The notes under the pieces were generated by a model, which was not told where the DNA came from, ran no database searches, and saw only the letters and a program-made list of their open reading frames with translations. A stretch of DNA of 64,000 nt from Gracilinema caldarium (GTDB lineage: Bacteria > Spirochaetota > Spirochaetia > Treponematales > Breznakiellaceae): assembly GCF_029265695.1 (NCBI RefSeq), contig NZ_JAJUHW010000013.1, forward strand, positions 1 through 64,000. Direction: 5' to 3'. Numbering within the stretch: the first letter of the stretch is position 1; each line of letters starts with the position of its first letter. Shown here one piece after another: positions 1 to 64,000 of the stretch. Position numbers and translations under genes: made by a program.

Positions 1-463
1 GGCGGAAACCTTTCAGCGGGGTAACCTTTGCTTTTATAGCCGGAGCCGCAACAAACTCTGGATGAAGGGCGAAAGTTCGGGAAACACCCTCAAACTGCTG
101 CGGCTCCGGGCGGACTGCGACCGGGACACCCTGCTCGCCACGGTGGTTCCTTCAGGCCCCACCTGCCATACGGGAAACTGGACCTGCTTTACGGACCAGC
201 GCTATACCTGGGAACTTTTGCAAAGCATAGTAACCGAGCGGTTCCGCAATCCCAAACCGGGGTCTTACACGGCTACCCTGGACGATGAACGGGTTAGGGA
301 AAAGGTGATGGAAGAGGCAGAAGAAGTCTGCACCGCCAAAACCCATGACGAAATAGTCTGGGAAGTGGCGGACCTCCTTTATTTTACCACGGTGCTCATG
401 ACCCGGGCCGGGGTTTCCGTGGCTGAGGTTATGGCAGAACTGGACCGGCGGCACAAAAAATGA
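1..463 (+). CDS. hisIE: Phosphoribosyl-AMP cyclohydrolase / phosphoribosyl-ATP pyrophosphohydrolase (HisIE), 5' partial
   Basis: This bifunctional enzyme carries out steps 2 and 3 of histidine synthesis. The gene runs off the left edge; the first whole codon is at base 2, and the ATG at 62 is internal to the HisI domain. The visible HisI part has the DCDRD metal-binding motif and the GPTCHTG cysteine-histidine motif typical of the cyclohydrolase. From about base 200 the HisE domain follows, with the MEEAEEV and WEVADLLYF helices that carry the acidic metal ligands of the MazG-like fold. Its stop overlaps the hisC start in an ATGA, so translation is probably coupled. Other his genes presumably lie to the left. 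Identification is firm; only the N-terminus is unseen. Confidence 0.95.
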   Translation, partial: AETFQRGNLCFYSRSRNKLWMKGESSGNTLKLLRLRADCDRDTLLATVVPSGPTCHTGNWTCFTDQRYTWELLQSIVTERFRNPKPGSYTATLDDERVREKVMEEAEEVCTAKTHDEIVWEVADLLYFTTVLMTRAGVSVAEVMAELDRRHKK

Positions 464-1584
464 AAAGACCTACAGAAAAAACCATGGAGAAGAGCCCCTA
501 TTGGAGCAAAAGGATCTCCGAGCTTGAACCCTACACTCCGGGGGAACAACCCCGGGACCGTCGGTACATCAAACTTAATACCAACGAGAGCCCCTACCCT
601 CCGTCACCGAAGGTACTCGAAGCAATTCGAGCCGCAGCGAACGAAGACCTGAGGCTCTATCCTGACCCGACCTGCTTCGTCTTAAGAAGCGCAATCGCTG
701 CTCGATATGGCCTACCAGGAGCGGACTGGGTCTTTGTGGGCAACGGGTCCGATGAAATTCTCGCCTTTGCCTTTGCCGCCTTTTTTGGGCCCCGGGACAG
801 AACAGAGCGCCAGCCCCTCCTTTTTCCCGACATTACCTATAGTTTTTACCCCGTCTACGCTGACCTCTGGAATATCGAGTACGAAACAGTTCCCGTCACC
901 GAGAAATTCGAAATCGATACGGCTCATTACCGGCGCCCTGCCAGCGGCGTTGTTCTCGCTAACCCCAACGCACCAACCGGCCGCGCCCTGGGGAAAGGGG
1001 CCCTTATAGACCTGGTGGCATTTCATCAACAGGAACAGAACGTCGTTCTTATAGACGAAGCCTATGTGGATTTCGGCGCCGAGTCCATGGCAGACCAGGT
1101 GCAGCGCTATGACAACCTGCTCGTGGTTCACACCCTGTCCAAGTCCCGCTCCCTCGCGGGGCTCCGGGTGGGTTACGCCCTGGGACAGCCGGACCTTATC
1201 GAGGGGCTGAGGCGCGTTAAGGACTCTTTTAATTCCTATACCCTGGACCGGCTTGCCCTGGCGGGCGCCCAGGCGGCCATCGAAAACCGGGAATATTACG
1301 ATGCTATGGCGGCAAAAATCGCGGCAACCCGTGAAAATACAAGACGGGCCCTGGAAGAAGCCGGCTTTGAGGTTATTCCCTCGGCTGCAAACTTTATTTT
1401 TATTCGTCACCCTGAGCGGTCTGGGGCTGAGCTGTTCCAGGAACTGCGCAGCAGGGGAATTCTTGTGCGGCACTGGAACAAGCCGCGGATCAGCGAGTAT
1501 CTCCGGGTCAGCATCGGCACCGACGAAGAAATGGAGAGCTTTGTCCGCATTTGCAGAGATATCATTGAGCGTTCACAGGGGTAG
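460..1584 (+). CDS. hisC: Histidinol-phosphate aminotransferase
   Basis: HisC is a PLP enzyme that converts imidazole-acetol phosphate to histidinol phosphate using glutamate. The 374-residue product has the fold-type I pattern: LNTNESPYPPSP near residue 39, the NPNAPTG motif around 168-174, DEAYVDF near 199, and the PLP lysine K228 in TLSKSRSLAG. The ATG at 460 overlaps the hisIE stop by four bases; a second in-frame ATG at 484 would also give a plausible N-terminus, since the first eight residues are not conserved in character. The length is usual for the family. It lies between hisIE and hisD and is surely part of the same transcript. Confidence 0.96.
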   Translation: MKRPTEKTMEKSPYWSKRISELEPYTPGEQPRDRRYIKLNTNESPYPPSPKVLEAIRAAANEDLRLYPDPTCFVLRSAIAARYGLPGADWVFVGNGSDEILAFAFAAFFGPRDRTERQPLLFPDITYSFYPVYADLWNIEYETVPVTEKFEIDTAHYRRPASGVVLANPNAPTGRALGKGALIDLVAFHQQEQNVVLIDEAYVDFGAESMADQVQRYDNLLVVHTLSKSRSLAGLRVGYALGQPDLIEGLRRVKDSFNSYTLDRLALAGAQAAIENREYYDAMAAKIAATRENTRRALEEAGFEVIPSAANFIFIRHPERSGAELFQELRSRGILVRHWNKPRISEYLRVSIGTDEEMESFVRICRDIIERSQG

Positions 1585-1587
1585 GAT

Positions 1588-2901
1588 ATGATTATCATAG
1601 ATGCACCGGATTTTAATGCCTATTGGAACCACGCAGGCGCTGCGGGGAGAGCTGCGGAAACAGACCCTGGCAGGGTAGAGCAGACGGTACGAGATATTAT
1701 CGCCCAGGTCCAGAGCGGCGGAGACCGGGCCCTGCGGGACTATGCGGCCCGCTTTGACCGCTCAAGCCCCGAACACTTGGAAGTTTCTCCTGCGGAGGCC
1801 CGCCATGCATTGGAAGAACTGGAACGGTTCGACAGAGAGCTAGCAGCCGCTCTCCGCCTCGCAGCGGACCATATCAGGCATTTTGCGGTACTTCAGAAAA
1901 AACAGTTTGCCGACTTTGAAAGCGAACTAGAGAGCGGGCTTTTTACGGGCCAGCGCTGTATTCCGGTTGAACGGGCTGCAGTCTATGTGCCTGCAGGGCG
2001 CTTCCCCCTCATTTCTACGGTCCTTATGGGGGTCATCCCCGCTAAGGTGGCTGGGGTCGCTGAAGTGGTTCTCCTCTCGCCGCCCTTAGAGGACGGTAAG
2101 CCCGACCGGCGGATTCTCGCTGCGGCAGCCCTTGCCGGGGCGGACCGCATATTTGCCACCGGCGGCGCCCAGGCTATTGCGGCGGCGGCCTTTGGAACCG
2201 AATCGGTGCCCCGCTGCGATGTTATTGTAGGGCCCGGGAACAAGTATGTGGCCGCGGCAAAACGCATTCTTTTTGGCCAGGTGGGCATAGACTTTGTGGC
2301 GGGTCCTACGGATGTGCTTATCATCGCCGACGGAAATGCCGAGCCGGATCTTATCGCAGCGGACCTGCTTGCCCAGGCGGAACATGACCCGGATGCCCGG
2401 GCAAGGCTCCTTGTACCGAACCGGCCCATGGCGGAAAGGGTAACCGCAGCCCTGGAAAAGCAGCTTGGAACGCTGAGCACCGCAGAAACTGCCCGCGCAT
2501 CCTTGGATGCCGGTGGACTCATTGTTATCTATACGTCGCTCGATGAAGCGGTCCGCATCGCCAATACGATCGCTCCGGAACACCTGGAACTGCACCTTAC
2601 GGCAGCAGAAGCCATCATACCAAAGCTCAGAAACTACGGAAGCCTTTTTATTGGTTCTTTGGCGGCGGAGGTGCTGGGGGACTATTCGGCGGGGATAAAC
2701 CATACGCTTCCCACCTCAGGCAGCGCCCGCTTTACCGGCGGCCTTTCGGTACGGCACTTTATTAAAACCGTGACAAGCCTCCGCTGTGCCCCCGGCGCTG
2801 GCTTTGAAGCGAGCCGCCGGGCCGCCGCCCTTATAGCCCGGGCAGAAGGCCTGGATGCCCACCGCCGGAGCGCCGAAAGCAGGGGGAAAATAGAGCCTTA
2901 A
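1588..2901 (+). CDS. hisD: Histidinol dehydrogenase
   Basis: HisD is a zinc enzyme that oxidises L-histidinol to L-histidine with two NAD in the last two steps of the pathway. The 437-residue product is full length. Visible landmarks are the YVPAGRFPL segment (133-141), the zinc ligands Q263 and H266 in LAQAEHDPDA, the catalytic pair E331-H332 in APEHLEL, and a further zinc ligand D365 in GDYSAGINHT. It starts four bases after the hisC stop with a GGGG-type ribosome site inside the hisC end. Its TAA is followed at once by the reverse-strand stop of the chemoreceptor gene, with no room for a separate terminator. Confidence 0.97.
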   Translation: MIIIDAPDFNAYWNHAGAAGRAAETDPGRVEQTVRDIIAQVQSGGDRALRDYAARFDRSSPEHLEVSPAEARHALEELERFDRELAAALRLAADHIRHFAVLQKKQFADFESELESGLFTGQRCIPVERAAVYVPAGRFPLISTVLMGVIPAKVAGVAEVVLLSPPLEDGKPDRRILAAAALAGADRIFATGGAQAIAAAAFGTESVPRCDVIVGPGNKYVAAAKRILFGQVGIDFVAGPTDVLIIADGNAEPDLIAADLLAQAEHDPDARARLLVPNRPMAERVTAALEKQLGTLSTAETARASLDAGGLIVIYTSLDEAVRIANTIAPEHLELHLTAAEAIIPKLRNYGSLFIGSLAAEVLGDYSAGINHTLPTSGSARFTGGLSVRHFIKTVTSLRCAPGAGFEASRRAAALIARAEGLDAHRRSAESRGKIEP

Positions 2902-4989
2902 TCAGTCGTTTTCAGCAATTTTAAAACTCTGGACCTGGTCGATAATCGTTTGGAACTGGTCTGTAAACTGCTGGTTCAGCTCGTTGAGGAGATGAATAGC
3001 GTCGCGGATTTCGTTGGTACCGGCAGCAACCTCGGTGATTCCATTTCGTATTTCGGAGGAGAGGTTCTTTACCGTATCAAAGATATCCGCGAGCAGTCTG
3101 GTGTTTTCATCAACCCGATGAACATCATCTTTGACTCCGCTCGTATAATCGTTAAGACGATTCATAGCTTGCATGACCTGTTCGCTGCTCACTGCGATTT
3201 CTTTGAGGGCATGGAAGATCTCACTAAAACTATTTCCCATAGACTGTACTTCTTGCTCGATAGCGGTAAACAGTTCTAGATTCTTGTCTATAGTATGTCC
3301 GGTCAGGTCCACACCATCTTTCATAGCCTTAATTGCAAGGCTTATATTTTTCGCATTTGTGGCGGTAGCTTCGGCCAGGTTTCGTATTTCATCGGCCACA
3401 ACAGCAAATCCTGCCCCATGTTCACCCGCATGAGCAGCCTCGATCGCGGCGTTCATGGCAAGAAGATTTGTCTGGGCTGCAACTTTAGCGACCAATTGGT
3501 TCATATCGCTAATTGCTTGCATACGTTTTTCGATAAGCTCATTAAAGGATGCCTTTGTTTCTTCTAATGAACGGCCGCCATCTTGAGCTACTTCTACCAA
3601 TTGAGCTACTGTTTTGTTCTTTTTCTCCGAAAGTTCCGAAAGATTTTTGATAGAAGCCTGCATTTCCACAATCGCAGCTGTTGATTGCTGAACCATGGCT
3701 GATTGCTCTACAATGCGGTTTCCGTACTGGTTCACCGATTGAATAATCTCGCTAGCTCTGTTTTTAGATTCATCCATGTTCGTATCCAGAGAAACAGACC
3801 GTTCGTTGATAGCCTTAATGTTTTCTGCAATTTCTACCATGGCAACACTGCTTTCGTGGTTCGATTGGAGAATGCTGGTATTGAGAGCCTTGGCTTTATC
3901 TATTGCGTTCCGTATTTCAACAACCATGGACTGCAAATTGTGAACGAAAGTATTAAATCGGTCAGAAACTAAGCCGACCTCATCATTTGTCACCTCAATC
4001 CGTTTTGTTAAATCACCATTACCGCTTGCGATGTCATGAAGGGCATCCTGCAATTTACGGAGGTTCTTAAATGAGAATCGCAAAAATAATTGCAAAATGA
4101 AGGTAATAAGTACCGCAAGGATGATAGCAACCAGTATCGCAAGACCATTTATTTCCCATAAAGTAGGCAAAAAATCATTAATCGGCATAATTGTGTGTAT
4201 GGTGTAGAGGCTATTCTGTATGGGTGATTGTGCGACAATGTATTTTTGGCCCTTTTGAACAAAGGACTGTAAGCCTTTATAACCATTTATTGGCTGCATT
4301 GTTGAGGGAACAAAGTCGCTTAATTTTGTTTTGTTATTTTCATCAAGACTGGTAATGAGAATCGTATCTGTATTATCACAGAGCAATACTACACTGTTTT
4401 TACTTGGTTCTGAGTTTTTAAACTGACGGACCACATCGGTTAAAGATATTCCGATACCAGCGATACCAATAGCATTCCCATTGTCACGGACAAGAGCATT
4501 AAACCAAAGCAGAGTGGAATCGAGTTTGGCGTTATAATCCACATTGAGCAGCACATCTTCTGGAGATGAAAGGCTATCAAAAAACCAGCTATCATCAGGA
4601 TCATTCTTTGTGAGGGTGTTTAGATATTTACCCTTGTCATAAAAGGATCCCGTAACAGTACTGGCGGCAAAAGAAGTAGAAAAACCTTTTCGTGTTGCCA
4701 GTTCCGCCATGGTAGCTGTCATAATTGCTGTAAGTTTTTGGTCCCTTTCTCCAGATTTAATCCAGTCTATAAGAGCCGGATTGCGGGCAAAAGAAATGGA
4801 AGCTTCTGTACCTCGGGCAATTTCAGTTTGAATATCAATCTTTATTGAGTTGAGCATGTAGGGTACTTGGTCATAAAACCGTTTTTCGATATAGGTCATG
4901 ATAGGAAAAGTCGCAACACTTAAGGCAAGAAAAACGGCTATTAAAATTGATAATATAGCAACAATACTGATGCGTCTTTGTATAGTCAT
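2902..4989 (-). CDS. Methyl-accepting chemotaxis protein
   Basis: This membrane chemoreceptor would signal to CheA/CheW. Counting from the ATG at 5010, residues 14-35 form the first membrane helix, about 40-285 an extracytoplasmic ligand domain probably of the Cache type, 287-310 the second helix, then a HAMP linker and a long coiled coil. The signalling hairpin tip is clear (QTNLLAMNAAIEAAHAG). I prefer the ATG at 4989 (695 residues): it has an AGAGGAG ribosome site at good distance, whereas the ATG at 5010 has none. The coding sequence looks more AT-rich than the his operon beside it. The ligand cannot be told from the sequence. Its stop abuts hisD. Confidence 0.93.
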   Translation of the reverse strand: MTIQRRISIVAILSILIAVFLALSVATFPIMTYIEKRFYDQVPYMLNSIKIDIQTEIARGTEASISFARNPALIDWIKSGERDQKLTAIMTATMAELATRKGFSTSFAASTVTGSFYDKGKYLNTLTKNDPDDSWFFDSLSSPEDVLLNVDYNAKLDSTLLWFNALVRDNGNAIGIAGIGISLTDVVRQFKNSEPSKNSVVLLCDNTDTILITSLDENNKTKLSDFVPSTMQPINGYKGLQSFVQKGQKYIVAQSPIQNSLYTIHTIMPINDFLPTLWEINGLAILVAIILAVLITFILQLFLRFSFKNLRKLQDALHDIASGNGDLTKRIEVTNDEVGLVSDRFNTFVHNLQSMVVEIRNAIDKAKALNTSILQSNHESSVAMVEIAENIKAINERSVSLDTNMDESKNRASEIIQSVNQYGNRIVEQSAMVQQSTAAIVEMQASIKNLSELSEKKNKTVAQLVEVAQDGGRSLEETKASFNELIEKRMQAISDMNQLVAKVAAQTNLLAMNAAIEAAHAGEHGAGFAVVADEIRNLAEATATNAKNISLAIKAMKDGVDLTGHTIDKNLELFTAIEQEVQSMGNSFSEIFHALKEIAVSSEQVMQAMNRLNDYTSGVKDDVHRVDENTRLLADIFDTVKNLSSEIRNGITEVAAGTNEIRDAIHLLNELNQQFTDQFQTIIDQVQSFKIAEND

Positions 4990-5039
4990 AATGACTCCTC
5001 TCAAGCTCATAGGCAGTTATGTATACAATATTGACTACA

Positions 5040-5068
5040 ATTATATCTAATGTATTAAATTTCACCAA
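5040..5068 (-). promoter_or_regulatory. Sigma-70-type promoter for the chemoreceptor gene
   Basis: Read on the minus strand, TTGGTG (5063-5068) is followed after 17 bases by TATAAT (5040-5045), about 50 bases upstream of the ATG at 4989. It resembles a housekeeping promoter rather than a sigma-28 flagellar one. Confidence 0.6.
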
Positions 5069-5139
5069 TGAATTTATAGTTAATTTAAGAGATCGAAATA
5101 AAATTTTTTGTGTTAATGACCACTTAGAAATTAAAATTT

Positions 5140-6168
5140 TTAAGGAATCCGTATTTCGTTCCTGAGAACCTTGCGGATAAAGCGGCCTGAGGGAGAAAGG
5201 TCCGCATCCTGCCAGCGGCCCTTTCCTTCCCGGTCGGCGTTGTATACCAGGGTCCCCGATTCTTCGCCCTTGTTGTTGACCGACCAGTTGACCCATGAAA
5301 TGCCATGTTTTTTCAGGAACGAAAGCCACACCTTTGACTGATCAGGATAAAATCCTCCGCCGCCAGAAGCATCGGAGGTTCCCCATTCGGTGACGAAAAT
5401 CGGGAGCCCCTTGGCCAGGGCTTTTTCCGCCTTTTTCCGCAGTGCTTCCCCGTGGGTCCCCGCATAGAAATGCAGGGTATACATGATGTTTTTATAGTCT
5501 TTGATGGGATCTTCCGCAGCCACATCCACATCCTGGCTCCAGTTGGGGGTGCCCACAATAATAATGTTGTCCGGGTCTATTGCCCTGATCGCACCGATGA
5601 CAGCCTCTGCATAGGGCTTTATCTGGCCCTGCCAGGTCACTTCCTTTCCGTTCGGTTCATTACAGATTTCGTAGATAATGTTCGGGTATGTGCCATACTT
5701 CTGGGCTATGTCGGTAAAAAACTCGATAGCCTTATCTTTGTACACTAAGGGATTTTTATCACTTAACACATGCCAGTCTACAATAACATAAATCCCCAGC
5801 TTAAGCGCCGCTTCTATAGAACTAATGACTTTTTCCTTAATAACCGGGTTTTCGATATAGCCCCCTTGGGTCAGGTACATGGCAGCCCGCCACACCTGCA
5901 TGTTCCAGTCATCGCGGAGCCATTGAATCACCTCATCATTGGCATATTTACCTGCCCACTGAAGCCCAAAGGAACTCATGCCCCGGAGCTGCACTGGTTT
6001 ACCCTCCTGGGTACCAAGGCGGGTACCCATCACCTGCAATTGGCCGAAACGTTCTACTACCGTCTTGCCTGACTTATCAACCGCCAAGAACCGATTGTCC
6101 GGAGCACAGGAAATGATCGTTAAAATTGATGCTAAGACGATGCCGATAGTTTTGCACATGGGTTTCAT
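5140..6168 (-). CDS. GH5 family endoglucanase-like lipoprotein
   Basis: This is a glycoside hydrolase of family 5, probably cutting beta-1,4-glucans such as cellulose outside the cytoplasm. The 342-residue product starts with a lipoprotein signal peptide (lipobox TIISC, Cys21). The TIM barrel shows HVLSDKNP near 133, the acid/base E171 in YEICNEPNG and the nucleophile E261 in IFVTEWGTSDASG, the usual clan GH-A pair. WVNWS near 292 is also typical. The start at 6168 is chosen because GGGGAG lies just upstream and the signal peptide begins there; an in-frame frame continues to 6237 without sign of use. It is a lone gene with no binding module. The exact substrate (cellulose, mannan or xyloglucan) is not certain. 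Confidence 0.92.
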   Translation of the reverse strand: MKPMCKTIGIVLASILTIISCAPDNRFLAVDKSGKTVVERFGQLQVMGTRLGTQEGKPVQLRGMSSFGLQWAGKYANDEVIQWLRDDWNMQVWRAAMYLTQGGYIENPVIKEKVISSIEAALKLGIYVIVDWHVLSDKNPLVYKDKAIEFFTDIAQKYGTYPNIIYEICNEPNGKEVTWQGQIKPYAEAVIGAIRAIDPDNIIIVGTPNWSQDVDVAAEDPIKDYKNIMYTLHFYAGTHGEALRKKAEKALAKGLPIFVTEWGTSDASGGGGFYPDQSKVWLSFLKKHGISWVNWSVNNKGEESGTLVYNADREGKGRWQDADLSPSGRFIRKVLRNEIRIP

Positions 6169-6186
6169 AGGTTCACTCCCCTTTAT

Positions 6187-6206
6187 CCGGTTGCTATTGG
6201 AACCGG
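6187..6206. promoter_or_regulatory. Inverted repeat upstream of the GH5 gene
   Basis: CCGGTT, eight bases, then AACCGG form a perfect 6-base inverted repeat about 20 bases upstream of the GH5 start, inside its 5' leader. It could be an operator for a sugar-responsive repressor or a leader hairpin. No regulator gene is adjacent. Confidence 0.35.
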
Positions 6207-6319
6207 TACAAGTCTCATGTTGATTGATATTTGCCAACCAATATAACTGTAGCCTACCTTAGCACAGCTGTAAAGTTTTTTTACTCGACCGAAGGTCTCC
6301 GTAATAGTATAGTTTCGGT

Positions 6320-7246
6320 ATGGCGCTTACCATTCGTTCTGCCCAAGACCACCGGCTTGACCGGGAAGCGGGAGCTATTGTTTATCCCGTAATATCCCGC
6401 AGGGCCCGAGGCCTTTCGATAGGCATTAACCTCTTCTCGGACAAAAAGACCTGCAGTTTTGACTGCCCCTATTGCGAGGTGTTCCCCTTTACCTCGGACA
6501 TACAATTTTCGCTCCCAGCCCTGGAGAGGGGCCTGCGGGAATTTGCTGTGGCGCTGAATATGGATGGGAGCCAAGGACTTCGATCCAGATCAGTTTTTTC
6601 TCCTTCGGAGACAAGCACAGACCTGAATGTAAAGGACCTTTCATTTTCAGGCAATGGAGAGCCTACCCTGCACCCAGCCTTTAGGCCGGCCCTTGAATTG
6701 GCCGGGCAGCTGCGGAACGAATTGTATTCACAGGCAAAACTGGTACTCATTACTAACGGTACCGGGCTTCTTAATCCAGAAACGGCGGATTTCCTTGCCA
6801 TCGCAGCCAGGGGAGCAATGGAACCTTTCAGCGGGACAGGGAAAGAGCTTGAAATCTGGCTTAAGGTCGATGCGGGAACCGAAGCCTGGTACCGGAAGAT
6901 AAACCGCTCTGCCATTAGTTTTGAAAGCCTGTGCCGGGCTATCGAAGACTTTGCGGGGCGGGCCCCCTTTGTGATCCAGACCATGGTATGTAAAATCGGC
7001 GGCCAGCCAGCTCCGCAGGAAGAAGTACGCGCCTGGGAAAACCTGGTCCGGCGTTTAGTGGAATTGTCGGGCACTGTGCCGCCGCCGCGGCCTGGTCCCC
7101 AGCGCCTGCAGCTTTACGGGAAGGCCCGCCCCGCACCGGAGGATCCCCTGGCCGAACCGGTAGACGAAGCGTATCTTCTTGAGCGCCGGGCCTCTCTGAT
7201 ACGGAAACTAGAGCCTTATACTATACCGGTTGAGGTTTTTGTTTAG
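6320..7246 (+). CDS. Radical SAM protein, COG0731-like
   Basis: This protein binds a 4Fe-4S cluster and S-adenosylmethionine. The 308 residues contain the radical SAM motif as C45-x3-C49-x2-C52 in KKTCSFDCPYC, followed by FSGNGEPTLHPAF, the GGE-like SAM-binding strand, and a barrel of usual size. The opening GLSIGINLFSDKKTC and the GNGEPTLHP segment resemble the COG0731 group related to wyosine-type tRNA modification proteins and some activases. The substrate cannot be named. It lies divergent from GH5 and its stop overlaps the esterase stop (TTAG). No strong ribosome site is seen before the ATG. Confidence 0.85.
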   Translation: MALTIRSAQDHRLDREAGAIVYPVISRRARGLSIGINLFSDKKTCSFDCPYCEVFPFTSDIQFSLPALERGLREFAVALNMDGSQGLRSRSVFSPSETSTDLNVKDLSFSGNGEPTLHPAFRPALELAGQLRNELYSQAKLVLITNGTGLLNPETADFLAIAARGAMEPFSGTGKELEIWLKVDAGTEAWYRKINRSAISFESLCRAIEDFAGRAPFVIQTMVCKIGGQPAPQEEVRAWENLVRRLVELSGTVPPPRPGPQRLQLYGKARPAPEDPLAEPVDEAYLLERRASLIRKLEPYTIPVEVFV

Positions 7247-8148
7247 TTTGTATAATTGAGAAAGGGGCTTAAAAAATCCTTTATACGCTGAAAAGAGAGC
7301 ATCGTTTCGGGAATCATGGTTCCCACTGCAGGCCACACATGCCAGAGCCCCTGCCATATCTCCAGTTCCACAGGAACCCCAGCGGCACGGGCTGCGTCGG
7401 CAACCGAGCGGCTGTCATCCAAAAGGATTTCACTTTCATCAACCTGGATGAGTATGGGCGGGAGGCCCTTAAAGGATCCAAAGCGTGGGGAGATATACGG
7501 ATCATCGAGGGGCCGTGACCCGGCATAGGCTCGAGCCCAGCGCTGGAGCATGCCGGTAGTCAGCATCACGTCCCGGCCGGCATTCGTGCGATGGGAATCG
7601 CTTGAGTTTGTCAGGTCAGTCCAGGGAGAATAAAGGAGGAGCGCTGCAGGCAAGGGCTCGCCCCTGTCGCTCAGAGCCATGGCTGCGGCCAATGCAAGGC
7701 CCCCGCCAGCCGAATCTCCCAGAAACACAATCTGCCTACCCTGATACCCGCTGGAGCGGAGCCAATGATAGGCCGCGAGGGCGTCTTCCAGGGCGGCCGG
7801 ATAGGGATGTTCCGGCGCAAGCCGGTATTCGAACAGGAACATCGGAAGTGACAGGGCTTCCGCCAGGGGGGCGCACAAAAGGAGGGATGACTCGATGCTG
7901 CCCAAAACGTAGCCCCCTCCATGGAAATACAGCACGATAGGGCCTTGCGGTGCCGCTTTGGGCCCTACTAGAGCTCCCCGCATTCCATCAATATCGTATT
8001 CATCTATCGAGAGAGAGCGCGGAAAGGGCGGATGAAAGCGGGCGGTCCTTTCCGACCGCTCCCGTTCTTCAAAAATACTGAGGTCCTTGCGGCGAAACAT
8101 AAACTGGATAATCTGCCGCCATACCTGGCTCTGGAAGCTGGGCGTCAT
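7243..8148 (-). CDS. Alpha/beta hydrolase, hormone-sensitive-lipase type esterase
   Basis: This is a cytoplasmic carboxylesterase of the HSL (family IV) type. The 301 residues carry the oxyanion motif HGGGY (76-80) and the nucleophile elbow GDSAG with S146; an Asp in QVDESEILLDDS near 240 and a His in GLWHVWP near 270 complete the triad. There is no signal peptide. It follows purK with only eight bases between, so it is probably co-transcribed with the purine genes, although no functional link is evident. It has no visible ribosome site and may rely on coupling to purK. Natural substrate unknown; short-chain esters are likely for the family. Confidence 0.87.
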   Translation of the reverse strand: MTPSFQSQVWRQIIQFMFRRKDLSIFEERERSERTARFHPPFPRSLSIDEYDIDGMRGALVGPKAAPQGPIVLYFHGGGYVLGSIESSLLLCAPLAEALSLPMFLFEYRLAPEHPYPAALEDALAAYHWLRSSGYQGRQIVFLGDSAGGGLALAAAMALSDRGEPLPAALLLYSPWTDLTNSSDSHRTNAGRDVMLTTGMLQRWARAYAGSRPLDDPYISPRFGSFKGLPPILIQVDESEILLDDSRSVADAARAAGVPVELEIWQGLWHVWPAVGTMIPETMLSFQRIKDFLSPFLNYTN

Positions 8149-8156
8149 AGGAGGAT

Positions 8157-9317
8157 TTATATTGATGACGGCACAAAGCGCCGTATAAGCTCATCCAGCG
8201 CTTCGTCGCTTGCGGCGGTCAGCGTATAGTGGCCCACCTTGCGGCCCGGCCGGCCTTCCTTGCCGTAATCATGATAGTGGGCCCCCGGTATGGCAAGAAT
8301 TGCTTCCCGCTTTGGCAGGCTTCCGATGCAGTTTATCATGGCAGCGGCCCCCCGCAGGTCGGTACGACCCAAAGGAAGCCCCAGAATAGCCCGCAGGTGG
8401 TTTTCGAACTGGCTTGTCGAAGCCCCTTCTATGGTCCAGTGACCCGAATTGTGAACCCGGGGGGCGGTTTCGTTGGCCACCAGGGCTTCGGGGGTATCAA
8501 AAAGCTCAAGGGCAAGGACCCCCACATAATTGAGACGGTCCAGGATTTTACGGGCATAAGACTCCGCTTCTGCCTGGCGCGGATCAGCGGCATGGGGACG
8601 GGAGAACCTGAGGATACCCTCCCGGTGTATATTTTCTGTCAGGGGATAAAAGGCTTCTTCTCCAGTGCTGCTCCGGACAGCAATAATCGAAACTTCCCGG
8701 GTAAAGGGCACAAAGGCTTCGAGGATGGCGCTCCGCCCCTGGATATGCTCCCAGGCGGCTGCGCAGTCTTCGGCGCGGCGAAGCACCGACTGGCCCTTGC
8801 CGTCATAGCCCAGGGTTCGCGTTTTAAGCACCGCAGGAAGTCCGATAGTTTTTACCGCCGACTCAAGATCCGAGAGGCTTTCTATGGCCGCAAAGGCCGG
8901 GGTAGGAACGCCAAGCTCGGTAAAAAGCGTTTTTTCCGAAAGCCGGTCCCGGGATACGGCCAGGGCTTCCGCCGGGGGATAGACCAGCCGCCGGCCTTCC
9001 TCCAAAAACCGGACCGCTTGGGCTGGCACATTTTCGAACTCGTAGGTGATAATATCTGCCCAGGAAGCAAGCTCTTCCAGTTTTGCTGTATCGTCGTAGG
9101 GGCCCCGCACCTGGCGGGCCACCGCAGCGGCGCAGGCGTCGGGAGCGGGGTCAAGGAATGCAAACTCCAGTCCCAGGCTGTGGCCCGCCAAGGCCAGCAT
9201 GCGGGCAAGCTGGCCGCCGCCCAGGATACCGATCCGCTTCATGGGAGCGCTGCTTGTCTGGGCGGCGGTGCGGGGCCCCTGCGCCGGCTTGGGCGGTAAT
9301 GCGCCGTATTCGCTCAT
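8157..9317 (-). CDS. purK: N5-carboxyaminoimidazole ribonucleotide synthase
   Basis: PurK uses ATP and bicarbonate to carboxylate AIR in purine synthesis; PurE then rearranges the product. The 386-residue protein is an ATP-grasp enzyme: [13 protein letters not shown] near 29-41 for the N-terminal Rossmann part, [11 protein letters not shown] for the ATP loop, and [11 protein letters not shown] near the active site. The start at 9317 overlaps purE by ATGA and has GGGAGG upstream. The first 25 residues are an extra low-complexity tail; an internal ATG at 9242 gives the usual family N-terminus but has no ribosome site. Function firm, exact start less so. Confidence 0.95.
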
Positions 9318-9808
9318 AGGCCCTCCCGGGGATCTGGCTTAGCTAAAACCGTCTCAGTCTGCTTTTTCCGGTATGCCTTAAGCCGTTCTCGGATTTCTGG
9401 ATATTTATTAGCCAGGATGCTTGCCGCAAGGAGGGCTGCATTGGCAGCCCCGGCCTTGCCTATAGCCAGGGTTCCCACAGGAATCCCTGCAGGCATCTGT
9501 ACAATAGAAAGCAATGAATCAAGACCATTTAAGGCCTTGGACTGGACCGGAACGCCCAGCACCGGCAGGGATGTTTTTGCGGCCGTCATACCCGGTAAAT
9601 GGGCCGCTCCGCCAGCGCCGGCAATAATAACCTCGATGCCCCGGCCCTCGGCCTGTTCTGCATAACAAAAAAGTTTATCCGGTGTTCTGTGGGCCGACAC
9701 CACTTCCACCTCATAGGGAATCCCTAATTCATCGAGCAGGGCCGCTCCGTGACTCATGGTTTCCCAATCGGAACTGGATCCCATAATCATTCCAATCAAT
9801 ACCTGCAT
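9314..9808 (-). CDS. purE: N5-carboxyaminoimidazole ribonucleotide mutase
   Basis: PurE moves the carboxyl group of N5-CAIR to give CAIR. The 164 residues show the class I signature: [10 protein letters not shown] at the start, SAHRTPDKL near 40-48 and [10 protein letters not shown] near 65-75. An AAGGAG ribosome site precedes the ATG. It is the first gene of a leftward purE-purK-esterase unit, with purK coupled by an ATGA overlap. The 113-base upstream gap probably holds the promoter; a TATACT box is visible there but no clear -35 partner. Confidence 0.96.
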
Positions 9809-9921
9809 AGCCTGGCTCCTTCTGTGCTGCCAGTTTTATAGTATAAATGGAAATTTTACACAATGACCGAGGGAAAATACCGAAGGGACATTGAGACAAC
9901 AAGGGGCAGCCTCTTTGAGGG

Positions 9922-11514
9922 CTATTTTTTTGCTACCCGGTCAGCTGCAAGACGACCTGTCATAATGGACGTGGGCACTCCGGTCGGACTGTAGGACCAT
10001 TGGCCTGCCTGGTATACGTCGGGAATGGCTGTCAGGACCGACTCGTTTACACCAAGCATGCTGGAAGTAACCGGGATAGGGTATTCAAAGGACCAGCCGA
10101 CAATTGCGCCGCCAGAGCTTGCTACCCGTTCTTCGATACTGAGGGGGCTCGCGGAAAACGAAAAAAGGATGCGGCCCGCAAGCTGGGGGTATAGGTTTTC
10201 AGTAAGCACCGAAAGGATTTTTTGTTCCAGATAGGCCTTAAACTCATCGTACCAGCCATCGGTATGGACTCGCTTTACCAGTTCGTAATCAAACAGGAGG
10301 CTCGCAATGATACCGGTCTTGCCCGGAGGGGCCGCCTGGGGATCCTTTAATACAGGAATTGATATTTCATAGGTGTTGTAGCGGCAAAACCGATCGAGCC
10401 AGTCCAGAATAGTAGCTCGGCTCAGCCGTTCCCACCGTTCTAGAAGCGATGCAAGCTCCTTGCGGTGAATGGATCCCAGTCCCTGGGCTGAGGGGGTATA
10501 GAAAAAATGCCCCCGGGACAGGGCGCTAAAATAGTCTGGCGGCAGGTCCGCCGCGATAAAGAGGGTAAACACAGACTCGGAACTTCTCGCGGTCTCCATG
10601 GCGGTCCTTGTGGCAGCAATATTTCGGACTACCGGCTCAGGAAGTCCGCCCGTTTCCGTATTGGCATAGAGAAAACGCAGATCCGCAGCCCAAATGAGCT
10701 TCTTGTACTCGTAACTGTTGCCATGGTCATCGACCAGCACTTTTTCTGCAGGTTTCACGGTTACAATCCGCCGCCCCGTTTTGAGTTTTCCGCCGAACTT
10801 AAGGAGTTTTTCCTGGACCCGCTCGGGGAGCTTCCCAACACCGCCAATAGGATAAAAATAATCGGTGTAGAGGTAAAAGTAGCTCATGGCAAAAAAGGTC
10901 GGTGTGGCCTTAAAGAAGTGCTGATCCACTATATCCCGCAGGGAGGGATTTTTAATGATGCCCGCAAGGTACTCTTCTACCGGGCCCTTGAGGCTATCCA
11001 GTTTCCGGAGGGTAAGGATAAATTTACCCATCCAGGGAAGGTATACCCGCAGGAAATACCCCAGGTCTTCCCGGAATTTTTTAAAAAGCGGGTTATCCAC
11101 CGCGTAGAGGATCTTCATGTGGGACATCACGGTTCGAATAAGCGACACAAGCCTATCAATATCTTCGCCGCTTTCAGGATAGGTTCTGCGGAGCAGCGCT
11201 TCGTAGGAATCCAGATCCCCTTCGCTCTCCACGGTAATAATGTCTTTTCCAATACCAACTGAAACGGGGCTTTTTACGCTGGGAAGTTCAATCCCCAGGT
11301 CCGCCAGCATGGGTTTTATAATGCCCGCGCTTTCCAGGGCCCGTACACCGCCATCAAAGGTAAAGCCATCCCGGGAAAAGGTATTGATAAGCCCCCCGCA
11401 GGTTTCGTTCTTTTCTATAAGGAGTACGTCCATACCCCGTTTTGCAGCATAGGCAGCGGCGGTGAGCCCCGCTATACCGCCTCCGACAACAATCAGTTCA
11501 TGGGCTTCCATCAT
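9922..11514 (-). CDS. CrtI/phytoene-desaturase-type FAD oxidoreductase
   Basis: This is an FAD/NAD(P)-binding amine-oxidase-fold protein related to carotenoid desaturases, carotenoid isomerases and retinol saturases. Of 530 residues, 7-45 hold the dinucleotide motif (GGGIAG at 11-16, then an acidic strand end at E34 and CGGLINTF), and the C-terminus has the second FAD motif (YQAGQWSYSPTGVPTS). Its start overlaps the upstream SDR stop by ATGA, so the two are coupled. With the SDR and the NTF2-like protein it forms a three-gene unit. No carotenoid synthase lies nearby, so a lipid or isoprenoid substrate other than phytoene is equally possible. Confidence 0.82.
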   Translation of the reverse strand: MMEAHELIVVGGGIAGLTAAAYAAKRGMDVLLIEKNETCGGLINTFSRDGFTFDGGVRALESAGIIKPMLADLGIELPSVKSPVSVGIGKDIITVESEGDLDSYEALLRRTYPESGEDIDRLVSLIRTVMSHMKILYAVDNPLFKKFREDLGYFLRVYLPWMGKFILTLRKLDSLKGPVEEYLAGIIKNPSLRDIVDQHFFKATPTFFAMSYFYLYTDYFYPIGGVGKLPERVQEKLLKFGGKLKTGRRIVTVKPAEKVLVDDHGNSYEYKKLIWAADLRFLYANTETGGLPEPVVRNIAATRTAMETARSSESVFTLFIAADLPPDYFSALSRGHFFYTPSAQGLGSIHRKELASLLERWERLSRATILDWLDRFCRYNTYEISIPVLKDPQAAPPGKTGIIASLLFDYELVKRVHTDGWYDEFKAYLEQKILSVLTENLYPQLAGRILFSFSASPLSIEERVASSGGAIVGWSFEYPIPVTSSMLGVNESVLTAIPDVYQAGQWSYSPTGVPTSIMTGRLAADRVAKK

Positions 11515-12488
11515 TGCAGTCCCCCCGAAAGTCTCCCCAGCTGCATGCTGATAGGCCAGAGAAGCTCCGCCATTTCAAGGTCCAGAGCAGGCGGCGCAAG
11601 GTTTTCCTGGGTTGTCAGATTAAAAAACCTGTCGGTCACCCCCACAAGTTCTGGGGAAACACCCAGATAATAGAGTGCCTCCGCAGAAACCGCAGGAGAC
11701 TGAGAATAGCGGTCAATAAAATTCTTTTTGTACCAGCGGTAAAAGGCGTGATTTTCGTTCCCCGTATTGGTGGCCACCATACCCGGATGCATGGCGTTTA
11801 TAGTCACCCCCGACCCCCTAAATAGCTCCGCAAAGCGGTGCATGGAAAGGATCTGGGCCGTTTTGGCAGACCCATAGGCCTTTAACCCCGAATACCCACC
11901 CCGTTCAAATTGCAGATTATCCAGATCGAGCCCCCAGACCGCAAAACGGTACCCCTCAGAGCTGACAAACAGGATACGGGCCCGCCCTTCCTTCTTAAGC
12001 CGGTCGAGGAGCATAAAATTGATGATAAAAGACGAAAGGTAATGGACCGCAAAGGTCGTTTCAAGGCCATCAACAGTCTCGGTCCGTTTGTTTAGATACA
12101 CCCCTGCATTGTGGATGAGCACATCGATGGGCCGGGGCCATGCATTAAGTTCCTGGGCCACCCGGTGTATATCCGCCAATACCGAAAGGTCCGCCACAAT
12201 GGCGTCGCAGCGGATCCCAAATTCACCCTGGAGCTCCTGGCAGAGGGCTTGCGATTTTTCGGGATTCCTGTTGATGGATAGAATATCCGCCCCCGCTGCA
12301 GCATAACGGCGGGCCGTATGGTAGCCGATACCAGACGTAGCCCCGCTTATCACCACTAGTTTTCCCCGGAACTCCTCACGACATTCTTGAGGAGGCAGCT
12401 TGTTGTGCTGCATCATTTCCCACACATTGGACCACTTGTATTGGGGCCAATACCGTTTCATGCGGGCAAAAAGTGTTTGCTTTTCCAT
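11511..12488 (-). CDS. Short-chain dehydrogenase, retinol-dehydrogenase-like
   Basis: This NAD(P)-dependent classical SDR has 325 residues. The cofactor motif is SGATSGIG at 48-55, NAG is at 127-129, and the catalytic set is S176 or S177, Y205 and K209 (YGSAK). The extended N-terminus (about 40 residues before the Rossmann fold) and the C-terminal tail resemble the RDH11-14/WWOX-like branch that oxidises or reduces lipophilic alcohols. It starts one base after the NTF2-like gene ends and overlaps the flavoprotein gene. Function with its neighbours in lipid or isoprenoid redox chemistry is an inference from that context. Confidence 0.86.
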   Translation of the reverse strand: MEKQTLFARMKRYWPQYKWSNVWEMMQHNKLPPQECREEFRGKLVVISGATSGIGYHTARRYAAAGADILSINRNPEKSQALCQELQGEFGIRCDAIVADLSVLADIHRVAQELNAWPRPIDVLIHNAGVYLNKRTETVDGLETTFAVHYLSSFIINFMLLDRLKKEGRARILFVSSEGYRFAVWGLDLDNLQFERGGYSGLKAYGSAKTAQILSMHRFAELFRGSGVTINAMHPGMVATNTGNENHAFYRWYKKNFIDRYSQSPAVSAEALYYLGVSPELVGVTDRFFNLTTQENLAPPALDLEMAELLWPISMQLGRLSGGLQ

Positions 12489-12489
12489 G

Positions 12490-12939
12490 TTATCCGAACA
12501 CCCGTCTCATAAAGGATCGATACATCCTGTTAAACCCAGGAATGTTATCAAAAATATCACCCCAGAGATCATAATAATCCCGCTGGTCCACAATCTTTCC
12601 CTGTTCATTAAGGACTATTCTGCTCGCCCCATACACAACCGAAGACCGGGTATTTCTGAAAAGGATAGTCATTTCCCATTCCATATAGATTAAGCGGTCC
12701 TGCATGACCGCATTTTTTATGGCCATGGACAGGTCCTGGGAACGCTTGGTGAGCCGTTCCGTTAATTCTCTGAAATTCTTAAGCCCCCGGACTTCCTGAA
12801 TACAGTCCCGGAAATGGATAGCTTCGTCATAATAGGGAATAATGTAGGACCAGTCGGGTTTTCCTTCCCGGTTATAGGTCTGGCTCCAGAGGGCAGTAAA
12901 CTGCTCAAGACTGGTAATCACATAGGGGTCGTCGTTCAT
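12490..12939 (-). CDS. NTF2-like / SnoaL-like protein
   Basis: A small protein of 149 residues with the cone-shaped NTF2 fold pattern: an N-terminal helix, IIPYYDEAIHFRD, then a long helical and sheet part ending in ASRIVLNEQGKIVDQRDYYD. Such proteins act as small isomerases or cyclases, or as binding partners. It is first in the leftward trio with the SDR and flavoprotein. The ATG at 12939 is preferred; a TTG lies one codon earlier, and an AGAGAGG stretch upstream can serve either. The name is by fold pattern, and the reaction is unknown. Confidence 0.75.
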   Translation of the reverse strand: MNDDPYVITSLEQFTALWSQTYNREGKPDWSYIIPYYDEAIHFRDCIQEVRGLKNFRELTERLTKRSQDLSMAIKNAVMQDRLIYMEWEMTILFRNTRSSVVYGASRIVLNEQGKIVDQRDYYDLWGDIFDNIPGFNRMYRSFMRRVFG

Positions 12940-12979
12940 CAATAGGTCCCTCTCTTTTCGTTTTTCCGTAATGATTCCT

Positions 12980-13008
12980 AGTATAGAGGCAATTTACGGT
13001 AAAAGCAA
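12980..13008 (-). promoter_or_regulatory. Promoter of the NTF2-SDR-flavoprotein operon
   Basis: On the minus strand TTGCTT (13003-13008), 17 bases, then TATACT (12980-12985) forms a good sigma-70 promoter about 40 bases upstream of the first gene. Confidence 0.65.
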
Positions 13009-13060
13009 ATCTTTATTACATTCATTGAAAGGCATACTGATCCTATTTTCTAAATGTAAA

Positions 13061-13476
13061 TTTGACAGAATACTTTACTTTCCATGCTATTATTCCGCGG
13101 AACCGCATTGCCGCTCCATCATGCTTTGCTTAAAGGCAATATCAAAGCTCATATCTGCCCATCAATTTTAAATGAATACATACAGGTTCTTTCCTATAGA
13201 AAGTTTGGATTAACCAAAGAAGAAACCAGTTACCTTATCGATGAAGAAATACTGCCTTTTTTTATTATCCATGACGAACCTCCGCAAAGCAAAAATTGGA
13301 TTGTGGAGGATTCTTCGGACAACAAATTCATCGATCTGGCGTGCACCATTCCGGGTTCAATACTGGTGAGCGGGGACATACATCTTTTACAGCATCGTGA
13401 TACTCTGCCGTGCAGAACTATTTCGCTTGCGGAATGTATCGATATGCTTTCAAGCTCACTTAACTCCCGTACTTAG
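13061..13476 (+). pseudogene. PIN-domain (PIN_3/COG1569-like) gene broken near its N-terminus
   Basis: The open frame from 13084 gives 130 residues matching a PIN ribonuclease of the PIN_3 type from its second element onward: LLFRGTALPLHHALL, NEYIQVLSYRKFG, the acidic motif DSSDNKFIDLA and LVSGDIHLL. The first strand with the catalytic Asp (usually DTNVL) is missing from this frame. It can be read just upstream: bases 13061-13066 code Phe-Asp in another frame, and adding one base after 13067 would give Phe-Asp-Thr-Asn-Thr-Leu-Leu-Ser running into the open frame. So a one-base deletion is likely. No antitoxin gene is beside it. Its end overlaps the activase gene by 17 bases. Confidence 0.7.
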
Positions 13477-16400
13477 CCAGGTAGGGTTCTACCACGTCGT
13501 TTTTCTGGGCTCCCGTGCCATCATAGGTAATGGAAAGCACCGGGACTCCGGTTAAGTTCTCGATAGCTTTGCTCATCCCCTCGGTGACTAGGGAGGCGCA
13601 GCAGAAGGCCGGGGCAGCCTGCACAAAAAGAGCCAAATCGGGGTGTTCGTCCAGAATTTTAAGCAGCTTAAGGGCGTTGTCGTAGTTTTCTCCCGACATT
13701 TCCGGCCGGATACCAAAATACTGGTACGCATCCTGCCGCCGGCGGTTTGTCCAGGGCCCCTCGCTGAGGGCTAGTCCAGTCTGGCGTTCCAGCGCCTTTT
13801 CTACCGATGCTATAGCCATCATCACCGCCCGATAGCCCAGCCAGGGGCCGTAGCGCCGCTCAATGAGAAGCCGGTCAAAGAAGGCGTCCACCGTCGCCTT
13901 TAGGTATTCCACATAGGAAGTGGTCACCACTTCCCCGCCGGCCCGTTCAATTGCCCGGATCAGGTCCTGGTTAAAAATATCGTTGTCCCGGACGTAAAAA
14001 TCGCCGAAAAGGGCAACCTTGGGACGCTTCCCTTCTTTCTTAGGAATAAAGCTTAAACCGGCGGCAATCTCCTTAATAACCGGCACCATAGGCTGCCGTT
14101 TTTCCAGGGCCGAGGCACACTTTTGGAGGGCCGAAGCAATAAACGCATCGGTCGCCCCGGGCAAGGTTTCGTAGGGCCGAATTCTCGTACCGATTTTCCG
14201 GAGCAGTCCCCCCAGCGCATAGGCATAGTAGGCATCCAGGGTCATACGGGCAGAAACGTCCATAAAGGTAAGATCCCCCGTAAAGACCTGAACAGACTCC
14301 ATTCCATTACCTGCCTTGCGGAGTATGGTTTCTATCTGGAGTGGATACAGGGGTATATTGCAGGGCCACAGGGCCTTGACCATCCAGAGAACCGTGTTGC
14401 GAGGGTCCAGCTCATGGTTTTCGATATACCGTATCACTTCGTAGGCAATAACGCTCACCGGGATACATTGGCCCGAATTGTGGGTCATGGCATGCTGGAT
14501 ATATTCGCTCTTTTCTTCCAAAACATGGGCGTCGATGCCATGGCCTCGGAGGGCCGCCGCCAAAAGCTCTACCACCAGGGGATCCCAGTTCGGAAGCAGC
14601 ACCGTCTTGTTCCGCGGGAAAGGAGTCTTTTCTGTTTTCAGAGCGGCCTGACTAGACACGGATGGGGCCGCAATCTTTTGAGGCCCCTCCTTGGCAGTCG
14701 CAAAATGGTTCCTAAAGGCCCGGACCGCTGCCTCGATCCGGGTCTCGTAGCCCACCGCCGAGTCATGTTCATCAATCTGTAAAATAAGATAGGGCTTATG
14801 GGCCTTGTCCAGAATTTCCTTAAAGGTCTCAATGGCAAAGGAGTCGGGTCCGCATTTAAAGGAGGTGACCAATACGGGGTACATTACCGGATGATTGCGG
14901 CAATACAGGGCGGTCTCGATAACCCGGGAAGCGTAGTACCAGTGATAGGCCTGCAGCTGGCGGTCATGATAATGTCCCTCCGGCGTGGGAAACATGTCAT
15001 GGAAAAAAACCTTGAGCCCATGCTCAGCAAACATATCGGGAATTCCCTTATTAAGCCCCTTGCTCAGGGCCGTGTAGGGCCTCCCGGTCAGCATGATGGC
15101 AAACTCATCGGTCTCAGGCCGTACCCGCTGATATAGCTCTAAGAGAGAACTGTTAAATGCCGCTTTGATCGCCTTCATGTTCCGGTACAGCCGTTCAAGG
15201 ACCGAAGGAACCGGCACGTCGAGCCCCCGGCTTGCGAGAATTCGCCTGAGCATTTCCCGGAGCTCAAAAATCGCTTCGCTGTCGTTGCCAAAACTGGAGT
15301 AAATGAGGGGTTTTAGAATCCGTTCCCCCTGGTTTGTGGCAACGCTCACGAGCGTAGGCGTATACTGAGAATAATTGCAATAAAAGAAGCGTCGTTCCTC
15401 GGTCTGACCCGCAGTTTCTCCATGGCGCGGTGCTTCCAGGTAAATCGGGAGGAATACATAGTCGGCCCGTTCAAGGAGGTCCTGAACTTGCCCGTGGATC
15501 ATCGAAATGGGGGCGCAAAAATCCGCGCCGGCAATACGTTTACCCATGCCAATAGAAGCGCTTGAGTCCTCACCCATAAGGGTGGTAAAGCCCAGGGATT
15601 GGAAAAAGTATTGCCAGAGCCTGCTGTCTTCCTGCAGATACAGAGACCGGGGAATACCGATACGGATTGATGAACGGCCGGTGCCGTCAGCAGCATTCGC
15701 GGCCTGTACGCTGCCAGTCTGGGCGCTAGTCGCCCGGGTGTTGAGCACACTGTCCGCAGCCTGGTGCAACGCATCGTTGAACAGGTCTATGGTACTGGTC
15801 GAAAAGTTAACCACCGCATCCTGGAGACGGCCCGTGAGGCTCTGCCTGGCCCGATTCTGCTGGCCCTGTTTGGATACGGATTGAACGGCCTGTTCCAAAA
15901 GGTGCCGTCGTTCCCGCAGGAGGTCAAAACCGGACTTGTTTTTGGATACAAATTTCCGGTCCCCCGCCCCGCGGCCGCAGAGGTATCCGTAGACAATCTC
16001 TTCGCCCTGTACGGTGATAATGTGCAGCTTGCAGTGGTTGGTGCAGCCTGAACACACATCGTTGCGCTGGGCAATCGTTTCCCGATGCAAAGCCAGGCCC
16101 CGGAATTTGGAAGCCCCGACCGGCACAGCCTGGTCATCCAGGGTCTGGAGGACCGCCCCCATGGCGCCGGTTAAGTGACAGTAGGGAGACACCGCGATAG
16201 GCCGCTTAAGCCGTTCTTCGAAGGCGGCCACCAGCGCTTTGTTTTTAGCCGTAGCACCCTGGAATACCACATGGGAGCCGATGGAGCCCTCCATGGCGAC
16301 CTTGGAAAGGTAGTTATCCGCCACAGAAAAGAGGGTTGCCACAAGGAGCTCTTCTACCGCATAGCCCTCGTTCTGGTAGTTATTCAGGTCCCGCTCCATA

Positions 16401-17902
16401 AAAACCGTACAGCGGTCGCTGGTGGCCGGCGCAGCGTGCCCCAGGGCCCGGGCGGCATATTCCCGGATAGGTACCCCAAGCTTGACCGCCTGTTCTTCTA
16501 TAAAACTTCCGGTTCCCGCAGCGCAGACCGTGTTCATCTGGCTAAAGACCACCACACCGTCTTTCAGCACCGTAAACTTGGAATCCTGGCCGCCAATTTC
16601 GATAATCGTATCCACCTGCCTGTCCAGTTCCACCGCAGCCCGGGCATGGGCGGTAATTTCGTCGATAATGCCGTCGCCCCCCACAATGGCCCCGATAAGT
16701 TTCCGGCCCGAGCCGGTGGTTCCGAAGGTGCGTACATCAAAATGAACCGCTTCATCACTTTCTATACGCTCAAGGGCCTCCAAAAGCCCTTGCACCGCCC
16801 GGATAGGATCCCCCGCGGTCCGGGTATAGAGCCCTGCGAGCATGGCGCGGTTCTGGTCCAGCAGGGCAGCTTTAGTACTGGTCGAGCCAATGTCGATTCC
16901 CAGGTACACCGGCAGCGTTCCTTTAGGGAGCGGCACATACAGGTCCACCTCTACGGGGTTCCGTTCTCCGAGCCGCTGGGTCACCAGGTTGTAACTTTTG
17001 TATGAACTAAAGTCAGGATACTGGGGGTTTTTCTTTTCCAAAGGTTGATGAACGTAGCGGCGCCGCGCTTCCTGTTTGCCTAGTATGTCTGCAAGGGTTC
17101 GTTCTTTTTCTGCTGGGGCAGGATCGTTTTGATTGGCCAGTAAGGCCCGCTGAACCGCCCCGATGGCTCCATAGAGCGCGGCCTGTTCGTCCCGAATGAT
17201 TTCCGTTTCCGCAAGGTCCGACAGGTGCTGGACGACCCGTTTGTTAAGGGCCACACCGCCCACCATGACGGTGGGGCTTGCAAGCTGTTCTGCGGGGAAA
17301 AGGGTATCGGCGATATTCCGGGCCAGTCCTGCGCAGAGTCCATCGGAGATTTCAGGCAGCCCCCAGCCTTCCTGCTGGGCATGAATCAGGTCGGTTTTCG
17401 CAAAAACAGAGCAGCGGCTTGCAATCCGCGGAGTCTGGGGACCTGACTGCTCGGCCAGTTCGGCAAGCCGGGAAGCGGACTCAATACCGAGCCGCACCGC
17501 CTGCTGGTCCAGGAAGCTGCCCGTACCGGCTGCGCAGGTCGAATTGGCCTTCATCTTCCGGTATGATCCATCATCATTAAAGATAATACGGGCAAATTTT
17601 TCTGAGCCCACGAGCAGGATGTTTTTTACATCCGGATACCGCCGCTTCACCGCATCGATAAAACAAATTTTATTTTCCGACCGGTGGTCCGCCAGCACAA
17701 AATAGGGGGTACTGCTCGTGGCACCCACTAAGCGAAAGGTTTTATAGGGACTGTGCTGCAGATACTGCTGGAGCACTCCATAAGGATTGCCCCGGTGGTA
17801 TGCATAGAGGGTATCCAATATAGTGAAAGTATCGTCGAGTACAACAACTTTTACGGTGGTTGAACCGCAATCAATTCCTAAATAGGGGGCCTTTGTATTC
17901 AT
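13460..17902 (-). CDS. 2-hydroxyacyl-CoA dehydratase activase-related fusion protein
   Basis: A 1480-residue protein with two BadF/HgdC-type ATPase domains followed by regions related to the dehydratase component. Domain 1 (about 5-255) has GIDCGSTTVK and cysteines C123 and C164; domain 2 (about 332-590) has GIDIGSTSTK, C460 and C498. In HgdC such a cysteine pair from each of two subunits binds one 4Fe-4S cluster. After it come CSGCTNHC (617-624) and C642, then DUF2229/HgdB-like segments to the end. Family members drive low-potential electron transfer using ATP. No acyl-CoA enzymes lie nearby, so the client is unknown. The upstream ribosome site is weak. Confidence 0.88.
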   Translation of the reverse strand: MNTKAPYLGIDCGSTTVKVVVLDDTFTILDTLYAYHRGNPYGVLQQYLQHSPYKTFRLVGATSSTPYFVLADHRSENKICFIDAVKRRYPDVKNILLVGSEKFARIIFNDDGSYRKMKANSTCAAGTGSFLDQQAVRLGIESASRLAELAEQSGPQTPRIASRCSVFAKTDLIHAQQEGWGLPEISDGLCAGLARNIADTLFPAEQLASPTVMVGGVALNKRVVQHLSDLAETEIIRDEQAALYGAIGAVQRALLANQNDPAPAEKERTLADILGKQEARRRYVHQPLEKKNPQYPDFSSYKSYNLVTQRLGERNPVEVDLYVPLPKGTLPVYLGIDIGSTSTKAALLDQNRAMLAGLYTRTAGDPIRAVQGLLEALERIESDEAVHFDVRTFGTTGSGRKLIGAIVGGDGIIDEITAHARAAVELDRQVDTIIEIGGQDSKFTVLKDGVVVFSQMNTVCAAGTGSFIEEQAVKLGVPIREYAARALGHAAPATSDRCTVFMERDLNNYQNEGYAVEELLVATLFSVADNYLSKVAMEGSIGSHVVFQGATAKNKALVAAFEERLKRPIAVSPYCHLTGAMGAVLQTLDDQAVPVGASKFRGLALHRETIAQRNDVCSGCTNHCKLHIITVQGEEIVYGYLCGRGAGDRKFVSKNKSGFDLLRERRHLLEQAVQSVSKQGQQNRARQSLTGRLQDAVVNFSTSTIDLFNDALHQAADSVLNTRATSAQTGSVQAANAADGTGRSSIRIGIPRSLYLQEDSRLWQYFFQSLGFTTLMGEDSSASIGMGKRIAGADFCAPISMIHGQVQDLLERADYVFLPIYLEAPRHGETAGQTEERRFFYCNYSQYTPTLVSVATNQGERILKPLIYSSFGNDSEAIFELREMLRRILASRGLDVPVPSVLERLYRNMKAIKAAFNSSLLELYQRVRPETDEFAIMLTGRPYTALSKGLNKGIPDMFAEHGLKVFFHDMFPTPEGHYHDRQLQAYHWYYASRVIETALYCRNHPVMYPVLVTSFKCGPDSFAIETFKEILDKAHKPYLILQIDEHDSAVGYETRIEAAVRAFRNHFATAKEGPQKIAAPSVSSQAALKTEKTPFPRNKTVLLPNWDPLVVELLAAALRGHGIDAHVLEEKSEYIQHAMTHNSGQCIPVSVIAYEVIRYIENHELDPRNTVLWMVKALWPCNIPLYPLQIETILRKAGNGMESVQVFTGDLTFMDVSARMTLDAYYAYALGGLLRKIGTRIRPYETLPGATDAFIASALQKCASALEKRQPMVPVIKEIAAGLSFIPKKEGKRPKVALFGDFYVRDNDIFNQDLIRAIERAGGEVVTTSYVEYLKATVDAFFDRLLIERRYGPWLGYRAVMMAIASVEKALERQTGLALSEGPWTNRRRQDAYQYFGIRPEMSGENYDNALKLLKILDEHPDLALFVQAAPAFCCASLVTEGMSKAIENLTGVPVLSITYDGTGAQKNDVVEPYLAKYGS

Positions 17903-17975
17903 AATGACCGATGATACTCAGGACCCTATGGGCCGGTCAATATGACAGAACTACAAAGCTTGTTAAGCTGCCTTT

Positions 17976-19043
17976 TTATTGAGCGTTGAAATAATCAACA
18001 ATCGCGTCTAAAAGCCGCCGGTCTGGAATGCGGGCGTCGGTGGCAAAGTGGCTGAGGCCGCCAAGCCGGATAAGTTCTGTGCGGGGTGCTCGGATCATGA
18101 GGAACCGGGCGTTATAATCGCTCAAGACCACATCGTCCTTTTCGGGCTGGATGATCCGGGTAGGGGGCAGGGGAATGTACTGCTGCTTGCGGGCAGAGCG
18201 TTCCCAGGCGACAAGGCTGTCGAACCAGTGGACGGGAAAGACCCGGAGCCCCAGGGGGGACTTGGCAAAAGCCCGGGTAGTCCGGACAAAGGGGCCCAGC
18301 AGCGCGCGGCCAAAGCGGGCCGTATTCCACCAGGCTGAACGGATAAGGGGCGCATAGAACACCATGCGGGAAAACCTGCTCTCATAGCGGATACTGTAAT
18401 CAACCAGCGCGAGGGCGCCGGTGCTGTGCCCAAAGGCCATAAGGGGCAGCGGCAGGGCATCATCAAACTGGGTAAGTATGGTATCGAGGACCCTTTGCAC
18501 CGTATCGCCATAATCGGAAAAATGTTCCACGTCGCCCCGCGGTCCCGTGGAAAGGCCATGGCCCGGCAGATCCGTGAGCACCACCGCCCAGTTCTGGGCA
18601 AGCAAGGCGCCGGCTACCCCGGTCATGTGGCTTGAATCGTTAGCATAGCCGTGGAAAAGAAATACGGTTCCCCGGGGCCTTTCATCGGTCCTGTAGAGCA
18701 CCTGGAGAAAAAGCTGCACATCCGCGGACCGCCTGAGCTCCTCCCTAAAAAGGATCCAGCCGTACCGGTACACTATGGTCACATCGGCCTCACAGGTCTT
18801 CCATATATTGGCAAGGAAGTCCCGGCTATAGGCTGCAAAGGGGCTTACGGGCACTGCTTCCGTCTCAGCATCGCCTGTCCGCCCAGCCTCAGGCGGTCCG
18901 CTGTCGCGGGACAGGAGGGGCACATCGTTCCACAGGGAAATACGGTAGGACTCGGTTTCATCGTAGCGGGTATTAATGCTTTCGCAGGAGACAAAAGAGA
19001 ATATGGCGATGAATATTGTTACCCCGAGCAGAGCGCGCCTCAT
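17976..19043 (-). CDS. Alpha/beta hydrolase lipoprotein, monoacylglycerol-lipase-like
   Basis: An exported lipid-anchored hydrolase of 355 residues. The signal peptide ends in a lipobox with Cys20 (FSFVSC). The hydrolase core begins near 125: FLFHGYANDSSH gives the oxyanion loop, DLPGHGLS follows, the nucleophile is S207 in GHSTG, and a late His lies in GGLSHFATDAR. This pattern is that of the lysophospholipase/monoacylglycerol lipase group. The ribosome site GGGGAAGGAG is strong. It lies 38 bases after vapC on the same strand but probably has its own control, being unrelated in function. Substrate inferred only at family level. Confidence 0.86.
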   Translation of the reverse strand: MRRALLGVTIFIAIFSFVSCESINTRYDETESYRISLWNDVPLLSRDSGPPEAGRTGDAETEAVPVSPFAAYSRDFLANIWKTCEADVTIVYRYGWILFREELRRSADVQLFLQVLYRTDERPRGTVFLFHGYANDSSHMTGVAGALLAQNWAVVLTDLPGHGLSTGPRGDVEHFSDYGDTVQRVLDTILTQFDDALPLPLMAFGHSTGALALVDYSIRYESRFSRMVFYAPLIRSAWWNTARFGRALLGPFVRTTRAFAKSPLGLRVFPVHWFDSLVAWERSARKQQYIPLPPTRIIQPEKDDVVLSDYNARFLMIRAPRTELIRLGGLSHFATDARIPDRRLLDAIVDYFNAQ

Positions 19044-19081
19044 GTTAACTCCTTCCCCTCATACCGCAATGACTGTTTTAA

Positions 19082-19498
19082 TTATACACTTTCTATCTTC
19101 ATCGTTTTTATTGGTAGATACTTTTTATAGTTTTCAAAATCTTTATCTAATGTAAAAATGGGATAGTTATTGTTTACTGAAAAAGCACAGATGAGGAAAT
19201 CTATATGTGAACCCTGAACACCCTTTGTCCGACAGGTATTAAAATATTCTGCAGCAAGCACATAATCATCAGTGGTCAACATTTGATCTTTAAATATTGA
19301 TAATTTATCCCTCAGTTCTTCAAATTTTGCCTTTTGTGAAATTCCAGTCAGTATTTCTTGCCGAATGGGGCCTATTATCACAATATTAGTATCCCTTATT
19401 AATTCAGCTAAATAGTTTACAATTTTAACATCAAATTCATTTTTATCCGTTTTTCTTAAAGCCAATGACCATACCGAAGTATCTACTAAAACCTTCAT
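19082..19498 (-). CDS. vapC: VapC-type PIN-domain toxin
   Basis: An RNase toxin of 138 residues. It has the complete PIN set: D6 in LVDTSVW, a Glu in IRQEIL near 46, DFLICAFSV near 100 and TLDKDF near 116. VapC toxins cut tRNA or rRNA; the target here is unknown. Its ATG overlaps the vapB TGA in an ATGA, the usual coupled order of antitoxin then toxin. The pair is strikingly AT-rich compared with its neighbours, which fits recent gain by transfer. Confidence 0.9.
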   Translation of the reverse strand: MKVLVDTSVWSLALRKTDKNEFDVKIVNYLAELIRDTNIVIIGPIRQEILTGISQKAKFEELRDKLSIFKDQMLTTDDYVLAAEYFNTCRTKGVQGSHIDFLICAFSVNNNYPIFTLDKDFENYKKYLPIKTMKIESV

Positions 19499-19695
19499 TT
19501 CCTGTTTCTCAAAGCTTTATAGTCATAGTCGGAATCATATTCAACTTTACCAAAAAGCTGTATTAAGTCTTCCGCCTTTCTTTTTTGGATAAATTCCTCT
19601 AAAGCAGCATTAACGGTATCTTTTTTTGTTCGAAATCCACCTATTTTTAGAGCGTAATTTAATAATTCATCGTTAATTGCTAAATTTGTAGCCAT
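19495..19695 (-). CDS. vapB: VapB-type antitoxin
   Basis: A 66-residue antitoxin of the ribbon-helix-helix VapB group (MATNLAINDELLNYALKIGG, then TKKDTVNAALEEFI), with an acidic C-terminal tail that would cover VapC. The ATG at 19695 is chosen because TTGGAGG lies five bases upstream; the frame is open further to 19728 but without a ribosome site. It is expected to bind its own promoter, and a perfect inverted repeat lies 22 bases upstream. Confidence 0.87.
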   Translation of the reverse strand: MATNLAINDELLNYALKIGGFRTKKDTVNAALEEFIQKRKAEDLIQLFGKVEYDSDYDYKALRNRK

Positions 19696-19716
19696 AGCAA
19701 CCTCCAAACAATAATA

Positions 19717-19734
19717 TACACAAAACATTGTGTA
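19717..19734. promoter_or_regulatory. Likely VapB operator
   Basis: TACACAA, four bases, TTGTGTA: a perfect 7-base inverted repeat in the vapBC promoter region, next to a TATTAT box on the minus strand. Autoregulation by VapB is known for the family, and the position fits. Confidence 0.6.
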
Positions 19735-19749
19735 AAAACAATATGTTTT

Positions 19750-19762
19750 ACAAATCGTTTGT
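19750..19762. promoter_or_regulatory. Palindrome upstream of the ROK regulator
   Basis: ACAAA-TCG-TTTGT is a perfect inverted repeat just upstream of the regulator -35 box, and TTGTACAA (19770-19777) overlaps that box. Both could be operators for the ROK repressor, since NagC/Mlc-type sites are AT-rich inverted repeats. Confidence 0.45.
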
Positions 19763-19769
19763 TCACACC

Positions 19770-19798
19770 TTGTACAAACATAAATCCTGTACTATACT
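19770..19798 (+). promoter_or_regulatory. Promoter of the ROK regulator-nagA-nagB unit
   Basis: TTGTAC (19770-19775), 17 bases, TATACT (19793-19798) is a near-consensus promoter. Transcription would begin around 19805, leaving a short leader with GAGGAG before the ATG at 19818. Confidence 0.75.
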
Positions 19799-19817
19799 GA
19801 ACAACGAGGAGCATAAA

Positions 19818-21011
19818 ATGCCAGTTATGCGGATCAACAACAATAACTTCCAGCGGAATGCCAATATCTCCATGGTTTCCCAGACCATCTGGCGCAAACC
19901 CGGCATCAGCCGGATTGAAATAGCCCGGGAACTCAACCTTTACCGGTCCACGGTGACCAACATTATCCAGACCCTCATCGACGCGAACGTGGTCTACGAA
20001 GCCGAAGAAGGGGAAGTAACTTCCCAGGGCGGGAGGCGGCCCATACTGCTGCGCATTAACGAACGGATGGGCTGTGTCCTGGGCCTTGAGCTGCAGGTAG
20101 ACCGTTTCCGCGGCGTAGTGGTAGATGTGTACGGCACGACCCTGCATCAAATAGAAGGCACAGTCCAGGCAAAACACTTTTCCGAGGTCTTCGCCGAAGT
20201 GGTAGAACGGATGCGCCCCGTGGTGGAAAGCACCCGGCTCCCCCTCCTAGGTATTTGCGTCGGCCTTCCGGGAATTGTGAATCCCGACGAGTGCACCATC
20301 ATCAAATCGGATCCCTTTAAATTGGAAAACTACCCCTTTGGCAAAGAAATCGGCTGTAGCTATCCCGTGCCGGTGTTGCTCGAAAACGATGCAAACTGCT
20401 GTGCCTGGGAAGCCCTGGCCCGTTACCGGGATACGGCCCTTAAGGACTTTCTCTGTGTTTTGGCCGAGCACCACGGGCACAATGCTCAGACCGGACTCGG
20501 GCCCGGCATGGGAGTCGGCATGGCCCTGGTATTGGGAGGCAAGCTCCACTACGGCAAACGATACGCGGCGGGGGAATTTACCAGCGTCCTCTGGAGACCC
20601 GGCGACGGGAGCCAGTTTGGCATGAGCTTCCAGGAAATGGTGCGGATCCAGCAGGATGATGAGGTATACAAAACCTTTGTGGCCGAACTCTTTGAAAGCT
20701 TAAAACCGGTAGTTTCTATTTTTGACCCCGAGGTGGTATTCCTGCACGGTGATATTTGTGCACGGCAAGACCTGGTACAGAGTGTTTACAACGAACGCCT
20801 GGATGGCCTTAAAAAGGTCATGGACCGGGTAAATTGCCGGCTTGAGTTTTCCACCGGGGGCCGGATGGACGTGGCCCATGGGGCGGCCTCTATGTTTTTA
20901 GGCAAGCTATTTTCGGTACCGGAACTTTCGGATGTCCGGGGCTATGTACGGCTCGATTGGGATGAGGTCTTTGCTTTGGTCTCCCAGGGAAGCAAAAAAA
21001 CGGCAAAGTAA
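19818..21011 (+). CDS. ROK-family transcriptional regulator, NagC-like
   Basis: A 397-residue repressor. The N-terminal winged helix-turn-helix is clear (ISRIEIARELNLYRSTVTNIIQTLID, split by the turn at about 30-50), followed by the sugar-kinase-like ROK fold with LENDANCCAWEAL and GPGMGVGMALV. The cysteine cluster that binds zinc in most ROK proteins is replaced by AGEFTSVLWRPGD. The start at 19818 follows GAGGAG and lies just after a good promoter. It sits 20 bases before nagA, so it most likely senses GlcNAc-6-phosphate or glucosamine-6-phosphate and controls nagA-nagB and itself. That role is inferred from context. Confidence 0.88.
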   Translation: MPVMRINNNNFQRNANISMVSQTIWRKPGISRIEIARELNLYRSTVTNIIQTLIDANVVYEAEEGEVTSQGGRRPILLRINERMGCVLGLELQVDRFRGVVVDVYGTTLHQIEGTVQAKHFSEVFAEVVERMRPVVESTRLPLLGICVGLPGIVNPDECTIIKSDPFKLENYPFGKEIGCSYPVPVLLENDANCCAWEALARYRDTALKDFLCVLAEHHGHNAQTGLGPGMGVGMALVLGGKLHYGKRYAAGEFTSVLWRPGDGSQFGMSFQEMVRIQQDDEVYKTFVAELFESLKPVVSIFDPEVVFLHGDICARQDLVQSVYNERLDGLKKVMDRVNCRLEFSTGGRMDVAHGAASMFLGKLFSVPELSDVRGYVRLDWDEVFALVSQGSKKTAK

Positions 21012-21031
21012 GGGAAAGAGAGGAAGCACGA

Positions 21032-22201
21032 ATGGGATCATTATGTTTACATAACGGAACAGTGCTGACGGGCTTTGCGGCCATGGAACACTGCGCGGTC
21101 CTGGTAGAAGGGGGTGTGGTCTCCGACGTTTTTGCCCAGCGCCGTTTTGAACAGAAACGGTTCAGCTCGGACGTAACGCTGATCGATGTGGGAGGGAGCT
21201 ATATTGCCCCCGGGTTGATAGACACCCATATCCACGGTTTTGGCGGCTACGGCACCGATGATGCCAGTACCGAATCGGTGGTGGAAATGTCCCGGCTTCT
21301 TGCAGAATATGGCGTTACCGCCTTTAACCCTACCCTGTACCCCGCGGAACCCAAGGCCATGCTCCAGGCGGTACGCCAAGTATCCGCCGCAATCGGAAAA
21401 GAGTCGGGGGCTAAAGTTATGGGGCTTCATTTGGAAGGCCCCTTCATTTCCCCCGATCGTCTCGGAGTCCAAAAGCCAGAAACCTTAAGCCCTGTGGACC
21501 TTTCATTCATGGAACAGCTCTGGGAAGCTTCAGGTGGCCACATTGTGAACATGACCGTAGCCCCGGAATTAAAAAACATGCGGGAGCTTGCCCTCTTCTG
21601 CGTTAAAAAAGGCATTGTCCTCCAGGCAGGACATACCAACGCCAACTACGAAAACATGGTCGAAGGCATGCAGGTCGGCATACTCCATACAACCCACCTT
21701 TTTAACGCCATGAGCAAACTGGACCACCGAAACCCCAATGCGGTTGGGGCAGTGCTCATACACCCGGAAATGTCCTGCGAAATCATCGCCGACGGCTTCC
21801 ATGTCCACCCGGACCTCTTTACCCTGCTTCGCCGCGATAAGCCGGCGGACAAAATAGTCCTTGTCACCGATGCACTGAAACCTACTGAACAAAAAGCAGG
21901 CCCCTTTTTCGCAAACGGCGAAGAGGTAGTCCTCCGGGATGGAGTCTTCCACAGAAAGATTGATGATGTCATCGCAGGCTCAAGCCTTACCATGATCCGG
22001 GGCATACAGAACCTTGTCCGCTTTGGCTTTTCTTTGGAAGATGCCGTCAAGGCGGCAAGCACCAATCCCGCCCAGGTTATGCGGTTTGCCCGCCGAGGAA
22101 CGATTATACCGGGCAACGAAGCGGATCTGGTCGTGTTCGACAATAATTTCCAGGTCCTCGCCACCGTGGTCGGCGGCAGCCTTAAAAAGAACCTTTTATA
22201 G
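21032..22201 (+). CDS. nagA: N-acetylglucosamine-6-phosphate deacetylase
   Basis: NagA removes acetate from GlcNAc-6-phosphate in the cytoplasm. The 389-residue amidohydrolase has the metal motif H66-x-H68 in DTHIHGFGG, the metal ligand E135 in HLEGPFISPD, a His in LQAGHTN, HLFNAMS near 225, and the catalytic Asp in LVTDALKPT. Length is usual. The GAGAGGAAG ribosome site precedes the ATG. It follows the ROK regulator by 20 bases and precedes nagB by 24, giving a complete route from GlcNAc-6-P to fructose-6-P. Confidence 0.96.
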   Translation: MGSLCLHNGTVLTGFAAMEHCAVLVEGGVVSDVFAQRRFEQKRFSSDVTLIDVGGSYIAPGLIDTHIHGFGGYGTDDASTESVVEMSRLLAEYGVTAFNPTLYPAEPKAMLQAVRQVSAAIGKESGAKVMGLHLEGPFISPDRLGVQKPETLSPVDLSFMEQLWEASGGHIVNMTVAPELKNMRELALFCVKKGIVLQAGHTNANYENMVEGMQVGILHTTHLFNAMSKLDHRNPNAVGAVLIHPEMSCEIIADGFHVHPDLFTLLRRDKPADKIVLVTDALKPTEQKAGPFFANGEEVVLRDGVFHRKIDDVIAGSSLTMIRGIQNLVRFGFSLEDAVKAASTNPAQVMRFARRGTIIPGNEADLVVFDNNFQVLATVVGGSLKKNLL

Positions 22202-22225
22202 AATAAGAACAACAAGGAGTGTGCC

Positions 22226-23026
22226 ATGCGTTTAATTATTCAGCCCCATTACCAAGCGGTCAGCCAGTGGACCGCGGCCTATATAGCAAAACGAATCAAT
22301 GACTATAAGCCCAGCAAAGAACGGCCCTTTGTGCTGGGACTGCCCACCGGCTCAAGCCCCCTGGGGGTTTACCAGGAGCTCATCCGAATGCACCAGAAAG
22401 GCGAAGTTTCCTTTGCCCATGTGGTCACCTTTAATATGGATGAATACCTCGGCCTCGATGCCCAGCACCCCCAGAGCTACCACCGGTTCATGTGGGATAA
22501 CTTTTTTTCTCATATCGATATTGATGAACGAAATGTCCATATACTCAACGGTATGGCTCAGGATCCGGCCAAAGAGTGTGCCGATTATGAAAAGGCCATT
22601 CAAGATGCGGGGGGTATCGAACTATTCCTCGGCGGCGTCGGCGTAGACGGCCATTTAGCCTTTAATGAACCGGGCTCTTCCCTTTCTTCCCGGACCCGAG
22701 ACAAGGAACTCACCTGGGACACCCGGCTCGTCAATGCCCGCTTTTTCGATGGGGATCCCCATAAGGTTCCCGCTGCGGCCTTAACGGTCGGCATCGGCAC
22801 CGTCATGGATGCCCGGGAAGTAGTCATCATTGCCAGCGGACACAATAAGGCCCGGGCCCTCCATGCGGCCATAGAAGAGGGCGTTAACCATATGTGGCCC
22901 ATATCGGCACTCCAGATGCACCAGCGGGCTATCATTGTCTGCGACGATGATGCCACAGACGAACTTAAGGTGGGTACGGTCCGCTATTTTATGGACATAG
23001 AAAAAGCAAACCGGCTCCCTGCTTAA
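22226..23026 (+). CDS. nagB: Glucosamine-6-phosphate deaminase
   Basis: NagB converts glucosamine-6-phosphate to fructose-6-phosphate and ammonia. The 266 residues align without gaps to the known active site: D72 in FNMDEYLGL, and D141, H143 and E148 in GVDGHLAFNEPGSS, at the same numbers as in E. coli. The phosphate loop is LPTGSSPLG at 39-47. A good AAGGAG site precedes the ATG. It is the last gene of the nag unit; a new promoter for mgtE begins right after its stop, and no strong terminator is seen. Confidence 0.97.
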   Translation: MRLIIQPHYQAVSQWTAAYIAKRINDYKPSKERPFVLGLPTGSSPLGVYQELIRMHQKGEVSFAHVVTFNMDEYLGLDAQHPQSYHRFMWDNFFSHIDIDERNVHILNGMAQDPAKECADYEKAIQDAGGIELFLGGVGVDGHLAFNEPGSSLSSRTRDKELTWDTRLVNARFFDGDPHKVPAAALTVGIGTVMDAREVVIIASGHNKARALHAAIEEGVNHMWPISALQMHQRAIIVCDDDATDELKVGTVRYFMDIEKANRLPA

Positions 23027-23028
23027 AC

Positions 23029-23057
23029 TTGAAACTTTTAATGCTATTGGCTAATAT
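23029..23057 (+). promoter_or_regulatory. Promoter of the mgtE leader
   Basis: TTGAAA (23029-23034), 17 bases, TAATAT (23052-23057), beginning three bases after the nagB stop. It predicts a transcript start near 23064 and a leader of about 235 bases before mgtE. Confidence 0.68.
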
Positions 23058-23063
23058 ATAAAA

Positions 23064-23298
23064 ATCCAACAGCGGCCAACATACGACCGCTCAATATAAC
23101 AGGAAGGAGGACAGGTATGAACGATTCCGACGGCCCTGGTAGTAGTCAGCCCCCGGAACCTCACTTATGCGTTCGGCCCTGTGCTGAATGCACCGTTCTA
23201 AACCGGAAGCCCTCCTGTTATTGTCTGCGGACTTTCTCATAAAAATCAGACAATCCAGTGTTGGTGCTTCCGACAAAATGCATCTATAGGAGGCAATC
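23064..23298 (+). promoter_or_regulatory. Structured 5' leader of mgtE
   Basis: This leader holds several paired elements: AGCGG/CCGCT around 23071-23091; an 8-base helix TAACAGGA (23097-23104) with TCCTGTTA (23213-23220) that encloses about 110 bases; and immediately after it ATTGTCTG (23220-23227) with CAGACAAT (23247-23254). A small open frame with a strong ribosome site runs through the enclosed part. The leader lacks the conserved blocks of the M-box magnesium riboswitch. Mg2+-dependent control of mgtE is a reasonable guess, by a different mechanism. Confidence 0.5.
23117..23242 (+). CDS. Possible leader peptide upstream of mgtE
   Basis: A 41-codon frame that begins with ATG after an AAGGAGG ribosome site at ideal spacing and ends with TAA 56 bases before mgtE. 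The peptide begins MNDSDGPGSSQPPEPHLC, rich in Asp, Gly and Pro, and later has seven cysteines in 25 residues. In Salmonella, translation of the short acidic and proline-rich MgtL frame senses Mg2+ through ribosome destabilisation or stalling; this frame has a similar N-terminal composition but no sequence kinship that I can see. It could instead be a chance frame in a structured RNA. Confidence 0.4.
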   Translation: MNDSDGPGSSQPPEPHLCVRPCAECTVLNRKPSCYCLRTFS

Positions 23299-24678
23299 AT
23301 GCTGGATCAACTCATCGCACCGGACATCAAGGCCCTCATGGAAGAGGGCAAATTCGAGGATATCGCAGCCTTTCTCGGAGAGCGGCACCCCACCGAAGCG
23401 GCGGAAATTCTCTCTGCTATTCCCGAAGACGATGTCAATCTCGTTTTGGAAAAACTGCCCCTGCAGACAGCGGCGGATATCTTCTGTGAACTTCCAAGCA
23501 CCGTCCAGTCACATATCGCATCAAAACTAAATAAGACCGACCTGGCAAAGCTTGTTATTAACCTTTCGCCGGACGACCGGGTCGACCTCCTTAAATCCCT
23601 GCCGGAAGAACAATTTGACTCGGTATTGCCCGTGCTTGCCCAGCGGGAACGGGAGGACATTAAAAAGCTGGCTTCCTATAAAGAAGGCACCGCCGGTTCC
23701 ATTATGACCACCGACTACATAGCCCTGCCAGCCTCCATTTCTGTCCGGGAAGCTTTGGAAAAAATACGCCTGGAAGGGCCTGCAAAGGAGTCCATTTACA
23801 CCATCTTTGTGCTGGACGAAGGCCGGCACCTCGCGGGGACCGTACGGCTTGCGGACCTCATTCTTGCTCATCCAACAAAAAAACTTAAGGATATTATGGA
23901 CGACCAGGTGATCTCGGTACAGGCCGAAGCAGACCGGGAAGAAGCAACCTACAAATTTTCCCGCTATGACCTGGTAGCCCTGCCGGTTGTGGACGGGAAC
24001 GGGAACCTGGTGGGTATCATTACCCATGACGACGCCCTGGACGTCATCGAGCAGGAACGAACCGAAGACATGGAACGGTTCATGGCCATTTCCGGTAAAC
24101 ACGAAGATACCACCTATCTCCAGACTTCTATCTGGACCCATTTCAGCCACCGGGTCCTTTGGCTCATTATTCTCGCAGTCCTGGGCCTTGTATCGGGGGC
24201 TATCCTCCAATCCTTCGAATCGACCCTCATGAACCTGATGATCCTCGCCTTTTACATGCCCATGCTGGCCGATACGGGGGGCAACACAGGGAGCCAATCT
24301 GCTACAGTGGTAGTCCGAGCCCTGGCACTTAAAGAAATCAGTCCTAAGGACATTTTTAAGGTAATTTGGAAAGAAGCCCGGGTAGGATTCCTGCTTGCCC
24401 TCATACTGGGAATACTTGCATTTGTGCGGGTTTATTTTACATCCCAGGGAGCAAGCATTCCTGAAAGCATGAGTATCGTGAACATCGGCCTCGCCATCGG
24501 CATAGCCCTAGGCATACAGGTATTAAGCGCCACCATAATCGGAGCCCTGCTTCCCCTAATTGCAGCAGCCTTTGGGCTCGACCCGGCCTTGGTAGCCAGC
24601 CCAGCCCTCACCACCATTGTCGATATTTCGGGGCTGTTCATCTATTTTAGCACCGCCCGGCTCCTCCTTGGCATCTAG
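23299..24678 (+). CDS. mgtE: Magnesium transporter MgtE
   Basis: MgtE is a Mg2+ channel gated by internal Mg2+. The 459 residues contain the N-terminal superhelical domain (repeats of the FLGERHPTEAAEIL kind), two CBS domains (about 135-260) and five membrane helices in the C-terminal third, with the conserved pore segment DTGGNTGSQSATVVVR near 330. An AGGAGG ribosome site lies before the ATG. It heads a unit with crcB, DUF190 and possibly OsmC genes and follows an unusual leader that probably controls it. Confidence 0.96.
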   Translation: MLDQLIAPDIKALMEEGKFEDIAAFLGERHPTEAAEILSAIPEDDVNLVLEKLPLQTAADIFCELPSTVQSHIASKLNKTDLAKLVINLSPDDRVDLLKSLPEEQFDSVLPVLAQREREDIKKLASYKEGTAGSIMTTDYIALPASISVREALEKIRLEGPAKESIYTIFVLDEGRHLAGTVRLADLILAHPTKKLKDIMDDQVISVQAEADREEATYKFSRYDLVALPVVDGNGNLVGIITHDDALDVIEQERTEDMERFMAISGKHEDTTYLQTSIWTHFSHRVLWLIILAVLGLVSGAILQSFESTLMNLMILAFYMPMLADTGGNTGSQSATVVVRALALKEISPKDIFKVIWKEARVGFLLALILGILAFVRVYFTSQGASIPESMSIVNIGLAIGIALGIQVLSATIIGALLPLIAAAFGLDPALVASPALTTIVDISGLFIYFSTARLLLGI

Positions 24679-24719
24679 GAATTGAACACTCCGCCGCAAT
24701 TCGCCATACTGTCCGTATC

Positions 24720-25118
24720 ATGAACATACTGGCAGTGCTTTTCGGCGGAGGAGCCGGGGCCGTATCCCGCTACCTACTTTCTCGGCTCATTTCTGAACAT
24801 TCGACCGCCCCCATCCCCATGGGAACCCTGACGGTAAATCTTATCGGTTCTTTTCTCATCGGTTTCTTCTTTCAGGCCTTTAAAAACACAACCGCATCTC
24901 CAGCCTTGCGGCTCCTTGTAACCACAGGCTTTCTCGGTGGCTTTACCACATTTTCCACCTTTGCGTTGGAAACCGTAACGCTCGCAGAAGAGCGGGAACT
25001 TGGATATACCCTGCTCAATCTCTTGCTCCATAACGCCATAGGACTTGCGGCAGTGATTTTGGGCATGATTACCTTTTCTGTGTTAAAATCGATACTAACG
25101 GGGGTATTTCATGCATAG
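24720..25118 (+). CDS. crcB: Fluoride channel Fluc/CrcB
   Basis: A 132-residue membrane protein with four helices that exports fluoride as a dual-topology dimer. Visible signatures are GGGAGAVSRYLLS, the pore Asn in TLTVNLIGSFLIG, and GFLGGFTTFSTFALE with the phenylalanine and serine/threonine track. It overlaps the DUF190 start by eight bases and follows mgtE by 41 bases. The short upstream gap has no room for a fluoride riboswitch. Confidence 0.95.
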   Translation: MNILAVLFGGGAGAVSRYLLSRLISEHSTAPIPMGTLTVNLIGSFLIGFFFQAFKNTTASPALRLLVTTGFLGGFTTFSTFALETVTLAEERELGYTLLNLLLHNAIGLAAVILGMITFSVLKSILTGVFHA

Positions 25119-25452
25119 CGAAGAAAAGGACATCTTACTCCGCATTTTTATCGGTGAGAACGACCACCACAAAGGCAGACCCCTTTATGAGGCAATTGTC
25201 AAAAAAGCACGGGAACTGGATCTTGCCGGAGCGACAGTCCTGCGGGGCATCATGGGATTTGGCGCCGACAGCAGGCTTAAAAGCGCTCACATACTGGACC
25301 TCTCTAACGATCTACCCATTGTAATTGAAATCATCGATAAACCGGAACAAATTGATAAACTCATTCCTTTTTTGGACGAAGTGGTAACCGAGGGCCTCGT
25401 AACCATAGAATCGATACGGGTGTTAAAATACCGGAATCATTCCGGCACCTGA
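25111..25452 (+). CDS. DUF190 protein
   Basis: A 113-residue cytoplasmic protein of the DUF190 family, which has a PII-like ferredoxin fold. Typical parts are LLRIFIGENDHHKGRPLYEAIV (split after GEND) and ATVLRGIMGFG, then LPIVIEIIDKPEQI. DUF190 genes often sit next to crcB, and here the two overlap, so a role in fluoride resistance or in regulating the channel is likely, but the biochemical function is not known. Confidence 0.88.
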   Translation: MHSEEKDILLRIFIGENDHHKGRPLYEAIVKKARELDLAGATVLRGIMGFGADSRLKSAHILDLSNDLPIVIEIIDKPEQIDKLIPFLDEVVTEGLVTIESIRVLKYRNHSGT

Positions 25453-25531
25453 ATCATTCCGTCACCGCGACATATTGACCGCGAAACGGAAGGTATGCGG
25501 CCTTTCAGCAATCTTATAAAGGAGGCATAAC

Positions 25532-25948
25532 ATGCAGCATGAAATAAGCTGTCAATGGGAAAGCGACATGGCCTTTTCCGCAGAAGTCGGCGGCCACCGC
25601 ATTCCCCTGGATGCGGACGAAGCGGTGGGCGGAAAAAACTCTGGTCCCATGCCCAAACCGCTCCTTTTAGTGTCCCTCGCGGGGTGCACCGGCATGGACG
25701 TCATCTCCATACTTAAAAAAATGCGCGAGCCCGTGAGCTATTTTAACCTGCGGGTACAGGGAGACCTCACTGAGGAACATCCCAAAACATACACAAGGGT
25801 TAAAATCATCTATGAGTTTAAAGCCTCGGACGGGCTCAAGGATGAAAATGTCCGCAAAGCCATCAGTCTTTCTCAAGATCGGTACTGCGGAGTCAGCGCT
25901 CTCCTTAAAAAAGCAATCCCCGTCGAGTTCGAAGTCCAATATATTTAG
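25532..25948 (+). CDS. OsmC-family peroxide/thiol protein
   Basis: OsmC/Ohr proteins reduce organic hydroperoxides with a pair of cysteines. The 138-residue product has C52 in SLAGCTGMDV and C119 in DRYCGVSALL, the right spacing for the family, and PKPLLLVSLAGC is typical of the YhfA-like branch rather than Ohr. The AAAGGAGG ribosome site is strong. It lies 79 bases after the DUF190 gene and may share its transcript. Substrate unknown. Confidence 0.9.
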   Translation: MQHEISCQWESDMAFSAEVGGHRIPLDADEAVGGKNSGPMPKPLLLVSLAGCTGMDVISILKKMREPVSYFNLRVQGDLTEEHPKTYTRVKIIYEFKASDGLKDENVRKAISLSQDRYCGVSALLKKAIPVEFEVQYI

Positions 25949-25949
25949 C

Positions 25950-25973
25950 ATATTGATGAATATATTGATGAAC
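25950..25973 (+). repeat. 12-base tandem duplication at a start site
   Basis: ATATTGATGAAT is followed at once by ATATTGATGAAC. The repeat duplicates four codons (Ile-Leu-Met-Asn) and leaves two in-frame ATG codons, at 25956 and 25968, for the next gene. Confidence 0.85.
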
Positions 25974-27098
25974 GGACAACACAGGTTTATCACCATATAC
26001 ATCGTTTTTGTATTGACACTCGGTGCTCCGTACCGGCTTTTACCGGAATCTCCCTCCGGTTCTCAGGGGGTCGCACAGTTTGCAGCCCCATCCCAGCAAT
26101 GGGACCGGGGTACCGAAATTGCCATAGAAGAAGCCTACCGACAATGTTTTAAAACCTATATCATCGACGGCCGTATCATTAACGTGCGGCTTCCCTTTGC
26201 GGAAAACAACGAACGCTCCGAACTGGCGGATACAGAATTATTCATTCAGGGGGGCGGCAAATCGAACCCGGCAGATCTGTGGGCCAGCATAGATGACATT
26301 TTAGCCACCGATGACTTCCACCGATACATTCAGATACTACAGGATGGAAAGGAAAAGGTGCTCATCTTTGACCTCTCAAGCCGCCGCTGGACCTGGACCA
26401 GGGACCTGTATGAAATTGCCAGAATGAAAGCCCAGGCCTACAAGGGCCTTCCGCACCGGCCCTACGTTTTGCACAACGGCCAGGATGTAGAAAACTCCGA
26501 CATATACAACTACTTGTACTGCATCGGCCGCCTCGGCATGGACTGCTCAGGATTTGTCTGGCATGTGCTAACCTATACAGCCCGCAAGGCCGGCGTGGAT
26601 CTCAGGTCCACGGTGCAGAAGGCCCTGAAGTTATCAAAAAAGCTTGACCCCTCCCATTTTGTCGGAACCTGGTATTTCGACTCAAAACGGCCCGAACTCG
26701 AACAGGTACCGGATAACATAAAAAACCTCCGCAGCGGTGACATTATTCTGTTTAGGGGGAGCGATGGCAGGGCGGTTCATTCGGCTATCATCCAATCCAT
26801 CGACATGCAAAAGGGCCGGATCCGCTACCTCCAGAGCACCGACGAAGCGCCTCTGGACGAACGGGGTGTCCATGAATCGTGGATTCTCTTTGATCCGGCG
26901 AAACCGGATCTCAGCCTAAAAGACCCTTCGCTCCAGTGGACACAAAAACGCTTTCCTGCCTTCCCCGGCGAAAAAGCCTCGGCTTTTTCCGATGACGGCG
27001 AGCGCTACCGGGCCTTCCCCGAATATGGAGCCGGCAAGGTGGTCCGCTTTAAGCTCATGAACTCGGTCTTTAAGACCCTGAATGCCCGTTATAATTGA
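25968..27098 (+). CDS. Exported NlpC/P60-like cysteine peptidase
   Basis: A secreted protein of 376 residues with a hydrophobic N-terminus (ITIYIVFVLTLGAPYR). The C-terminal half has the NlpC/P60 nucleophile pattern MDCSGFVWHVL (Cys193) and, about 78 residues on, GDIILFRG then AVHSAIIQ with His271, as in peptidoglycan-cleaving enzymes. The N-terminal 150 residues are not recognised. Two starts are possible (25956 or 25968) because of a tandem repeat; neither has a ribosome site, and the stop of the OsmC gene eight bases earlier suggests coupling. Its end overlaps the convergent CHASE2 gene by 29 bases. Substrate is inferred from the family. Confidence 0.72.
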   Translation: MNGQHRFITIYIVFVLTLGAPYRLLPESPSGSQGVAQFAAPSQQWDRGTEIAIEEAYRQCFKTYIIDGRIINVRLPFAENNERSELADTELFIQGGGKSNPADLWASIDDILATDDFHRYIQILQDGKEKVLIFDLSSRRWTWTRDLYEIARMKAQAYKGLPHRPYVLHNGQDVENSDIYNYLYCIGRLGMDCSGFVWHVLTYTARKAGVDLRSTVQKALKLSKKLDPSHFVGTWYFDSKRPELEQVPDNIKNLRSGDIILFRGSDGRAVHSAIIQSIDMQKGRIRYLQSTDEAPLDERGVHESWILFDPAKPDLSLKDPSLQWTQKRFPAFPGEKASAFSDDGERYRAFPEYGAGKVVRFKLMNSVFKTLNARYN

Positions 27099-29334
27099 AA
27101 GAGAAGAACGCTATTTCCCGGCCTTCCTGCTTGTCGACCAATACATCAAGCTTATCGGCCCGCAATTCACCGCGGGTGCCGGTTCGTAAAAAAGCCAGGG
27201 CAGCGTCTGTGGCCAGCATACGGTGCTGGTAGCGAGCCGCCAGCCCCGAAAGAACCCGGGCCCGAACCGGCACCCGGCCAAGGGCGGAATAACCGGCAAT
27301 AGCATCAAAATAATAAGCTGCTTTGCCAAAATCCATGCCTAACGTAACAGGCTCATGGAGAAAAGCGTCGAGCAGCGACTGTGCAGCCCCAAGGGCCTTT
27401 TCAGCAATCCCCGTTTGCTGTCCCTGATAAGGGGGCGGAAAGCCAAAGGCGGTAAATACAACCTCACCGTCAGCCCATAGCATGGTGCCGCCTTGTTGTT
27501 TTACCAGTTCAGCGGTTTTTGCTCTGAACTGTTTCAGGGCTTCAGCATATTCAAGCATGGCTGCCGGCTGTTCTTCTCCGACAAAGGATGCATGCCGTAC
27601 ACAGAGTATCAGCGCCTCTACCTCCTGAATAATATCAGGGGTTGGTACGGACGATACTTGCCTTAATGGGATAGAGCGCAGCATTGCTTTGAACGACCCG
27701 GAAGACATTCGATGTTTTAAGGCAAGCTCCTGATGGCGCCGCACATACATGATATAAGCGGCTTGAATGATTCCGTACAGGGCTCCGGTTCCCCCAAAAA
27801 TAATGGCTGGAATAAGCGGTGCATACCAATACCCGCCGATAATCAGGAGCATACCGCCAGCCAGCAAAGCAATTCCTGCAATAACAATAGTAAATACAAC
27901 AAAATAAAGGGGGCTAAAAATATAGGTAGCCCCTAATAAAAACAGGATCCCTATAATTGTTGCAATAAAAAGATACAAGGGCTTTCCGGGATAAATATAA
28001 TTCCGGGACAATATCGTACTGAGCAAGGCCACCGTAGCATTTGCATCACCGGATACAGAACCGACAATACAGTAAGCATCCCTCAGGGAAGACTCCAGCC
28101 TGGTATGCAAGCCAAAGAGTTCATGGTAGGCATTTCTGGACCACGAAAAAGCCTGGGAAGCAAGCTCTTTGAGTGACGTAATCCGTTCCTTCCCCCCTTC
28201 CTGCAAGGTTTCTGTAGTGAGCAGGGTATCGTAGCCTTGCAAAATAGTTTTTTCCGCAGAACCGGTTAAAAAATCTCCCGCAGCCGCGTAAAAGTCGTTC
28301 CGGGCTTCCCGCCATTGCTTAATAGTATCGGGAAGGGGATTTTCTAAGACTTCCTTTTCCAGGGATTGGGCATATTCGTACAGGGTTGTCGGATACTTTA
28401 AAGCATCCAGATTGATAAAATAACCGGACCGTTCCATCTCTTTTAAGGCTTCGTAAAGCTTTCGTTCCTGTTCAAGGTATGCCGTGAATTCTTCTATTGA
28501 TAAGACCTGGTAATGCTCAGGGTTCTGAACATAAAAGCGGCCCTTTGAATCCAGCGGAAGTTCATATAATTCCTTTTCTGTTTTTATGTTTAACCAGGTT
28601 CCCTTTTTTTCTATCTGGGGATCTCCCATAATATCCATAAGGAGGGCAAAACCAGCGTGAACAAGTTCTTTATTGGGAAGTTCCTTGATGGGGTACAAGT
28701 ACCGCAGCACACCATCCGCATCTTTTTCTGCTTTTGAATAAACGGCCCTCCCGCCCCAGATTTCCAATGCACCAGTTTTTCCGGATCCCCACTTAAGATC
28801 ATCGCAATGAATAACCCGATTAAAAAGTGCCCGGTATTTTTCCAATTCCAGTTCCCGCATATTGCTCGATTCGGCCAGTGTAAGCAAAAGCCGGTTCTTG
28901 CTTTCCTCCACAAGGCCATTCACATCTTTAACATAACGTTCTGCATCCTGGGGCCGAATCGAGCCAAGCCGGATACCGTCAAAGAGGCTGCTAATGTTTT
29001 TTTGAATACGGGAAAATTCTTTTTGTACAAAACGCTGCCTGTCCTGGGTGCTAAAGATTTGCTTTTCGTCAGGTAAAACCACATTCGTCTGAAATAGGAC
29101 AAGACGGCTTTCTAGGGCGGAAAGGACCAGCAGTATACGGGAAGCATCTTCCGCACTTATTGAGTCCTGTGCCTTCGTATCAATGACCACCAAATCCCGC
29201 GGGGCTTCGAGCACGCCCCGGAGGTTCATCAATCTATCATAAAAAGGTCCAAAAGGGAGGTCCGGAATATTCAGTAAATAGCCCCCGGAAATGAGTATGG
29301 CAAGCATGAATGGAACTATTTTCAGGTGTTTCAT
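27070..29334 (-). CDS. CHASE2-like membrane protein with a degenerate nucleotide-cyclase domain
   Basis: A 754-residue membrane protein. It has an N-terminal anchor, a large extracytoplasmic part opening with a CHASE2-like segment (GPFYDRLMNLRG, then DLVVIDTK), a block of membrane helices at about 450-530, and a C-terminal domain (about 570-745) laid out like a class III adenylate cyclase: VEALILCVRHASF, then LVKQQGGTMLWADGEVVFTAFG. The first metal-binding Asp is not at its usual place (CVRHASF instead of a D-x-x-x-F type motif), so catalysis is doubtful. The ATG at 29334 is preferred over a GTG five codons earlier. It may sense an outside signal; the output is unknown. Confidence 0.75.
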   Translation of the reverse strand: MKHLKIVPFMLAILISGGYLLNIPDLPFGPFYDRLMNLRGVLEAPRDLVVIDTKAQDSISAEDASRILLVLSALESRLVLFQTNVVLPDEKQIFSTQDRQRFVQKEFSRIQKNISSLFDGIRLGSIRPQDAERYVKDVNGLVEESKNRLLLTLAESSNMRELELEKYRALFNRVIHCDDLKWGSGKTGALEIWGGRAVYSKAEKDADGVLRYLYPIKELPNKELVHAGFALLMDIMGDPQIEKKGTWLNIKTEKELYELPLDSKGRFYVQNPEHYQVLSIEEFTAYLEQERKLYEALKEMERSGYFINLDALKYPTTLYEYAQSLEKEVLENPLPDTIKQWREARNDFYAAAGDFLTGSAEKTILQGYDTLLTTETLQEGGKERITSLKELASQAFSWSRNAYHELFGLHTRLESSLRDAYCIVGSVSGDANATVALLSTILSRNYIYPGKPLYLFIATIIGILFLLGATYIFSPLYFVVFTIVIAGIALLAGGMLLIIGGYWYAPLIPAIIFGGTGALYGIIQAAYIMYVRRHQELALKHRMSSGSFKAMLRSIPLRQVSSVPTPDIIQEVEALILCVRHASFVGEEQPAAMLEYAEALKQFRAKTAELVKQQGGTMLWADGEVVFTAFGFPPPYQGQQTGIAEKALGAAQSLLDAFLHEPVTLGMDFGKAAYYFDAIAGYSALGRVPVRARVLSGLAARYQHRMLATDAALAFLRTGTRGELRADKLDVLVDKQEGREIAFFSFNYNGHSGS

Positions 29335-29457
29335 AGATTCAGGATACACAAAATTGTTAGTTTTTACAGGTAGCTGGGACAGATAAGAGCTACAGACAGG
29401 AAATAAACATGCCGATATCGTATACTATAGATAGATATACATTGATGGGAGGCTACA

Positions 29458-30042
29458 ATGAAACGACATAGCTTACGAATTACCGGGATACTTCTGCTGT
29501 CCCTCGTCGTATTATTTTCCTGCGCAAAACCGCCAACCGCTGAAATGGAAGCCGCAAAGGCTGCGGTTGCAAAAGCCCAAGCAGACACCAATGCAAACCT
29601 CTATGCCCCGGAGGCCCTGAAACGAGCTGCTGACTCCCTTGCAAAAATGAATACCGAAGCGGAAGCAAAACGCTATGACAATGCAAAGGCTCTGGCACAG
29701 GAAACCATAAAACTTGCAGATCAGGCTATTGCGGAGGGCAATGCGGGGCTTGAACGGGCTAAGGACGAAGCTGCGGGTCTTATCGCATCGGGCAAATCTC
29801 TTGTTTTGGAGGTCACCAATGCACTGAACGGGGCTAAAAAAGTTGCCCGTATCAAGCTGAATTTCACCCAGGTGACAGCCCAGTTTAACGAAGCCAAGAC
29901 TACTCTTGCGGCCGCAGAAAAAGATCAGAGCAACAGCAACTACAAAAATGCTATAGAAAAGGGCAATGCTGCCCGCACAGCCCTGAGCGACATTCTTTCA
30001 ACAATCAGCAGTGCCGTACAGGCGGCTTCTAAGAAAAAATAA
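29458..30042 (+). CDS. Alanine-rich coiled-coil lipoprotein, DUF4398-like
   Basis: A 194-residue lipoprotein with a signal peptide and lipobox ending at Cys22 (VVLFSC). The rest is almost wholly helical and rich in Ala, Lys, Glu and Asn, with a heptad-like pattern (AAKAAVAKAQADTNANLYAPEA, read across two turns) that resembles the DUF4398 family. The ribosome site GGGAGG is good and a TATACT box lies at 29421. It probably spans the periplasm as a coiled coil. It ends one base before the convergent QueG-like gene stop. Confidence 0.8.
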   Translation: MKRHSLRITGILLLSLVVLFSCAKPPTAEMEAAKAAVAKAQADTNANLYAPEALKRAADSLAKMNTEAEAKRYDNAKALAQETIKLADQAIAEGNAGLERAKDEAAGLIASGKSLVLEVTNALNGAKKVARIKLNFTQVTAQFNEAKTTLAAAEKDQSNSNYKNAIEKGNAARTALSDILSTISSAVQAASKKK

Positions 30043-30043
30043 T

Positions 30044-31009
30044 TCAAGCGCGGCGCACCGCCAGCGCTGCGTCGTGCCGGGCCGCAAGTTCTGCGTTTCG
30101 CCGCAGGGACTGTGGTCCGAGCCACTGAAGGCCCAGGGCTGTTCCCTTTAAGACGGCCCTGATTTCCTCATCTCCCGCAGCTAACAACCATTCAGCAGAG
30201 AAACAATCGGGGAGCTTCCCCCGTTCCGTCTCCACTGGGTCCACACTTTTTTTGTTGTGGGGGCAGCTATCCTGGCAATTACTACAACCATATAATCGCT
30301 CACCCCAAACCTGGGCTACAAAGTCCGGAACCTTTTCTCCATTTCCCGAAGCGTACCACTGAATACATTTCTCTTTACATAGAACGCCCGATCCATCCAG
30401 TGCTCCGGTGGGACAGGCAGTGCTGCAGGCATTTTGATCGCCGCAGACCTTACAGGCCGGGAATGACAGATCACTTATCTCAAATGGTCCAGAAAGACAG
30501 GGATTAAAAGAGGAGGGGAACACCCCTGGCAGGGGCGAATCGGGGGGGAGCGGGAAAGGGACCGTCATGGAGGCAATAACAACTAGAGATCCCGCTTCCG
30601 GGGTAATAATCAGGCTATTTTTACCGAGCCAGCCAAGACCGCAGCGCAATGCCAAAGGCTTTTCCGGTACCGGAGAATTGCATAAAATCCGGTAGTCACT
30701 CTTTGAACCGCCCCATCGCTCCCGTAATTCCCTGGCTATCTCTTTAAGTCTTGCCACCGCCTCGGCGTAATAGTTTCTCCGTGCAAAGGGAGCTACCGTG
30801 CTTGGCTTTCCCTGATCGCTCGAAACTCCCAGGTTCCCATAAGGCAGGGCCGCCATAAGGAGCGATGGGGCGCCCTGCCAATGGTTGTCTCCGCTGACCC
30901 GAGCCCCAAGAAAAGCTTGTGGATCGTAGGGAGAGATAAACCGAACCCGGCTAAAACCTTTGGCAAGTGTGGAGCTGCGAATAAAAGCATCTATTGACGA
31001 CAGCGGCAT
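30044..31009 (-). CDS. QueG-like epoxyqueuosine reductase homologue
   Basis: A 321-residue protein of the QueG family, cobalamin- and 4Fe-4S-dependent enzymes that finish queuosine in tRNA. It has GLGWLGKNSLI and the eight-cysteine double-cluster region: CKVCGDQNACSTACPTGAL and YGCSNCQDSCPHNK, plus CKEKC between them. However, the acidic residue expected before P-x-x-E (catalytic Asp in known QueG) is Asn111 in CNSPVPEKPLA, and the usual DYH segment is NYY. So it may be a divergent QueG or a paralogue with another role. The start at 31009 leaves 47 bases to the divergent next gene; an ATG at 31063 would overlap it. Confidence 0.78.
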   Translation of the reverse strand: MPLSSIDAFIRSSTLAKGFSRVRFISPYDPQAFLGARVSGDNHWQGAPSLLMAALPYGNLGVSSDQGKPSTVAPFARRNYYAEAVARLKEIARELRERWGGSKSDYRILCNSPVPEKPLALRCGLGWLGKNSLIITPEAGSLVVIASMTVPFPLPPDSPLPGVFPSSFNPCLSGPFEISDLSFPACKVCGDQNACSTACPTGALDGSGVLCKEKCIQWYASGNGEKVPDFVAQVWGERLYGCSNCQDSCPHNKKSVDPVETERGKLPDCFSAEWLLAAGDEEIRAVLKGTALGLQWLGPQSLRRNAELAARHDAALAVRRA

Positions 31010-31056
31010 TTTACCGTTACTGTATGGAAAGTGGAATATTTTATCTAGGGGTTCCC

Positions 31057-32598
31057 ATGGCAATCGAGTTTCTGGAAAAACTGCTTTCTCTTTTTACAGG
31101 CGGAACAGACAGCGAATCGGAAAAACGCCGCCAGCTTAAACAGATTGCACGGGATTTAACGAAAAATAAATACAAATTCTACAAAGTCAGGGGCGAAGAG
31201 GTCCTAGGGGTCTTTGCCAAGCTGTTCTACGACATCTATAAAATTCTTTCCCCGGCCCAGGTTTTTCTGCAGAATGCGGATAAATCAAACCAGCTGAAAC
31301 AAATTGTCATAGAGTTCTTTATGGACAAGGGAATGCTGGAATTGCAGGAACGGCTTTCCGAGGAATCCATTAAAGAACGGGCCAAAACAACAACCATTAA
31401 GGAACTGGCCCAACAGCTTAACAACGAGCTCACTAACTTTATAGCAGGCTTCGATGGAGAACGGAGCAGTGCCATAGACCGGTGTTACAACCAGATTCTG
31501 ACCTTCGTGCAGCTCGTTAACTTTGATTATTTTTTCCTCCTCAAGAAATTTGATGCCAACCTTTCAGAGCGTAATTTTACCTATAAACCCCAGTTTGAAC
31601 CGATCCGCGGCGAATACATCAGCGACGATATAAAGGATTTCCTGGAAGTACTGTACGCCCTCGATTTTGAACAGGATTGGAAACCGGTATTTTCGGTTCT
31701 TAAAACCTACAAAGGGGTCGAGGTAGTCGCCCTGGACCAATGGAGCAAACTGTTAAACGTCTTCCGAGACCTCAAACGCTCGGGCATTTTTGAACTTATG
31801 GTTCGTCACATTGATAAAAATCCCACTTGGATGCCCAAGCCGCACATCCCGAATGAATATATTCTCGATGCCTATTTGCAAAAAACCCGAACCCAGGTGG
31901 AAGTGCTTATCCAGCAATTGGTCCAGGAACGGCGGAACGCAAAGATTGATGAACTGGCTAAGCTTATTTTTGGCACTCCAGCGGTTAGCAGGCTGAAAAA
32001 TTATACAGAAAAAGCAAATGCGCCCTTTCAGAAAAAAATGCTGGGCGGTTTCATTCATATCCAGGGGCTTAATTATCTAAAAGCCTTTTTGTTGGATTTC
32101 TTTAAAAAGGATATTCGTGAACTATGCGACCTGCTGCTCGTCCGGGGCCAATGGTCTACCAACATTCTTTCCCAGCAGCTTTCGGAAAGTTACCATGAAC
32201 TGATGGCTATTTCAGAAAAATTAATTACCTTTGACGATTCTTTGGCAGACGATGCAGAAATGGGCGGAAGGCTCAGAATTGCCATGGCCAAGGCAGACCG
32301 GGATAAGGAACAGCTGAAATATGTCAGAACCCTGCTCAAGGGCATTAATGATGAGGCCCTTAAGTTCATCACCATGAGCGCTCAAAACCTTATTGTGGTC
32401 GGAAAAAATCTGAAACAGATCCTGGAAGATTTTCAAAAAAGCCCCCATGAGATCATTATTAACTGGAAGGACATAGAAAACTCAAGCGAGAAACCGATAG
32501 ACCAGAGAATAACCGAAGTGTACAAGGTTATTTACTATTTTGTACAGTTAATGCAGTTCTTTGTAAAACAAGAGCAGACACCGGGAGATTCGGCGTAG
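31057..32598 (+). CDS. Conserved spirochaetal protein, possibly DUF5312
   Basis: A 513-residue, mostly helical and charged cytoplasmic protein without signal peptide or membrane helices. I recognise no catalytic motif. The pattern (a basic N-terminus RRQLKQIARDLTKNKYKFYK, then long helical repeats) recalls a family I know only from treponemes, probably DUF5312, but I cannot confirm this. The ATG at 31057 is taken because it begins the conserved-looking part; an earlier in-frame start at 30994 would overlap the divergent gene. It stands alone between the QueG-like gene and nifJ. Confidence 0.6.
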   Translation: MAIEFLEKLLSLFTGGTDSESEKRRQLKQIARDLTKNKYKFYKVRGEEVLGVFAKLFYDIYKILSPAQVFLQNADKSNQLKQIVIEFFMDKGMLELQERLSEESIKERAKTTTIKELAQQLNNELTNFIAGFDGERSSAIDRCYNQILTFVQLVNFDYFFLLKKFDANLSERNFTYKPQFEPIRGEYISDDIKDFLEVLYALDFEQDWKPVFSVLKTYKGVEVVALDQWSKLLNVFRDLKRSGIFELMVRHIDKNPTWMPKPHIPNEYILDAYLQKTRTQVEVLIQQLVQERRNAKIDELAKLIFGTPAVSRLKNYTEKANAPFQKKMLGGFIHIQGLNYLKAFLLDFFKKDIRELCDLLLVRGQWSTNILSQQLSESYHELMAISEKLITFDDSLADDAEMGGRLRIAMAKADRDKEQLKYVRTLLKGINDEALKFITMSAQNLIVVGKNLKQILEDFQKSPHEIIINWKDIENSSEKPIDQRITEVYKVIYYFVQLMQFFVKQEQTPGDSA

Positions 32599-32625
32599 CC
32601 GATTTTTCCAGACGATACAGGGTGC

Positions 32626-32654
32626 TTGCACATTTTTCTCTGTAGCTATAGTAT
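32626..32654 (+). promoter_or_regulatory. Promoter of the pyruvate oxidoreductase gene
   Basis: TTGCAC (32626-32631), 17 bases, TAGTAT (32649-32654), about 40 bases before the ATG, with AACGAGGAAGG serving as ribosome site. Confidence 0.55.
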
Positions 32655-32698
32655 AGAAGAAACACTTCCATATTTTATCCCACCAACGAGGAAGGCAT

Positions 32699-35600
32699 AT
32701 GTCCGATAAGAAGATTGTTATGATCGACGGAAACACTGCGGCTGCCCATGTGGCCCATGCCCTCAGTGAAGTAATTGCTATTTATCCAATTACTCCGTCC
32801 AGTCCTATGGGAGAACTCTCTGATGAGTATTCTGCCCAGGGTCGGAAAAACCTGTGGGGAACCGTACCTCAGGTTGTTGAAATGCAGTCGGAAGCCGGTG
32901 CGGCCGGTGCAGTCCATGGAGCCCTGACCACAGGAGCCCTGAGCACCACCTTTACCGCCAGCCAAGGCCTCCTGCTCATGATCCCCAACATGTACAAAAT
33001 CGCCGGCGAACTTACTTCCACCGTATTCCATATCGCCGCCCGAGCCCTGGCTGCCCAGGGCTTGTCCATTTTCGGGGACCATTCAGACGTTATGGCATGC
33101 CGGCAGACTGGTTTTGCGATGCTTGCATCGAACAATGTCCAGGAAGTCATGGATTTAGCCCTGATCGCCCATGCGGCCACATTGGAATCCCGTGTACCCT
33201 TCCTGCACTTCTTTGACGGTTTCCGGACTTCCCATGAAGTTCAGAAAATCGAAGAACTTTCCTATGAACAGATGCGGCAGCTTATTTCCGACGACCTCGT
33301 AGCTGCACACAGGGCTCGGGGTCTTACCCCCGAAAATCCCGCCATCCGCGGTACTGCCCAGAACCCCGACGTGTACTTTACCGGCCGGGAAACGGTGAAT
33401 AAGTACTACGCCGCAGTTCCCGCCATCGTCCAGAAATACATGGACCAGTTCGCCAAACTCACTGGCCGCCAGTACAAACTGTACCAGTACTACGGTGCTC
33501 CCGATGCGGATCGGGTTATTGTTATCATGGGATCTGGTTCTGAACCGGTAGAAGAAACCGTCGATTACCTGAATAAAAAAGGCCAGAAAGTTGGTGTTCT
33601 TAAAGTTCATCTTTACCGTCCTTTCGATGCATCTCTATTTGTAGCGGCTCTGCCCGCCACCGTCAAAGCAATCGCTGTACTCGACAGGACTAAGGAACCG
33701 GGTTCCCTTGGCGAACCGATGTACGAAGATGTTCGCACCGCAGTCGGCGAAGCCATGAGCGGCGGAAAGAGCCAGTTCAAGGAATATCCCAAGATTGTCG
33801 GCGGCCGTTATGGACTGGGTTCTGCTGAATTTACCCCCGGAATGGTCAAGGCAATCTTCGACAACCTTTCTCAGAGTACTCCTAAAAATCACTTTACCGT
33901 CGGTATCTACGACGATGTGGCCTTTACATCTCTTGAATGGGATGAGAACTTTGACCTGGAAGAAGAGGGCGTCCATGAAGCCCTATTCTACGGTCTCGGA
34001 TCGGATGGAACGGTCGGCGCAAATAAAAACTCCATTAAGATTATCGGAGAGGCCACCGACAACTACGCCCAGGGCTACTTTGTTTACGACTCGAAGAAGG
34101 CTGGTACGGTTACCGTTTCCCACCTGCGGTTCGGCAAAAAACCGATTCGCAAGCCATACCTGGTAACTAAGGCCAATTTTATTGCCTGTCATAAATACAG
34201 CTTTATCGAAAAAGTCGATATGCTTTCCAAGGCCAAAAAGGGTGGGACCTTCTTGCTGGCCAGTCCCTATCCTGCAGACCAGGTCTGGAACCATCTGCCC
34301 GTAGAAGTACAGAAGCAGATCATCGACAAAGAACTTAAGTTCTACGTTATTGATGCGATTAGTCTTGCCGAAAAGGCCGGTATGGGCGGACGCATCAATG
34401 TTATCATGCAAACCGCCTTCTTTAAAATTTCCGGCGTCCTCCCCGAAGCTGAAGCGGTGGAACTTATTAAGAAATCCATCAAGAAGACCTACGGAAAGAA
34501 GGGCGAGGAAGTCGTTAAGAAGAACATTGATACCATTGATATGGCGCTGGCTGGAATTCAGCAGGTCAATTATCCCAAGACCGTTTCCGGCAACATTAAA
34601 ATGATTCCCCCAGTACCGGCAAATGCTCCAGCCTTTGTTAAGGAAGTTATCGGCGAAATCATTGCATTCCGGGGCGATAAACTCCCGGTTTCCAAAATGC
34701 CCGACGACGGAACTTTTCCCACCGGTACGACCAAATACGAGAAACGGAACATTGCCGAAAAAATTCCTGTTTGGGATCCTGAAACCTGTATCCAGTGCGG
34801 TAATTGTACCATGGTTTGTCCCCATGCGGTTATCCGCATGAAGGCCTATACTCCGGATAAACTTGTCGGAGCGCCCGAAACCTTTAAGTCTACCGATGCT
34901 AAGGGCAAGGAATTCGAAGGGATGAAATTCACCCTCCAGGTTGCCCCCGAGGACTGCACCGGATGCGGCGCCTGTGTCAACATCTGCCCCGCCAAGAACA
35001 AGGCAAATCCGGAGCTTAAGGCAATTAACCTTCAGCCCCAGATGCCGCTGCGGGAAGCGGAAGCGAAAAACTGGGATTTCTTCCTCAAGATTCCCAATAC
35101 GGATTCCAAGCTGCTTAACCTGAACCTTGCCAAAGGCATTGGCATGAAACAGCCCCTCTTTGAATTCTCAGGGGCCTGCGCAGGCTGCGGTGAAACACCT
35201 TATGTCAAACTGCTTTCTCAGCTCTTTGGCGACCGTGCAATCATTGCCAACGCTACCGGTTGTTCTTCAATCTACGGCGGAAACCTCCCCACTACCCCCT
35301 ATTCCAAACGGGATGACGGACGGGGCCCCGTATGGTCTAACAGCCTCTTTGAAGATGCTGCAGAATTTGGTATGGGTATGCGGCTTACCAGCGACAAGCT
35401 GGCGGAACATGCCCGTGAAGTAGCACTGGAAGCTAAAAATGCCGGTATCCAGGCAGATCTACTCGATAAGATCCTTGCAAACACCCAGGAAACCGACGAA
35501 GCTATCGAAGAACAGCGGAAACTGGTAGACCAGCTCAAGGCTGCCCTGAAAAAGGACAGCAAGCCCCTGGCCAAGAACCTCCTTTCCCTGGCGGACCACT

Positions 35601-36256
35601 TTATTAAGCGGTCTGTTTGGATCCTCGGTGGTGACGGTTGGGCCTACGATATCGGCTTTGGTGGTCTTGACCATGTGATTGCCTCTGGCAAAAACGTTAA
35701 CATCCTGGTCATGGATACTGAAGTGTATTCCAACACCGGCGGACAGATGTCTAAGGCAACTCCCGTGGGAGCCATTGCTAAGTTTGCCGCAGCCGGAAAG
35801 GAAATTACCAAAAAAGACCTGGGTGCTATCGCTATGAGTTATGGCTATGTGTATGTAGCCAAGGTATCCATGGGCGCTAATATAGCCCAGACTATCAAAG
35901 CATTCCGGGAAGCTGAAAGCTACGATGGTCCGTCCATCATCATTGCCTACTCCCACTGTATTAACCACGGCATTGATATGATGAAGGGTATGGATCAGCA
36001 GAAAGCTGCGGTCACCAGCGGACTCTGGCCGATTTACCGCTACGATCCCCGGCTCAAAGCTCAGGGTAAAAACCCCTTCCAGTTGGATTCCAAGGATCCG
36101 ACCACACCGGTGGAAGACTTCATGTACAAGGAAGTTCGGTTCAAGGCTCTTAAAGCAGCCGATCCAGCCCGGGCCGATGCACTGCTTGCTAAGGCCAAGG
36201 CCCAGATCGAACGGACCTGGAAGGAGTACAAGTACCTGGCTGAACGGCCCTTCTAA
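32699..36256 (+). CDS. nifJ: Pyruvate:ferredoxin (flavodoxin) oxidoreductase
   Basis: A single-chain enzyme of 1185 residues that splits pyruvate to acetyl-CoA, CO2 and reduced ferredoxin, central to anaerobic fermentation. All domains are present in order: the N-terminal pyruvate-binding domain (YPITPSSPMGE near 26), the transketolase C-like domain, two 4Fe-4S motifs (CIQCGNCTMVCPH near 697 and CTGCGACVNICP near 752), CAGCGE near 826 for the proximal cluster, and the thiamine diphosphate motif GDGWAYDIGFGG near 977 ending in VYSNTGGQ. It is monocistronic, with its own promoter and a strong terminator. Codon use looks like that of a highly expressed gene. Confidence 0.97.
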   Translation: MSDKKIVMIDGNTAAAHVAHALSEVIAIYPITPSSPMGELSDEYSAQGRKNLWGTVPQVVEMQSEAGAAGAVHGALTTGALSTTFTASQGLLLMIPNMYKIAGELTSTVFHIAARALAAQGLSIFGDHSDVMACRQTGFAMLASNNVQEVMDLALIAHAATLESRVPFLHFFDGFRTSHEVQKIEELSYEQMRQLISDDLVAAHRARGLTPENPAIRGTAQNPDVYFTGRETVNKYYAAVPAIVQKYMDQFAKLTGRQYKLYQYYGAPDADRVIVIMGSGSEPVEETVDYLNKKGQKVGVLKVHLYRPFDASLFVAALPATVKAIAVLDRTKEPGSLGEPMYEDVRTAVGEAMSGGKSQFKEYPKIVGGRYGLGSAEFTPGMVKAIFDNLSQSTPKNHFTVGIYDDVAFTSLEWDENFDLEEEGVHEALFYGLGSDGTVGANKNSIKIIGEATDNYAQGYFVYDSKKAGTVTVSHLRFGKKPIRKPYLVTKANFIACHKYSFIEKVDMLSKAKKGGTFLLASPYPADQVWNHLPVEVQKQIIDKELKFYVIDAISLAEKAGMGGRINVIMQTAFFKISGVLPEAEAVELIKKSIKKTYGKKGEEVVKKNIDTIDMALAGIQQVNYPKTVSGNIKMIPPVPANAPAFVKEVIGEIIAFRGDKLPVSKMPDDGTFPTGTTKYEKRNIAEKIPVWDPETCIQCGNCTMVCPHAVIRMKAYTPDKLVGAPETFKSTDAKGKEFEGMKFTLQVAPEDCTGCGACVNICPAKNKANPELKAINLQPQMPLREAEAKNWDFFLKIPNTDSKLLNLNLAKGIGMKQPLFEFSGACAGCGETPYVKLLSQLFGDRAIIANATGCSSIYGGNLPTTPYSKRDDGRGPVWSNSLFEDAAEFGMGMRLTSDKLAEHAREVALEAKNAGIQADLLDKILANTQETDEAIEEQRKLVDQLKAALKKDSKPLAKNLLSLADHFIKRSVWILGGDGWAYDIGFGGLDHVIASGKNVNILVMDTEVYSNTGGQMSKATPVGAIAKFAAAGKEITKKDLGAIAMSYGYVYVAKVSMGANIAQTIKAFREAESYDGPSIIIAYSHCINHGIDMMKGMDQQKAAVTSGLWPIYRYDPRLKAQGKNPFQLDSKDPTTPVEDFMYKEVRFKALKAADPARADALLAKAKAQIERTWKEYKYLAERPF

Positions 36257-36298
36257 AAAAATAGTAAAAACACTCACTTCTGAGTGTTAAAGAGCATG

Positions 36299-36333
36299 GG
36301 GACTGTCCGGGAAAACCTGGACAGTCCCTTTTT
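36299..36333 (+). terminator. Rho-independent terminator of nifJ
   Basis: GGGACTGTCCGGG, four A, CCTGGACAGTCCC, then a T run: a strong hairpin. An 8-base hairpin (AACACTCA/TGAGTGTT, 36269-36288) precedes it without a T tail on this strand. Confidence 0.92.
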
Positions 36334-36462
36334 ATTGCTGAAAGTGAATTAGTCCAGGTCGGCCACCCCCGCATAGGAACCTCAACTATTTAAAAATAGA
36401 GTTTTTAGATATTTCCAAGTTTTCTATTGTCTGAAATCAAAAAGCAATATATAGTTTATATA

Positions 36463-37818
36463 ATGATGACGATACTGGCGATTGATGATGATCCAGCCCA
36501 ATTAGAGCGGTTAGCATTAATCTTTAAACACTTGCAGTATCCTCACGTCGAATATCTTACTGCGGAGACGAAGCAGGAAGGGCTCCAGATTGCCCATGAC
36601 CAGGTTATAGATCTTGTCTTTACCGACCTCAGGCTCCCCGACGGCGACGGAATCGAAGTTTTAAATGCTATTAAACAAATGAATCCTATGATTCCGATAG
36701 TGGTCATGACAGCCTTTTCCGACGCCCGGGAGGCGGTAGAAATTCTCAAACAGGGTGCAGATGACTATTTGGTAAAACCAACCAATGCCGAAGAAATAGA
36801 AAAAATGGTGCTCCGCATTTATGAGAAGGGCGTCTTAATACGGGAAGCCTTTTTACCCCCCGCAGAAGGTAAAGAAAGCTCTCCCGCATCGGCGGGTATC
36901 ATCTATCAGGGTAATAAAATGGCCCAGGTCATGCAGACCGCAGCACGCTGCGCAGAGAGTGATGCAACGATAGTCGTGAGCGGTGAAAGCGGTACCGGTA
37001 AAGAGCTGGTGGCTCGGTTCATCCATGAACGATCACTTCGGAAAAATCAGCCTTTTGTAGCGGTAAATATTTCTGCCCTCGCAGAATCATTAGCAGAAAG
37101 TGAGCTCTTTGGTCACAAAAAAGGGGCCTTTACCGGTGCCGATACGGATCGCATTGGCCGCTTCGAAATGGCAAATGGCGGAACCTTATTTATTGATGAA
37201 ATCGGGGATATACCTGTAGCCATCCAGGTAAAATTGCTCAGGGCTATTCAATTTGGGACTATTGAACGGCTTGGAGAAAACACCCCGCGGCAGCTTAATG
37301 TACGCATCATTGCGGCCACGAACCGGAATCTCGCAGCCCTGGTGGAACAGGGGGTGTTCAGGAAAGATCTTTATTACCGTATCAATGTTATCACCCTTGA
37401 ACTTCCGCCGCTTCGGCATCGGAAAGAAGACATACCGGTGTTGGTTGAGCATTTTATCAATAAATTTAACGAACGGAACCATCGCAATGTACGAGGTCTT
37501 TCTCGAGAAGCGATGAATGCACTCATGCACCATGATTTTCCCGGAAATGTTCGAGAACTGGAAAATATTATAGAACGTGCAGTAGTCTTATGCAGAGGGG
37601 ATATTATTCTGGAACGGGATCTGCCGCCACTCAACAAAAACGCTCCATGGGAAACGGTAGATAAAACCTATGAGCAGCAAATGGCAGAATTTGAACGGAG
37701 CCTGATCGAAAAAGCACTCAACGATGCCAAGGGAAATAAAAGTGCTGCAGCCAGGGCACTCGGCATTACCGAACGGCATCTTCGGTCCCGTTTGGAACGG
37801 CTCTATCCGACAGGATAA
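36463..37818 (+). CDS. NtrC-family sigma-54 response regulator
   Basis: A 451-residue activator with three domains. The receiver (1-120) has the acidic pocket IDDD near 7-10, the phosphoryl acceptor D55 in [11 protein letters not shown] and K near 103. The AAA+ domain has GESGTGKE, the sigma-54 contact loop GAFTGA and the arginine-finger region, and the C-terminus is a Fis-type helix-turn-helix ([20 protein letters not shown]). So it should activate sigma-54 promoters when phosphorylated. No histidine kinase gene is beside it. The start at 36463 has no ribosome site, and a TATAAT overlaps the ATG, so a leaderless message is possible. A glycosyltransferase gene follows 12 bases later. Confidence 0.92.
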
Positions 37819-37830
37819 CAAGGAATCACC

Positions 37831-39108
37831 GTGTACCTTAGCAGATCTGACCATATACATAATGTAGGATTTATTTCTACCCGTTTTCAGGGAACCGACG
37901 GGGTCTCTCTCGAAACAGAAAAATGGAGAACAGTTCTGGAGCGGATGGGCTATGAATGTTTCTTTTTTTCTGGTCTCTCAGACTGGGATCCTAAAAGATC
38001 CATGGTTTTTGATCTTGCCTTTTTTGGACATCCGCAAATCCAGGAGATACAGGAACGTTGTTTCGGCACGACAGTTCGCAGCCGAGCCCTGACAGGAGAG
38101 ATTCAAGAAGTACGATTTCATTTAAAAAAGGCACTGTATGACTTTATCGATACCTTTAAACTGGATCTGCTCATCATCGAAAATGCTGTGACTATACCGA
38201 TGAACATTCCCCTGGGGCTTGCAATAACCGAAGTAATCGCGGAAACCGGCTTGCCGACCATTGCTCACCATCATGATTTCGCCTGGGAACGGCAGCGTTT
38301 TACGGTTAACGCGGTAGAAGATTATCTGGCCATGTCCTTTCCTCCGAGACTTCATACCATAAATCATGTGGTTATCAACAGCGAAGCAAGAAAACAACTC
38401 TCATACCGCTGCGGACTTTCATCAATCATTATTCCCAATGTATTTGACTTTTCCAAAGAACCTCCGGAGATGGATGATTATGCCCGCATGTTGCGATCCG
38501 ATCTGGGGATTGGCGCCGATGATACACTGCTTTTACAGCCAACGCGTATTATTGCCCGAAAGGGCATAGAACATGCAATAGAACTTGCTCATAGGCTCAA
38601 GGACCACCGGGCTAAGTTGCTCATCAGCCACCAGGAACGGGATGAGGGCAGCGGGTATTTTAACCGCACCATGGAATACGGCCGGCTTTTAGGTGTTGAT
38701 GTGATTGTACGGCCAGATATTATCGGTCCTTCGCGGGGAATTACGCCGGAGGGCAAAAGAAAATACAGTCTCTGGGATTGTTATCTTAACGCAGACTTTG
38801 TTACCTATCCTTCCTTGTATGAAGGTTTTGGCAATGCATTTCTTGAAGCAATATGGTTTCGTAAACCTATCCTGGTCAACCGTTATTCTATTTTTGAACA
38901 GGATATTGAGCCCGTCGATTTTGATGTAGTTACCATGGATTCCTATATCACCGATGATACTTTGGATGCGGTTCGGGCGATTTTAGATACCCCTGAAGCG
39001 GTCCGCATGATGACTATGAAAAATTTTGAGCTAGGTAAACGTTTTTTCTCATTCTCACTACTGGAACAGCGTATTAAACAAGTTTTAATGAACTTCGGAC
39101 AGGTCTAA
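37831..39108 (+). CDS. Glycosyltransferase family 4-type protein
   Basis: A 425-residue GT-B fold glycosyltransferase. The N-terminal half has a RFQGTDGVSLETEKW loop of acceptor type and HHHDFAWER; the C-terminal half has the nucleotide-sugar motif EGFGNAFLEAIW, the E-x7-E pattern of GT4. It starts with GTG at 37831 after AAGGAATC, 12 bases past the regulator stop, so the two are probably co-transcribed. There is no membrane helix. Sugar donor and acceptor are unknown; soluble glycoside synthesis or a cell-surface glycan are both possible. Confidence 0.82.
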   Translation: MYLSRSDHIHNVGFISTRFQGTDGVSLETEKWRTVLERMGYECFFFSGLSDWDPKRSMVFDLAFFGHPQIQEIQERCFGTTVRSRALTGEIQEVRFHLKKALYDFIDTFKLDLLIIENAVTIPMNIPLGLAITEVIAETGLPTIAHHHDFAWERQRFTVNAVEDYLAMSFPPRLHTINHVVINSEARKQLSYRCGLSSIIIPNVFDFSKEPPEMDDYARMLRSDLGIGADDTLLLQPTRIIARKGIEHAIELAHRLKDHRAKLLISHQERDEGSGYFNRTMEYGRLLGVDVIVRPDIIGPSRGITPEGKRKYSLWDCYLNADFVTYPSLYEGFGNAFLEAIWFRKPILVNRYSIFEQDIEPVDFDVVTMDSYITDDTLDAVRAILDTPEAVRMMTMKNFELGKRFFSFSLLEQRIKQVLMNFGQV

Positions 39109-39200
39109 ATTTGACGATACTGAGAAACACCTTTACAATAAGCTGAAGGGGTTTCGATAAGCCCCTTACACGGTCCGCGAGGGACTAAATGGAGGTATAT

Positions 39201-40538
39201 ATGGTATCAGGTGGTATTGCGCTGCTGCTTTTACTGGTTACAGTGGTGCTCATTGTCTTCTTTACCGGGAAGCTTAAAGTAAACGCCTTTGTAGTACTCA
39301 TCATGGTGGCTTTCCTTTTTGGGCTTGCTATTGGCATGCCAGCTCTCAATGTAGTCAAGGCTATTAAAGACGGCTTTGGCGGGACCTTGTCCAGTATTGG
39401 TATCGTCATTGTAGCTGGTACCATCATCGGTATTATCCTGGAAAAAACCGGTGCGGCCCTTTCTATGACCCAGGCTATCCTGAAACTGGTCGGGAAAGAA
39501 CGGTCTCCGCTGGCGATGAGTGTGGCGGGCTATGTCGTTTCTATTCCTGTCTTCTGCGATTCGGGGTATGTTATTCTTACCCCCCTCAACAAAGCCCTCG
39601 CAAAGGAAACAGGCACTTCTATGGCTGTCATGGCCATCGCCCTATCTACTGGCCTCTATGCAACCCACACTATGGTTCCTCCTACACCGGGACCAATAGC
39701 TGCAGCAGGCACTGTTGGGGCTGACCTCGGTCTCGTTATCCTGTACGGTCTTATTGCGGCTATTCCGGCTATGCTGGCGGGCTATTTCTGGGCCATCACG
39801 ATCGGTAAAAAATACGACATCCCCTCCGATGTAGAAGAGTCTTATTCGGATCTTATCAATAAATACGGAAAACTGCCCTCAGCTTTCATGTCCTTTATGC
39901 CCTTGGTCGTGCCCATCATTCTCATACTCCTTAAATCTGTAGCAGATTTCCCGACTAAACCCTTCGGAAAGGAAGGATGGCTCACTCCGGCTATCAGCTT
40001 TATCGGGGATCCGGTTACAGCCCTTACCATCGGTGTTCTCATTTCCCTGTTGCTCGTTAAAAAGGACGAAATGGGAACTGCCGTAGACAAGTGGATGGCT
40101 GCGGGTATTAAAGATGCGGCGATAATCCTTGCCATTACGGGCGCAGGCGGATCCTTTGGGAAGGTGCTGCAGGGCTCGCCGATTGTTGATTTTATAAAAA
40201 CCAACATGACCGGTCTGAATCTTGGGATTTTCCTTCCCTTTATTATTGCTGCGGCCCTCAAGACTGCCCAAGGGTCTTCTACAGTCGCTATTATCACAAC
40301 CGCAACTATTCTCGCCCCCCTGCTTCAGACCCTAGGGCTGAACCCGGCATTGACTGTCATCGCTATCGGAGCCGGAGCCATGGTGGTCTCCCATGCAAAC
40401 GACTCCTACTTCTGGGTAGTGTCCCAGTTCTCCAATATGCCGGTTAACACAGCCTATAAAGCCTATACATCGGCGACGGCGGTGGAAGGCATTGTGGCTA
40501 TGATCGTTGTGGCAATCATGTCTCTCTTCATACGCTAA
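39201..40538 (+). CDS. GntP-family gluconate:H+ symporter
   Basis: A 445-residue membrane protein with about twelve hydrophobic segments. The GntP family pattern is clear: IVIVAGTIIGIILEKTGAA, SIPVFCDSGYVILTPL, THTMVPPTPGPIAAAG and GSSTVAIITTATI. The family imports gluconate and related sugar acids with protons. The ATG at 39201 is chosen since TGGAGG lies seven bases before it. It has its own terminator and no gluconate kinase nearby, so the substrate could be another organic acid such as glycerate. Confidence 0.9.
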   Translation: MVSGGIALLLLLVTVVLIVFFTGKLKVNAFVVLIMVAFLFGLAIGMPALNVVKAIKDGFGGTLSSIGIVIVAGTIIGIILEKTGAALSMTQAILKLVGKERSPLAMSVAGYVVSIPVFCDSGYVILTPLNKALAKETGTSMAVMAIALSTGLYATHTMVPPTPGPIAAAGTVGADLGLVILYGLIAAIPAMLAGYFWAITIGKKYDIPSDVEESYSDLINKYGKLPSAFMSFMPLVVPIILILLKSVADFPTKPFGKEGWLTPAISFIGDPVTALTIGVLISLLLVKKDEMGTAVDKWMAAGIKDAAIILAITGAGGSFGKVLQGSPIVDFIKTNMTGLNLGIFLPFIIAAALKTAQGSSTVAIITTATILAPLLQTLGLNPALTVIAIGAGAMVVSHANDSYFWVVSQFSNMPVNTAYKAYTSATAVEGIVAMIVVAIMSLFIR

Positions 40539-40554
40539 TTGAGCTAGATTTAAA

Positions 40555-40590
40555 GGGGATGTCCAATAGATTTAGGACATCCCCTTTTTT
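40555..40590 (+). terminator. Rho-independent terminator after the GntP gene
   Basis: GGGGATGTCC, ten bases, GGACATCCCC, then six T. The T run reaches the stop codon of the convergent glycosyltransferase gene. Confidence 0.93.
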
Positions 40591-41506
40591 ATCGGGTTTT
40601 TATCCCAATATCTTTTAAAAATTTATGCACTGCAGCTTTAAATCGTCGTTGAGAATCCAAAAAGAGTTCCTGGGTTTTAAACAGTCCTTCTGTAGATTCA
40701 TAAAAGGCTTTTAAGGTCCTGTATACATCATCTTTAAGTATATTATGTTTTGGACCATATCCGAAGTGTTCTATGGGACGTAATGCTCCTACATTACCCG
40801 CATTATGAACAACTACAATACGCCGCCCCGCTCCTGTATAAAACACTCCATGTTTAATTTCTATTCCTTCTTTCGCAGTGGCAATCACATAATTGTATAT
40901 TGAATCGAGCCTATAGTATCCTTTATCATATAGAAACCCATTCAATACAACCTGGTCTGGTCCGAAACGGCTCATATCTTTTATAGTTTTGAGCATTTCC
41001 TCACTAAGAGCTAACATTTTTTCTCGAGGAGCAAGCACCATTCCACCATTTATCATAGGGTTTTTTATGAAACAAGATAAAAGTCGTTCTTTATCATCGG
41101 GATCAAAAAAATCGCTAGATATAAAAATGGACACCAGGGGTTTATAATCCTCACATACAGCGCGGAATTGGTCCTTTTCAACCTCAAAAAGCGGACTTAT
41201 ATCTCCCTGAAAAATAATATCCCCAGAATCACAGAGCATAACTTGCTCATATACAGGATGCTCCTGCAACAAGTATTGTAAGTCTCTGTATCGAATTGAA
41301 GTAACATGACCGTCACGCTTACAGGATCGTACCAAAACGCCATTGGACTGTAGGTAAAATCGTTGAGCCACACTAAGACCATAGTCTAAGACTGCTACAT
41401 CAAAAAGATTAAGATTTGAGGTATCCCTCAGAGAAGCATACCAATGTTCTATGAGAAAATCTCCATATTTTCTGTCAGAAGCAGTCACCACAAGGTTAGT
41501 CTTCAT
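40589..41506 (-). CDS. GT8-like nucleotide-sugar transferase
   Basis: A 305-residue protein with the layout of a GT-A glycosyltransferase: TASDRKYGDFLIEHW at the start, a metal-binding motif LCDSGDIIFQGDI near 110, INGGMVLAPRE near 150, FGPDQVVLNGFLY near 180, and HNAGN near 235 in place of the usual late histidine motif. This resembles GT8-type enzymes. It starts with GGAGG inside the end of mazG, overlapping it by 11 bases. The gene looks AT-rich next to its neighbours, often seen for transferred glycan genes. Donor and acceptor unknown. Confidence 0.72.
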   Translation of the reverse strand: MKTNLVVTASDRKYGDFLIEHWYASLRDTSNLNLFDVAVLDYGLSVAQRFYLQSNGVLVRSCKRDGHVTSIRYRDLQYLLQEHPVYEQVMLCDSGDIIFQGDISPLFEVEKDQFRAVCEDYKPLVSIFISSDFFDPDDKERLLSCFIKNPMINGGMVLAPREKMLALSEEMLKTIKDMSRFGPDQVVLNGFLYDKGYYRLDSIYNYVIATAKEGIEIKHGVFYTGAGRRIVVVHNAGNVGALRPIEHFGYGPKHNILKDDVYRTLKAFYESTEGLFKTQELFLDSQRRFKAAVHKFLKDIGIKTR

Positions 41507-42311
41507 TTTTTGCCTCCTGCCAGTATTGTTCCATGAGTGATATATGTTCCTTGTCCATCGGTAGCCCCTGGGCTTTCATGGATTGTTCTACATGCTTAAA
41601 GCGCCTGACAAATTTGTTATTGGTCCGCTGGAGGGCTACCGCAGGGTCAACCTGGAGGTAGCGGCATATATTTACCACAGAAAAAAGAAGATCCCCCAGC
41701 TCTTCTTCCAAGTGTTCTTTATTTTCAGACGAAGCTTCGCATTGGTGGGTTTGGCATGCATCCCGAGCCTCTGCGAGTTCTTCCTCAATTTTATCCCAAA
41801 CTCCTGCCGAATCAGGCCAGTCAAAACCGGCTTTTGCAGCTTTTTTCTGAATTTTATAGGCCCGTTCAAGGGGCGGCAGAGCCCGCGAAACCTGATCCAT
41901 AAGTGAATCTTTTGGTTTTCTGCCCTCTTGTTCCACCTTAATTTTTGCCCACTGTTCCAGGACCTCTGCACTGGTAGAAGCACTGCTTTCGCCGAAAACA
42001 TGAGGATGCCGGCGGATCAGCTTAGCAGTAATCTCCTGTAAAACATCAGAGACAGCAAAAAGGCCCTGCTGTTCATGCATATAGGAAATCATGGTTGCGA
42101 GGAGGAAAATATCTCCCAGTTCTTCTCGAATATGGAGCCAGTCTTTTGAATCTATGGCCTCAACACATTCATAGGTTTCCTCAATCAGCGCGCCCCGAAG
42201 ACTTTCCGGACTCTGCTCCCGATCCCAGGGGCAGCCATCGTCTGCCCGAAGCCGTTTTACCACCGAATAGAGCTCATCAAATGATTCTGTGGTATTTTTT
42301 TTTGTTTCCAT
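41496..42311 (-). CDS. mazG: Nucleoside triphosphate pyrophosphohydrolase
   Basis: MazG hydrolyses (d)NTPs to monophosphates, cleaning non-standard nucleotides and lowering ppGpp in some bacteria. The 271-residue protein has two MazG domains, each with the metal-binding E-x-x-E and E-x-x-D helices: EETYECVEA with REELGDIFLL, and KIEEELAEARDA with EEELGDLLFSV. The opening CPWDREQSPESLRGALIEE (with LRADDG before it) is typical. It follows pth by 32 bases on the same strand. Confidence 0.95.
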   Translation of the reverse strand: METKKNTTESFDELYSVVKRLRADDGCPWDREQSPESLRGALIEETYECVEAIDSKDWLHIREELGDIFLLATMISYMHEQQGLFAVSDVLQEITAKLIRRHPHVFGESSASTSAEVLEQWAKIKVEQEGRKPKDSLMDQVSRALPPLERAYKIQKKAAKAGFDWPDSAGVWDKIEEELAEARDACQTHQCEASSENKEHLEEELGDLLFSVVNICRYLQVDPAVALQRTNNKFVRRFKHVEQSMKAQGLPMDKEHISLMEQYWQEAKNED

Positions 42312-42343
42312 AACAACTATTAGCTATAAAAGAACCAAAAGGG

Positions 42344-43012
42344 TCAAGTAATGAGAGATCGTTTATTCCAAGCAGGGAGCATCACCTCGGGGCCAAACAC
42401 CAGGGCAAACTCCAGAGCGAAGGCAGATATTGAAAGAACACCCTCAAGAATGCTTGATTCTTCTTTTGTAAAATCTGAAAGCACATAGGAAGCAATATCG
42501 CCGTGATCCGGCCGGCCGATACCGATCCTAAAACGCCAGAAATCTGCGGTACCAAGGTTGGCTTTCATAGACCTGAGTCCATTGTGCCCCCCTAAACCGC
42601 CAGAAAATTTAAACGATACCGTTCCTAAGGGCAATTCAAGTTCATCGTGGACAACCAAAATACGTTCTGCAGGTATTTTATAAAACGAAGCCGCTTCTCC
42701 TGCAGCATCGCCCGAGAGATTCATATATGTTTCGGGCAATAAACAGTGAATTTTATCCGGATACTGATCCGGAAATTGATGAACCTTAGGCCCTCGTTTT
42801 AGTAACTGCTCTGCTTTATCCTGCCATTCCTGGAGCCCCCTATTACCTTTTAATTTTTGATAATCGATGCTTCCATAACGGCCTTTGAATTTTTTTTGCA
42901 TCGACACAAGTGAACTAAGCCGTGTTTTTTCCCAGAGCAGCCAGGCTGTATTGTGCCGATTGTTCTGATATTGCTTACCATGGTTTCCTAACAATACGAT
43001 GAGTTCAATCAT
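42344..43012 (-). CDS. pth: Peptidyl-tRNA hydrolase
   Basis: Pth frees tRNA from stalled peptidyl-tRNA. The 222 residues keep the active site: H20 in NNRHNTAW, an Asn in LPETYMNLSG, an Asp in VVHDELELPLG and GGLGGHNGLRS. The usual length is about 190. The extra 30 or so residues lie between the RHN loop and the PETYMN strand, a basic segment (about 45-90). The first loop reads LGNHG rather than LGNPG. It heads the leftward pth-mazG-glycosyltransferase run. Confidence 0.93.
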   Translation of the reverse strand: MIELIVLLGNHGKQYQNNRHNTAWLLWEKTRLSSLVSMQKKFKGRYGSIDYQKLKGNRGLQEWQDKAEQLLKRGPKVHQFPDQYPDKIHCLLPETYMNLSGDAAGEAASFYKIPAERILVVHDELELPLGTVSFKFSGGLGGHNGLRSMKANLGTADFWRFRIGIGRPDHGDIASYVLSDFTKEESSILEGVLSISAFALEFALVFGPEVMLPAWNKRSLIT

Positions 43013-43077
43013 TCTTATTTACAGTTCTCCCGCAGTCATAGTAAACTGGAGCATAAACTTAGTAAAGGACAGCACCT

Positions 43078-44997
43078 ATGGAAATTAATGGCATTCAACG
43101 CAGCATCAGATCTTTCGATGCATTACAAAATGGAGTTTTAATCCAATACACTGTCAGTGTTCCCGAAGAAATCAGAGAAGTCCAAAACAGCGATGAACAG
43201 GCAGCACTGTTCATCGATTCGGTAACCTTTGAAGAGGCAGCCCAGTTGGCACAGGCTAATGCTGTATTCGTTAAGGCTCTTGCTAAAAAATCAAAACTGG
43301 CCATTCATCCAGGGGGCTGGCAGTCCTGGTCTGCAGGCTGGGAACTGGTTGGGAACGAATCCCTGCCACGGAAAGTACATGTGGTGCCAGAGCTTCTGAA
43401 ATTTACCAATCGCGACGGTGACAACCCCGGAAAAGGTGAAATATTGGGACATTTTATTATGTACATCCGTTCTGGCAGCACCTACCTCTGTATTGCATCC
43501 AGAGAAGGGGGAGCACTACCGCCTGTTACCTATCGGATCGACAGAAAATCAGGCCGCATCTCCATAGAAGCCTTTGCCCAGAATAAAGCATGGGCCTCGG
43601 GAGAGACCATTGCTGAGTTATATGTGTTTAGTGCAGAAGGTTTTTTTGATCTAAAAGACACACTTCGCAGGCTGTACCAAAGTGAACAACGGTTTTCGGA
43701 CCTCAGTTTCCTGAGACAGGGCAGCGGAAGGGAGAGAATCCCGCAGGCTAGTCCATGGATCACCAAGCGCGATATGCCCGGCGGTTTTGAATCCTGGTAC
43801 AATCACTACACAGACATTAATGAAAAGCTCATCCTGGAGGACCTGGAGAGCCTGGGGACCACAGACAACCTTATCAAGCTGCAGTATGTGGACCGCAAGC
43901 GGCCTACGGTGTTTCAGATCGATGATGGATGGGAAAAAGCAGTCGGATACTGGGAAATAGACACCAACAAGTTTCCGAAGGGGCTTAAAACCGTCTCCGA
44001 AGCGATAGAGGCTAAGGGTTATATTCCCGGCCTATGGATTGCACCCTTCTTGGTTACACGGAAGTCTCCTGTCTTTACAGAACATCCCGATTGGGTGCTA
44101 AAGGATAGAGAGGGAGCCCTTGTCGTAGCCGGATACAACGACCTGTGGGATAAACAGTTCTATTGCCTTGATCTATCGCTTCCTGCTGTTCAGGAATATT
44201 TAGACCGTATAATGGATCGGGCCATTAACGAATGGGGCTACAGGTATCTTAAATTAGATTTTCTTTATGCGGGCCTCCTTCACGGAGACTTTGCAGGAGG
44301 AGGAGCTGCCTATGAGCATTATGAAAGGGCCTGCGCAATTCTGACCTCCCGGCAGACAACCAAAACAGAGCTGCCTGTGGCTTATTTAGGCTGCGGGGTT
44401 CCCTTTGGCCCTTCCTACAAACATTTCCCCCTTTCCCGGATTGGAGCGGATACTAAAGAACAATGGGACTGGTTCAAGGTTAAGCTCGTTGGTCATGTGG
44501 GCCGGCCTGCAGCCTATGTCAGCCTCCATGACACCATCGGACGCTCCTACATGGATAATACGATATATGTAAACGATCCTGACGTAGTCTTCCTGCGCTC
44601 ACAAAACTGTAAGCTTACCGAAGAGGAAAAGGAAGTGGTGGCCCTAACCAATTTTATGCTTGCAAGCCAGGTTATGTTCTCCGATGATCCTGCCCATCTT
44701 TCCGAAGAAGACAGGGCACTGACAAAACGAATTTCCCAGCTTTACGATGAACTCGCATATGGCGATTATGGGGTACTCCGCCTTAAACGGGACCTGTTCC
44801 ATGTCTTTAGCCGAGATGGAAAAGTGCAGGGAATTATTAATCTAACGAATCGCGGGATGCAGGTGAACCGAGCCCAGGCCCCGCAGCTGTTTGACGCTCT
44901 CGAAACCGGGCGGCCCCTCATCAACCATATACAAAGAATCGGAAAACAAAAGGCTTCGTTTGCCCGGCACAGCATCACCATTTTCAGGAAAAATTAG
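43078..44997 (+). CDS. Alpha-galactosidase, GH36
   Basis: A 639-residue cytoplasmic enzyme that removes alpha-1,6-galactose from oligosaccharides such as raffinose or melibiose. It has an N-terminal beta domain with WQSWSAGWEL near 81, then the barrel with VFQIDDGWE near 278, WIAPFLV near 320, the nucleophile D394 in LKLDFLYAG and the acid/base D458 in RIGADTKEQWDW. No signal peptide. An AAAGGA ribosome site precedes the ATG. It lies two bases before the pyrophosphatase gene, so the two are translated from one message. GH36 also includes related specificities, so galactoside use is likely but not proven. Confidence 0.88.
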   Translation: MEINGIQRSIRSFDALQNGVLIQYTVSVPEEIREVQNSDEQAALFIDSVTFEEAAQLAQANAVFVKALAKKSKLAIHPGGWQSWSAGWELVGNESLPRKVHVVPELLKFTNRDGDNPGKGEILGHFIMYIRSGSTYLCIASREGGALPPVTYRIDRKSGRISIEAFAQNKAWASGETIAELYVFSAEGFFDLKDTLRRLYQSEQRFSDLSFLRQGSGRERIPQASPWITKRDMPGGFESWYNHYTDINEKLILEDLESLGTTDNLIKLQYVDRKRPTVFQIDDGWEKAVGYWEIDTNKFPKGLKTVSEAIEAKGYIPGLWIAPFLVTRKSPVFTEHPDWVLKDREGALVVAGYNDLWDKQFYCLDLSLPAVQEYLDRIMDRAINEWGYRYLKLDFLYAGLLHGDFAGGGAAYEHYERACAILTSRQTTKTELPVAYLGCGVPFGPSYKHFPLSRIGADTKEQWDWFKVKLVGHVGRPAAYVSLHDTIGRSYMDNTIYVNDPDVVFLRSQNCKLTEEEKEVVALTNFMLASQVMFSDDPAHLSEEDRALTKRISQLYDELAYGDYGVLRLKRDLFHVFSRDGKVQGIINLTNRGMQVNRAQAPQLFDALETGRPLINHIQRIGKQKASFARHSITIFRKN

Positions 44998-44999
44998 GC

Positions 45000-46655
45000 A
45001 TGGAAAAACAGGTTTACGTCATCGGGCACCGCAATCCCGATACAGATTCGGTCGTTTCTGCCGCAGCCTATGCGCGGCTCAAAAACCTGCAGGGGCTTAC
45101 TCACTATAAGGCAGGAAGGGCGGGGAAAATTAATCCCCAAACTGAGTATATTTTTAACCGCTTTGGAATGCCTATTCCGGAATTCATACCGGACCTGGTT
45201 CCCAAAGTAGCCTATTACCTTAACGATAAACCCGTGAGCGTACCTACAGACATTTCTTTGTGGGAAGCATTGGAACGGATGGAGCGGGAGTCCCTCAAGG
45301 TCCTTCCGATTGTGAATCAGGATGGAACTTACAAAAGCCTGCTCCATTACAACGCCTTTGCCAAGTATATCTTGCAGAAAATAAATCCCCATAAAAAGTC
45401 TGCTATTCCTACCTCTATAAACCTGCTTATTTCTACCCTCAGAGCTCAGCCAATAACGGTTTTCGATGAGACAGAGGTGCGGAAATCCCTGATTGTGGTG
45501 GCAGGTTCCACAGAAGAAACGTTTAGGACCCATCTGTCGGCCGAAATGCCGGAAAATACCCTGGTCATCGTAGGGGATCGGACCGAAATACAACGGTTTT
45601 GTATAGAAAAAAAAGTACGGGCCCTTGTTATTACCAATGGGATTACCTTAGAAAAGGATATCATCGAGCTGGCTGAACGAAATAAGGTTTCCATCATTAT
45701 TAGCCCCTTTGATACGAGCTCCACATCGCTGCTGATTATTTATTCGACTCCCGTTGGCTTTATGGGAGACGAGACGATCCAGGCTGTAAACCTGAGGGAT
45801 CCGGTGCGGAAGATTCGCCAAAGCCTTTCCCAGTCTGCATCCCGATGCCTGCCCGTGGTAGATGATGAGAATCGAATTGCGGGTGTGCTTTCCGAAGGGG
45901 ATCTTATTAAGGAACCTAACCTGGAGGTTATTATGGTAGACCATAATGAACCGACCCAGGCTATTGAGGGCATAGAGAATTATAAAATCCTGGAAGTTAT
46001 CGATCACCACCGGCTTGGGAACCTTTCCACCCGCTATCCTATCACCTTTATCAACAAGGTGGTTGGCGCCACAAGCACCATTATCACCAACCTGTATCGG
46101 GAGCAGCGGATACCCCTGGATAGACCCACCGCATCCATCCTTCTATGCGGTATTTTAGCGGACACCCTGGTTCTGCAATCGGCCACCACAACCGATATAG
46201 ATCGCGAAGCAGCGGATTACCTTGCATCTATTACAGGCCTTGAAATTCCGGTACTGGGTAAAGAACTGATGAGTGCCGCAAGCCAGATTAACAATCGGCC
46301 CGCGGACGAACTTGTCCGTATGGATATGAAGGAATACCAGGAACAGGGAGCCCGCTTTACTGTCAGCCAGGTAGAAACAGATACGCCGGAAGAGCTTGTA
46401 GCGCGAAAAGATGAGATTATTGCAGAACTACGGGCCGTAAAAACAGCGGAAAAAAGGCTCTTTAGCGCTCTCATGGTTACCGATGTGACCGAATTAACCT
46501 CTATCCTCTTTGTAGAAGGAGAGAAGACCTTTATAGCTCAGCTCACATTCCCCAAACTAGAAGACGGAGTCTATGTGCTTAAGGATATCGTTTCCCGAAA
46601 GAAACAACTTATGCCGCTTCTTGCAGAGCTTGTTGAAAAAACCCAGATTGGATAG
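45000..46655 (+). CDS. ppaC: Family II (Mn-dependent) inorganic pyrophosphatase with CBS and DRTGG domains
   Basis: Hydrolyses pyrophosphate in the cytoplasm. Of 551 residues, the DHH catalytic domain is split by a regulatory insert: GHRNPDTDS at 9-17, then CBS (about 75-125), a DRTGG-like domain and the second CBS (about 265-300), then MVDHNE, the DHH motif IDHHRLG, and the DHHA2 domain ending in the substrate motif SRKKQ near 535. In family members with this insert AMP and ADP inhibit and diadenosine polyphosphates activate. It follows the GH36 gene by two bases without its own ribosome site. Confidence 0.94.
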   Translation: MEKQVYVIGHRNPDTDSVVSAAAYARLKNLQGLTHYKAGRAGKINPQTEYIFNRFGMPIPEFIPDLVPKVAYYLNDKPVSVPTDISLWEALERMERESLKVLPIVNQDGTYKSLLHYNAFAKYILQKINPHKKSAIPTSINLLISTLRAQPITVFDETEVRKSLIVVAGSTEETFRTHLSAEMPENTLVIVGDRTEIQRFCIEKKVRALVITNGITLEKDIIELAERNKVSIIISPFDTSSTSLLIIYSTPVGFMGDETIQAVNLRDPVRKIRQSLSQSASRCLPVVDDENRIAGVLSEGDLIKEPNLEVIMVDHNEPTQAIEGIENYKILEVIDHHRLGNLSTRYPITFINKVVGATSTIITNLYREQRIPLDRPTASILLCGILADTLVLQSATTTDIDREAADYLASITGLEIPVLGKELMSAASQINNRPADELVRMDMKEYQEQGARFTVSQVETDTPEELVARKDEIIAELRAVKTAEKRLFSALMVTDVTELTSILFVEGEKTFIAQLTFPKLEDGVYVLKDIVSRKKQLMPLLAELVEKTQIG

Positions 46656-46668
46656 AATCAGTACAACT

Positions 46669-47001
46669 ATGAACAGTATTGAAATTTATGGTTACGCCAC
46701 TCAAGAAATTTGCGCGGGCTGCGAAGGCCATTGCGGTGATGGGGAATGCAGTCCGGGGGCTAAAAAAACGACAGAAGCTTTAGTAAAAGAATTTAAAGCA
46801 TTGTTGCATGATGCTGGGATTTCAGCTCAAGTTACCTTTTACGAAGCAACAAAAGAAAATTTGGCTCGTCACGAAGACGTAAACCGGGTTCTTTCAATGG
46901 CGGAGCTTACTCCTGCTATTGTATTAAACGGGAAGCTGCTTTTCTTTGGAGGCTTCTCGCCGGAAGGACTTGTAGAAGAGGTTCGGAAAAGGATTAACTG
47001 A
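46669..47001 (+). CDS. Small cysteine-rich thioredoxin-fold protein, YuzD-like
   Basis: A 110-residue cytoplasmic protein. It begins EIYGYATQEICAGCEGHCGD, with cysteines 15, 18, 22 and 27, then a helix and LTPAIVLNGKLLFFGGFSP, the cis-proline-like end of a thioredoxin fold. The layout matches the YuzD (DUF1462) family, whose role is unknown. The ATG at 46669 lies 13 bases after the pyrophosphatase stop, with no clear ribosome site, so it is probably in the same operon. Four cysteines rather than the usual two could bind a metal or Fe-S cluster. Confidence 0.62.
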   Translation: MNSIEIYGYATQEICAGCEGHCGDGECSPGAKKTTEALVKEFKALLHDAGISAQVTFYEATKENLARHEDVNRVLSMAELTPAIVLNGKLLFFGGFSPEGLVEEVRKRIN

Positions 47002-47016
47002 ACAGGGAAAACAGCC

Positions 47017-47042
47017 ATGGAGCGGTCTCTACCGCTCCATGA
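47017..47042. terminator. Hairpin between convergent genes
   Basis: CATGGAGCGGT, CTCT, ACCGCTCCATG: an 11-base perfect hairpin between the converging YuzD-like and SUMF1-like genes. It lacks a clean T run on either strand, but its place suggests a shared terminator. Confidence 0.55.
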
Positions 47043-47056
47043 AATCCACAATTGGT

Positions 47057-48004
47057 TCAATGGCTTTTTCCCGGTGGAGAGAGGGCTTCGAACAGGTTCA
47101 ATCCTCCGGGAAGAGAAAGTTCGTCATCCATTTTCTTTTCTTCTATTTTTTGATCCTCCGCGTTGCGGGCAATTCGGAATCCCACTGAGTTTACTTTAAA
47201 GGTCGGCACATTCCAGTACCGGTAGGTTGTTCTGAGTAGTTTTTCTGGGGTAAACCATGAACCACCCCGAAGGACCTTTTGCCCTGTTTTATTTTCAGCA
47301 CCATCGGGATTAACCACAGGATCTTTCGGATAAGGACCATACCAGTCCCAACACCACTCCCAGACATTTCCACTCATATCATACAATTCCAGTGCATTTG
47401 GTCCTTTTTGGGCTACCGGTTTTGTGGCTTTGTTACTGTTCGCATCAAACCAACCAACAGAAGTTGCGCTTGTATCCGCCCCTGAATAGGGGGCTTTTGC
47501 AAGAGGACCATCGGTAATAGCCCCGGAATGTCCGCCCCGGGCGGCATACTCCCATTCAGCCTCGGTAGGAAGACGGTAGCCGTTGGCTGTTTTATCCCAT
47601 TCTACTTTTGAATCACTTATTTTATAGGCCGGTATTAAACCTTCCTTTAGGCTCAGGGCATTGCAGAATTTAACCGCATCAAACCAAGAAACATATTCTA
47701 CAGGCCTATCCTTTCCTAGAAATTTGGAGGGATTTGTTCCCATTACATCCTGCCATTGGGTCTGCGTTATTTCTGTTTTAGATATGTAAAAGGAACTGAT
47801 CGTTGTCTGGTGGGCCCGCTCGTTGGCAGAATAAGGGGCCTCGTTACTGCCCTGCCAAAAGGTCCCCCCTTTAACAAAAACCATAGAAATATTTTGAGAT
47901 GAAAGAGAAAGGGGTGTAAAAAGAACAAAAATAAGAAGAATTCCCCAAAATAATATTATTTTTACATTACTCATTTTATATCGTTCTAGGGTAAAAATAT
48001 TCAT
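47057..48004 (-). CDS. Exported SUMF1/FGE-domain protein
   Basis: A 315-residue exported protein with an N-terminal hydrophobic segment (about 15-35) and a formylglycine-generating-enzyme-sulfatase fold: VFVKGGTFWQGS, TEITQTQWQDVMG, RLPTEAEWEYAARGG and MSGNVWEWCWDWYG, ending RGGSWF and SVGFRIAR. The two cysteines that bind copper in true FGE, normally after GGSW, are absent (TPEKLLRTTYRY). So it is probably a binding or structural member, as many spirochaete copies are. The ATG at 48004 is chosen because AGAAGGA lies five bases upstream. Confidence 0.83.
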   Translation of the reverse strand: MNIFTLERYKMSNVKIILFWGILLIFVLFTPLSLSSQNISMVFVKGGTFWQGSNEAPYSANERAHQTTISSFYISKTEITQTQWQDVMGTNPSKFLGKDRPVEYVSWFDAVKFCNALSLKEGLIPAYKISDSKVEWDKTANGYRLPTEAEWEYAARGGHSGAITDGPLAKAPYSGADTSATSVGWFDANSNKATKPVAQKGPNALELYDMSGNVWEWCWDWYGPYPKDPVVNPDGAENKTGQKVLRGGSWFTPEKLLRTTYRYWNVPTFKVNSVGFRIARNAEDQKIEEKKMDDELSLPGGLNLFEALSPPGKSH

Positions 48005-48068
48005 GCTCATCCTTCTGTGTTTTGTTTTGGGTATAACCATCTGCAAAACCAATGGTTACAGATCACCA

Positions 48069-48692
48069 TTATAATTCTGAACGCCGTTCCACGACCCGGC
48101 TGATAAGACCGTATTTGATTGCTTCTTCCGCATTCATCCAGAAGTCCCGGTCCGTGTCCTTTTCTACCTGAGTAAAGGCCTGTCCGGTTTCCTGGGCGAT
48201 AAGCCGGTTAATTTTTTCTCTGAGCTTTTCCAGTTCCCGGGCATGAATTTCGATATCCGTAGCTACACCGCGAATACCCGATAAAGGTTGATGAATAAGG
48301 TAATGGCTGTTAGGCAGCCCGATCCGCCGTTCTTTAGGAGCGGCTAGTAAAATGATTGCTGCGGCACTCGCTACAAGGCCCATACCAATAGTCCAGACAT
48401 CGGGCTTTACAAAGCGAATCATATCAAAAATGGCATAGCCAGCATCGGCATCACCGCCGGGGGAATCGATAAATATTTTGATGGGCTCATCTCCCATGTC
48501 TTCCAATAATAGAAGCTGCCGGATAGTTCGCTCGGCCAGTTCCTTGTTTATTTCACCGGAAAGCAGAATAGTCCGTGTTTTAAGCATTTTTCCAACCAGC
48601 GGATCTGGCCCGGCAGGAGGCATATTATCCCGCTCTTCCTGTTCTTCTTCACCTTCGTTTCTGCGAATGTATTCACTATGTATAGATTTCAT
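48069..48692 (-). CDS. clpP: ATP-dependent Clp protease proteolytic subunit
   Basis: The serine peptidase that works with ClpA, ClpC or ClpX. The 207 residues include the catalytic S109 (GLVASAAAI), H134 (SHYLIHQPLSG) and probably D183 (DRDFWMNAEEA). The active-site neighbourhood departs from the common GxCASMGA and NSRVMIHQP wording, so this is probably a second, divergent ClpP of the kind spirochaetes have beside a canonical one. The N-terminus has an acidic stretch of about 30 residues before the core. It has its own promoter. Confidence 0.9.
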   Translation of the reverse strand: MKSIHSEYIRRNEGEEEQEERDNMPPAGPDPLVGKMLKTRTILLSGEINKELAERTIRQLLLLEDMGDEPIKIFIDSPGGDADAGYAIFDMIRFVKPDVWTIGMGLVASAAAIILLAAPKERRIGLPNSHYLIHQPLSGIRGVATDIEIHARELEKLREKINRLIAQETGQAFTQVEKDTDRDFWMNAEEAIKYGLISRVVERRSEL

Positions 48693-48721
48693 AGATTACT
48701 CCTGTAATTTTTCGTACCTAC

Positions 48722-48750
48722 AATATACGTGGATATGACAAAAGGGTCAA
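48722..48750 (-). promoter_or_regulatory. Promoter of clpP
   Basis: On the minus strand TTGACC, 17 bases, TATATT, about 30 bases upstream of the clpP ATG. The same hexamers and spacing occur in the divergent promoter at 48801-48829. Confidence 0.72.
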
Positions 48751-48800
48751 TCAAATGATTTTTTGGAATCCCTATTCATAAAAAATTATCTATATTTATA

Positions 48801-48829
48801 TTGACCATATATATTATTTTTGATATATT
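48801..48829 (+). promoter_or_regulatory. Promoter of the CoA-disulfide reductase gene
   Basis: TTGACC (48801-48806), 17 bases, TATATT (48824-48829), 30 bases before the ATG, which has GGGAGGA as ribosome site. Confidence 0.75.
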
Positions 48830-48859
48830 AAAGACCAGATATTTCACTGGGAGGAACCA

Positions 48860-50563
48860 ATGCCAGAAAAGGCCAAAAAAATAATCATTGTCGGCGGCGT
48901 TGCTGCAGGTGCTACCGCTGCGGCTCGAATTCGCCGGCTCGATGAGAATGCGGAAATTATACTGCTTGAACGGGGACCCTATGTTTCTTTTGCAAACTGC
49001 GGGCTTCCCTATCATATTGCAGGAACCATAGAAAAACGCAGCAAACTGCTCCTGCAGACCCCCGAGGGTTTTTTCAGCCGGTACCGGGTTCAAGTTTTAT
49101 TAAACACCGAAGCAGTTGATATAGATAGAACTAATCGAAAGGTTACGGTACGGGACAACAAGGCACCCAATCCTGAACAAGCACTCAGCACTATTGATTA
49201 TGATGCCCTCATTCTCGCCCAGGGTGGAACTCCAATCATTCCCCCGCTCCCCGGCGTGGACCAAAGCCATGTCTTTAAACTGTGGACCATCCCAGACATG
49301 GATGCCATCAACAAATACATAAAAGAACACCAGCCAAAGCATGTTGTTGTTGTGGGCGGCGGCTTCATCGGACTAGAAACCGCAGAAGCCTTTGTGGAAC
49401 GGGGCTTATCGGTAACTATCGTAGAACTGACCGACCATCTAATGCCCCCTATGGATCTTCTATACGGCAAGAGGATTCAAGAACGTTTCGAAGCTGCAGG
49501 AGCGACTGTACTCGTCAAGAAGGGAGTACAGAGCATACAGAAAGACAAGGTAACATTGAATGATGGGAGCGAAATCCCGGCAGATATGGTGCTGCTATCG
49601 GTAGGTGTACGGCCCAATACTGAACTTGCCAAAAAAGCAGGCCTTGAAATTGGCAACACTGGAGCCCTCGTTGTGGATGAATACCTCAAAACCCAGGATC
49701 CATACATTTGGGCCGCTGGAGACATGGTGGAAGTGGTATCTCGCATTTCGGGAGCTAAAGTACGGATACCCCTCGCAGGACCTGCAAACCGTCAGGGACG
49801 CATTGCGGCAACGAACGTAGTGGCAAGTCTTTCCGAAGCACGGGGAGAAGTAGGACCAATACCGCTCAAATATAAGGGCGCCATCGGGACCTCGGTAGTT
49901 AAAATTTTTGACGAAACCGCCGCAAGCACCGGATTTTCCCTTGCTGCAGCCCGGAAAGCGGGCTTCGATGCAAAGGAAACTACTATCCTAAAAGCCCATC
50001 ATGCGACCTATTACCCCGGCGATCAGGATCTGCTCTTAACCCTTGTATACGAGGCAAAAACAGGAAAACTGCTGGGAGCACAAGCCTATGGGAAAGAGGG
50101 CGTAGAGAAGCGAATTGATGCGACGGCGGTGACTATTTATGCCCAGCTCACGGTGGAAAATCTGACAGAAATTGATTTTGCCTATGCACCGCCCTATTCA
50201 TCTGCCAATGACCCCCTTAATATGGCAGCATTTACCGCAATGAATGCGCTCTCTGGTTATAGCAATCAGATTTCTGCCGATGAACTCCCCCTGGACGGCT
50301 CGGTCCTCATCCTTGATGTACGTACCTACGGGGAATATGCAAAGGGACACCTCGCAGATGCAATCCATATTCCGCTGGACGAAATTCGGGACCGGCTTGA
50401 AGAAATCCCTCATGATAAACCGATCCATATCATCTCCGAAGGTGGTTTCGAAGGCCATTTGGCGAACCGTATCCTGACCCAACAGGGCTACCAGGATACC
50501 GCATATATATCGGGTGGCTGGGCCACCTTAAGACTGCGTGACGGTCTAGCAATCGAAGCATAA
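48860..50563 (+). CDS. CoA-disulfide reductase with C-terminal rhodanese domain
   Basis: A flavoprotein of 567 residues that reduces CoA disulfide or per/polysulfide with NAD(P)H. It has the FAD motif GGVAAGATAA (12-21), the redox C47 in SFANCGLPY, the NAD motif VVGGGFIGLETAE near 160 and GAQAYGKEGVEKRID, ending the reductase near 455. The rhodanese domain (about 482-560) has LDVRTYGEYAKGH but its active-site Cys is replaced by S526 in IISEGGFEG, so sulfur transfer by this domain is unlikely. A separate rhodanese gene with the Cys follows 15 bases later. In anaerobes such enzymes also defend against oxygen. Confidence 0.93.
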   Translation: MPEKAKKIIIVGGVAAGATAAARIRRLDENAEIILLERGPYVSFANCGLPYHIAGTIEKRSKLLLQTPEGFFSRYRVQVLLNTEAVDIDRTNRKVTVRDNKAPNPEQALSTIDYDALILAQGGTPIIPPLPGVDQSHVFKLWTIPDMDAINKYIKEHQPKHVVVVGGGFIGLETAEAFVERGLSVTIVELTDHLMPPMDLLYGKRIQERFEAAGATVLVKKGVQSIQKDKVTLNDGSEIPADMVLLSVGVRPNTELAKKAGLEIGNTGALVVDEYLKTQDPYIWAAGDMVEVVSRISGAKVRIPLAGPANRQGRIAATNVVASLSEARGEVGPIPLKYKGAIGTSVVKIFDETAASTGFSLAAARKAGFDAKETTILKAHHATYYPGDQDLLLTLVYEAKTGKLLGAQAYGKEGVEKRIDATAVTIYAQLTVENLTEIDFAYAPPYSSANDPLNMAAFTAMNALSGYSNQISADELPLDGSVLILDVRTYGEYAKGHLADAIHIPLDEIRDRLEEIPHDKPIHIISEGGFEGHLANRILTQQGYQDTAYISGGWATLRLRDGLAIEA

Positions 50564-50578
50564 CAAAGGAAGAACAGA

Positions 50579-50857
50579 ATGGCAGGAAACATTGTCGAAG
50601 AAAAAATCAAAGCAGGGGCCCTCGTGGTCGATGTCCGCACCGAAGACGAATTTATGGATGAAGCTTACCCTGGGGCTATCAATATCCCTGTCGGGGCTCT
50701 GCAGTCCCGCATGAAGGACCTGGAACCAAAGGATCGCCCCATCGTTCTTTACTGCGCCTCGGGGGCCCGCAGCGCTCTGGCAGCCCGGGTACTCAAGGCA
50801 GCAGGCTGGACCGATGTGATTAACGCCGGCGGACTCTGGGATATGCCCGGATACTAA
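50579..50857 (+). CDS. Single-domain rhodanese
   Basis: A 92-residue sulfur-carrier protein. The core has VVDVRTEDEF near 17 and the active-site loop C59-ASGARS in VLYCASGARSALAAR, with the full six-residue loop of a sulfurtransferase. It follows the CoA-disulfide reductase gene by 15 bases with an AAAGGAAG ribosome site, so it is co-expressed and may supply the persulfide carrier that the fused Ser-type domain cannot. Acceptors are unknown. Confidence 0.92.
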   Translation: MAGNIVEEKIKAGALVVDVRTEDEFMDEAYPGAINIPVGALQSRMKDLEPKDRPIVLYCASGARSALAARVLKAAGWTDVINAGGLWDMPGY

Positions 50858-50911
50858 TACACTATTTTTTCATAGGCGAAAAAAGGCCTTACATGGTATA
50901 CTGAAGATCTT

Positions 50912-51586
50912 ATGAGCCTTCTGTATACCTTTTACGAACGACGGGCCTTAAATGCCTTTGTGGAACAGAATTTTCCCAAGGCCCGAGACCTGTTCATCAA
51001 AATGTTAAAAAAATGGCCCCAGCGTATTGGCATCCGCCACAACCTGGGGCTTGTGTATTTAGGGCTCCGGGACTTTCCCGCAGCCGAAAGCTGTTTCCTT
51101 AAGGAACTCCAGGATTACGGAGATTCGGTAAGCCGCCATCGGGCTTTGGGAGACCTCTATTTTTCTTGGGGAAAAGCATCGGAGGCGGCAGCTCATTATA
51201 GATCCGCAATAAACCTCTTAAAAGCCGAATCAAAGCCTGCCGGATCGAATTATAATATAGATTTACATTTTCTTGAACTCCGTCTTGCCCTCTGCTTGGA
51301 TAATGAGGCCTTTGCAAAAACGATGGTAGGAGATGCGGCCCTGCAGCGGGGCCTGGAAGCCCAGGCGAAAAAAGAGTGGGACAGGGCTTACGAAGAATTC
51401 GGCACCGCAACACTTGCTGACCCAACCAATTTTCCTGCCTGGAACAACCGGGGTTCTATAGCCCTTAATATCTACAAGGATTACAAAGAAGCCCAGCGCT
51501 GCTTTACCGAAGCAGCTAAATTGAGCAGCACCCCTGCAATCCAGCAAAACCTCGCATTGATCAATACTTTATTAGACCAGCATTAG
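50912..51586 (+). CDS. TPR-repeat protein
   Basis: A 224-residue cytoplasmic protein made of tetratricopeptide repeats: FPKARDLFIKMLKKWPQ, RHNLGLVYLGLRDFPAAE, HRALGDLYFSWGKASEAAAHY and AWNNRGSIALNIYKDYKEAQRCF are four recognisable units. Such proteins hold other proteins together; the partner is unknown. There is no signal peptide. Its TAG overlaps the reverse-strand stop of fhs (TTAG). Confidence 0.82.
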   Translation: MSLLYTFYERRALNAFVEQNFPKARDLFIKMLKKWPQRIGIRHNLGLVYLGLRDFPAAESCFLKELQDYGDSVSRHRALGDLYFSWGKASEAAAHYRSAINLLKAESKPAGSNYNIDLHFLELRLALCLDNEAFAKTMVGDAALQRGLEAQAKKEWDRAYEEFGTATLADPTNFPAWNNRGSIALNIYKDYKEAQRCFTEAAKLSSTPAIQQNLALINTLLDQH

Positions 51587-53337
51587 GAAAGGCCGGTAAT
51601 TTTTCCGTTCTCGTCTATATCGATGCTCATAAAGGCGGGCTTGCTGGGTAGGCCCGGCATGGTGGTCATATCGCCGCAGAGGGGGTAAACAAAACCAGCC
51701 CCCGCCGCAAGCCGGACTTCCCGGATGGGAAGCCGCCAGCCCTTGGGGGCCCCCCTCAAAGCCGGATCATGGGACAGAGAATACTGGGTTTTCGCCATAC
51801 AGATGGGCAGGGCCCCATAACCGTCGGCTTCGAGTTTTTCCAATGTTTCCCGGCTTTCGTCGCTGTAATCAACCCCATCAGCTCCGTACACATCACGGGC
51901 AATGGTTTCTATTTTGGAGCTTAAGCTCTGGTTCAGTTCATAGAGATAGCGGAACTGTTTTGGCTCTTCGCAGGCTCTCTCTACCGCCGCGGCAAGTTCT
52001 GCGGCCCCCTCCCCGCCCTTTTCCCAATGGTGGGTCACTACTGCCTCGCTTGCCCCCGCCTTTACCGCCGTTTCCCTGATAAGATCCCACTCGGCCTGGG
52101 TATCGGTGGGGAACGCATTGATGGCAACCACAGAGGGTATTCCAAAACGTTTTACAATGCCAAGGTGGGCTGCTAAATTGGCTAGACCCTTTTCCAATAG
52201 CTCAAGATTCTCTTCTTTGTACTCATTGGGGAGCGGTTTCCCGGGAACTACTGCGGGACCGCCTCCATGGGATTTCAAGGCCCGCACGGTGGCAACCACA
52301 ACGACCGCATCGGGTACAAGACCGCTCGTCCTGCATTTAATGTCGAAAAACTTTTCCATGCCCATATCGGCGCCGAAGCCACTTTCGGTTACCACATAGT
52401 CTGCGTAGCGAACTGCGATCTGGTCGGCAATAACAGAGGAGTTTCCGTGGGCAATATTGGCAAAGGGCCCTGCATGAATGAAGGAGGGCTGGCCTTCCAG
52501 GGTCTGGAGCAGATTCGGCTTTATAGCATCTCTGAGCAGGGCCGTCATGGCGCCTGCAACTCCAAAATCCTCTGCCGTCAGAGGTTTGCCCTTAGTATCC
52601 TGGGCGACCACCATCCGTCCGATCCGGCGGCGCAGGTCCGCCAAATCTTGAGCCAGAGCAAGAATGGCCATGACTTCGCTGGCCACGGAAATATCAAAGC
52701 GGCTCTGGCGAACTGGACCGTCTTCCCGGTCGCCCAGGCCCGTAATAATGTGCCTGAGCACCCGATCGTTCATATCCACGACCCGGCCAATACCTACCCG
52801 GTAAGGATCGATATTGAGCTTCTGCAAACCGAGTTTTTCAAAATAGGCATCGGACCAGCGGCTCTCATGGTAAAGCCGGGCATCTATAGCAGCGGCACAG
52901 AGATTGTGGGCCGCAGAAACCGCATGAATATCACCGGTAAGATGCAGATTTATATCCTCCATGGGAATAACCTGGCTGTAGCCGCCGCCGGCCGCTCCGC
53001 CTTTAATGCCGAAGGTAGGACCCATGGAAGGCTGCCTGAGGGTGGCCACTGCCCGGCGGCCCAGGAAGCCCAGGCCCAGAACAAGGCCGACCGTAGTTGT
53101 CGTCTTTCCTTCCCCTAAAGGTGTAGGACTTATCGCCGTAACATCGATATACCGGGCCCGCTTCGGCATTTCATTCCGGACCAGTTTCCAATCTACCTTT
53201 GCTTTATAATTGCCATACAGCTCTACAGCCTGTTCAGGCAGCCCCAACCCTCGGGCTATTTGCAGAATCGGTTCAGCCTGGGCTTCCTGGGCGATTTCAA
53301 TATCCTTTGGTACGGGATTGCGCTTAACGACTGCCAT
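51583..53337 (-). CDS. fhs: Formate-tetrahydrofolate ligase (formyl-THF synthetase)
   Basis: Fhs uses ATP to join formate to tetrahydrofolate, feeding one-carbon units to purines, or serving acetogenesis. The 584-residue protein has the ATP loop SPTPLGEGKTTT (70-81), LRQPSMGPTFGIKGGAAGGG around 99, LTGDIHAVSAAHN and ESGFGADMGMEKFFDIK. Length is slightly above the usual 555-560. It follows alr by 17 bases on the same strand with AAAGGAGC before the ATG. No other acetogenesis genes are in the window, so the role is probably general one-carbon supply, though termite-gut treponemes do use Fhs in acetogenesis. Confidence 0.95.
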   Translation of the reverse strand: MAVVKRNPVPKDIEIAQEAQAEPILQIARGLGLPEQAVELYGNYKAKVDWKLVRNEMPKRARYIDVTAISPTPLGEGKTTTTVGLVLGLGFLGRRAVATLRQPSMGPTFGIKGGAAGGGYSQVIPMEDINLHLTGDIHAVSAAHNLCAAAIDARLYHESRWSDAYFEKLGLQKLNIDPYRVGIGRVVDMNDRVLRHIITGLGDREDGPVRQSRFDISVASEVMAILALAQDLADLRRRIGRMVVAQDTKGKPLTAEDFGVAGAMTALLRDAIKPNLLQTLEGQPSFIHAGPFANIAHGNSSVIADQIAVRYADYVVTESGFGADMGMEKFFDIKCRTSGLVPDAVVVVATVRALKSHGGGPAVVPGKPLPNEYKEENLELLEKGLANLAAHLGIVKRFGIPSVVAINAFPTDTQAEWDLIRETAVKAGASEAVVTHHWEKGGEGAAELAAAVERACEEPKQFRYLYELNQSLSSKIETIARDVYGADGVDYSDESRETLEKLEADGYGALPICMAKTQYSLSHDPALRGAPKGWRLPIREVRLAAGAGFVYPLCGDMTTMPGLPSKPAFMSIDIDENGKITGLS

Positions 53338-53354
53338 CTGATGCTCCTTTATTA

Positions 53355-54473
53355 TTATTCAATATACACCCGCGGCACCCGCTTGTTGATTCCGCAGGTT
53401 ATCTCGTAGGGTATGGTACCTAACAGGGTCGCCAAGTCAGCTGCGGTGGGGTCCTCCGGGGTACCTCCAAAAACGGTAACCGCTTCCCATCGCTGCACCG
53501 GGCTGTCAAAACCCACGTCTATCATACACTGATCCATGCAAATTCGTCCAACTAAGGGGTACCGCTTTCCTTTAATTGACAACGAAAGACGGCCTGAAAG
53601 GCTCCTGGGTAGCCCATCGGCATAACCAATGGGCAGGGTTGCTATTGTTGTCTCCTGAGGAGCCTTCCATATTCGGCCATAGGATATGGATTCACCGCTC
53701 AATACTTTTTTTATAAACACCACATGGGTACGTAATTCCATAACCGGCCGAACAGGGACCGTTTCAGGAATCTCCGGTATCGGCGGATAGCCATAGGCCA
53801 AGAGTCCTGGACGGACCATATCAAAATAGGAATCCTCATGAAGAACCACCGCACCAGAATTGGCCGCATGGAGAGTCCCCGGATTGTATCCAGCCTGCCG
53901 AATAGCATCAATAGCTTGGGTAAAAAGCTGTAATTGTTTCTTTGTATAGGCCACATCATCTGCATCGAGGGAGTCTGCCACCGAGAGGTGGGTCGCCGTC
54001 CCTTCCCAATGCAGAAACGGATAGGCCGAAATGGTTTTAACAAGATCTACAACAGCTCCCGGACGGCAGCCAATCCGGCCCATGCCAGTATCAATTTTAA
54101 TGTGTACCGGGACCAGCTCTCCTAGCCGTTCCGCCGTTTCTCCCACAAGACGGGCAAAATCCGCATCGGGAACCAAGGGGGTAATATGATACCGAACCAC
54201 ATCTTCTAACTCCTCAGGGATAGGAAGAGAAAAGAGCAGGATGGGAGCTACTATTCCCGCTTCCCGCAGTTCTATGCCTTCCTGTACCGAAGCGACCGCT
54301 AAATATTTTGCCCCCGCTTTAATCGCCGCAATACCAATACGGACAGCACCATGACCATAAGCATCGGCCTTAACCGGTATACAGATAGCAGGTTTTGGAC
54401 CAATTTTTTTTCGAATTTCAAGTAGATTCGCTTTGAGCCGTTCAAGATGAATTATTGCCCTTGTTGCACGCAT
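53355..54473 (-). CDS. alr: Alanine racemase
   Basis: A PLP enzyme that makes D-alanine for peptidoglycan. The 372 residues have the PLP lysine K35 in PVKADAYGHGA, the barrel segments HIKIDTGMGRIGCRPG and LHAANSGAVV, the catalytic Tyr in SYGRIWKAP near 270 and the C-terminal GRICMDQCMIDVG. Cytoplasmic, dimeric in the family. The ATG at 54473 lacks a visible ribosome site. It is the first gene of a leftward alr-fhs pair. Confidence 0.95.
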   Translation of the reverse strand: MRATRAIIHLERLKANLLEIRKKIGPKPAICIPVKADAYGHGAVRIGIAAIKAGAKYLAVASVQEGIELREAGIVAPILLFSLPIPEELEDVVRYHITPLVPDADFARLVGETAERLGELVPVHIKIDTGMGRIGCRPGAVVDLVKTISAYPFLHWEGTATHLSVADSLDADDVAYTKKQLQLFTQAIDAIRQAGYNPGTLHAANSGAVVLHEDSYFDMVRPGLLAYGYPPIPEIPETVPVRPVMELRTHVVFIKKVLSGESISYGRIWKAPQETTIATLPIGYADGLPRSLSGRLSLSIKGKRYPLVGRICMDQCMIDVGFDSPVQRWEAVTVFGGTPEDPTAADLATLLGTIPYEITCGINKRVPRVYIE

Positions 54474-54501
54474 AATGTATTACATTAAATCATTATTTTT
54501 C

Positions 54502-54517
54502 GCCTGCGTCAGCAGGC
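54502..54517. other. Hairpin in the alr leader
   Basis: GCCTGC-GTCA-GCAGGC is a perfect hairpin about 30 bases upstream of the alr start, in the gap shared with the divergent lipoprotein gene. Purpose unknown. Confidence 0.4.
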
Positions 54518-54584
54518 TGCATCGACAGTTTGTGCCGGCAGGCTGGTATTTTTATCGTATATATCGTATACTAATAGATGAGCC

Positions 54585-56132
54585 ATGTTGCAGTTTAGAC
54601 ATTTTAAACATTTTTCAAGGTTACTCATATTGTTCATTCTCCTTTCCTGTGAGGATTATTCTGCACTGGCACCACGTTCCACCGTATATAAGTTCACAGT
54701 ATATAATGGCAGCCAAACACTGGATCAGGGAGGTTTCGTTACTGCAACGGCCAACCTGAGGCCAACCTTTTTAACATCCGTAAGTTCTGACCCAGATGTA
54801 CAGGGGCTGTCTGTAACCCTTTTAGATACCCAGGGCAATAAGCAAAGTAAGGAAATCTTGTACTCTAAGAGCCAGACCGATACCAACGCAACCAGAGTTT
54901 TCGTCGCTAATCTGGACTCCTCATTCCCGACCTTTTCATTGCCTTCAGATCTTTCTATAGGCCCCTACACACTGTCGCTCAAAGTTATAGGGGTTGATGG
55001 AATTCTGGCCGAAAAGATCTTTCCCTTTTATTATCTTGGAGACGCAATCCTGAATATTCAGGAAATTCGCAGCTACCCCCCTGGCATAAAACCCTCAGAA
55101 ACAGCCCCTCTCTTTCCACCTGCTGTAAAGCTTCTCCTTGAAGGTGTTGTTGCCGCAGATAAAAGGCTCGATCCTTACCTCATTTGGTACGAAGGGAGCC
55201 GGATTATCAAACAGGGACGGCTTACAGAAGGAGCTCAAAATATACTTTGGAAAACACCGGAAGCAGAGGGTTTTCAGACCATCAGACTTGAACTCTATCC
55301 TGAAAATCCTGGTACGAACCGTGAACAAAACCTGATACCCAGTGTTAGTGCTACACTAAAAGCCGCTATTTCTAGAAACGCCCCCATTCCTGGCTTAGAT
55401 AAAAATAAAGGCCCCTATACCTATTGGTTTCGCTTCCTGGGAAACCTGGAAGCTCTGACTGATTCAACAGGAGGACCCCTTTCATTTGTGAAGCTTGGCA
55501 ATCAAGAACCGCTCTGGCTTCCTGGAGATGATAATTTTGGCTTAGCAATCGGCTCTGCCCATCAATACAGGGTAAATAAGCCTTTATTACCCGCGGTCGA
55601 TGGCACCATACCAGTGGGAACCGTTATACTTCGTTATGCCCCCTACACCCGTAATGGATATGGCTCCCTATTCTCAGCCCAGTTTGATAATCAAAATGAG
55701 CCTGAAAAACCGTTGAATTTTAATCTATACCTTGAAAACGGCAAAATTACACTTGAGGCCTCTATTGGTGAAACACGAGCTGCGGCTGAACTTCCCAATC
55801 AAAATGTTTCAGCAAAGGTATTTTCACAGCTTTCTCTTGGCATAGAACAACGAAATGCATCACTCATCTTATATAACATTGACAACAGCGGAGAATCGCC
55901 ACTATTAGTACTAAAACTCCCCACAAACTATGTATACCCCGGTACAGGCTCCTATAGTCTTGGAAATTCCGATACAGGTAAATCTTTGTCCACTATCACA
56001 TTGGACGTTATACCAGAAGGAAATAGTTCAGAAGACAAACAAACAGCAGCAAACACATCACAACCGATAACAGCTATTATTGATGAATTTGCGGTAAAAC
56101 TGAGCAACATTACTCAAAACCCGTCTAACTAA
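54585..56132 (+). CDS. Large lipoprotein of unknown function
   Basis: A 515-residue lipoprotein with a lipobox ending at Cys22 (FILLSC). The first 250 residues look like repeated beta-sandwich modules (FTVYNGSQTLDQGG, LSVTLLDTQGN, PYTLSLKVIG). The second half (about 270-500) has the alternating pattern of a concanavalin-A-like or laminin-G-like fold with a YTYWFRFLG opening. I recognise no catalytic motif; adhesion or sugar binding is a guess. It has a TATACT box at 54567-54572 and a weak ribosome site. First of four consecutive rightward lipoprotein genes. Confidence 0.75.
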   Translation: MLQFRHFKHFSRLLILFILLSCEDYSALAPRSTVYKFTVYNGSQTLDQGGFVTATANLRPTFLTSVSSDPDVQGLSVTLLDTQGNKQSKEILYSKSQTDTNATRVFVANLDSSFPTFSLPSDLSIGPYTLSLKVIGVDGILAEKIFPFYYLGDAILNIQEIRSYPPGIKPSETAPLFPPAVKLLLEGVVAADKRLDPYLIWYEGSRIIKQGRLTEGAQNILWKTPEAEGFQTIRLELYPENPGTNREQNLIPSVSATLKAAISRNAPIPGLDKNKGPYTYWFRFLGNLEALTDSTGGPLSFVKLGNQEPLWLPGDDNFGLAIGSAHQYRVNKPLLPAVDGTIPVGTVILRYAPYTRNGYGSLFSAQFDNQNEPEKPLNFNLYLENGKITLEASIGETRAAAELPNQNVSAKVFSQLSLGIEQRNASLILYNIDNSGESPLLVLKLPTNYVYPGTGSYSLGNSDTGKSLSTITLDVIPEGNSSEDKQTAANTSQPITAIIDEFAVKLSNITQNPSN

Positions 56133-56160
56133 TTCAGGGTCTCCTAAACTAAGGAAGCTT

Positions 56161-56189
56161 TTGATTTTTAATCCTTCTTGCAGTATACT
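56161..56189 (+). promoter_or_regulatory. Promoter of the 56226 lipoprotein gene
   Basis: TTGATT (56161-56166), 17 bases, TATACT (56184-56189), 36 bases before the ATG, with a TAAGGAGG ribosome site. Confidence 0.72.
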
Positions 56190-56225
56190 TTTTACTACGC
56201 GGCAATTATGTAAGGAGGATTCTAG

Positions 56226-57293
56226 ATGACAAAATATAAAATGTTTCTGCCACTGGCAGCCATCTTCTGGCTTGTATCTTGTGTTTCATCTCCAGCTCCG
56301 GCACCACAGCAAGAGGAGAAACCGGCAGCCACTGCCCCGAAATCTGACGCTCGAAATCGAGCTCAGGAGCTTATCACCGGAGAGAAACCAGCGAGTCAAT
56401 CGAGCGGGACAACAGGGACAGCCCCAGAGGCAACTACTACAGCAAGTACCACAAATCCAGCGCTTACTACTGCGGAAGCCCCGAAGGATGAAGCCCCGCC
56501 AGAGCTCAGTCCAAAGGAAAAACAATTTTTCGAAAACTATCTTAAGCGGCTTAAATACATGATGGTCGTAAAGGATGGAGCTGCCGTTACCGAATTTCAG
56601 AAACGATCCATGTTAACTAAAGGAAATGAGGTCCTGCTTAAACAGGGTTACGATGTGGTACAATATGATCAGTTACTGAAAAACATAGAGGATCAGCGTG
56701 CAGCCTATGAGGCCGAAGCAGGAGCTTCCATGAGCATCACCCAGTACATAGCCCAAAAATTGGGAGCCGATGTCTATGTGGAGCTTGACTGTGTACCCCG
56801 TTCATCCACCGAAAACAACAGACACTACGGAGAAGCGAATTTTACCGCCAATATGTATGATCCCTCTACCGCGGAACTGCTTGGTTCAGTTACCTTTAGA
56901 ACCGACCGTTCAATCAGCACCTCTTCCCAAGAAGATGCCTTGCTGAATGCTTTGACCGCCGGGACGGCACAGCTCATGCCTCGTATCATTCGGGATTCTA
57001 CCACGGTTCTGAGAAATCGCTATGCCAATGGTATCAGATACCAGGTGATCATTCAACGAACCCCGGACTCTCGAGCGGTTTCCACCTTTAGAAGAAACTT
57101 AAGAAGCCGGGTGCGAGAAATAGTCATGGGCCCCAGCGCGGCAGATCAGACTATCATGGATGTCTACTTTTTTGGGTCCCTCTCTGACCTGGAAGACGCC
57201 TGTTACAGCGCCTTTGAAAAAACACCTGGAATGGAATCAGCCTATTGGGTCTATACCCGCGGAAAAACTATTACGTTTAATACCGGGACCTGA
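56226..57293 (+). CDS. Lipoprotein with a CsgG/DUF6175-like domain
   Basis: A 355-residue lipoprotein: Cys19 ends the lipobox (WLVSC), then a disordered linker to about 95 rich in Pro, Ala, Thr and Gln. The folded part has LLKQGYDVVQYDQLLKNIED, then ITQYIAQKLGADVYVEL, the layout of an anticodon-binding-like CsgG/LpoB or DUF6175 domain, in which a strand and helix lead to a Leu-Gly-Ala-Asp-Val segment. The final 100 residues repeat a similar plan (YQVIIQRTPDSRAVSTFRRN). Function unknown; an outer-membrane or periplasmic assembly role fits this fold group. Confidence 0.65.
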   Translation: MTKYKMFLPLAAIFWLVSCVSSPAPAPQQEEKPAATAPKSDARNRAQELITGEKPASQSSGTTGTAPEATTTASTTNPALTTAEAPKDEAPPELSPKEKQFFENYLKRLKYMMVVKDGAAVTEFQKRSMLTKGNEVLLKQGYDVVQYDQLLKNIEDQRAAYEAEAGASMSITQYIAQKLGADVYVELDCVPRSSTENNRHYGEANFTANMYDPSTAELLGSVTFRTDRSISTSSQEDALLNALTAGTAQLMPRIIRDSTTVLRNRYANGIRYQVIIQRTPDSRAVSTFRRNLRSRVREIVMGPSAADQTIMDVYFFGSLSDLEDACYSAFEKTPGMESAYWVYTRGKTITFNTGT

Positions 57294-57298
57294 GCTCA

Positions 57299-57323
57299 TT
57301 TCAAAACTTTCTAAGTTTTGAAA
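57299..57323. other. Perfect hairpin downstream of the 56226 gene
   Basis: TTTCAAAACTT-TCT-AAGTTTTGAAA, an 11-base perfect stem six bases after the stop. It has no T tail, so it may be a processing or stability element or a weak terminator. Confidence 0.5.
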
Positions 57324-57340
57324 GAGCCTCACCTGATAAA

Positions 57341-57368
57341 TTGTTATTAGTGTGATACTGGTTACTAT
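57341..57368 (+). promoter_or_regulatory. Promoter of the 57434 lipoprotein gene
   Basis: TTGTTA (57341-57346), 16 bases, TACTAT (57363-57368), about 65 bases before the GTG start. Confidence 0.5.
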
Positions 57369-57401
57369 GGCGCCTGGTAGGTGCCTTTAAAAAGACCTAT
57401 T

Positions 57402-57418
57402 ACCGGTTATAAACCGGT
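57402..57418 (+). other. Leader hairpin beside a ribosome site
   Basis: ACCGGTT-ATA-AACCGGT is a perfect 7-base hairpin that ends four bases before the AAGGAGGAG ribosome site of the 57434 gene. It could protect the message end or modulate translation. Confidence 0.5.
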
Positions 57419-57433
57419 TGCAAGGAGGAGAAA

Positions 57434-58117
57434 GTGAAAAAGATTTATGTAGCTATGGCAGCTATAGCAGTTGCTTTGGTTGCACTTTCTTTTGCCGGCT
57501 GTGCAAGTCAACCCGCTGCACAGGATTCTAAAGCCCAAGTTCCGGCTAAAGGACCGAATTACGTGGTTATTGACCACAAAACCATGGCATTAGGCGGCTC
57601 TATCCCAGACTGGCTCGAAGTCTATATGAATGGGGGCGGTCTCCGGGACATCGAAGCCCTGCCAAAATACAAAGACGTCTTTGTATTTGTTGGTGAAGAT
57701 TCTGGAACTAACCTGAATGCACTCCGCCAGTGGGCTACGGGCTTCTCTGTTGCTCAGGATATGGCCCGCCTTGTCTCCACCCGTGTACAGGCCCGCTTTG
57801 CCGGTGCCGCGGCGGGAAGCCCCGACGATGAATATGGACGGTACTTTGAAAACGTAGTAAAAACCGCTTCTGATGCAACCTATTCCGGCGCTCGGAAGGA
57901 AGCTGACTTCTGGGTGCTGAAACGGTACTTTAAAGACGATGGCAAAACTGTAGATCGGGAAGTATATGACTACTACGTGCTTGTGACAATCGACAAGGAA
58001 ACCCTTAAGAAACAGATTGAAAACGTACTGAACGGCGTAAAACCCGACAAACCCCTTACCAAGGAACAACAGACAGCGGTCGATCGGGTTAAACAGTCCT
58101 TCTACGAAGGGTTCTAA
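57434..58117 (+). CDS. LPP20-like lipoprotein
   Basis: A 227-residue lipoprotein that starts with GTG after AAGGAGGAG. The lipobox is FAGC with Cys23. The mature part has the LPP20 plan: SIPDWLEVYMNGG, an AQDMARLVSTRVQ helix, then EADFWVLKRYF and EVYDYYVLVTIDKE. LPP20-type proteins such as FlgP attach to outer-membrane or flagellar structures in other bacteria. Here the role is unknown; a second LPP20-like lipoprotein follows 90 bases later. The strong ribosome site and leader hairpin suggest high expression. Confidence 0.7.
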   Translation: MKKIYVAMAAIAVALVALSFAGCASQPAAQDSKAQVPAKGPNYVVIDHKTMALGGSIPDWLEVYMNGGGLRDIEALPKYKDVFVFVGEDSGTNLNALRQWATGFSVAQDMARLVSTRVQARFAGAAAGSPDDEYGRYFENVVKTASDATYSGARKEADFWVLKRYFKDDGKTVDREVYDYYVLVTIDKETLKKQIENVLNGVKPDKPLTKEQQTAVDRVKQSFYEGF

Positions 58118-58156
58118 TTCCAGAACGGGTGTATACAGTTTCTGTAAAAGCCCCGG

Positions 58157-58195
58157 GGGCGGTTCCATCCAGCAGGAGGGGCCGCCTGTTTTTTT
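58157..58195 (+). terminator. Terminator or attenuator between two lipoprotein genes
   Basis: A GC-rich imperfect hairpin (GGGCGGTTCC with GGAGGGGCCGCC) followed by seven T, ending 12 bases before the next start codon. It may end the 57434 message or let only part of it read into 58208. Confidence 0.7.
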
Positions 58196-58207
58196 ATAGG
58201 AAGTGTT

Positions 58208-59689
58208 ATGAAATTGAGAGTTGCAGGCTGCGCAGTTCTTTTTGCGCTGCTCTTAGTGGGTTGTGCAGGCGGCCCTGCGGCAGCGGCGAACCAGACAGGC
58301 AGCACCCAAGCGCCTTCATGGACCCTGGAAACACCGCCACCCAGTGGCGGCTTTACCTATTTTGTAGGATACGCAGACGGACCGGTAAATGGTGAGGTCC
58401 AAGCATCCGAAGCCGCTACCGCGAGCCTCATTGCTGAAATCATGCGGTATATCGGCGTTACCATCACCGCCGAGTCTTCCGCTACCGCCCGGTCTACACT
58501 GGATAGTTTTCAGGCAGACCTGGTTCAGACGGTAAAACAAAGCTCCACGAACCGGGTCACGGGGTTCCAGATAGCCGAACGGTATGTTCAGAAGAAGCCC
58601 AATGGGGTCACGGTCTATATCCTCGGCAAATACAACACCAAGGATCTTGAAGCAGAGAAGAAACGTATTGCGGCAGTCTTCCAGGAAAAGATTGATGCGG
58701 TGGCAGTTCCCGAAGCAAAGGGCAAGGAACTGCTTGCAGCGGGAGACGTTATCGGCGCAGTACGGCAGTTTATCGCTGCAGCATCGGCCGCATCGGGGTC
58801 ATCCATAGAAAATGCGGCTATCAAATTTGAGCGGAATATCAACAATGCCCGGGAAGCCCTGGCACTCATCAAACTGGAAAAGCTGAATGACCGGCTCCAG
58901 GCAAACCCCGGTGCGGAATTCAAGACCCCCTTTAAGGCCCTCATTTCGGTCTCAGGCAATCCGATTAGTCAAGCGCCGATTATCGTGGGGTATCAATCCA
59001 AACTGGCTAATGGCCGGATGACCACCAAGACCGCTAAAGTATTATCAGGTCCTGATGGGGTTATCAGTTTTATCCATCCTTCGCCTGATTTTGTAGGCAA
59101 GGCAAACCTGACCATGCGGCTTGACCTCTCTGCCGAAATGGAAGCCCTGTACAGCGCTGGTGACAAATTTTCATCCCTCGTGGCGGGTCTTGAGGATGCC
59201 ATTGCGGATAAACGCATTACTTTTGAATACACCATTCTGTCCCAGGCAAAGAATATTCCCACTGCGGTTTTAATAGTGGATACGGACTCTGCGGGCAGCC
59301 TTACGGTAGGAACAACCGGGTCAGCACTGCTCCAAACCTTGAGCTCCAATGGCTTTAAGGTATCTGCCGCAGCCCTAGCTCCCGATCAGATCGCAGGCAA
59401 GGATGACACGGCCATTTTAGCCGCCGCTAAGACAGTGCTGGCAGGCAAGGCTGAACGATTCATCTACGGGACAAGCCGGGTCGTCTCAGTTAAGGATGAT
59501 AAGACCCAAAAGATTGTCACCGTTTCTGCAGAAATTAAGGTGGTAGAATTGGCAAGCGGGAGGATCCTGTATTCCTCGGTAAAACAGGTTCCTGGGCTTG
59601 GAACTACCGAAAAAGAAGCCATGGAAGCTGCGAGGAGGCAGCTAGGTCAGAAAACCATAGGAGAAGACCTGGCGGCAGCTTTGCCCTAA
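58208..59689 (+). CDS. LPP20/FlgT-like lipoprotein
   Basis: A 493-residue lipoprotein with a lipobox ending at Cys19 (LLVGC). Residues 35-155 follow the LPP20 plan (APSWTLETPPPSGGFTYFVG, then a long helix and NGVTVYILGKY). A helical middle leads to an immunoglobulin-like part (about 240-330) and a last domain (PTAVLIVDTDSAGS, ILAAAKTVLAGKAERFIYG, VKVVEL-type strand) like the C-terminal CsgG/FlgT domains. It may belong to an outer-membrane or periplasmic-flagellum structure, an inference from fold pattern only. No ribosome site stronger than AGGAAG is seen. Confidence 0.68.
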   Translation: MKLRVAGCAVLFALLLVGCAGGPAAAANQTGSTQAPSWTLETPPPSGGFTYFVGYADGPVNGEVQASEAATASLIAEIMRYIGVTITAESSATARSTLDSFQADLVQTVKQSSTNRVTGFQIAERYVQKKPNGVTVYILGKYNTKDLEAEKKRIAAVFQEKIDAVAVPEAKGKELLAAGDVIGAVRQFIAAASAASGSSIENAAIKFERNINNAREALALIKLEKLNDRLQANPGAEFKTPFKALISVSGNPISQAPIIVGYQSKLANGRMTTKTAKVLSGPDGVISFIHPSPDFVGKANLTMRLDLSAEMEALYSAGDKFSSLVAGLEDAIADKRITFEYTILSQAKNIPTAVLIVDTDSAGSLTVGTTGSALLQTLSSNGFKVSAAALAPDQIAGKDDTAILAAAKTVLAGKAERFIYGTSRVVSVKDDKTQKIVTVSAEIKVVELASGRILYSSVKQVPGLGTTEKEAMEAARRQLGQKTIGEDLAAALP

Positions 59690-59779
59690 GATGGAGAAAA
59701 CCTGGCCAGAGCAATACACCGCAGATGAGCCAACTTTAAAAGTGTCCGACGAGAGAAATGTTAAAATCGCAAAGATTTT

Positions 59780-59806
59780 AAAGCCCCGGTTTATGCCGGG
59801 GCTTTT
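59780..59806. terminator. Bidirectional terminator
   Basis: AAAGCCCCGG, six bases, CCGGGGCTTT with A and T runs on the outer sides, between the convergent lipoprotein and ABC ATPase genes. A second hairpin TTAAAATC/GATTTTAA (59761-59781) adjoins it. Confidence 0.92.
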
Positions 59807-59807
59807 C

Positions 59808-60548
59808 TTACAATACCTTTCTTAAAAATTCTTTGGTTCTCGGGTTCTCGGGGGCACCGAATATTTTTTCTGGAGGCCCTTCTTCCGCTATGAGCCCCCC
59901 GTCCATAAAGAGAATCCGTTTGCCTACTTCCCGGGCAAAGCGCATCTCATGGGTTACCACTATCATGGTCATACCCTCGGCAGCCAGGTCCCGCATAACC
60001 TCGAGAACTTCGCCCACCATTTCAGGATCCAGGGCACTCGTAGGTTCATCAAAGAGCATGACATCGGGCTGCATGGCCAGGGCCCGCACTATGGCGATCC
60101 GCTGTTTTTGTCCGCCAGAAAGCTTGGAGGGGAAAACAGTTGCCTTGTCAGTTAGGCCTACCCGCTTCAGAAGATCCATAGCCCGGTTTTCTGCCACTTC
60201 CTTGGTAAGGCCCCGGAGTTTAATGGGAGCCAGGGTTATGTTATCCAGCACACTCATGTGTGGAAAGAGATTAAACAGCTGGAACACCATACCCATTTTC
60301 CGGCGATGCAGATCCAGGTCATGGCCTGCCTTGGTGATATCAACACCCTCAAAAATAACCTGACCGCTTGTAGGTGTTTCCAGCAGGTTCAAACAGCGGA
60401 GAAAGGTGCTTTTGCCTGATCCGGAAGGTCCGATAATAACCGCCACATCACCCTTCACAAAACTCGTACTGATACCCCGCAACACTTCCAGAGAACCGAA
60501 ATGCTTTCGTAATTGTATGGTTTTAATCAACTCTTCATTAGCGTTCAC
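59808..60548 (-). CDS. Polar amino-acid ABC transporter ATPase
   Basis: A 246-residue ATPase of the GlnQ/HisP type that powers uptake. It has Walker [10 protein letters not shown], the Q-loop in FQLFNLFPH, the signature LSGGQ, Walker [14 protein letters not shown] and the switch His in VVTHEM. The GTG at 60548 is chosen because GGAGG lies ten bases upstream and this gives the family length; it overlaps the permease end by 11 bases. It is last in the leftward binding protein-permease-ATPase operon. Confidence 0.93.
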
Positions 60549-61233
60549 CGGAATGCATCCTCCGCTCAATATAAGCAAGCAGCTTAGAAAGGGGATAGGT
60601 CATAAGGAAATACAGCAGGGCCGCCACAAGCAAAGGCTCAAAGGGTTGGAACGTATTTCCCCTGATGGTATCCGCCTTGTACATGAGTTCTCCGATACCA
60701 ATAATTGAAACAATCGAAGACTCTTTGATAACCACCACAAATTCGTTACCCAGGGCAGGCAGTATGTTCCTAACCGCCTGGGGAATAATGATATGCTGCA
60801 TAGCCATACGATGGGGCATACCAAGGGACCGGGCGGCTTCCATCTGGCCCTTGTCTACCGCCTGGATACCGGCCCTGAATATTTCCGCCACATAGGCCCC
60901 CGAATTCAGCCCCAGGGTGATGACACCTGACATAAAGTCAGAGAAATTGATTCCCAGAATAGTTCCAATCCAGGGAATATCAGGGAAACGGATTCCTACC
61001 GCTTGAAGCCCATAATAGATAATAAAGAGCTGCACCAAAAGGGGGGTGCCCCTGATAAACTCAATATATGCCGAGGCTATAAAGCGAAGAGGCTTACGGC
61101 TTGATAATTTAAGGAGCGATAAAAACAACCCTATGGCAGTCCCAATAATAACCGCTAGGGCCGCAAGCAGTATGGTATTTTTGGCCCCGACGATATAAAA
61201 CTGCCAGTATTTTCCTAAAAATGAAAAATTCAC
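60538..61233 (-). CDS. Polar amino-acid ABC transporter permease
   Basis: A 231-residue inner-membrane protein of the HisM/GlnP family with about five helices. The EAA loop that contacts the ATPase is visible ([22 protein letters not shown], read with its preceding GQM). The N-terminal segment [14 protein letters not shown] and [16 protein letters not shown] are typical. It starts 12 bases after the binding-protein stop. A single permease gene means a homodimer. Confidence 0.93.
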
Positions 61234-61245
61234 CGGGCTTGTCCG

Positions 61246-62091
61246 TTAGTTTTCTACCAATTCATTCGCTTCGGCAACAAACTGGTCGATTTTCTTTTCT
61301 GCCATAAGCCGGTCTAAGGTTTTGTTGATCGCTTCTAAAAGGAGGGGATTACCTTTTTTGACGGCCACCGCAGAGCCCCCCTCGTCATCGGTAAAGGTGG
61401 GAGCAGCTAAAGCCAAATCGGGATTATTGTTGACATAGGCACTTGCCACGGGAAGCTCTGCAACAATGGCGTCTACCTTTTTGTTCTTCAAATCCAGAAT
61501 AAGGTTCTTAATGGTTCCCAGTTCCTTTACCTTATCGGAAGGCTTTTCGGCTTCCGCCTCAGACAGGCCGAGTATTTGGGTTTTAGCTATACCAACCTGA
61601 ATAGTCCCCTTCTGCGCCGAAAGCCGAGCGTTTTTCAGGGCATCCACGGTCTGGTATTTATCCTTGTCTTCTGCCCGGATAATCACCCCATGGACCGCAT
61701 AGTAATAGGTTTTGCTGAAATCTACACTCTTTTTCCGTTCTTCGGTAGGTGTCATACCGGAAATGACAATATCTATGGTACCAGCCTGCAGGGCGGCTAG
61801 AAGTCCATCGAACTGCATATCCTTAATTTCGAGTTTTACACCCAAATCTTTGGCAATTTCCTGGGCAATGGCAATATCAAAACCGACGATAAGGTCCTTG
61901 CCGTCCTTGAGTACATGAAACTCATAGGGAGGATAGTCCGCAGAAGTCCCGATAATCAGGGTCTTTGCTTTCTGAATTTTATTAAGAGCATCCTGTTTCT
62001 GGTTTGATGAACAGGAAAGATTAATACTTGCAAGCAGGGCAATAGCGAGGCCAAAGGCTGCCATTGATACAAAGGTTTTGCTTAATTTCAT
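61246..62091 (-). CDS. Amino-acid ABC transporter substrate-binding lipoprotein
   Basis: A 281-residue periplasmic family 3 binding protein held by lipid at Cys27 (lipobox INLSC). Signature parts are IIGTSADYPPYEF near 46, GFDIAIAQEIAKDLG near 70 and GLLAALQAGTIDIVISGMTPT around 95-115. The ligand-binding arginine of the family is not obvious (the TxERKK segment may supply it), so the substrate is a polar amino acid or related compound, not specified further. The ribosome site GGAGG is strong. First gene of the operon. Confidence 0.92.
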   Translation of the reverse strand: MKLSKTFVSMAAFGLAIALLASINLSCSSNQKQDALNKIQKAKTLIIGTSADYPPYEFHVLKDGKDLIVGFDIAIAQEIAKDLGVKLEIKDMQFDGLLAALQAGTIDIVISGMTPTEERKKSVDFSKTYYYAVHGVIIRAEDKDKYQTVDALKNARLSAQKGTIQVGIAKTQILGLSEAEAEKPSDKVKELGTIKNLILDLKNKKVDAIVAELPVASAYVNNNPDLALAAPTFTDDEGGSAVAVKKGNPLLLEAINKTLDRLMAEKKIDQFVAEANELVEN

Positions 62092-62125
62092 AATTCCTCC
62101 ATAGGTGCATAATTATACATCCGAC

Positions 62126-62153
62126 AGTATAAATATGCATCGAATTTAGTCAA
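62126..62153 (-). promoter_or_regulatory. Promoter of the amino-acid ABC operon
   Basis: On the minus strand TTGACT (62148-62153), 16 bases, TATACT (62126-62131), about 35 bases before the binding-protein ATG. Confidence 0.7.
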
Positions 62154-62166
62154 GGTATTCAACCTA

Positions 62167-64000
62167 TTACAAACCAAGCGATCTGCTGATCTTCGCCCGC
62201 GAAACCGAAAGGATTTCTCCCGTGTCAACCCTCACAAGCCTGAGATATACTTCCCATGCTATATCATCATCTTGAGATGCAGGCAAAGAAACCAGAGCGG
62301 GCAGTATGAGATATTCAGCCCCCAGCAATTTACCAATCTTAGCAGCGCTTTCAATATCCGCAATGGCAGACAGGGACAGTTCAAGCTCCTGCAGTATGGC
62401 CTGCAGATCATTCCGTTCAAGCAGAGTAAATCGGTTAGATTGTATAGCGGCCTGGAGCAGCCGCGCTCCGAAGCGTTCTGCATTTTTTTCCTGGGCTGCA
62501 AAGGGGACAAGAGAAACCCGTGAAGCCATGGTTACCGAGGCAGCTGAATAATCGATGAGACGGTTTACCGTTTCCGAAAAAAGTTCATCAAGAATAGAAT
62601 CCTTATCCCGTTCCGGCACAGCCTTCGCCTCGTAATAATCATCGGAAGGCAGCGTAACTTTTTCGCCTGAGAGCAGGCTGATTTCTTCCTTGGCAAGACG
62701 GATAATAATGGCTTCCAGCCGGTCTGCTGTCCAGTTTGCCCCCGTATGATGGCTTACAGCACCGGCGGTGCCGCCCTCGCTTTCGCCCTTCTCGCCATAG
62801 GTGAGAAATATATATTTGCCCCGGCTTCGCTGGGCAACTTGGCGGAGTTGATACTCCCCGCTGATATCAAGACCTCCGGTACCGATGCTGTGAATTTTAA
62901 TTCCCCTGACTCTGGCCTGTTCTGCCGATTCACTATATGGTATGCCTTCCATATAGGCATGGGCTGGCGCATCGGTTATGATAAAGGCTAGCCGCGAGCC
63001 CTTTGAGTTCCAGTTCATACGGGTATCCAGAGCAGCAGCAAGGGCCGCTTCCAAATCCTCTGGCGTGTCGCCCCCGCCATCGGCATAGGCTCCGGCTAAA
63101 TAGGACTGAAACTTCTTAAGATCCTCCGTTAGGGGATATTTCCGGGTTATATATTCATCGCCCCGGTCACGGTACAGCACAAGCCCAAACCGGATGCGAG
63201 GCCGAGGATTTGCTAAATCCAGATTATCCTTAATAATTTCTATGGTTGCCTTAAGCCGCTCTATTTCTTCTCCCATAGATCCAGTGGTATCTAAAATAAA
63301 GACGATATCAAGTGGCACGGAAGACGGAACCCAGCGGCCCCCCTGGGGCGGCCGAGCGGGTATGGTAAGGGCCAGGGACCGCAAACCCTTTGGATCAAAG
63401 GGAATGCGGCCAGAGATCGGTTTTTTGCCCGGTTCGGATAGCGGAGCCACGGCTTCTGCGGACCATGGGCCAATCGCATCCAGAGGGGGCGTTAAAAGGA
63501 CCTTTCCGTCCGCATAGGTGCTCAGGGTTTCTACCAACAGGTTTTTATCGTTATAAATAGAAACCTGGGCATTTGGTACTGGCTGACCCGTTTCATCTAT
63601 AACCGACAGCATTATCCGGTTTTCTACAGGTATGGGGCGGATTGCAGGAGCGCTTTTATAACGGTTAAGAAAATCGAGGAAATAGTTATATTGATTATTA
63701 TCATCGGCGACTCCTGCCTTAAGTCCCGATTCGGTGTTGACTGGCCGGCCAGCGCTTGCAGAGCTTTTCATTGCTGAAGGAGGAGCACCTTTTTCCCCCG
63801 CAGGAGCCGATTCGGTCACATACAGCTCAGCATCACTGCCATCTGACCGCTTTCGTACAGAGGTGGGATCTGCAACCGGTTCAGGGGTGCTGATTCCGCT
63901 TTTATCAGCCTTTTCCGTTTTTACGTCCTCCCCTGTCGTTGCTGCGCTAACTGCAGCAGGGGCAGCACTGGAGCAGCCGGTGCTCATCAATATACCTACC
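62167..64000 (-). CDS. VWA-domain lipoprotein with C-terminal CsgG-like domain, 5' partial
   Basis: The gene runs off the right edge; the last codons visible read Val-Gly-Ile-Leu-Met-Ser-Thr-Gly-Cys, the end of a lipoprotein signal. After a disordered Ala/Ser/Lys-rich linker (about 100 residues) come a small beta domain (VIDETGQPVPNAQVSIYND, a CarboxypepD_reg-like plug), a von Willebrand A domain with metal-site motif DTTGSMGEE and DGGGDTPEDLE, and a final domain reading FTLLERNDLQAILQELEL and GKLLGAEYLILPALV, typical of CsgG or FlgO-like lipoproteins. A VWA-CsgG combination suggests a surface or periplasmic assembly role; the partner is unknown. Confidence 0.82.
   Translation of the reverse strand, partial: VGILMSTGCSSAAPAAVSAATTGEDVKTEKADKSGISTPEPVADPTSVRKRSDGSDAELYVTESAPAGEKGAPPSAMKSSASAGRPVNTESGLKAGVADDNNQYNYFLDFLNRYKSAPAIRPIPVENRIMLSVIDETGQPVPNAQVSIYNDKNLLVETLSTYADGKVLLTPPLDAIGPWSAEAVAPLSEPGKKPISGRIPFDPKGLRSLALTIPARPPQGGRWVPSSVPLDIVFILDTTGSMGEEIERLKATIEIIKDNLDLANPRPRIRFGLVLYRDRGDEYITRKYPLTEDLKKFQSYLAGAYADGGGDTPEDLEAALAAALDTRMNWNSKGSRLAFIITDAPAHAYMEGIPYSESAEQARVRGIKIHSIGTGGLDISGEYQLRQVAQRSRGKYIFLTYGEKGESEGGTAGAVSHHTGANWTADRLEAIIIRLAKEEISLLSGEKVTLPSDDYYEAKAVPERDKDSILDELFSETVNRLIDYSAASVTMASRVSLVPFAAQEKNAERFGARLLQAAIQSNRFTLLERNDLQAILQELELSLSAIADIESAAKIGKLLGAEYLILPALVSLPASQDDDIAWEVYLRLVRVDTGEILSVSRAKISRSLGL

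Follow-up and report, generated by a model that had tools for sequence, protein, structure and literature searches.

Within the 64,000-nucleotide stretch of Gracilinema caldarium DNA analysed here (hereafter the window), the genes nagA and nagB are followed in order by a promoter, a leader, mgtE, a crcB-type fluoride exporter gene and a small gene. The leader contains a short upstream open reading frame (uORF) and several RNA segments with alternative pairing partners (Table 1). A sequence-only reading of this locus had described a clear promoter and a 41-codon frame behind a good ribosome site, and we recovered both, with six bases between AGGAGG and the ATG of the uORF. Its translation, MNDSDGPGSSQPPEPHLCVRPCAECTVLNRKPSCYCLRTFS, opens with acidic residues separated by a single position (D-S-D) and continues into a Pro-Pro-Glu-Pro run. 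The crcB-type gene and the small gene (24720-25452) stand close behind mgtE and possibly share one transcript with it; the small gene is without an NCBIfam match.

Table 1. Features of the mgtE leader in window coordinates.
Feature	Position	Strand	Basis or remark
Sigma-70-type promoter, TTGAAA-17-TAATAT	23029-23057	+	Promoter-like sequence; TTGAAACTTT box also 5' in G001, G002 and G003
RNA arm 1	23096-23104	+	Just 5' of and touching the uORF ribosome site; helix 1:2 with 23213-23221, 9/9 pairs
uORF ribosome-binding site, AGGAGG	23105-23110	+	Sequence; ribosome site before the leader of every listed relative
Leader uORF, 41 codons	23117-23242	+	Codons 1-16 (MNDSDGPGSSQPPEPH) conserved; rest not conserved as peptide
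Hairpin P1, codons 3-14 (TTCCG 23125-23129 with CGGAA 23154-23158)	23125-23158	+	Predicted in type-A folds
Hairpin P2 (TGCGTTCGGC with GCTGAATGCA)	23168-23192	+	Covarying changes
RNA arm 2, distal uORF	23204-23227	+	Pairs with arm 1 (23213-23221) or arm 3
Helix 2:3	CGGAAGC 23204-23210 with 23266-23272; ATTGTCTG 23220-23227 with 23247-23254	+	Duplex shuffle test
RNA arm 3	23247-23272	+	Partner of arm 2 in helix 2:3, or of the mgtE ribosome site and start in helix 3:4
RNA arm 4: mgtE ribosome site AGGAGG (23288-23293), start codon (23299) and first codons	23288-23307	+	Helix 3:4
mgtE, 459-residue Mg2+ transporter, putative regulated gene	23299-24678	+	Pfam PF01769; NCBIfam TIGR00400, 402 bits, above cut-off

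An Rfam search of the whole window returned nothing above threshold, the best sub-threshold match in the leader being a minus-strand sRNA (E 0.73), and the Rfam covariance models matched neither the window nor six related loci. The M-box (ykoK) riboswitch and the Rfam mgtA leader Mg_sensor are comparable in acting from the 5' leader of Mg2+ transporter genes, but the window and the relatives examined fit neither covariance model. A known riboswitch is thus ruled out, in agreement with the earlier view that the leader does not resemble an M-box. No Pfam or NCBIfam family was found for the leader peptides, and no terminator-like site was found on the + strand between the uORF and mgtE, so that attenuation by an intrinsic terminator was rejected. 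The leader folds more stably than its shuffled versions (z -2.4), with 4 of 200 shuffles equally good.

Conservation of the leader peptide

The three remaining genomes from this genus carry orthologous leaders, as do G018, G043 and G053, with further ones in L063, L070 and G344, and the N-terminal peptide remains recognisable in all of the leaders named here. Its first 16 codons are conserved as far as other families of the order. Across G000-G003 every base of codons 2-16 is identical, at a distance at which 44-48% of the mgtE codons encoding the same residue differ (window vs G001 and G003), and the probability of seeing no synonymous change in these codons is about 5e-5 to 1.5e-4. After codon 16 the frame is lost: the shared CCGGAAGCCCTCC reads N-R-K-P-S in the window and K-P-E-A-L in G001, and the C-terminal two thirds of the uORF vary in frame and length even inside the genus. 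The 3' half is not conserved as peptide because indels change its frame, and while the N-terminus of the peptide highlighted by the sequence-only reading stands, a role for its cysteine-rich tail is unsupported; a cysteine-rich metal-binding peptide was accordingly ruled out. From the identity of codons 2-16 and the loss of frame beyond them we infer that peptide and nucleotide sequence are both constrained at the N-terminus, with constraint in the 3' half acting on the RNA alone, a division that a ribosome-sensing leader predicts.

The same pattern bears on another possibility, namely that the uORF encodes a small functional protein or is plainly coupled to mgtE translation without any sensor. 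Its strong ribosome site and the retention of its start in relatives speak for this, but a C-terminus so variable within one genus argues against a functional protein, and in the leaders analysed the uORF stop lies at least 46 nt 5' of mgtE, which is too far for simple coupling. We therefore consider this possibility very improbable. A divergent leader, MILSVVDDQPPQPISTL, was also seen 145 nt before mgtE in L160 (G344), from another family of the class; it keeps the QPPxP of type A (described below) and is without D-S-D.

To describe the breadth of the motif we used 175 distinct mgtE loci, mostly from Spirochaetota with some from other phyla, and a rule comprising a ribosome site, a start codon and, by codon 14, D-[S/T/P]-[D/E/G], with a distance limit of 330 nt. 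Such a uORF precedes 50 of the 175 loci. As controls, the reverse strand and the inside of mgtE gave 1 case each, and 20 dinucleotide shuffles averaged 0.3. The rule was derived from the window and partly shaped on the first relatives, but the margin over the controls is far too large for this shaping to matter. The leaders were sorted into subtypes A (MxDSDGPGSSQPPEP), B (MSLRKxxDTDSDPYGSK), C (MSDSDGGGS), D (MDDPDGSTDYHIRQ) and E, a mixed remainder that includes MSDSDGS and MNDSDSS from assemblies of deltaproteobacteria. The definitions of arms, motif and subtypes all followed inspection of the same sequences. Profile searches with type A (296 genomes) gave matches below 1e-4 that all lie before mgtE, and those with type B (200 genomes) did the same bar two exceptions, a tandem copy before an mgtA-type ATPase gene and a degenerate copy. 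In L236 (G212:C23:3562-3621), a degenerate second DSDPYGSK leader lies just 3' of an ATPase-like gene and is not followed by an importer gene.

Short ORFs are common in the region, which is the one point in favour of a chance ORF combined with chance pairing. Set against it are the enrichment of the motif, 50 vs about 0.3 expected, and significant profile E-values that are almost wholly confined to Mg2+ importer genes; on these comparative data the chance explanation can be called already refuted, and we give it practically no weight. A more specific alternative is a polyproline leader, in which ribosomes pause in an EF-P-dependent manner at Pro-Pro-Glu/Asp (codons 12-15) and the acidic residues matter little. 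EF-P reportedly controls translation of Salmonella mgtA via proline codons (PMC6460261), and QPPEP or QPPDP is retained in type A. However, many subtypes are without Pro-Pro yet carry D-[S/P]-D (MSDSDGGGS, MDDPDGS, MDDDGGSS), and we regard such a stall as improbable.

Codon usage within the motif points in two directions. The middle serine of D-S-D is encoded by TCG (11), TCC (8), AGC (6), AGT (3), TCA (2) and TCT (2), and this spread over all six codons implies that the residue itself is selected rather than the codon. The Gly-Ser of the motif, on the other hand, is GGT-AGT or GGC-AGT in 43/43 cases counted (codons 8-10, window 23138-23146), so that a codon or RNA feature, as yet unexplained, must be kept there too. 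Together, the near-frozen synonymous sites and the fixed AGT show a constraint at the RNA or codon level that a peptide-only model leaves unexplained, which counts against the reading preferred below.

Predicted alternative helices of the leader

Two 8-base helices had been proposed from the sequence alone. The first, TAACAGGA (23097-23104) with TCCTGTTA (23213-23220), pairs exactly; the second, ATTGTCTG with CAGACAAT (23247-23254), is equally exact but is better read as part of the longer helix 2:3 than as a helix of its own. Not included in that description is helix 3:4 over the mgtE ribosome site, in which GGAGGCA (23289-23295) pairs with 23265-23271 and CTGGAT (23302-23307) with 23253-23258, and which is excluded by 2:3. 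In the window, helix 1:2 reaches -21.3 kcal/mol (12 of 300 shuffles equally good), helix 2:3 reaches -27.4 kcal/mol (z -3.6; 1 of 300) and helix 3:4 reaches -23.4 kcal/mol (z -4.2; 0 of 300).

All three helices are found in the window, G001, G003, G018 and G043; they persist in three lineages despite differing sequences. Helix 1:2 is kept with a different sequence in G001, G003 and G018, and G018 and G043 retain the whole set despite largely different sequence; in G018, helix 1:2 is formed by TCTTTTACTAAGG with CCTTAGTAAGAGA, and helix 2:3 by CGGGAG with CTCCCG plus GCCCTTAG with CTAAGGGC. Hairpin P2 shows the changes C-G to T-A and G-T to G-C to A-T among the window, G001, G003 and G018, and P1 is only weakly supported (duplex z -0.2 to -2.3). 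Pairing over the mgtE ribosome site (3:4) is stronger in most leader-bearing types than in loci without a leader: its mean z is -3.0 in type A, -1.6 in type B, -3.3 in type C and -2.4 in type E, compared with -0.40 in 114 leaderless mgtE loci, from which type D (-0.8) differs little. The type-A RNA analysis covers about six genomes, four of them from one genus.

These observations leave room for a metal-sensing riboswitch, whose aptamer would consist of the conserved 50-nt core, P1, P2 and the closing helix, with the uORF being secondary or incidental. Covariation of P2 and the closing helix, the near absence of synonymous change in codons 2-16 within the genus and the invariable AGT of the motif Gly-Ser would all suit an aptamer. 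Against it, Rfam gives no match; what the subtypes have in common is a ribosome site, a start and a D-[S/T/P]-[D/E] peptide, with serine taken from both codon boxes, and not one fold; and the tandem DSDPYGSK and the DDDGGS leaders before mgtA (see below) fit a peptide code better. We think a riboswitch unlikely.

Our preferred reading is instead a translated regulatory leader, in which ribosome behaviour on the uORF sets mgtE translation, and we modelled folding of the RNA before the mgtE site has been made. In the model, helix 2:3 of the window hardly forms in naked RNA (probability 0.01), forms fully once a ribosome occupies codons 1-13 (1.00) and is lost when one sits over arm 2 (0.00), and G002 and G003 respond in the same way. 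Several observations count against this reading: before transcription reaches the mgtE site, helix 2:3 already forms in G001 with no ribosome present; in G018 it likewise needs no ribosome and dominates throughout; and by the shuffle test, support for helices 1:2 and 2:3 is weak or lacking in L070 and G053 and weak in L063. Likewise, types B and C keep the peptide, mostly without a clear 2:3, and the motif is missing from most mgtE loci of the phylum. In the fold model, G043 does not respond clearly. Given that 1:2 and 2:3 are unclear in L063, L070, G053 and most of types B and C, the switch may be wired differently there. Also against this reading, the full leader, folded at equilibrium under ribosome masks, gave no switch of the mgtE site in the window group; in the full-length window RNA, 3:4 stays in place with a ribosome on the uORF start and P(2:3) is 0.05. 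It is due to this failure at equilibrium that co-transcriptional timing has to be assumed.

Magnesium importers and the proposed mechanism

Related peptides are also found before another class of importer. In L224/L259 (G212:C236:5138-5260), the DSDPYGSK motif occurs in tandem before an mgtA-type P-type ATPase gene, of which only the N-terminal half is available; it matches Mg2+-translocating ATPase models best, below the full-length cut-off. Among the mgtA loci found by an ATPase search in the family (16 genomes), 5/16 carry a leader by the strict rule and about 8/16 by eye. A peptide beginning MNDSDGSH lies upstream of mgtA in G001, from the window's own genus, and MDDDGGS-type peptides lie upstream of mgtA in four loci, with others elsewhere. 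Such similar peptides before mgtA-type Mg2+ ATPases strengthen the link to Mg2+. For corA, 30 loci yielded no convincing leader and one weak, probably spurious match, and corA was dropped as a third target. The occurrence of a similar leader before two unrelated Mg2+ importers, mgtE and mgtA, and not before corA is the best evidence here for Mg2+ as the signal. A different arrangement is seen in L264, where the acidic leader is replaced, 214 to 16 nt before an mgtA-type gene, by a tandem pair of small hydrophobic ORFs, MVFQLVTSIM... and MVFQLVISIM..., both of which have a ribosome site.

What places a leader among those of the MgtL/MgtQ kind is a short uORF with a ribosome site before an Mg2+ importer gene, early acidic residues that are adjacent or one apart, often with proline, mutually exclusive helices that overlap the uORF and expose or hide the next control site, and, at low Mg2+, less translation of the uORF and more expression of the transporter. 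The window leader has the first three (DSD and PPEP; D-[S/T/P]-[D/E] in relatives), with the helices less clear in types B and C, and for the fourth it is only predicted to conform. In E. coli, ribosomes pause at or are ejected by acidic residues that are neighbours or one position apart and lie among the first 30 residues, as they are by the EPDP of MgtL at low Mg2+ (PMC11282234), and in Salmonella mgtQ, Asp2 and Glu5 act via a four-arm scheme in which 2:3 is stronger than 3:4 (PMC8092293). Like the window leader, the intergenic uORF of Salmonella mgtQ-mgtB is short, has a strong ribosome site and encodes acidic residues early on; its arms pair as 1:2, 2:3 and 3:4, with 3:4 hiding the ribosome site of an Mg2+ transporter, and the order of duplex energies, 2:3 above 3:4, holds in the window as well (PMC8092293). 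Unlike it, the window leader has 41 codons rather than 8 and stands before mgtE in a different phylum rather than within an operon before a P-type ATPase gene, and its motif, DSDG(x)GS-QPPEP, does not resemble the MgtQ peptide. By eye, no sequence relation to MgtQ or MgtL is visible, and the likeness of the peptides is limited to their acidic and proline content.

MgtL (mgtA) and CorL (corA) of Enterobacteriaceae are also leader peptides before Mg2+ transporters, MgtL with acidic and proline residues, and their translation is inversely linked to transporter expression. They act, however, by Rho-dependent transcription termination, whereas in the window it is mgtE's own ribosome site that lies in an alternative helix, and no leader like that of the window was found among the 30 corA loci of relatives. 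A structured element before mgtE has been described in Thioalkalivibrio (SRC-65-1), with a stem that holds the ribosome site and AUG; in the parts of that source available to us it is a riboswitch candidate limited to one gammaproteobacterial genus, and a uORF is not mentioned (PMC11109978).

We propose that with ample Mg2+ ribosomes would read the whole uORF and cross arm 2, leaving arm 3 to pair with the start of mgtE and its ribosome site (3:4, OFF). At low Mg2+, ribosomes would be destabilised or paused on the acidic and proline-containing N-terminus and leave short of arm 2; those at the uORF start would block 1:2, and arm 2 could then capture arm 3 (2:3) ahead of transcription of the mgtE site, keeping mgtE open (ON). 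To this proposal of a translated leader whose ribosome behaviour sets mgtE translation, we assign a probability of roughly 0.7, the Mg2+ signal, the drop-off and the direction of switching being inferred. What comparison of sequences alone can establish is a conserved frame, start and N-terminal peptide, an association with two families of Mg2+ importers, and exclusive helices kept by compensating change. The checks named in the sequence-only reading came out in its favour: start, ribosome site, frame and N-terminal peptide are all kept in relatives, the D-S-D serine switches codon box with the residue unchanged, the helices persist with altered sequence in G001, G003, G018 and G043, and Rfam gives no hit. 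Its suggestion of a separate Mg2+-sensing leader is to that extent supported, and the window leader most likely works like Salmonella mgtQ-mgtB and MgtL, a judgement by analogy.

The leader belongs to a separate and apparently undescribed family, in another phylum and before another transporter class than MgtQ and MgtL; we found no account of it in the openly accessible literature, subscription papers and supplements being outside our scope. We also lean, if only slightly, towards the broader view that MxDSDGxGS marks an ancient, undescribed family of Mg2+-sensing leader peptides that controls mgtE and mgtA in Spirochaetota and some deltaproteobacteria through a four-arm switch convergent with that of Salmonella mgtQ.

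Sensing of Mg2+ through ribosome stability on an acidic leader peptide is established in E. coli and Salmonella. If our interpretation is correct, it would fill a gap, as neither the window nor the relatives tested showed a known Mg2+ riboswitch before mgtE, and the dozens of natural variants (DSD, DPD, DDD, DSE and tandem forms) could be used to learn which nascent chains respond to Mg2+. A separate peptide family, in another phylum and before both mgtE-class and mgtA genes, would make the ribosome a widespread Mg2+ sensor, and ribosome destabilisation would then be a general bacterial gauge of Mg2+ rather than an enterobacterial peculiarity.
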